Source of the DNA: a virus
Strand: one strand, 5' to 3'
Length of the DNA: 23,191 nucleotides
Virus record (IMG/VR): IMGVR_UViG_3300041402_000583
Coordinates: 1-23,191 of that record
Below, piece by piece: positions 1 to 23,191 of the stretch; within the stretch, counting starts at the first letter, position 1, and every line of letters begins with the position of its first letter. A model generated the notes under the pieces. It ran no database searches and was not told where the DNA came from. It saw nothing but the letters and a program-made list of their open reading frames with translations. A program made the translations under genes and the position numbers.

Positions 1-882
1 CTCGGCTTGATTAAGGCCCTCAGCCCTTGGTAGAAGGAGTAACTCGTATTCCTGTTTAAGTCGAATTACTTCACTGGGCTTGAGAGTGGGGGCCAACTCA
101 GCGCCCAACTTTGTAGCCATTGCTTCGACAAGGGCTGGACTATACTGGCTGGCATCCGTCACCTTGATAATATATGTGATGTAGGCGCTATCACCGTCAG
201 AATTTGAATATTCATCCGTAAAGAGCATCCCATTTCTGATTTCGTACTTGAATTTTATGGTGCGGCTGTCCTCGTCAATTTGTGCTACCACAGCCAGACA
301 ATCGGCGGGAAGGTTGAAGGCATATTCCCAGTCGGCCATTTCTACACCACTTAATTCGGCCCCCAAATCGGCAAAACGTCTGCATTCATTCCACGGCCAT
401 CTTTGCAGGACTGAAGTTCTTACAAGTGGATATAATATTTGACATTTATTGGCAAGGGGTGTACCATCGTAAATAGAGAGAATGGTTTCCTGCTCATGGG
501 CCGTGCCTATTTTCAAAACCGCCCAATTGCATATATCCGTGGCCCCGACCTCCACTACGGCTGCGGCCGCCTCGGCAACGCCCGTCCAATCTATCTTTTC
601 TCCGCCTATTCCATTATCAGAGTTCGCAGGCGATGAACCGCTCTGACGAAATATGGTTGTATAGTAAGTTCCTGCTGGAACATCATCTGGGAAATCGGCC
701 AAATACATATCGCCCAGCTTGTCAACCATAGTGATGGCATAATCGTTATTTGTCCTGCCGGACGCTCCCTTGTCCTCAAATTCCCCGTTGGCAGCATACC
801 AAATCTGGCCTAATTCATTCCTTAAACAGGCATAGAGCGTGTCGCCACTCGGATAACCTAACATTATAATTTCGTTTGCCAT
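1..882 (-). CDS. Tail adaptor (T7 gp11-like) fused to an N-terminal phage structural domain; 3' end outside window
   Basis: 294 codons are visible and the frame is still open at the left edge, so the C-terminus is missing. Residues ~115-290 look like the T7 gp11 / tail tubular protein A adaptor family: AHEQETILSIYDG, a helix with RWPWNECRRFA, then WEYAFNLPADCLAV, FKYEIRNGMLFTDE, and YIIKVTDASQYSPALVEAMA followed by KLGAELA. In that family the protein forms a ring below the portal and gates the tail. Residues ~1-101 are a separate beta-rich domain (YPSGDTLYACLRN, GQIWY, DFPDDVPAGTYY, IGGEKIDWTG) of a type I recall from phage tail and adhesion proteins. The ATG at 882 lies 6 nt past the stop of the LamG gene; only a weak GAG precedes it. 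The family call rests on motif recall and the fusion is read directly from the frame. Confidence 0.8.
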   Translation of the reverse strand, partial: MANEIIMLGYPSGDTLYACLRNELGQIWYAANGEFEDKGASGRTNNDYAITMVDKLGDMYLADFPDDVPAGTYYTTIFRQSGSSPANSDNGIGGEKIDWTGVAEAAAAVVEVGATDICNWAVLKIGTAHEQETILSIYDGTPLANKCQILYPLVRTSVLQRWPWNECRRFADLGAELSGVEMADWEYAFNLPADCLAVVAQIDEDSRTIKFKYEIRNGMLFTDEYSNSDGDSAYITYIIKVTDASQYSPALVEAMATKLGAELAPTLKPSEVIRLKQEYELLLLPRAEGLNQAE

Positions 883-888
883 AGCATC

Positions 889-1719
889 TCAATTCATAAT
901 AAAGATGACCTGCCCCGCCCCTACCACCGGCGCAGTCATCCAACCATATAATTCCATATCCCAATTAGGCTCCATCATATAGCAGAATGGCTCTCGGTAG
1001 AGTAAGGCGATTTCCCCCGCTGCGAGGGCACGATTGTAAATTGCAAGATACTCAATTCCACCATCAAAAAGATTGACAGCACCATAATTTCTTCCTACTT
1101 CTAAGCCAGCACTCGGTATAAAATCACCTTGACTTATCGTAACGGAGCATTCTTGCTTTCCGTTTACATATCCTTTTAGGTTTGTGCCTTTTTTAGTCCA
1201 CACAATAAAATCTGTGACTTCTGCGCCTGACATTGGAATCTGACTATCTGCGGCTATACCCGTAGGATATGCACCACCATAAACATTATAAAAACCGTTT
1301 TGAAAACCCTTAATACAAGCAAATTCATTTGCACCAGAAAAATCGAGAATATAATCAAGAGATGTTGTATTTTCTGGAGTGACTATAAATGCTATTGAAA
1401 GGTCTCCATTTAAGGCTGGTGTACCAGGAATGTCTATATATTCATCATCACCAGGCAAATCAACAGCAGGCCCGAACTTTCCAGCCGACCAAGATGGAGA
1501 AGTGCCTTGCAATGTTCCTGTATTCCCATTCCCGCTCAAATCAAAGACTTTAGAAGCAAAGCCTTCGCTAAATGGCCAATAGGCAACAGGGTCGCCCAGG
1601 ATATGACCTCTATTTATCCGCATACCGAAAAGAGATGGTTTCTGGTTGGGATTCTCCCAGAACTGACCTTTGGCCAAAGAGCTAAGCAACAAAATCAATA
1701 GTAATGCGGTTTTCTTCAT
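889..1719 (-). CDS. LamG/concanavalin A-like jellyroll protein with signal peptide
   Basis: 276 residues. An N-terminal signal peptide (KK, then a long LLLILLLSSLA stretch, possible cut after AKG near residue 18) is followed by a laminin-G/ConA-like fold at ~40-242. Hallmarks are VAYWPFSEG, DLSGNGNTGTL, KFGPAVDLPG, LSIAFIVTPE, GYVNGKQE and GGIEYLAIYNRALAAGEI. The end, YREPFCYM followed by a hydrophobic tail, resembles the ends of LamG proteins in environmental phages. Such domains usually bind sugars, so a role in host-surface attachment or virion decoration is likely but inferred. The start is one base after the TAG of the upstream gene (TAG-G-ATG), which suggests re-initiation because no well-spaced Shine-Dalgarno site is visible. 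The signal peptide is unusual for a virion component. Confidence 0.8.
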   Translation of the reverse strand: MKKTALLLILLLSSLAKGQFWENPNQKPSLFGMRINRGHILGDPVAYWPFSEGFASKVFDLSGNGNTGTLQGTSPSWSAGKFGPAVDLPGDDEYIDIPGTPALNGDLSIAFIVTPENTTSLDYILDFSGANEFACIKGFQNGFYNVYGGAYPTGIAADSQIPMSGAEVTDFIVWTKKGTNLKGYVNGKQECSVTISQGDFIPSAGLEVGRNYGAVNLFDGGIEYLAIYNRALAAGEIALLYREPFCYMMEPNWDMELYGWMTAPVVGAGQVIFIMN

Positions 1720-1720
1720 C

Positions 1721-2416
1721 CTAATTCATCGAAGTTACTTTAGAGCAATAACTACGCCAATGGATAGTTGCGTCTGCATCGGAGTTATACACAATCACCC
1801 TTACGAAAGAGGCGGCAAAAGGAATATTTATAGCCCATTCATCAACTCTATCCCAGACATTTAATCCATTGGCATGACTCCTCAACAAGTCCTGACAAAG
1901 AGTTACTGTGTGAACTGCGTTAATGTCAGTTTTTACTGATTCGGAGTTGGCTACTGTGCCAGAAACGATAAACCATTTGCGCAATGGAACATCGAAATCC
2001 CCGGTTGTCGCATCTGTAAGAATTATATCAGGGTCGCCGGCATTTGCGGCTCCATCATTTAATGTCGTGGTTGCTGGGGTCTCCGCCGTTCCCGTGAACG
2101 GCCCCCACCACAAAATCCAGTCATCATCAGCATAGGATATTTCAACTAATACAGAAACTCCTGATTGTGCGTTGGTGTTTGTCAAGGCCACTTCGAGATA
2201 AACCACGGTAGCATAACTACCCGAAATGTCCTCGGCATTACCCACCGCCATCACTGCCGTACCAAGAGCCTGCCAGGCGTCAATGGTATCAAAGGCAGTC
2301 GTCTTGGTAAGTGCGGCCTGCGCATTATGGCCGGGCATAATACAAACTATCGCCAAAATAACACAAGTCAGAGATACCAGAGTCCAATTCATTATTTTTC
2401 CGGCATACTTTTTCAT
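1721..2416 (-). CDS. Secreted/anchored beta-rich structural protein, function unknown
   Basis: 231 residues. Residues 1-34 form a signal peptide (basic KKYAGK, hydrophobic core to about 27, NAQA before a likely cut). The mature part is acidic and rich in Thr, Asp, Ala and Val, without a recognisable enzyme motif. Segments such as ATVVYLEVALTNTNAQSG, DDWILWWGPFTG and VRVIVYNSDADATIHWRSY suggest a beta-sandwich of the type seen in phage decoration and fibre-associated proteins. A strong AAGGAG lies 6 nt before the ATG. The composition matches its neighbours (322-aa and 1.4-kaa proteins), so it probably belongs to the same surface or virion set. No family is recognised. Confidence 0.7.
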   Translation of the reverse strand: MKKYAGKIMNWTLVSLTCVILAIVCIMPGHNAQAALTKTTAFDTIDAWQALGTAVMAVGNAEDISGSYATVVYLEVALTNTNAQSGVSVLVEISYADDDWILWWGPFTGTAETPATTTLNDGAANAGDPDIILTDATTGDFDVPLRKWFIVSGTVANSESVKTDINAVHTVTLCQDLLRSHANGLNVWDRVDEWAINIPFAASFVRVIVYNSDADATIHWRSYCSKVTSMN

Positions 2417-2426
2417 AATTTGCTCC

Positions 2427-2543
2427 TTACTTCATATATTCATCCATGTTTACTGGGCCGGGAATTACAATCCCCTGCTTTTTTAATTCCTGCCATCGTC
2501 TCTGTTGAGGTCGTGGCCATTTTGTCAACAAAAGTCTTCCCAT
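2427..2543 (-). CDS. Small basic 38-residue protein
   Basis: A 38-codon frame (MGRLLLTKWPRP..., ending VNMDEYMK) fills the gap between the fibre-like gene and the 231-aa gene. The first two thirds are Arg/Lys/Trp-rich and the tail is acidic. Its stop sits 10 nt before the next ATG, just ahead of that gene's AAGGAG, as expected for a packed operon. A second 37-codon frame starts at the ATGA overlapping the fibre stop (2553) and covers the same bases. I prefer the frame given here because its sequence looks more protein-like, but neither has a good Shine-Dalgarno site. Function unknown. Confidence 0.4.
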   Translation of the reverse strand: MGRLLLTKWPRPQQRRWQELKKQGIVIPGPVNMDEYMK

Positions 2544-2549
2544 TTCCAT

Positions 2550-5500
2550 TCATGCTGCGGGTTCATAGAAATAAATTTCAAAATGTATCCAGTCCACATC
2601 GGTTGCTGGAATACTTATCATAATTATCTGCCCCGCCGCTATCGTTGCGTAGGTGGGGGTAGTATCAATTACTTCACCTGTGGTATTGGCGGTATAAGCA
2701 ACGGCGTCAATCGTCGGGTCTCCGCCGTTGATAGTATCGAAGTCATCGAAGTTCTGAAAAGTCAGGGTATAATTTGAGTCTTCAGAAATTTGAAGATAAA
2801 TGGCCGTGATAACTACGCCATGTGGATACTCAATAGAATTGATTGCTTTGACAGTCATAACATCATTCACCCCGTCCGGTTCATATATTGTAGCCGACCA
2901 GGATTGAATTAGTGTGCCAACAACAACATCAGTTGATGCCCCTAATTCTGCGTGTGCCGAACCGTGCTGAATAATTACCTTGCCATCGGTGAAATCAATC
3001 TCTATCTCACCATCTACATCAGGAACAGCAGGTGATGCTTGAGGTAATTCCAAGTCGGCCCCGCCGAAATCAGCATTGCCAGTAGCGGTTATTCCCGCAA
3101 GTACAAAGGTATCATCGGTCTTCAAAGTGTTCACACCGCTTCGGTATAGGTTCGTATCACCGCCGGAGCCAAAGGTAATACCGTTGGCGGCGTCCGTATT
3201 TTGTGCCGCCGAGCTTACCCAAAGGGCATAGGTATCTGCACCGGCTATGGCTATTCCATAATCATTCGTAGCCCCCGTCATATCGTCAACGTAAACACCG
3301 TATTGACTCGTAAGATTCCCGCCGCCGGACGTATTGGAAGTATAATAACCGTATCGCGTTGCTATCGTACCAGTACCCTTGTCCGTACCGGCGCTGGCCC
3401 AAAAATTATAAGCAGCAGTTATATCGCCATCCTCAGAATCGGTATCATCATTATTGACTACACTGAGAACACCAATTTGCTCTGCTACTGTTCCAGTACC
3501 GTAATGATAAGATATAGCCGTAACACTTCTAAGTGCGTGTATATTGCCGGTTGCACCAATATCTAATGTCTTAGACTCAAATCTTCCGGCATTTATATAA
3601 CCATCCTGGGTCTCACCATCCTGGTCGGAATCCCAAATAGCCTTTACGTCCATACCCCGTATGATTGTCGTACCCGCAAGCCCGCCTGCCGGTTGTAAGG
3701 TGTAATCTAAATCTATTCTTTCAATTGTACCGGTCTGAATTATGGATGTTCTATTTGTAAAATCTAAATCACCGGTAGTTGTAACATCGCCATCCTGCTG
3801 GATACTAAAGACCACCCCACCGGCATCCTCGCACTTGAAGTAATCCGCATTTGCCTCGTCGTCATCTACGCTATAAAGTAAATGTAGAAGATAAGTATTC
3901 GCCGCAAGGGCGGCATCGGAATCGTTAATAGTAAAGAATGAGGCTGCGCTATCCTCAGCCACCGTCCACGTTACCCTCTCGTCGTCATCGAAATCAATTG
4001 TAGAGGCCGCATCGGGGTCTCCTATGTCATCATAGGCCGTTGCTCCTCCCGTATCGGCATCTGCTTTCATATAAAAACCATCGGCAGCAGAATCATAAGC
4101 GACAACTTTATCATCGTCACCATCAACAACATCTGTTTCCAAGTCCACTAACATTCTGACCGAATCATTGTCATACCACCGTATGACCCCACCGGACATT
4201 TCCGCAAGTGTGTTGTCGTAAACTATCGTACCTGCGGCGGCGGCAGGGTCGGCATCCGCGCCCGTTAGTTGAATCGAAGTTGTGAATACTGGAGCAGTCG
4301 CAAATACCAAAAGTCCTGAACCGGTTTCATTAGATATTTCGGCAAGTAATTCAGCAGAGGTAGTTCCGCCAAAAAATCCTAAATGGTCAGTAGCATTGGG
4401 AATTGCGTTTCCACCTTCGGTAATCGTATCGGCCTCCATACTCAAGACATCAATAGCACCTGTTTCGTCCCAAGAATATTCCGTGATAGCTCCCGTCTTT
4501 ACAGTTGTAGGCGTTGGTGTGCCTGGGTCTGCATTGACAGTTCTTATTATTGCAATCCAGTATCCTGCCGCCGCTTCTCCTGCGTCACCCGCACTTATAT
4601 TAACCACATCAGCACTAAGCCAATCGGGTACGGCGGTAGTCTCCCACCTGATAGTGCCGCTTTGCTGAAAACCATCAGTATCGTCGGCAGGAAAAAATTG
4701 TGTCCACGCGTCCACGCCCAGGTCTTTCCAATACCAGAAAGTGGGTGTTATCGACCTTGTGGCAGGGGTGCCCATAATGACTTCAAGTTCGGTAAATACC
4801 GTTGCAGCACTAATCCATATAGCGTCATCATCGGCCGTGAACTGCTCGATGCCATCAACACCATCTATATAATCTGTTCCTGAGTCATCAAAAAAGCCCG
4901 CTTCACTATCTGCCCCTGCCTGGTCTGGTATGGAAAATACACCTATATGCTGGTGTACCGGCGCAACATAAGTATGCGTTCCGAGCCCAACAACTAAGCC
5001 GGCGGGGTCGCCGCCAACTACTGCTACATCTATCGCATGAGTCTCTGAAGTAGCTGCTTGGCTGGATGCATCCATAAACATATCAATAGCTGTATATTCC
5101 GCCCCGGCGTCACTGCCAGAAGTAAATTGTTGTTTTATCTTACCCTCTTCTATATGGAGAGCAACGCCACCAGTGGGCATTATAAGCTCCAATGCCTCTA
5201 CATAAGGGATATTCGTAAGGTCAACCCCGGATAAATCCACATCAATGCCAATCACCGTATTGTCAACATCCCCGGGGTCGAGCGCATCACCGTCTATCTT
5301 GATTCCGTACCATGCGGCGTCAGCGGCAGTAAGAGCTGTTGACGGCGTCATGCTGATTATCATAGCGTCATCCACGCCCGAAGGCGTCATGGTTATTTTG
5401 CCCTCTTCCTCAAATACTACAAGGGTTGAGCCTGCATCTTGAAGTCGGATAAAGTCAGCATTATCCTGAGTTGTGTCAGCCGAATAATCCAAATCCAGCA

Positions 5501-6779
5501 TATAAACTTGGTTCGATACATCTGCATTTGAGTTGATAAAAGAGATGAAGGAACCTGCTGTATCTTGAACCGTGGTGTATGTTGCAGTCTCAGTATCGTC
5601 AAACGATATTGAACCCGCTCCGGTCGGATCCCCTATATTATCGTAAGCAGTAGCTCCGCCGCTATCGGCGTCCTGCTTCATATAAAACCCGTCCGCAGCG
5701 GAATCGTAAGCCACAACGTAATCATCATTTACCGGCAGGGTCGCTAAATCTACCAAATATCTAATAGCATCGTCATCATACCAAGCAAATGCGCCATCGA
5801 GTAATCCAGTCACGGTATTGTCATAAACCAGCTCCCCAGGGGCATCGGGGGATATATCGGCATCTGCATAAGTTGCTCCGCTGGTAATAGTCGGTGTGGT
5901 CAGGTTCCAACTTGAGACGGCCACGCTATCATCCAAGGTCGGCGAAGCCCAGGTATTTCCAAGCTCTCCGCCCGGAGAGGCCCCACCGTCAAAATCAAGG
6001 TCATCATCGGTTAAGGTCAGGGCGTCCCCAGCGGTAAGGTTCGTATCGTTTGAAATGTCAAGACTTGAAATTGAAGTGCCTGTGTGGGCGTGACCGTCAT
6101 CGACAATCGTTACATTACCACTGGTGGCATTGAAGTCGGTATTATCAAAACTGGCCGCCCCTTTGGTCGAGCCGTCATCATCGGCATCGGCTATGGCAAA
6201 GGTTATATCGGCATCGCCACCTACAATCACATCGTCAAGGTTTGCCCCGGCATTAACAGTCAGTGGAGAGGTCGTTACAATATCGACAAGAGAGATAACA
6301 ACGAAATCTATATCATTCGTGCCGTCCTGGTAGGTAACTGTAATATCAGTTTCAGTCCCACCTAACATACCGCCAACGATATCTTCAATTTCCTCCTCGG
6401 TGTTTGCGTAGAGGTTGGTTGAGCCCTCAGATAGAGAGTCCGTGTCGGTCAAGGCAAGCATCTGTACTATGGTATGCCACTCGAAATCCCCGGTCGTGCT
6501 TTCAAAGGTAAAGATGTCCTCATCGGTTGCGGAATCTACTGCTTTTAGGTGTGATTCCTCTACGAAATTGGCCCAGGCAAAGAACTCAAGGCCATCTGGT
6601 TCGGAATTAACCCTGATTCCCTTGCCCTCCTGGCTCACGTAAGTGTCCGGGGTGTCCCAGAGCTGCCAGAAGTAAAACCTGCCGGACGGTCTGACAACCT
6701 GACCAAAAACCAAGTCGGAAAGATAACCTGCACCGATAATAAGAAACATCACTATCAAGATTATGATTGGCTTTTTCAT
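2550..6779 (-). CDS. Giant fibre-like structural protein (~1.4 kaa) with N-terminal anchor and internal duplication
   Basis: An N-terminal signal peptide/anchor (KKPIIILIVMFLIIGAGYL, possible cut at VFGQ) is followed by ~1380 acidic, Asp/Thr/Ala/Gly-rich residues. N-terminal region: WDTPDTYVSQEGKGIRV, then collagen/fibre-type phrases (LTVNAGANLDD, KGAASFDNTDFN). A domain VYDN...WYDDD...VAYDSAADGFYMK...AYDNIGDP occurs twice (see repeats). A middle region with Trp-rich strands lies at 630-780. The C-terminal third has YGYYTSN, SQYGVYVDD, DYGIAIAG and YALWVSS repeats followed by ITFGSGGDTNLYRSG, the pattern of trimeric tail-fibre shafts. I set the start at ATG 6779, which overlaps the radical SAM stop as ATGA; an in-frame GTG at 6788 gives three more residues. 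A virion fibre or surface protein is likely; receptor and partners are unknown. Confidence 0.75.
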   Translation of the reverse strand: MKKPIIILIVMFLIIGAGYLSDLVFGQVVRPSGRFYFWQLWDTPDTYVSQEGKGIRVNSEPDGLEFFAWANFVEESHLKAVDSATDEDIFTFESTTGDFEWHTIVQMLALTDTDSLSEGSTNLYANTEEEIEDIVGGMLGGTETDITVTYQDGTNDIDFVVISLVDIVTTSPLTVNAGANLDDVIVGGDADITFAIADADDDGSTKGAASFDNTDFNATSGNVTIVDDGHAHTGTSISSLDISNDTNLTAGDALTLTDDDLDFDGGASPGGELGNTWASPTLDDSVAVSSWNLTTPTITSGATYADADISPDAPGELVYDNTVTGLLDGAFAWYDDDAIRYLVDLATLPVNDDYVVAYDSAADGFYMKQDADSGGATAYDNIGDPTGAGSISFDDTETATYTTVQDTAGSFISFINSNADVSNQVYMLDLDYSADTTQDNADFIRLQDAGSTLVVFEEEGKITMTPSGVDDAMIISMTPSTALTAADAAWYGIKIDGDALDPGDVDNTVIGIDVDLSGVDLTNIPYVEALELIMPTGGVALHIEEGKIKQQFTSGSDAGAEYTAIDMFMDASSQAATSETHAIDVAVVGGDPAGLVVGLGTHTYVAPVHQHIGVFSIPDQAGADSEAGFFDDSGTDYIDGVDGIEQFTADDDAIWISAATVFTELEVIMGTPATRSITPTFWYWKDLGVDAWTQFFPADDTDGFQQSGTIRWETTAVPDWLSADVVNISAGDAGEAAAGYWIAIIRTVNADPGTPTPTTVKTGAITEYSWDETGAIDVLSMEADTITEGGNAIPNATDHLGFFGGTTSAELLAEISNETGSGLLVFATAPVFTTSIQLTGADADPAAAAGTIVYDNTLAEMSGGVIRWYDNDSVRMLVDLETDVVDGDDDKVVAYDSAADGFYMKADADTGGATAYDDIGDPDAASTIDFDDDERVTWTVAEDSAASFFTINDSDAALAANTYLLHLLYSVDDDEANADYFKCEDAGGVVFSIQQDGDVTTTGDLDFTNRTSIIQTGTIERIDLDYTLQPAGGLAGTTIIRGMDVKAIWDSDQDGETQDGYINAGRFESKTLDIGATGNIHALRSVTAISYHYGTGTVAEQIGVLSVVNNDDTDSEDGDITAAYNFWASAGTDKGTGTIATRYGYYTSNTSGGGNLTSQYGVYVDDMTGATNDYGIAIAGADTYALWVSSAAQNTDAANGITFGSGGDTNLYRSGVNTLKTDDTFVLAGITATGNADFGGADLELPQASPAVPDVDGEIEIDFTDGKVIIQHGSAHAELGASTDVVVGTLIQSWSATIYEPDGVNDVMTVKAINSIEYPHGVVITAIYLQISEDSNYTLTFQNFDDFDTINGGDPTIDAVAYTANTTGEVIDTTPTYATIAAGQIIMISIPATDVDWIHFEIYFYEPAA
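3774..4235 (-). repeat. Second copy of internal ~150-residue domain in the fibre-like protein
   Basis: Codes for residues ~852-1005 (numbered from GTG 6788): GTIVYDNT, RWYDNDSVRMLVDLET, VVAYDSAADGFYMKADAD, GGATAYDDIGDP, FDDDERVTWT, then ANADYFKCEDAG and FSIQQDGDV. It aligns along its whole length with the copy at 5382-5837. The proteins are near-identical in the core VAYDSAADGFYMK but the DNA differs at many third positions, so this is an old duplication kept by selection. Confidence 0.85.
5382..5837 (-). repeat. First copy of internal ~150-residue domain in the fibre-like protein
   Basis: Codes for residues ~318-469: GELVYDNT, AWYDDDAIRYLVDLAT, VVAYDSAADGFYMKQDAD, GGATAYDNIGDP, FDDTETATYT, then DNADFIRLQDAG and VFEEEGKITMT. 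It matches the copy at 3774-4235 in motif order and spacing. About 380 residues of non-repeated sequence separate the two copies. Confidence 0.85.
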
Positions 6780-7567
6780 ATCCACCACGTAAAATATCTA
6801 AATATTTTGCGAAACCAAATAGCCTTAAACCCGAAAGTCAGAATAGAAAAAACTGACGAATCCCACAAACCAAACTCCATCGTCAAATTGGGCATATTGG
6901 GGTTTCTTCTTTTCCGGTTTCCTATACACTTCTCACACAGTTCATTCATCCAGGGATTTCTGCTCATAAGTATCTCATAAAATGGCTCTTCAACACTGAC
7001 TCCAACATCTGTTTCTCTTCCCCCGGTGTTACCGCATGGATACGCTTTATCACCAGAAAATGTTAGATGGGTACATCCACAGTCTGCTGGTGATGAATTT
7101 TTGGTTGTTTTGCAAAGTGACCAAGGTAAATGCACTACACATTGAATCTTGACCCTTTTCCTACCAAGTTGTTTCCTCAGATGTAGAATATCAAGTCTGT
7201 TAATACCGCCATAATGTGAAATTGCTATTATATCAGCATCGCCGTAATCTTTAGCTTCTCTATCAATACCATTTGTGATAACACGGACATGCTTTACACC
7301 TTTTTCTTTTGCATATTTTATGGCCCAAGTCAAATGCGACCACAATGTAGGTTCGCCACCTGAAAAAATCATCCAATCTATATTTACATTTTGCTCATTA
7401 AGTCTTTCAATTATCCTAATAAATTGTTCACGGGTCATCGCATACTTGCGTTGCTCCTTTGACAGACTACTGAGATAGCATCGCGGACAACGAAGATTGC
7501 ACGTCTTAGTAGTTAAGATGAGCACATTTCGATAACACTTAGCCAATTTCGTTTGATACTTGGGCAC
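6776..7567 (-). CDS. Radical SAM enzyme with twitch/SPASM-like C-terminal cysteines
   Basis: 263 residues. CNLRCPRC (Cys23, Cys27, Cys30) is the CX3CX2C motif that binds the radical-SAM 4Fe-4S cluster, and FSGGEPTLW (68-76) is the SAM-binding GGEP motif. VRVITNG near 94-100 fits the next barrel strand. After the barrel come C163, C165, C178 and the pair C211-X2-C214, which could hold an auxiliary cluster as in twitch/SPASM proteins. The last ~25 residues are aromatic and hydrophobic, a possible membrane-associating tail. It starts with GTG after GGAG (7-nt gap), overlaps the small membrane gene upstream, and overlaps the fibre-like gene by ATGA. Its substrate cannot be read from sequence. Peptide or protein modification is a reasonable inference; a QueE-like role is less likely given the auxiliary cysteines. 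Confidence 0.85.
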   Translation of the reverse strand: MPKYQTKLAKCYRNVLILTTKTCNLRCPRCYLSSLSKEQRKYAMTREQFIRIIERLNEQNVNIDWMIFSGGEPTLWSHLTWAIKYAKEKGVKHVRVITNGIDREAKDYGDADIIAISHYGGINRLDILHLRKQLGRKRVKIQCVVHLPWSLCKTTKNSSPADCGCTHLTFSGDKAYPCGNTGGRETDVGVSVEEPFYEILMSRNPWMNELCEKCIGNRKRRNPNMPNLTMEFGLWDSSVFSILTFGFKAIWFRKIFRYFTWWI

Positions 7568-7691
7568 GTTTACTCTCCATTATTTCTTGGTCAACTTTGG
7601 ATATAAAAAACATTAAAAAGGCAAATCCTACCCCAACCAAAATCATCCCTGCCGCTAACGGATACCAGAACAACGCTTTTAATATTCTCAC
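7539..7691 (-). CDS. Small single-pass membrane protein (50 residues)
   Basis: A GTG-start frame preceded by a near-ideal AAGGAG (6 nt before the GTG). Residues 2-6 (RILKA) are basic, residues ~8-30 form one hydrophobic helix (LFWYPLAAGMILVGVGFAFL and onward to MFFI), and the tail SKVDQEIMESKRAQ is polar. The predicted topology is N-in, with a short soluble C-terminus. It overlaps the start of the radical SAM gene by 29 nt, and that gene's Shine-Dalgarno site lies inside it, so the two are probably translated together. It could anchor or partner the enzyme, be its substrate, or be an unrelated phage membrane protein. No family recognised. Confidence 0.7.
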   Translation of the reverse strand: MRILKALFWYPLAAGMILVGVGFAFLMFFISKVDQEIMESKRAQVSNEIG

Positions 7692-7702
7692 TTGTTTTCT
7701 CC

Positions 7703-8671
7703 TTAGTATCTTCGCCCATAGACCGTTACATTGCCTGCCTCCTCATTAGTTCCTGCGTCAGCAGCATATATAACAAATTGAATCCACTCTATGCCAGTCA
7801 ATTCGACTACCAGCGCGGCCACTTCATCGTCCCCTGAGTTAATGACGGTAATCGTGCCGGCCATCTGATAATAGCCAGTTTCAGTATTCGGGTCGGCTAA
7901 CACACCGCCCCACTTGGTCGTCTCGTCGAGGTTTATCGTGTCCGCCCAGAAAGCCGGGTTAATCTGGACTGTGGAATCGGTGTTATCAACCGAGGCATGG
8001 GTAACGTCAATGCTGACATTATTAGTGTCCGTTACCACCAGCACCTGATAGTAACCCGAAGTGATGTCCGTGCCAGTTACGTAGGCCAGCTGCCCCGCTA
8101 TGGCACCGTCAAAACCTTCATTGGTTACGGTGAAATATTTAGCTTGCGTCCCGCCTGTGTAGTCAAAGACCACTGCGGTTTCAGAACAGGTCGCCCCCAA
8201 AGCATCGCCGCTGTCAGGATATACGATAACGGCCTGCGTTCCCAAGACGCAATCACCTTCGGCCAGGACTTGCAGCATACCGTTTGTCTTACTCCATCCT
8301 ATGAGGTTAAAACTGAAGGTATCATCTACATTGTTGAAATTCTCTCCGCAAAAGGTAAACATCCACTTACTGCCGGGTGAGTGGTGTCGGTAGTCAATAC
8401 CCGTATCGACAGAAGGAATCTTAAAAGGCCCGCCGTTAGCAACGGAAGAACTGTCCTTATTGGCGAAATTGCCCTCAGTAGTCAGGTCATATTCGGTCGC
8501 GAAATCGGCAGCGTCCTCATCCGCTGTTTCACGAATTAAGTACCAGCCCGAATGGTAGGTATCGAGAGGTTCGGCCTTTGTGGTCTGCATAACAAACAGT
8601 ATTAAAGCCGCCACAAACAAACAGACCAAAATGGGCAAAATTACCCTTCCAATTCTCATAACTTGTTTCAT
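7703..8671 (-). CDS. Membrane-anchored or secreted beta-rich structural protein
   Basis: 322 residues. An N-terminal hydrophobic helix (residues ~9-28, VILPILVCLFVAALILFVMQ, then TTKAEP) acts as signal peptide or anchor. The rest is acidic and beta-rich: a repeated-turn region (DYRHHSPGSKWMFTF, FSFNLIGWSK), a middle segment with VIVYPDSGDALGATCSE, AKYFTVTNEGFDG and YYQVLVVTDTNNVSIDVTHA, and an end, LTGIEWIQFVIYAADAG...VTVYGRRY, that recalls the end of the 231-aa protein. It begins after a hairpin terminator and has AAGGA ahead of the ATG. It is likely a virion-surface or envelope-associated protein of the same set as its neighbours. Function unknown. Confidence 0.7.
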   Translation of the reverse strand: MKQVMRIGRVILPILVCLFVAALILFVMQTTKAEPLDTYHSGWYLIRETADEDAADFATEYDLTTEGNFANKDSSSVANGGPFKIPSVDTGIDYRHHSPGSKWMFTFCGENFNNVDDTFSFNLIGWSKTNGMLQVLAEGDCVLGTQAVIVYPDSGDALGATCSETAVVFDYTGGTQAKYFTVTNEGFDGAIAGQLAYVTGTDITSGYYQVLVVTDTNNVSIDVTHASVDNTDSTVQINPAFWADTINLDETTKWGGVLADPNTETGYYQMAGTITVINSGDDEVAALVVELTGIEWIQFVIYAADAGTNEEAGNVTVYGRRY

Positions 8672-8684
8672 TTTCGTATTCCTT

Positions 8685-8719
8685 AAAAAGTAGTTAAGGC
8701 GGTGCTAACCGCCCTAACT
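8685..8719 (-). terminator. Rho-independent terminator after the beta-helix gene
   Basis: On the minus strand AGTTAGGGCGGT (8719-8708), loop TAGC, and ACCGCCTTAACT (8703-8692) form a 12-bp stem with one G-U pair, followed by AC and five Ts (8689-8685). It starts 12 nt past the stop of the beta-helix gene. The T-tract runs into the Shine-Dalgarno region of the 322-aa gene, so the next gene depends on read-through or on a promoter I cannot place. Confidence 0.85.
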
Positions 8720-8731
8720 ATAAAAACCATA

Positions 8732-11700
8732 TTAACCATCGGTATGTCCGGCAATGGTTGCGGAGGTATTAGCATCGCCTCCGTCATACTCATCGCCATC
8801 GTCATCAGTGATGTAGTTGTTCATAAACATCATGTCATCGCCGATGTGCATCAAGATTCCGGTTCCGACATCGCAAGCAATCAAGTTGCGGGCAACTAAG
8901 CCAGCACAGTCTTGCATGAAGTTAATGACCTCAACGGCGTTCAAACCACTATCTGCAACTAATGAGCCGTTGATTAAAACATTGTCTATAACAAGCAGGT
9001 TTGTCGAGGCGGCGGTATCGGCAACAAGACAGCCTATACTGTAATCGCCACGAATAAGATTGTTGCGTATCGTAAGCTGGTCGCCTACATCGTCAGCAAT
9101 GATAGCCGTCTCCGCACCAGAAGCCTTAGCTGTAAAGGTACAATTCTCAACTGTACATCCGATGTTGGTATCGACAAAATTTATCGCATCAAGAAACTCG
9201 TCAGTACCTACCTGATCACCGGCATCAGTGAAATCACAGTCAGATATAAGGCAGAAATCGGCATTGAGTTTTACCGTAATACCTATCTTGACCCCTGTAA
9301 CCGATGAAACTAGCCGCAAGTTCTTGATTGTGATATTGTCCGCATCGACTGAAATCGTACCGTCTTCGTGGTCGTAAGTGATAGTCGGCTTCGCCGAGCC
9401 GCTGCCAATCCCGATGACCGTAACACCGCCAACATCAAGGTCAAGCTCTTCGGATGTAAATGTCTCAGCATGACCTTGGGCTACATAGATAAAGTCGCCC
9501 CTATCGGCTGTGCAAAGGGCCTCGGCGGCGGCAATAGTCGTCTTGGCAGTCGCCCACGTCCTGCCGCCACCGTTGGAGCCGGAAGCATCCACATAGAAAA
9601 CCTGGCCTGTACCGTGGATTGAATCCACCTTTTGAGGTATGTCCGGCACAGGACTGCCGCCTTCATCTATGGCGAAAGTCTGGGTATTACCGTAGCACTT
9701 CATAGAGCCTGGGTCGAGTATAGAGCCGAGCGTGTCGCCACTTAACTTGTTGCCTACACACATACCAGTTGCAGCATCCTGAAACTCGATACAGAGCTTC
9801 CCTGACTTTGTATTTGTAATTACATTGTCCTGAAGCAGTACGTTGGTCGGTATGGCATCGCTCCATATTGGAGCTTCATTGAAATTACCGAATACCGTGC
9901 ATTCAATTATCGAACAGTTGGCGATAGTTGCCTCGTCAAGATTGACAAAACTATTGGTATGCGCATCGGTAGCGTTGGAGTTTTCGTATGTGCAGTTCTT
10001 AACGGTCAGATTTGCGGCAAGGGTATCAACGCTGATACAGTCCACAAACTCATCGCCGGAATCTGAACCATCAATAAAAGCAACATTCTCAATAGTACAT
10101 CCAATACCGGTTGCTTCGATTCTCAGGCCACTTGCGGTAACAGTAGCATCGGGTTCGACTTGCATATTCTTGAAGATAATACCGGCGGCACTAAACGTAA
10201 TCTCACCAGCGGTATCTTCCATTATAAATGTCGGCCTCGTTGTCCCTTCACCCATACCGATAAACTGAGTACCGGCGAGATTGAGAATAACAGCATCAGC
10301 AGCGGATATGTGTTCGGAGTGGCTTGCGCCTACGTAACAAATATCGCCTGCCGCCATAAGGGCCTCTGCGGCCTTCAGGGTTATCGAGGCAGTATGCCAA
10401 GTAGTACCATCGCCACCTGAGCCACCATCATCGCAATACCAGATATTTCCGGAAGAACCAACTGATGCAGCATCGTGAACGTTAAGAAATACCGTCCTGA
10501 TAATAAGGATTTCATCGGCGGTTGTTAGTTCCACTGAAAAGTCATCATCAACAACAAATACACCACCTACCGAAGTGTAATCCTCAATGTCCCTGATTTC
10601 GCCTTCGGGGGCGGCACCGGCGGCATCCTGAACACAGACCATCGACCAACCCGTATTGAAGTAATCATTACCATAACCCGCCATTGCGACAGAGGTCACG
10701 GCCTCGCCAGCACCATTATTGGCTTCGCAAACTGCCAGCATACCCCAACCCGTTAAGGCACTTACCGTACTACCGATACTGGTAAGTGTGGTTGCGTTTA
10801 ACTGGGCCAAACCGTCATCGTGAACGGGGATTAGCATACCGCTCACATCATTAGCGGTCGTTACGTAGTTCTCGAAACACTTCATCGTACCAGGGTCAAG
10901 TGAATATGCCTCGGCGGTGTTGTACATAAGATTGTAAGCGACAATGCCTGTCGCATTACCAGTGTACTCAATCGACAAGTCATCCGTCTCAAGGTTGCTA
11001 ATTACATTGCGGGCGATATATGTCTCTAAGTCAGCGGTGTCGCTGAATATCGCCGCAGCATCGTAACTACCATAGATGAAGTTATCGACAATCGTTGCAC
11101 CGATAACGGCACCGGCCCCGCCATCTATAAACGACTCGGCCCCGGCTTGGTCGGCTGAATAGGCCGTACATCCGGCGATTGTGGGGTAATTCCCCGCCGT
11201 AACAAGTTGGATAGCTACGTTAAACTCATTCGCCGCCGATGCAGGTTCGGGAAAGTAGCAATTCAAAATCTTCGCATTGTCCCCGGTCGCCGCAATCTCA
11301 ATCGCATTTACACATTCACTTACAGTTGAAAGGAACCGCAAGTTGAAAAGTGTTATACCATCGGCTTTAATCACAAACTCGTCCGTATTGGTATCGTAAG
11401 TAAACTCCGGCGCATCGAGTCCACTACCCAGACCGATAATCGTAAGACCGGCCACATCGGCATCTATTGCCAGGGTAGTGCCATTGTCGAGCGTCTCGGC
11501 ATGACCTTGAGCAACGTAGATAATGTCGCCCCTATTGGCACCGCCATCGGCCTTGCATATAACAATGGCCGCATCGAGGGTAACTGAGGCGTGCTCCAAA
11601 CTTTTGCCAGTGGCCTGACCACCGGCTGAGCTGTCAACGTACCATAACGCCCCCGTTCCCTTTTCCCCTCCAATGACGCCCTCAATCTCAGCCATAAAAC

Positions 11701-11839
11701 GATAGATGGGGTCAAGGGAGGTGTTTTGAGCCCCTACCCAGGATTTATTCCTCGCATAGTAGTCGGCATTGTTAGTTAACCCAAAGGCCACTCCGGCTAA
11801 TAGTGATAGCATCAAAATAGATGTTAGTATTCGTTTCAT
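8732..11839 (-). CDS. Secreted right-handed beta-helix protein with three repeated modules
   Basis: 1035 residues. A signal peptide at 1-20 (KRILTSILMLSLLAGVAFG) is followed by NNADYYARNKSWVG. Three modules (~62-328, ~462-718, ~743-1010) share the order xYVDSSxGG / AAIxxCxADxGDxIYVAQGHAE / VxIIGxGSGxxxPxxTYD / IxLxNLRxxS, then short beta-helix rungs with regular N, C and hydrophobic ladders (ILNCYF, IENVAF, ISDCDF). Modules 1 and 2 end in LDPGxMKC. A non-helix domain (~340-460, TGWGMLAVCEANNG, NTGWSMVCVQDA) separates modules 1 and 2. The tail is Asp/Gly-rich. Such beta-helices serve as phage tailspikes or glycan-binding/cleaving proteins; no catalytic set is identified here. Strong AAGGAG 8 nt before the ATG. 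It lies between terminators at both ends. Confidence 0.8.
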   Translation of the reverse strand: MKRILTSILMLSLLAGVAFGLTNNADYYARNKSWVGAQNTSLDPIYRFMAEIEGVIGGEKGTGALWYVDSSAGGQATGKSLEHASVTLDAAIVICKADGGANRGDIIYVAQGHAETLDNGTTLAIDADVAGLTIIGLGSGLDAPEFTYDTNTDEFVIKADGITLFNLRFLSTVSECVNAIEIAATGDNAKILNCYFPEPASAANEFNVAIQLVTAGNYPTIAGCTAYSADQAGAESFIDGGAGAVIGATIVDNFIYGSYDAAAIFSDTADLETYIARNVISNLETDDLSIEYTGNATGIVAYNLMYNTAEAYSLDPGTMKCFENYVTTANDVSGMLIPVHDDGLAQLNATTLTSIGSTVSALTGWGMLAVCEANNGAGEAVTSVAMAGYGNDYFNTGWSMVCVQDAAGAAPEGEIRDIEDYTSVGGVFVVDDDFSVELTTADEILIIRTVFLNVHDAASVGSSGNIWYCDDGGSGGDGTTWHTASITLKAAEALMAAGDICYVGASHSEHISAADAVILNLAGTQFIGMGEGTTRPTFIMEDTAGEITFSAAGIIFKNMQVEPDATVTASGLRIEATGIGCTIENVAFIDGSDSGDEFVDCISVDTLAANLTVKNCTYENSNATDAHTNSFVNLDEATIANCSIIECTVFGNFNEAPIWSDAIPTNVLLQDNVITNTKSGKLCIEFQDAATGMCVGNKLSGDTLGSILDPGSMKCYGNTQTFAIDEGGSPVPDIPQKVDSIHGTGQVFYVDASGSNGGGRTWATAKTTIAAAEALCTADRGDFIYVAQGHAETFTSEELDLDVGGVTVIGIGSGSAKPTITYDHEDGTISVDADNITIKNLRLVSSVTGVKIGITVKLNADFCLISDCDFTDAGDQVGTDEFLDAINFVDTNIGCTVENCTFTAKASGAETAIIADDVGDQLTIRNNLIRGDYSIGCLVADTAASTNLLVIDNVLINGSLVADSGLNAVEVINFMQDCAGLVARNLIACDVGTGILMHIGDDMMFMNNYITDDDGDEYDGGDANTSATIAGHTDG
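8810..11656 (-). repeat. Three tandem beta-helix modules inside the 1035-aa protein
   Basis: Module 1 spans about 11656-10856, module 2 about 10456-9686, module 3 about 9613-8810. The conserved entry block is YVD/YCD...T-W/S...ITLxAA...GDIxYVAQGHAE; the exit block of modules 1 and 2 is LDPG-T/S-MKC. Modules 1 and 3 are closest; part of their DNA (near 9470-9510 and 11499-11539) still matches at most positions, so they were copied more recently or have been homogenised. Module 2 has diverged. Confidence 0.8.
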
Positions 11840-11866
11840 TTTAATTTCTCCTTAAAATAGAGATTC

Positions 11867-11898
11867 AAAAGAGGGGCGCCTCAAGAGGCAACCCCCCT
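11867..11898 (-). terminator. Probable rho-independent terminator after the cement gene
   Basis: Minus strand: AGGGG (11898-11894) pairs with CCCCT (11876-11872), and inside it GCCT-CTTG-AGGC makes a 4-bp stem with a tetraloop. TCTTTT follows. It starts about 13 nt after the TAA of the cement gene. It would separate the head genes from the signal-peptide island. Confidence 0.65.
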
Positions 11899-11911
11899 TA
11901 ATTTCTGTTCG

Positions 11912-12403
11912 TTACGGATTTCCTACTGGCGATACAGCTACCTGAACACGGTCGGACTGAGGTACATCTTCAAGCCAGGCATCAATGGTGAACGTCCCGT
12001 TGGTTATTGTCTGGTTGTAATACAACTGGAGATACCTCTGGTTGAGTCCGTAAGGCAGTGCCCCACGGTAAATCCACGCGCCTGCGAGCAATAGTCTTGA
12101 ATCAGTACCAATGACCTCATTGACACCGCTTCCGGCGTTTATAACACCCGCTAAGGGCATCATAATCGTCTTAATGGTGCCACTCAGGTCATCACCGCTT
12201 TGGGTCGCGGAGGTTTGAAGCTCAATACTAAGTGAGTCGGCCGTATTTGTCGGGGCCACAGACGTCCTGATACAAAGATGTATCGGATGGCCTACTCCGA
12301 ACTGGGGATTGGTAACGGCCATATCAATCATATTGTCTGATAACGTCGCTGCGTCTATTTCTTGAAAATCGCTAAAGACGCCCAAATTTGAATGTGCTCC
12401 CAT
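11912..12403 (-). CDS. Bbp16-type capsid cement/decoration protein
   Basis: 163 residues directly downstream of the major capsid gene, where cement proteins sit. The pattern fits the Bbp16 cement family of Bordetella phage BPP-1: VGHPIHLCIRTSVAPT near 37-52, a LSIELQTSATQSGDD strand-turn, a middle loop with PLAGVINAGSG, then GALPYGLNQRYLQLYYN and a final strand TFTIDAWLEDVPQ. In that family the protein binds outside the capsid shell and stabilises it. There is no signal peptide, unlike the genes that follow. AAGGGA precedes the ATG. A hairpin terminator follows the stop. Confidence 0.75.
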   Translation of the reverse strand: MGAHSNLGVFSDFQEIDAATLSDNMIDMAVTNPQFGVGHPIHLCIRTSVAPTNTADSLSIELQTSATQSGDDLSGTIKTIMMPLAGVINAGSGVNEVIGTDSRLLLAGAWIYRGALPYGLNQRYLQLYYNQTITNGTFTIDAWLEDVPQSDRVQVAVSPVGNP

Positions 12404-12469
12404 AATCTTTCCCTTTCAATTAAGGTTATTAACTTTTTGTTTTACTCAACAGTCAAAGCTATGACTCTT
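12404..12469 (-). promoter_or_regulatory. Gap between capsid and cement genes; weak promoter-like sequence
   Basis: The minus strand holds TTGACT, 17 nt, then GTTAAT, which matches a sigma-70 -35/-10 pair only in part (4/6 at -10). A 5-bp stem AGTCA/TGACT lies at its 5' side but has no T-tract, so it is not a terminator. This could be a promoter for the cement gene. The evidence is weak. Confidence 0.25.
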
Positions 12470-13471
12470 TTATGCCGCAGCTACAGCCGTCTCATCGTTC
12501 AAAATGGACGGGCATTTTCTGATGGGCATGTCCCTAAACATCATCATTGGCTTGCCATAAGGATTCTCCGAAGAATACTTGACGTTGGTCTTGTCAACCG
12601 TCAGCCAATCTAAGTGGGTGAAGATTCTGCTATTGACATACATCCAGACGGTTTCCTCGCCCATAAAGTCGTTGCGGGCCTCGATAATCTTCTTGATAAG
12701 GTCGGTGCTGATCGCACTCAATGAAGATTCAATGTTCCTGATTCGCTTGACTGCACGCTGGTCCTCAACAACCAGGCCCAAGTCCCAGGCCAATTCGGTG
12801 ATATAGTCCCACCTCTTTTTGCTGTTCTCGGCGGTCACATAGACCAAACCCATGTCATCGACCTGGATTCCCTTGTGTGGGTCATTTACTGGGTAGGTCC
12901 CAAATACCTTTTCCGGCGACCATTGAATCATCCATATAGAGGTGGTGTCGCTTCCGGTTCCTGCCATATCATAGACACCGAGACTGCCATTTGTCGGATT
13001 AGTTGGGTCGGTTGCATCGGGGGTTGTGTATCTTACGCCAAAGCCATCGAATTTCTCCGGGGTAGCCACGGAGCTTCCGTGTATGATGTGATTGCATACT
13101 CCCTGCCCGAAACCTTCGATGTGCCTGTCCAGAATCGTAAGACGTTTGGTTACTTTTTTGGGCTGTATTCTCAAGGTATCTTTCGGAATCACACTGCGGT
13201 CCTTGAACATACTAATGACTTCGCTGAATGCAGCCCATTGAACTACCGAAGCGTCCCAGCCGTCGCCAACCTTGATAATCTGAGGGGTAGGAATAGAGGT
13301 CTCTCTTACTCCTGAGAAGGAAAGAATCTCGTTTGACGGCACGAAGGGCATGTCCTCCATCATAGGTTTCTTTTCGGTAAGGACTTTACCGAAACGAATA
13401 ATTTGCCCGTTCTTCGAGAGCTTAGACAGAGCCGATAAGTGGTATCGGGTGTCAAATCCTAACTGTGCCAT
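12470..13471 (-). CDS. Major capsid protein (podovirus/BPP-1-like, HK97-fold type)
   Basis: 333 residues. Recognised by the block GFGQGVCNHIIHGS, ATPEKFDGFGVRYTTP, DMAGTGSDTTSIWMIQWSPE, VFGTYPVNDPHKGIQVDDMG and AWDLGLVVEDQRAVKRIRNIE, in the order and spacing I recall for the major capsid proteins of BPP-1-like podoviruses. Upstream of it is the charged N-terminal arm region (GFDTRYHLSALSKLSKNGQ, ETSIPTPQIIKVGDGW). The C-terminus is short and Ala-rich. It assembles the procapsid shell with the scaffold encoded upstream; the cement gene follows. Length is normal. AGGAGA lies 7 nt before the ATG, but the leader RNA can bury this site (see regulatory entries). Confidence 0.9.
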   Translation of the reverse strand: MAQLGFDTRYHLSALSKLSKNGQIIRFGKVLTEKKPMMEDMPFVPSNEILSFSGVRETSIPTPQIIKVGDGWDASVVQWAAFSEVISMFKDRSVIPKDTLRIQPKKVTKRLTILDRHIEGFGQGVCNHIIHGSSVATPEKFDGFGVRYTTPDATDPTNPTNGSLGVYDMAGTGSDTTSIWMIQWSPEKVFGTYPVNDPHKGIQVDDMGLVYVTAENSKKRWDYITELAWDLGLVVEDQRAVKRIRNIESSLSAISTDLIKKIIEARNDFMGEETVWMYVNSRIFTHLDWLTVDKTNVKYSSENPYGKPMMMFRDMPIRKCPSILNDETAVAAA

Positions 13472-13530
13472 AGTGGTTTCTCCTAACTAAAGTAATATTT
13501 TCAGGTTTAGTTTCGGAGAGAAATCCACTA
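13469..13530 (-). promoter_or_regulatory. Shine-Dalgarno-sequestering hairpin of the major capsid gene
   Basis: In the minus-strand RNA, UAGUGG (13530-13525) pairs with CCACUA (13476-13471), and UUUCUC (13523-13518) pairs with GAGAAA (13482-13477). One A (13524) is bulged and a U-G pair (13517/13483) can be added. The paired bases include the whole GGAG and the A of the AUG. Inside the loop AACUAAA (13512-13506) pairs perfectly with UUUAGUU (13491-13485). An alternative hairpin uses the same 5' arm: GGAGA (13545-13541) with UCUCC (13519-13515), and CCAC (13538-13535) with GUGG (13528-13525). It would free the ribosome site. Helices are read directly; the regulatory switch is inferred. Confidence 0.6.
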
Positions 13531-13543
13531 CGGTGTGGGGTCT

Positions 13544-13597
13544 CCTGAACGCTTTTACGCCTGTCTTTGGCGACCGCTCTTTGCGGTAAGCATCAGG
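13544..13597 (-). ncRNA. Three-way-junction RNA in the major capsid leader
   Basis: Minus-strand RNA: outer stem CCUGA (13597-13593) with UCAGG (13548-13544), extended past a small internal loop by GCUU with AAGC. It encloses hairpin ACCGC-AAAGA-GCGGU and hairpin CGCC-AAAGACA-GGCG. Both loops start with AAAGA. The upstream segment GCGUAAGC (13608-13601) can pair with GCUUA(C)CGC (13591-13583) instead, which would break the outer stem and first hairpin. The 3' arm of the outer stem overlaps the anti-sequester arm (13545-13541) by two bases. The layout is like a riboswitch or protein-binding leader. It is not a terminator (no T-tract). I could not match it to a known RNA family. Confidence 0.55.
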
Positions 13598-13621
13598 GCC
13601 GCTTACGCGGGAAATCTGAAT

Positions 13622-13732
13622 TTATTCAACTTCCATACCAGAAGAATTTGGGAAATACTTCTCTTGTAACTCCTTTTCAGACAATTTCTTGTCCTCTTCT
13701 GATATAGTATCTTGTTCTTTTTCTTCGGTCAT
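13622..13732 (-). CDS. 36-residue mini-protein copying the scaffold C-terminal tail
   Basis: A short acidic frame whose ATG overlaps the scaffold stop (ATGA), which implies coupled translation. Its end, DKKLSEKELQEKYFPNSSGM, lines up with the last residues of the scaffold-like protein, DEDLSEEQKQKKYFPKSPGM; the DNA shares the 13-nt AGAAGTATTTCCC. It consists almost wholly of a charged helix plus this tail. In many phages the scaffold C-terminus is the part that binds coat protein, so this peptide could compete with or assist the scaffold. That role is inferred. It is followed by the 150-nt structured leader of the capsid gene. Confidence 0.7.
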   Translation of the reverse strand: MTEEKEQDTISEEDKKLSEKELQEKYFPNSSGMEVE

Positions 13733-14613
13733 TCAGTCATACCTGGTGACTTCGGGAAATACTTCTTTTGTTTCTGTTCCTCGCTTAGGTCTTCATCTTT
13801 AGTATCATCTGTGGGCGGTGTGCCGCCGATGATTTTCCCTTCACCTTCGAGAACTTGAGCTGCGACACCGAGTAGTTCCATCAAAACCGGATTATTAGAT
13901 ATTCCAGCTTTGTAAGTTTTATCATTGAAATCCTGCCAAGCCTCATCATCATCGGTTTTAATATTCCTCCAGTCCGGGTTTACTTTACTCCTCAGTGCCC
14001 GCTGGATGAGTTCAAGGTGCTCTTGGCATTCCTTTTTGCCCCATAACTCCTCAAGGGTCTCAACGCAGGCTTTGACTGCCGCTTTGTTATCTTTCTCTTC
14101 CTTCTCAAAGGCTTCCTTGTCGGCTTTTGTTAAAGCCTCGCTTCGACTTATCATAGTCTCACTCCATAAGTCAAGAGCTTCCTGGAGAGTAGTTTGGGAC
14201 AAGTGATGTTTAACCGCCCACGCCCTTAACCCCTTCTCGCCTTCCTCATCGTAAATCATACCTTTAGGAAGTTGGGGTCGGGTAATCTCATAACCATCCT
14301 CGGTATCCGGCGCACCGAGCAACTTACCTACCCTGGCGTGGTAATCGGCCACTTGTTCAGACGTGACCTTACCTAACGTCTTTGGCAGCCGAAGAGGGTC
14401 GCTTAATGCGGTCTTGGTCTCGATATGCCCCTTGTGAGAATCTTCCTCAGTCTTGAACCTCTTTAATACGGCATTGCCTTTTGTGGACTCGTAATTGTCC
14501 GTCCAATGCTCACCGTCACCACCACCCTCGCCAGGGTCTTCTTCATATCTCATAGTGGCTTTCCACAGGACCGAACTAAGCCTCTTATTATAATAAAATT
14601 CATCGTGAAACAT
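13729..14613 (-). CDS. Scaffold-like capsid assembly protein
   Basis: 294 residues just upstream of the major capsid gene, the usual place for the scaffold. The sequence is very hydrophilic: an acidic Gly/Glu N-terminal part (~21-60), a conserved-looking block DGYEITRPQLPKGMIYDEEG and GLRAWAVKHHLSQTTLQEALDLW (~107-150), then long charged helices likely to form coiled coil (~155-210), an acidic linker, and a basic/aromatic tail KKYFPKSPGM. This architecture fits internal scaffolds that are lost on maturation. A strong AAGGAG precedes the ATG. An internal ATG at residue 21 is a possible later start. The tail is repeated in the mini-gene downstream. Confidence 0.75.
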   Translation of the reverse strand: MFHDEFYYNKRLSSVLWKATMRYEEDPGEGGGDGEHWTDNYESTKGNAVLKRFKTEEDSHKGHIETKTALSDPLRLPKTLGKVTSEQVADYHARVGKLLGAPDTEDGYEITRPQLPKGMIYDEEGEKGLRAWAVKHHLSQTTLQEALDLWSETMISRSEALTKADKEAFEKEEKDNKAAVKACVETLEELWGKKECQEHLELIQRALRSKVNPDWRNIKTDDDEAWQDFNDKTYKAGISNNPVLMELLGVAAQVLEGEGKIIGGTPPTDDTKDEDLSEEQKQKKYFPKSPGMTE

Positions 14614-14622
14614 TGTTTCTCC

Positions 14623-15039
14623 TTAGACTTTGGTTTTCTCAAGCTCCACATTGTTAAGCATCAAGCGTAGCTCTTTTACCTTCTTCTTTGGTGAAATACT
14701 TATGTTCGGGGCGCCAGGGGGTGAGACTAAGCATAAATCAACCCATTTGTCCTCGCCCTTCTTAGTGACCTTACCTTGCAGGATACGGGCTCCTTCTCCG
14801 GGGCCGACTCTGACCTTGATAGTGCCGTCCTTGAGCTTATTGGCCTCTATTGCAATTTCGTATGGCTTTTCGTTCTCTGCCCTGACCTCGGCCTCAATCC
14901 TGGCCCTCATATCAGCCTCTGTTTCCTTCGAGGGTGGTAAATCGGGTTTTGTCTCGTCCGTTTCGGGCTTTGTTTGTTTGGGCTTGCTCGCCTTTTTCTT
15001 TGTGTCCGTAATCTTTGCCTTAATTTTCTTTCTTGCCAT
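14623..15039 (-). CDS. Lys/Glu-rich small protein between portal and scaffold genes
   Basis: 138 residues. Residues 1-45 are low-complexity Lys/Thr/Pro/Glu (KKKASKPKQTKPETDE), then a helix (DMRARIEAEVRAENEK). Residues ~65-138 look like a small folded domain: KLKDGTIKVRVGPGEGARIL, KVTKKGEDKWVDLCLVSPPG and ending ELRLMLNNVELEKTKV. The Shine-Dalgarno CAGGAG is inside the end of the upstream gene, whose stop overlaps the ATG (TAATG). No family recognised. Position suggests a head-assembly or internal protein, but this is only context. Confidence 0.7.
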   Translation of the reverse strand: MARKKIKAKITDTKKKASKPKQTKPETDETKPDLPPSKETEADMRARIEAEVRAENEKPYEIAIEANKLKDGTIKVRVGPGEGARILQGKVTKKGEDKWVDLCLVSPPGAPNISISPKKKVKELRLMLNNVELEKTKV

Positions 15040-15272
15040 TAGTTATTCTCCTGTTCAAATAGATTTATTACTTTGCTTTCACCGGCTTTAATTGTGCCCA
15101 GATTGTATATTTGACTTTTCCACGAATATGTCCCATCATCCCACGCAATCACACACCCTCTTGGATCTTCGCTAATATCCCAAACACAATCATCATTTTG
15201 AGGGATAATAAAATGACCTATGAACACTCCAATCAAAAACACCACCAAAATAATTATATATTTCTTTGACAT
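15039..15272 (-). CDS. Small membrane-anchored protein
   Basis: 77 residues. After KK, residues ~5-24 (YIIILVVFLIGVFIGHFIIP) form one transmembrane helix. The remaining ~50 residues contain two Cys (CVWDISEDPRGC) in a compact stretch that could form a disulfide outside the membrane. Start overlaps the upstream stop as TGATG, with GGAG ahead. Function unknown; an o-spanin or holin-type role is possible but has no specific support. Confidence 0.65.
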   Translation of the reverse strand: MSKKYIIILVVFLIGVFIGHFIIPQNDDCVWDISEDPRGCVIAWDDGTYSWKSQIYNLGTIKAGESKVINLFEQENN

Positions 15273-15643
15273 CAGTTAATCTCCAAATTATCAGGTATAT
15301 TTAGTTTTTTTACGAAGTGCGGGAACATCATACCTTGCTTGCCAGTTATCGGGTCGGTGAGTTTGAGGTAAAACTGCTTGCCCTCGCTGTAAACAAGGTT
15401 CTTGTCTATAAGGAGTTGGTCTTTCTTTGGGCCTACCAGGAACCGCTTCCTCTCTAAGTAACCAACCTTAGGGGCAAACCGCTTGGCTATCTCCATAAAC
15501 AGCTTAGCGCTACAATGGGTTGAATTAACAATAAATCCTTTGCTCCGCATGATTTCAATCGCACTTACAATCCTGTCCATAATGTCCGCAGAACGGGTCG
15601 GTTTGGCATTTATCAACGTGATGTTATCATTCTGCATTTTCAT
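15272..15643 (-). CDS. Hypothetical phage protein
   Basis: 123 residues, soluble, mixed alpha/beta. Visible segments: an N-terminal helix (ADIMDRIVSAIEIMRSKGF), AKLFMEIAKRFAPKVGYLERKR, and a beta-rich end (NLVYSEGKQFYLKLTD). No catalytic motif recognised. It overlaps the upstream gene by 4 nt (ATGA) and the downstream gene by 1 nt (TGATG), so it is part of the coupled run between portal and scaffold. Confidence 0.6.
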   Translation of the reverse strand: MKMQNDNITLINAKPTRSADIMDRIVSAIEIMRSKGFIVNSTHCSAKLFMEIAKRFAPKVGYLERKRFLVGPKKDQLLIDKNLVYSEGKQFYLKLTDPITGKQGMMFPHFVKKLNIPDNLEIN

Positions 15644-15888
15644 TCTTTTGCTACTTCTGCCTTTCCAATAAGAATTATGTCAGCCACCACCTTCTCAATC
15701 AAGTCCACCATACCTTCGCCGACCATCAGTTGAATGTCAAACATAATATCGTTATGGACGGCAACCTGCTCTTGAGTTTCAAGCGGCTTCAATACTTGGT
15801 ATAGCTTGTACTCTAATAATTCACTGGCAGTCTCATAGTTAGTTACCAGCTTTTCGCGAACTTTATTGTCAGGGGGCTTTTCTGTCAT
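15640..15888 (-). CDS. Small helical hypothetical protein
   Basis: 82 residues, mostly helical and acidic (REKLVTNYETASELLEYKLY, LETQEQVAVHNDIMFDIQLM, VDLIEKVVADIILIGKAE). The start lies inside the end of the upstream 57-residue gene (20-nt overlap), with AAGGA about 10 nt ahead. No family recognised. Confidence 0.6.
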   Translation of the reverse strand: MTEKPPDNKVREKLVTNYETASELLEYKLYQVLKPLETQEQVAVHNDIMFDIQLMVGEGMVDLIEKVVADIILIGKAEVAKE

Positions 15889-16042
15889 TAAGTTGGTTAT
15901 CCTTTTTAAACCAAGGTAAATCTTCGTGTGTTATATTTTCATTCAATTTTTCTATCTGTTCAAGGTCATCAAGAAGCCACTGCCCTGGATTACCAAGCTG
16001 TTTATTCGCATGTTCTAATAATAAACAACATTTTTCTGCCAT
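15869..16042 (-). CDS. Small 57-residue hypothetical protein
   Basis: Frame starts MAEKCCLLLEHANKQL and continues NPGQWLLDDLEQIEKLNENI to a PWFKKDN end. It has a paired Cys and a helical, Leu/Glu-rich middle. It begins immediately after the upstream stop (TAA|ATG), with GGAG inside the end of the upstream gene, and fills what would otherwise be an empty gap. The junction sequence is the same 16-nt cassette found at 16405-16420. Function unknown. Confidence 0.65.
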   Translation of the reverse strand: MAEKCCLLLEHANKQLGNPGQWLLDDLEQIEKLNENITHEDLPWFKKDNQLNDRKAP

Positions 16043-16054
16043 TTACGTTGCTCC
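16039..16054 (-). repeat. Gene-junction cassette, copy 2
   Basis: Minus strand GGAGCAACGTAAATGG: Shine-Dalgarno GGAG, last codons Ala-Thr, stop TAA, start ATG. The identical 16 nt are at 16405-16420. It ends one gene (YRAGAT) and starts the next. Confidence 0.85.
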
Positions 16055-16291
16055 TGCTCTATAAAAAACCGTAAACTTTCTTCCATTCCACGCAATACCC
16101 ATTGGCCCTGTCGTTATCATAGATACGTTCTTTGAATCCACAGCACCGATATTCATAGGGACGTGGGCTATAAAACCTAAAGCAAACTGTTCCAGTTTTG
16201 TTAAACGAATTGGCTTTACGCCTGCCAATTTTTGTCGAGCAAGTACATCCGCAGAAATTTTAGCTATATCTTCAATTTTAACTGCTTTCAT
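16043..16291 (-). CDS. Hypothetical phage protein, 82 residues
   Basis: N-terminal helix (MKAVKIEDIAKISADVLARQ) and a beta-rich second half (NVSMITTGPMGIAWNGRKFT, VFYRAG). The ATG abuts the upstream stop (TAA|ATG). It ends in the AGAT-stop cassette that carries the next gene's ribosome site. The family is not recognised. Confidence 0.65.
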   Translation of the reverse strand: MKAVKIEDIAKISADVLARQKLAGVKPIRLTKLEQFALGFIAHVPMNIGAVDSKNVSMITTGPMGIAWNGRKFTVFYRAGAT

Positions 16292-16408
16292 TTACACTGC
16301 ATTCCCAATTCTCTCATTCAACCAATCCTCCCACTCTATCTCGTAATCATCCTCTTCATAATATTCGCCATAAACAACTGTTGTTACTTCTGTTACTTCA
16401 TCCTCCAT
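16292..16408 (-). CDS. Very acidic 38-residue protein
   Basis: Frame MEDEVTEVTTVVYGEYYEED continuing DYEIEWEDWLNER to a short end. It is rich in Glu, Asp, Tyr and Trp. It begins directly after the portal stop within the 16-nt cassette and ends directly before the next ATG (TAA|ATG), so both borders support it as a gene. Function unknown; the charge suggests a DNA-mimic or protein-binding peptide, but that is a guess. Confidence 0.6.
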   Translation of the reverse strand: MEDEVTEVTTVVYGEYYEEDDYEIEWEDWLNERIGNAV

Positions 16409-16420
16409 TTACGTTGCTCC
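16405..16420 (-). repeat. Gene-junction cassette, copy 1
   Basis: Minus strand GGAGCAACGTAAATGG at the end of the portal gene (LTGAT-stop) and the start of the 38-residue gene; identical to 16039-16054. Confidence 0.85.
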
Positions 16421-18130
16421 CGTCAATGCTGCTATCGGACTGTTCGGTTCAATATCTTTAGAGGTGCTCTGAACTATCTTTGCAACCTGCTCAGCCTGTT
16501 CGAGCTGTCTGGCCTCTTGTTCCTGCTGGGCCAATACCTCAAGGTATTCCTGGTATTCATCTTCAGGGACTATACAGTTCTGCGGGAAGTTCAAGTCTTC
16601 GAGAACCTTCTCAACGAGCATAGAAGCCCTTACTTTGTATTTGGTTTCAGGCCATCTTTCAAAGATAGGGTCGGCACCCGCAAGTCCGTTGTGGACTCTT
16701 TGTACCCCCAAAAACATCTTCTGCGCCATAGATAGGGGGCCAGTAAACTGAGGGTCAACCTCTCCGCCACTGTACTCGAGTACGACATCCGGGGGCGGCG
16801 GTAATCTTCCGGCCCTGCGTTCAATTTCTATCATCCTGTCATCATTCGGCTTCAATAAGCCGCCCTCGAAGCTCTGAACAGCCGGACCTAACTGCCCGGC
16901 GTTCTCCCCCATCATCTGAAATATCTGATAGGCAGTCGGCGGCTCCTTATGCTCCCTGCTATACTTATCTATCATCTGGAAAAGCTTAATATGAAAATGC
17001 CGCTCTACTTTACTTTCAACCCTATCCGCCATGTCCATGCCAAACGGATACTTCATGTCTTTTCTTATAGGAAACGGGGGCCGATTATAGTCTTCTGCGG
17101 TTTGAGCCCAGGTTGTTCCTCCCGGCATAAGTCGAAGCAAGCCTTTTTGGTTGGCCATTGCCATCATTGCCGGCCTTACTTCACCTTCAGCCGCTTCGTA
17201 TAATGTTTTCCAAAGGGCCTCATTGCCCTTAACATCATATATCGCAAACCAGGCCGGTGTTCGGGCATAAGTCTCGTGGGTGTTCCTGTGATAATGCCAA
17301 GACGAGAATGGCTTTGACCAATAACCGTTTTTGATTAGACTTATCCTGCCTTTTCTAACGGGTAGAGGTTTCTTCTTGAGTACGTCTGCAATCTTTTCAA
17401 TGTAAAACTGCATCCAGGGACGGTTCGGCTTGTACTTCTTGTCATCTTCTTTGAGGTCATTGAATATATCATCATCTTCGGGGTATATGGCCATTATGAA
17501 TTTGTGCTTTTTATAGTGGTCGCCCTGTTTGAGTTCCAATATGAGACCATCACTCAAGCTATCTTTATCGAACATCTTGGCGGCCTGCTTTGCCGTCATT
17601 TCGTATTCCCGGTGATAGGTATCGTCCTCACCAAACCCGTTTTTAGATAGATAGTTCTCCGTGTAGTGTGGGACGGTATAAATCACTCTGCCTGAGCCTA
17701 CATCCTCATCGGCTATTGTTACTGGAGAGCCTATGGAGAGACCATCTTTAATAAAATGAGGTAATATCTCATAATAGTTTGAGTTGCGGTAAGCCCAATA
17801 CATCTGCTCCTCGAACTCCTGCAACCATTTATTGACCTCATCTACGCCCTTGAAGAATTGCTCCCTCATGTGGTAGCGTAACCATTCTATCGAAGGACCA
17901 ACCAAACTACCCTGAAAACCTCTTGCCATTACACCCAAATACCAAGGCCCAGACCCCTCGATAATGTGCGAGCCGAAATTACCTTCCTCGTCTTTAGTCA
18001 ATGTCAAATCAGGGCGAAAACGCTCGACAATAACTTTCCTTGCCGGGTCGAAAGGCTGGCGCTGCTTTACTAACTGCTCGTGACGGTCTATAATCCTGTC
18101 AAATAGGTTTTTTTGGCTGTATTCTGTCAT
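16409..18130 (-). CDS. Head-tail connector (portal) protein, T7-like
   Basis: 573 residues. Fits the podovirus head-tail connector family: an N-terminal helix with RHEQLVKQRQPFD and VIVERFRPDL, then GSGPWYLGVMARGFQGSLVG, PSIEWLRYHM, a helix ending MYWAYRNSNYYEILPHFIKD, GLSIGSPVTIADED, and a middle with FSSWHYHRNTHETYARTPAW. Later come LLRLMPGGTTW and a helical, barrel-like C-terminal region with PPPDVVLEYSGGEVDPQFTG. The last ~60 residues are Gln/Glu-rich. The dodecameric portal sits at one capsid vertex, is the docking site for the terminase, and joins to the adaptor encoded at the left edge. The start overlaps the upstream stop (ATGA). Length fits the family. Confidence 0.9.
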   Translation of the reverse strand: MTEYSQKNLFDRIIDRHEQLVKQRQPFDPARKVIVERFRPDLTLTKDEEGNFGSHIIEGSGPWYLGVMARGFQGSLVGPSIEWLRYHMREQFFKGVDEVNKWLQEFEEQMYWAYRNSNYYEILPHFIKDGLSIGSPVTIADEDVGSGRVIYTVPHYTENYLSKNGFGEDDTYHREYEMTAKQAAKMFDKDSLSDGLILELKQGDHYKKHKFIMAIYPEDDDIFNDLKEDDKKYKPNRPWMQFYIEKIADVLKKKPLPVRKGRISLIKNGYWSKPFSSWHYHRNTHETYARTPAWFAIYDVKGNEALWKTLYEAAEGEVRPAMMAMANQKGLLRLMPGGTTWAQTAEDYNRPPFPIRKDMKYPFGMDMADRVESKVERHFHIKLFQMIDKYSREHKEPPTAYQIFQMMGENAGQLGPAVQSFEGGLLKPNDDRMIEIERRAGRLPPPPDVVLEYSGGEVDPQFTGPLSMAQKMFLGVQRVHNGLAGADPIFERWPETKYKVRASMLVEKVLEDLNFPQNCIVPEDEYQEYLEVLAQQEQEARQLEQAEQVAKIVQSTSKDIEPNSPIAALTGAT

Positions 18131-18306
18131 CTCGACATTACCGTTGAATGTTTCCTTTTTACCGCACTATTTGCTTGCTTTATGGCACTTCCTTCACTAT
18201 CGCCGGAAGCTAAGGCACTATTGGCCACGTGTGCCCACTGCCTTTTCTTGGCTGGCGTGTCGGCCTTCTTTGTAAATCTCATAGCATCATTCGCTGTCCA
18301 GGGCAT
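18127..18306 (-). CDS. Conserved-type small basic phage protein (59 residues)
   Basis: Frame MPWTANDAMRFTKKADTPAK, then RQWAHVANSALASGD, EGSAIKQANSAVKR and a short end. The pattern (M-P-W-T...A-x-RFTKKA...QW..VAN.AL...G...AI..AN..V) is one I recall in small proteins next to phage portal genes, usually of unknown function. It is basic and helical. Start overlaps the upstream stop (TGATG) and the end overlaps the portal ATG (ATGA), consistent with tight coupling. Confidence 0.75.
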   Translation of the reverse strand: MPWTANDAMRFTKKADTPAKKRQWAHVANSALASGDSEGSAIKQANSAVKRKHSTVMSR

Positions 18307-18590
18307 CAGTTATCCTCTTCTGGTTCGTTTGGCTCTGGGGATTCTTTTCTATATACTTTCTCGCCGTATTTTGGCCAAGTTGAGAAATAATCTAACTTGT
18401 TTGGTTCGTTTGGCTCAGCAACTTTCCAACCAGCGTCAAAGGTTTCATTTGACGAATCTTCCAAAACAACCCGTGGCGAAACACTAACTACTACAAAAAG
18501 GATAATTAGTAATACCCAAGTAAAAATGAACATTGTAACAATATGCTCATACATTTTTTGCCGTTCAGGGTCTTTTAGTAATGGTATCAT
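18306..18590 (-). CDS. Membrane protein with EPNEPN repeats
   Basis: 94 residues. A transmembrane helix at ~18-38 (VTMFIFTWVLLIILFVVVSV) follows a short charged N-terminus. The outer part has FDAGWKVAEPNEPNKLDYF and ends with PEPNEPEED. EPNEPN-type repeats are, in my experience, frequent in Planctomycetes (Phycisphaerae) proteins, so this is the best host hint in the window, though weak. GGGAG precedes the ATG, inside the end of the upstream gene. Function unknown. Confidence 0.65.
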   Translation of the reverse strand: MIPLLKDPERQKMYEHIVTMFIFTWVLLIILFVVVSVSPRVVLEDSSNETFDAGWKVAEPNEPNKLDYFSTWPKYGEKVYRKESPEPNEPEEDN

Positions 18591-18745
18591 TCTCTATTCT
18601 CCCGTGGCTTGGGTGAGTTACAAAAGGTAAATCCCATTTCAATCATACCTTCTTCGGCTTTCTGAACACAATTACATACTGCCCGTCTTCTTGCAATATT
18701 CGGGTCTTTTGTCTCTGGTAAACCACATCTTGGGCATTTATCCAT
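18587..18745 (-). CDS. Small Cys-rich protein with C-terminal NSPKP tag
   Basis: 52 residues. CPRCG near the N-terminus and CNC in the middle could make a zinc-ribbon-like site. The end reads FCNSPKPRENRE; NSPKP also ends the RyR-domain protein at 21068-21454. The Shine-Dalgarno (AGGATAGGACG) lies after the TerL stop, and the end overlaps the next ATG (ATGA). Function unknown. Confidence 0.65.
   Translation of the reverse strand: MDKCPRCGLPETKDPNIARRRAVCNCVQKAEEGMIEMGFTFCNSPKPRENRE
18604..18620 (-). repeat. 17-nt direct repeat, copy 1 (codes NSPKP)
   Basis: Plus-strand gtggcttgggtgagtta at 18604-18620 recurs exactly at 21082-21098. Both copies are read in the same frame at the C-terminal ends of two different genes. 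Confidence 0.85.
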
Positions 18746-18762
18746 ACTTCGTCCTATCCTAC

Positions 18763-20364
18763 TCACCCGAAATTCAAAGGGTTAAAACCACCATAGGGGT
18801 TGCTCTCAGTATCTATATTAGCCGGTATCGGGTTTGGATAGCCGATACGCTGGCCATCTATCATCAACTGCCATCTATAAGCCCTTGCCAAGTGTCTCAA
18901 AGCGTCTGCTACGTGCCTTGTCCAGTCCTTCACTGGCTCATTGTGATAGGCGGGCTTATCGTCTGTACTCAAGGCTTCATTCTTTTTCAGTCTATATGTC
19001 TTGACGGCGGTCACGAAATCCTTGCAATTTCGGCGGTTAATCCTGAGCTTAGGGAATATCGCCCGTACATCCTGAATGCCATCATTGAATGAATGTTTAG
19101 TGACGATGCTCATACCATAGCCGAGTTGGGCAAACTCATCCACTAAGGTTTTGCCCGTGGCAAGGCTCTTGCGGTTACTGCCTATCTCCGGGTCTAAGTC
19201 CGGTCCCGCCCAATGCCCCTGCCTCTTTGAATATATGTAAGGCTTCGAGTCCATCACTTTACAATAAACGGGCACACCTAAGCCTGAATTGTCATAATAG
19301 AAGTCGATTACCCTGATAGTGTCCTGAATGAACTGAACGTAAAGTATGGCCGTGTAAATATCGCCGTAATCGGCAAAGGTGTAAACCTGGGCGGTTTCCT
19401 CCCAAGGATAATCCCCAATATGTTTATCGCTTTCCAACTCAGCCATCTTGCTGCCGAAAAATGTTCCCTCCAGCCATTCAGGGAATTGGCCTAAACACTT
19501 AATCTTGAAGGTGTTACTATGCTCACCATGCTCCTTCTTCATTCGGTTGTAATAATCTCGGCCAGCTACATTAGGGATAACCTCTCGATTCTGCTTATAA
19601 TTAGGTGTATCCGTTACCGCAATATTGATTACATTCCAGCCTGAACCTGGCTGACATACCTTATAAAATATTCCTGTCGGGTCGGTAGGATTACCAATGG
19701 CAAGCACTTTGCACCGCTCATTGATAATCAAGCCTTCAAGCATAGCTTTCCATATCGCTCGTAAGATTCCACCTGCTTCGTCAAGAACACATAAAACCCA
19801 CTTATTATGCCATCCGACTATTTTTGTGGCGTGCTCGGTTGCAGTGTCCGGGCTGGTACTAAAACCAAGGGCAAAATTCTTTTCCCATAATGCTCGTTGC
19901 TCGGGGTTTAATATTTCAAGCACTTCCTTTGAAGGCTTGCAGTCCCACATCAAAGATGTCATTCTGCCGCCTAAATTAATCTTAGCTCCTGCATGAGCTG
20001 CATGAATCTCTTTCCATAACTGGTTTTTGACGAGATTATCGCTGGGGGCTGTCGTGATGACTGTGGATGGATTAAAACAAGATTTGAACCACGTTACTAT
20101 CCTGCCTGCACCGTAAGTCTTAGAAACGTCGTGGCACGCTGGGACTGCCGTGAATTGATTATCACGGACCGAATTGGCTATTTCTTCCATTTTCGGCCAG
20201 AAATGCTCAGGCTTTACGTCTAAGCAAGTGGTGATAAATCCCTTTGGATCTTGCTGGTATCTATCCCACTGTTCCGCTAATAGCTTTTGTTCGGTTGTCG
20301 CTGTTACCAAGATTAACCCCAACAATAGCCAAAATATCAAATATTGTTTGCCCTTTTTGTTCAT
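18763..20364 (-). CDS. terL: Terminase large subunit
   Basis: 533 residues from ATG 20364. P-loop region ACHDVSKTYGAGRIVTWF (76-93), TVITTAPSD (101-109), Walker B WVLCVLDEAGG (189-199) and coupling motif KVLAIGNPTDPTG (219-231) give the ATPase. The nuclease half has TFADYGD (329-335), IRVIDFYYDN (350-359) and the closing acidic helix HVADALRHLA (484-493). It pumps DNA through the portal and cuts it. The P-loop has Ser where Gly normally precedes Lys-Thr. The first ~24 residues are hydrophobic but lie entirely in the overlap with terS, out of frame with it. The true start may therefore be a TTG near 20310 rather than a real signal sequence. Confidence 0.93.
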   Translation of the reverse strand: MNKKGKQYLIFWLLLGLILVTATTEQKLLAEQWDRYQQDPKGFITTCLDVKPEHFWPKMEEIANSVRDNQFTAVPACHDVSKTYGAGRIVTWFKSCFNPSTVITTAPSDNLVKNQLWKEIHAAHAGAKINLGGRMTSLMWDCKPSKEVLEILNPEQRALWEKNFALGFSTSPDTATEHATKIVGWHNKWVLCVLDEAGGILRAIWKAMLEGLIINERCKVLAIGNPTDPTGIFYKVCQPGSGWNVINIAVTDTPNYKQNREVIPNVAGRDYYNRMKKEHGEHSNTFKIKCLGQFPEWLEGTFFGSKMAELESDKHIGDYPWEETAQVYTFADYGDIYTAILYVQFIQDTIRVIDFYYDNSGLGVPVYCKVMDSKPYIYSKRQGHWAGPDLDPEIGSNRKSLATGKTLVDEFAQLGYGMSIVTKHSFNDGIQDVRAIFPKLRINRRNCKDFVTAVKTYRLKKNEALSTDDKPAYHNEPVKDWTRHVADALRHLARAYRWQLMIDGQRIGYPNPIPANIDTESNPYGGFNPLNFG

Positions 20365-20848
20365 TATCTTTCTGGTATATCCCTAAATGCTTGCCCAACT
20401 GCTCTAACGCATTGAGCTTGCTGCACAGCTTGAATTGAGTGGTTGTGTACTCTCTACTGTCATCTTTGTTCTTTGTAGTGCTTATCTTTATAGACTCGAT
20501 AGCAGCTAATACGCTACGCTCAATATCATCAAAGCTTTTCAAGTGCGTTTCGCCATCCTCGTCAACTGTCAGGTAATCCTCAATGTTGCTAAATCCTATT
20601 TTCGCAAGCTCTAATACTACATCGTCGGCTTTTATTAGTGTACGCTCAGACCTCTCGGACTTCAAGCGGGCTATTTCATTTTGAATACCAACTTTTACCA
20701 ACTTTTTAGGTCCAGTTTGGTTTACTGTTCTTGCACAGTATCCCGCCCTAAGCGCTGCCTGTGTAGCATTAAGATCGATGATATATTCTTCACAAAACCT
20801 CTGCTGTCTGGGATTTAACTTTCCTTTTGTTGTTTTCTTTTTGCCCAT
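20261..20848 (-). CDS. terS: Terminase small subunit (Terminase_2-like)
   Basis: 195 residues. The N-terminal block LNPRQQRFCEEYIIDLNATQ and AALRAGYCARTVNQTGPKKL is the helix-turn-helix DNA-binding part typical of this family. A helical oligomerisation region follows (VGIQNEIARLKSER), then NIEDYLTVDEDGET, and LCSKLNALEQLGKHLGIY near the end. It recognises the packaging site and recruits TerL. It is preceded by AAAAG only, so a weak ribosome site. Its 3' end overlaps the TerL frame by about 104 nt if TerL starts at its first ATG. Confidence 0.9.
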   Translation of the reverse strand: MGKKKTTKGKLNPRQQRFCEEYIIDLNATQAALRAGYCARTVNQTGPKKLVKVGIQNEIARLKSERSERTLIKADDVVLELAKIGFSNIEDYLTVDEDGETHLKSFDDIERSVLAAIESIKISTTKNKDDSREYTTTQFKLCSKLNALEQLGKHLGIYQKDNEQKGQTIFDILAIVGVNLGNSDNRTKAISGTVG

Positions 20849-20879
20849 TACTTTTAGGTACTCGCTAATGTTTTAGGTT

Positions 20880-21059
20880 CTATTCTCCTTTGGCTCTCAA
20901 TACTGCTCTTACCGTTACTCTATCAAATTCCTTTGTTTCTTCATCCAGCAAAGAATAATCTCCCCCTGTCCAGTATTCTAAACCGTGCTTCTTTTTGTAT
21001 TGCTCACAATATGCCTTGTGAACAACTTCAGCTAATCTCTCAATCTCAACATTACTCAT
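20880..21059 (-). CDS. Small 59-residue phage protein, RyR-like ending
   Basis: Frame MSNVEIERLAEVVHKAYCEQ, KKKHGLEYWTGGDYSLLDEE, ending TKEFDRVTVRAVLRAKGE. The LAEVVHKAY and DEETKEFDRVTVRAVL parts resemble the helices of RyR-type phage mini-domains, whose function is not settled. It lies 8 nt past the RyR-domain gene. No clear Shine-Dalgarno is visible; an AGGAAG within the end of that gene is 16 nt away. Confidence 0.65.
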   Translation of the reverse strand: MSNVEIERLAEVVHKAYCEQYKKKHGLEYWTGGDYSLLDEETKEFDRVTVRAVLRAKGE

Positions 21060-21067
21060 ACAGAGTA

Positions 21068-21454
21068 TTATTTATCTTCCTGTGGCTTGGGTGAGTTATA
21101 AATCCATTGCCTTGCAATTTCGCAAAGCGCAACAAATACAGCATCTTTATCTCTTTCTAACTGCCCAAGGTCAGCATAAGGAACAAGGTCAGGATGAATT
21201 TTATTCTCCTTGCTATATTTTGTCCCATATACCCATCCCATTGAAAAATATGATTGCATCCAACTACCGTGTAATTCTTCTGGCGAATGAGAACGTTGCT
21301 CTCCACATTGTCGCTCAATAACTTTTAGAAATTGCTTTTTGAACGGCTCTTCACGCTCATCCCATACAACAGGAATAATTGGAGCGCCTGCGGCTTTAGC
21401 AGCAATCCGTGCTGAATTATATACAAATTCTGCTCTTTGTTCTGTTATACTCAT
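21068..21454 (-). CDS. RyR-domain protein
   Basis: 128 residues. Residues ~60-115 fit the RyR domain pattern: LHGSWMQSYFSMGWVYGTKY, then KIHPDLVPYADLGQLERDKD and a helix FVALCEIARQW. RyR domains are named for ryanodine receptors and also occur in many phages, where their role is unknown. The N-terminal 55 residues contain PIIPVVWDEREEPFKKQFLK. The protein ends YNSPKPQEDK, a tag shared with the 52-residue protein at 18587-18745. AAGGGATGAAGA precedes the ATG. Confidence 0.75.
   Translation of the reverse strand: MSITEQRAEFVYNSARIAAKAAGAPIIPVVWDEREEPFKKQFLKVIERQCGEQRSHSPEELHGSWMQSYFSMGWVYGTKYSKENKIHPDLVPYADLGQLERDKDAVFVALCEIARQWIYNSPKPQEDK
21082..21098 (-). repeat. 17-nt direct repeat, copy 2 (codes NSPKP)
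   Basis: Exact copy of 18604-18620, at the end of the RyR-domain gene; flanking bases also match in part, including a purine-rich GGA following it. Confidence 0.85.
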
Positions 21455-21464
21455 TCTTCATCCC

Positions 21465-21530
21465 TTAATTACAATAACACTCACCGTATGGTGCGTAATG
21501 GTCGATTATCTTCCAGAATAACCATAACAT
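21465..21530 (-). CDS. Possible 21-residue peptide
   Basis: The frame MLWLFWKIIDHYAPYGECYC ends one residue later. Its ATG abuts the stop of the 104-aa gene (TAA|ATG), the same junction style as other genes here, and its stop is followed by AAGGGA for the next gene. It is short and hydrophobic-aromatic, and has no ribosome site of its own, so this is tentative. Confidence 0.35.
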   Translation of the reverse strand: MLWLFWKIIDHYAPYGECYCN

Positions 21531-21845
21531 TTAATCAGCGGTTCCCTTTATATTCTCAAGTAAACAATTAAGCTGTTCACAAGCCTGTACCACAGTTATC
21601 GGCGTTGTCATAGTTTCGTTTTCATAATCGTCTGCGCTTTGCACGACTTGCTTACACGCCTTGACTATTAGTTTAGTGTTTCCGCACATTTCAGGATATT
21701 CTATCGTTGCGAGAGGCTGGCTGGCGACTTCACTTGAATTGACCCGCGTTTCCGGCTTAATAACAAGGGTGTTTTTTCCTTTAACCTCTGGCGGCGCGCT
21801 GGTGAGCCTACAACTCAAAGCCTCAAGTTTCGGATCACTTATCAT
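21531..21845 (-). CDS. Hypothetical protein, 104 residues
   Basis: Residues 1-45 are probably disordered (Ser/Pro/Lys/Val mix, APPEVKGKNTLVIKPET). Residues ~55-104 are helical with four Cys (MCGNTKLIVKACKQV, TVVQACEQLNCLLENIK). The start overlaps the end of the upstream 45-residue Cys-rich gene. Function not recognised. Confidence 0.6.
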   Translation of the reverse strand: MISDPKLEALSCRLTSAPPEVKGKNTLVIKPETRVNSSEVASQPLATIEYPEMCGNTKLIVKACKQVVQSADDYENETMTTPITVVQACEQLNCLLENIKGTAD

Positions 21846-21972
21846 TTAACTTCTCAATTTCTTCATTCATTGCTGTAATAGTCATTTCGTATTGCAAACA
21901 ATCGTTTTCTTTGAACTGGCCTATATTTACGCAGTTCTTGCTATATTTGCACGTTTTGCAGTCTTTGTTCAT
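21835..21972 (-). CDS. Small Cys-rich protein (45 residues)
   Basis: Frame MNKDCKTCKYSKNCVNIGQF, then KENDCLQYEM and a charged helix. Cys at 5, 8, 14 and 25 (CX2CX5CX10C) could bind zinc. AAGAGAAGAG lies just before the ATG. Its end overlaps the next gene's ATG. Function unknown. Confidence 0.6.
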   Translation of the reverse strand: MNKDCKTCKYSKNCVNIGQFKENDCLQYEMTITAMNEEIEKLNDK

Positions 21973-22019
21973 TCTCTTCTCTTATTTCCTGCTTTATGCT
22001 GTCCATGTGAGCTTTGTAA

Positions 22020-22187
22020 TTACTCTACAATATAGCCTCTTTTTGTTCGTAGCTCTTGACCTGTTCTATCGTATCCATCCCATTCTTCCCACCATTGCCC
22101 ATCTTCTGTTTGCCAGAATTCTTCACCGGTTTGTTCGCCTAATTCGGTTCTCACTATTCTTCTTTGTCGTGGACAATTACCAACCAT
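22020..22187 (-). CDS. Small Trp/Glu-rich protein (55 residues)
   Basis: Frame MVGNCPRQRRIVRTELGEQT, then EFWQTEDGQWWEEWDGYDRT and ending KRGYIVE. A stop in frame just upstream fixes this ATG as the only start. Trp-rich centre; no family recognised. It lies 20 nt after the sigma-like gene. A further 21-codon frame at about 22006-21941 is too short to call. Confidence 0.55.
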   Translation of the reverse strand: MVGNCPRQRRIVRTELGEQTGEEFWQTEDGQWWEEWDGYDRTGQELRTKRGYIVE

Positions 22188-22207
22188 ATCTTTACATCCA
22201 GGCTATG

Positions 22208-22756
22208 TTATATCGCTTTTGAATAATCGAGACTTCTGAATCGTTCCATCAGATTACCGTGAATTTGGGTTATTCTCGTTTGATGCAAGCCACAAGCTTT
22301 AGCAGTTTCTCTCTTAGTTAATCCTTCAATATACATCAAATTTATAATCAATTTTTCTCTCTTGGATAGCCCCTTCATAAGGTGATTAAATAAATCCCTT
22401 TGCTCCGTACCATTATCGTCAAATTTCGCTGAAATTGTTTCACTAAAAAGAGTGTCTGTATCCAATACGCCGTTCAAAACAGAGAAGTTCTTGAATTTCG
22501 GATAACTATTACCTCTTTTCTCCCTAAACTTTCTATTCCTTTCTTTTGATGTTAAACGCATATAATCAATCATATCGTATTTTATTCGAGCTGATGCGTA
22601 CTTAATCTTGGATTGAGGCAAGAACCTCACATTGCCATAACACCACGCAGAATTTATCAGCTCCCAATAATCAAAATATTTGTTGCAAAAGTGCTTTGCC
22701 CATTTATGAAAAGTTGGCTCAATCTGCTCAAATGTTAATGTATTACTTTTTATCAT
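22208..22756 (-). CDS. Sigma-70-like transcription factor
   Basis: 182 residues. N-terminal part: TFHKWAKHFCNKYFDYWELI and ASARIKYDMIDYMR resemble sigma region 2 (the AR-x-DMIDYMR helix). C-terminal HTH: GLSKREKLIINLMYIEGLTK, then RETAKACGLHQTRITQIHGN fits sigma region 4, the -35-binding helix-turn-helix. The linker (~70-125) is basic then acidic. It would redirect RNA polymerase to phage promoters, perhaps for the virion genes downstream. The start has no Shine-Dalgarno; an AT-rich TATATATATAAAAA lies directly before the ATG. Confidence 0.75.
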   Translation of the reverse strand: MIKSNTLTFEQIEPTFHKWAKHFCNKYFDYWELINSAWCYGNVRFLPQSKIKYASARIKYDMIDYMRLTSKERNRKFREKRGNSYPKFKNFSVLNGVLDTDTLFSETISAKFDDNGTEQRDLFNHLMKGLSKREKLIINLMYIEGLTKRETAKACGLHQTRITQIHGNLMERFRSLDYSKAI

Positions 22757-22806
22757 TTTTTATATATATACCGGACACACAAACGGGATAAAACCAGTTA
22801 TATTAG

Positions 22807-22923
22807 CTATTTATCAGGTGGCAAACAAAATATTGACTTTCCCCTGCAATAATAACCACAATGTGGACAGAGCTTCTTTTGCTCTTTTAGCCACCATTTT
22901 ATAAACGCTTTTATTCTTTTCAT
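22807..22923 (-). CDS. Small zinc-ribbon-like protein (38 residues)
   Basis: Frame MKRIKAFIKWWLKEQKKL, then CPHCGYYCRGKSIFC and a short end. Cys in CX2CX3CX6C spacing plus a basic amphipathic N-terminal helix suggests a mini zinc finger or RNA/DNA-binding peptide. Ribosome site weak. It fills most of the gap before the sigma gene. Confidence 0.55.
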   Translation of the reverse strand: MKRIKAFIKWWLKEQKKLCPHCGYYCRGKSIFCLPPDK

Positions 22924-22952
22924 ATAACTTTTATCTCTTATTTACCGTTTAT

Positions 22953-23063
22953 CTAACCTCTCTTTTCCAACACCTTCTTTCGGGCATTTATTGTAACCCA
23001 CCAAGGGAAGGCAAAGCTTTGTTTATCATAACCTTTATATATTCTGACTACCTGAACCGTCAA
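22953..23063 (-). CDS. Possible 36-residue protein with TTG start
   Basis: An open frame reading TVQVVRIYKGYDKQSFAFPW, then WVTINARKKVLEKRG, looks protein-like but has no ATG; TTG at 23063 is the best start, with only a distant AAAAGG. It overlaps the gene at 23035-23172. It may also be the 3' remnant of a larger, broken frame. Confidence 0.35.
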   Translation of the reverse strand: MTVQVVRIYKGYDKQSFAFPWWVTINARKKVLEKRG

Positions 23064-23172
23064 AGTAAAAAATATGCCTTTTACGAGGTGAAACTACGCG
23101 GCCGCCGTAGCTTGTGTTGGGCCTCTTTGTCACGAGTTGGGTGGTCATAGACTTTTTCTCTCTTGTGTTCAT
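23035..23172 (-). CDS. Small basic hypothetical protein (45 residues)
   Basis: Frame MNTREKKSMTTQLVTKRPNT, then SYGGRVVSPRKRHIFYFDGS and a short end. Basic, no family recognised. A second ATG at residue 9 is possible. The bases upstream (to the right edge) contain a run of seven Ts on the minus strand, which could be the tail of a terminator lying outside the window. Confidence 0.45.
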   Translation of the reverse strand: MNTREKKSMTTQLVTKRPNTSYGGRVVSPRKRHIFYFDGSGSQNI

Positions 23173-23191
23173 ATTCTATAAAAAAACAGAC

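Follow-up and report, generated by a model that had tools for sequence, protein, structure and literature searches.

A 150-nt leader that precedes the major capsid gene of an uncultured phage probably belongs to a new family of translational cis-regulators of capsid genes, one whose ON state, judging from sequence comparison, would be held by two matching internal loops in the leader RNA. It lies at 13621-13472 on the minus strand, between a 36-aa mini-gene and the capsid gene, in the stretch of 23,191 nucleotides of viral DNA analysed here (the window). Its mutually exclusive helices, its place before capsid genes and the match between its loops are established by comparison with homologues or by the sequence itself. 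Among late phage products the capsid protein is typically the most abundant and, to our knowledge, the timing of its output is little known beyond a few model phages. If the proposal is true, a single RNA family common to two capsid families of uncultured phages sets capsid translation. The initial annotation of the window had placed a riboswitch-like leader at this site and overlooked the twin internal loops, its most striking feature.

The leader, its homologues and their gene neighbourhood

The segment 13625-13465 (minus strand) folds to a minimum free energy (MFE) of -53.4 kcal/mol, against -33.8 +/- 3.9 for shuffled sequences (z -5.05; none of 200 shuffles equal), and the expectation set beforehand, that the leader should fold better than shuffled sequence, was thus borne out. 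The three-way junction proposed at 13597-13544 is present, in the MFE together with the sequester helix, which covers GGAG (13483-13480), reaches the AUG and is likewise part of the MFE. The anti-sequester hairpin was found where claimed, at 13545-13515, in the MFE of the window transcript cut before the Shine-Dalgarno (SD) region, and the reported overlap between its arm and the junction stem is real, two bases, GG, at 13545-13544. What proved wrong was the role of GCGUAAGC as an invader of the junction: it is part of a covarying hairpin, P1 (CCGC-GUAA-GCGG, 13610-13599). The MFE of the cut transcript also holds a second hairpin, absent from the initial annotation, in which UCAG (13619-13616) pairs with CUGA (13596-13593), a segment used by both strand A and P2. 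Coordinates of the parts are collected in Table 1.

Table 1. Parts of the leader, the gene that follows it in the window, and the small proteins encoded upstream of leaders in other contigs.
Feature	Position	Strand	Remarks
Whole leader	13472..13621	-	Fold z -5.05; covariance model match 13619-13511, 77 bits, the window being among the model's own sequences
Strand A, UCAG, 5' base of unit 1	13616..13619	-	Pairs with CUGA 13596-13593
Unit 1 internal loop, long strand AUUUC	13611..13615	-	WM = UU at 13613-13612; 5x2 geometry, equal to unit 2
Hairpin P1, CCGC-GUAA-GCGG	13599..13610	-	Changes on both sides in 4/5 modelled pairs
Strand B, CCUGAUGCUU, 5' strand of P2	13588..13597	-	Its CUGA also pairs with strand A
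Hairpin P3 of three-way junction, AAAG in loop	13573..13587	-	Changes on both sides in 6/6 modelled pairs
Hairpin P4 of three-way junction	13558..13572	-	Changes on both sides in 4/4 modelled pairs
Strand C, 3' strand of P2 (AAGCGUUCAGG)	13544..13554	-	P2 cells 97% paired
Strand D, GGAGA, anti-sequester 5' arm	13541..13545	-	Pairs with E; GG common to P2
Hairpin P5 (CCAC...GUGG), within anti-sequester	13525..13538	-	Changes on both sides in 3/4 modelled pairs
Unit 2 internal loop, long strand AUUUC	13520..13524	-	WM = UU at 13522-13521; class and geometry as unit 1
Strand E, UCUCC, anti-SD	13515..13519	-	Pairs with D (proposed ON) or SD (proposed OFF)
Strand F, SD and following bases, GGAGAAACCAC	13473..13483	-	Freeing SD costs 9.8 kcal/mol in the window
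Major capsid protein gene, 333 aa, proposed controlled gene	12470..13471	-	PF20911 GP7, Pfam 1.7e-59; PHROG major head protein
Small ~75-aa protein	L019 1225-1446; L100 3473-3703; L113 4321-4587		Upstream of leader
Small ~75-aa protein	L132 5911-6150; L140 1014-1271; L153 4392-4616		Upstream of leader

Pattern scans and a covariance model (R1) recovered 42 distinct leaders in IMG/VR, 41 of full length and a minimal one. The leader also precedes the capsid gene in relatives found through the capsid protein, at 73, 61 and 58% identity, and folds there just as strongly (z -4.4 to -5.8 for the window and these three homologues); newly found members scored from 88 down to 40 bits with R1 (E about 1e-18 to 4e-7, by a short calibration). 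Some of the conserved sequence was imposed by the search patterns themselves, namely CCUGAUGCU and, for the last scan only, UCAGA; strand B was built into them for all but L001-L003, which were found by protein. The homologues possess the paired arms and compensatory changes whose absence the initial annotation had named as grounds for abandoning the idea. A number of pattern hits were rejected as chance (e.g., L005-L009, L048, L101-L105, L120, L126-L128), as were two strict-pattern hits in GTDB (L050, L051) that resemble chance coding matches.

Each of the 16 virus records searched whole with the covariance model has one copy of the leader per contig, and the next gene is the major capsid gene in 41 of 41 readable cases, the contig of L140 ending before its next gene. 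That gene mostly belongs to the GP7 family and, in L017 and its relatives, to Phage_capsid_2 (PF19821, phrog_3437), with HMM assignments for the window and ten other contigs, the remainder being assigned from N-terminal sequences and protein comparisons. The gene upstream varies among the phages: some have a scaffold-type protein there, others unrelated small proteins. The leader therefore goes with the capsid gene, and the suggestion that it sets capsid output relative to scaffold does not hold generally. Just upstream of the leader, several GP7-type phages encode members of a protein family of about 75 aa without significant Pfam match, and in a Phage_capsid_2-type phage (L111, near 130-470) one homologue lies some 6 kb upstream. 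This family is possibly a regulator or a head protein; as a universal regulator it was rejected, being present in a subset only and having no Pfam family. In L150 (5636-6580, minus strand) this same small gene family has an apparent inserted endonuclease-like segment (HNH-type, judged by eye).

In the window, the mini-gene (13622-13732, minus strand) has an ATGA overlap with the end of a scaffold-like gene. Because it repeats the scaffold C-terminal motif (EKYFPNSSGM versus KKYFPKSPGM), and a similar frame of 61 aa occurs in L001, a coat-binding tail may be supplied twice, by mini-gene and scaffold. Further minus-strand genes of the window encode a protein with a sigma-70 region 4 domain (22208-22756, PF04545), possibly the phage's own late transcription factor, a 128-aa protein with a RyR domain (21068-21454, PF02026, 5e-9), and a Radical SAM protein (6776-7567, PF04055), whose gene follows the capsid genes downstream, amid large genes that look structural.

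As the initial annotation had supposed, we found no known RNA family or paper that describes such a capsid leader. The window had no match in Rfam 15 at the gathering cut-off, relaxed thresholds yielded only matches far below it (to miRNA, snoRNA, lncRNA, plastid and sRNA families), and the Rfam model of T-box sequence and structure likewise gave no match. Two leaders searched by blastn against the 50,697 phage records of INPHARED gave no match, and matches among isolate-phage capsid proteins were all far below 60% identity, those listed being at 24-28%. The leader is absent from distant GP7 loci (L058-L076), whose gaps are short. The literature consulted describes only other phage riboswitches, the comparison with the 2017 survey of 224 motifs being made through Rfam.

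Mutually exclusive helices around the Shine-Dalgarno region

In an alignment of 41 leaders (A10), which was fitted to the model and so leans to the model's structure, making these tests dependent on model and phylogeny, 92.6% of cells are paired and 244 show double changes, where shuffles gave 67.9 +/- 6.6 and slid controls 27-44, with a covariation score of 0.529 against 0.179 for shuffles and at most 0.088 for slid controls. Helices P1, P3, P4 and P5 all covary. The 5' strand of P2 stood in most search patterns and its 3' partner lay outside the pattern of the two most productive scans; this partner of strand B, CAGG or UAGG, keeps the three outer P2 pairs in 41 of 41 leaders. RNAalifold, run on a MAFFT alignment, returned P2 only, because MAFFT had misaligned the variable helices that the model-based alignment resolved.

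The competing helices could be followed in the same leaders. Within the anti-sequester (D:E), 25 leaders have G-C and 14 have A-U at the pair of model columns 130-162. The SD region is paired with E, and hidden, in the MFE of 41 of 41 leaders with a start codon, and freeing it costs a median of 9.3 kcal/mol across leaders at 37 C, a figure that bears on a possible RNA thermometer, in which the SD helix would melt near the growth temperature of the host. In the GP7 group E pairs with its own F at -10.0 kcal/mol, versus -8.0 when partners are permuted (0 of 20000 permutations); the Phage_capsid_2 group gave no significant own-partner preference, its actual partners being slightly worse than permuted ones. 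The covariation sought in both alternative helices is therefore present for the anti-sequester and, for the sequester, in the GP7 group and not in the Phage_capsid_2 group. Three leaders (L117, L129, L150) have the sequester in another register, CUUACU:AGUAAG, over the bases just before GGAG and not those after it. Sequence and fold comparison thus finds that the homologues retain helices which exclude one another and either hide or free the SD, with evidence there for both alternatives; this is the linked layout first claimed for the window.

These strands may be viewed as a chain of competitors, with A:B or B:C at one end, a GG shared by C and D, and D:E or E:F at the other. In the OFF state, B:C (the full P2) and E:F would form and the SD would be hidden; in the ON state, A:B (unit 1, below), the inner pairs only of P2, and D:E (unit 2) would form and the SD would be free. 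For the window RNA cut before F, the MFE is exactly the proposed ON fold, and D:E is the MFE in only 18 of 40 cut transcripts. In the full-length RNA, nearest-neighbour energies place ON a median of 14 kcal/mol above OFF, so that ON would have to be kinetic, partner-held or stabilised by tertiary contacts. The leader would adopt ON first, during transcription, and then decay to OFF unless held.

Twin internal loops and candidate holders of the ON state

Every leader contains the same asymmetric internal loop twice, with AYWM(C) facing C(C), the copies being set in reversed topological order: unit 1 is UCAG - AYWM(C) - P1 - C(C) - CUGA and unit 2 is GGAGRG - C(C) - P5 - AYWM(C) - CUCUCC. The dinucleotide WM is identical between the units in 42 of 42 leaders (UA in 15, AC in 13, UC in 8, AA in 5 and UU in 1), against a shuffle mean of 11.5 and a best value of 25 in 100000 shuffles, and the adjacent Y agrees in just 24 of the 42. 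Loop geometry, obtained by folding each unit alone with the unit 1 pairs enforced and the unit 2 loop held open, is equal in 39 leaders (4x1 in 23, 5x2 in 15, 3x1 in 1), and the exceptions, L014, L017 and L081, appear to be alternative registers. WM changed at least 10 times on the GP7 capsid tree and at least 5 times on the other, in both loops each time, and it differs even at 91-93% identity of the capsid proteins. Twin loops changing in concert are, as far as we know, an unusual evolutionary signature, and the approximately 15 matched double changes amount to ready compensatory mutants that leave the mechanism open to simple reporter tests.

The WM of unit 2 also lies inside the sequester in the OFF fold. 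That the match is a by-product of SD pairing was considered and rejected: several leaders have a WM that is unpaired, or of no help to E:F, and is matched all the same. A third cis partner for WM was sought among the leader and start-codon columns, at fixed offsets and by mutual information, and none was found. Loop 2 exists only when D:E forms, which points to selection of the match in the ON state, and the matched loops would be the reading head of the switch. As the holder of ON we favour, from these comparisons, a common trans-acting partner engaging the twin loops or a docking of the loops together beside the short P2, either of which would keep capsid translation ON. A stricter version, a new class of RNA switch whose active fold needs two loops identical in sequence and geometry (identity, not complementarity) for docking or for a shared partner, is put forward tentatively, as less likely than not.

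A shared partner could be an RNA-binding protein of phage or host, other than the capsid protein, that as a dimer or two-site protein recognises WM in both loops and, by binding there, activates or times capsid translation. We regard this reading as doubtful: two near-identical sites, matched in sequence and geometry, are what such a protein would need, and many GP7-type phages encode a small protein of no known family near the leader, yet the variation of WM at 91-93% capsid identity would require rapid change in protein specificity. The small protein was, moreover, undetected in several leader-bearing contigs examined in full, and a search for single units elsewhere, as a regulon might have, gave no convincing sites in six long phage contigs or the window. 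Docking of the loops within one RNA, by an identity-matched contact and with folding kinetics or temperature working the switch in place of a partner, seems a little more doubtful still. It accords with the separate matching of W and of M across the loops and with the lack of a third column that tracks them; in the ON fold of the window the short P2 stem has a unit on either side, and each flip needs just two RNA changes. A gap of 14 kcal/mol is nevertheless large for a single contact, and we know of no contact that requires A-A, U-U and C-C identity at two adjacent positions.

One leader, L081, has both loops, a sequester and an anti-sequester, and lacks the three-way junction, which is therefore not essential; it also has CCAG and a compensating CUGG in place of the UCAG:CUGA of the other 41. 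This bears on a classical small-molecule riboswitch, with the junction as aptamer and an SD-sequestering platform, as suggested by the overlapping layout of junction, anti-sequester and sequester and by the recurrent AAAG in the P3 loop. We judge such a riboswitch unlikely, in view of the twin loops kept in L081 without a junction, the variable WM in the leader's most characteristic part, and the occurrence of the leader only before capsid genes, with no metabolic gene.

The constant position directly before the capsid gene would also suit an autoregulatory leader, in which the coat protein, or the scaffold, binds its own mRNA. Comparison does not tie the leader to one capsid family with which it covaries: it is common to two, WM is uncoupled from capsid divergence, differing at 91-93% identity, and the upstream gene varies, so that autoregulation appears very unlikely, and the coat protein, named in the initial annotation as a possible signal, is an unlikely reader of the twin loops. 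Least probable of all, in our estimation, is that the matched dinucleotides act in DNA, as direct repeats recognised by a transcription factor or a recombinase, or that they pair with another RNA in trans, for instance a tRNA, for which WMC would read as UAC, UCC, ACC, AAC or UUC. Direct repeats do show identity and not complementarity, but the repeats here sit in base-paired contexts with covarying helices, their loop geometry is matched too, and the base that follows M is, in most leaders, paired with G and so not free for an anticodon.

Comparison with known systems

The leader shares with SD-sequestering translational riboswitches a strand common to anti-sequester and sequester, and a platform that overlaps an upstream domain. 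It differs from them in having no known aptamer at Rfam curated scores, in its paired identical internal loops in place of one pocket, and in the phage capsid gene that lies downstream. In ribosomal-protein leaders of the L20 type a single protein has at least two sites ahead of the gene, and in this the present leader resembles the L20 or L1 type; here, unlike there, the two sites are matched in sequence and geometry and no link to the gene product is seen, the leader preceding two capsid families and its loop sequence being uncoupled from the capsid. Tandem glycine riboswitches and tandem T-box leaders likewise have two related modules per leader, whereas the modules here are single internal loops, in opposite topological order, with an optional three-way junction between them and coupled changes.

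Structured leaders in phage genomes are represented by the glutamine riboswitch of Melnitz (PMC9004378) and the manA and wcaG motifs of cyanophages (PMC2864571), none of which the capsid leader resembles in Rfam. Those riboswitches are tied to tmRNA or metabolic genes, whereas the leader described here precedes the major capsid gene.
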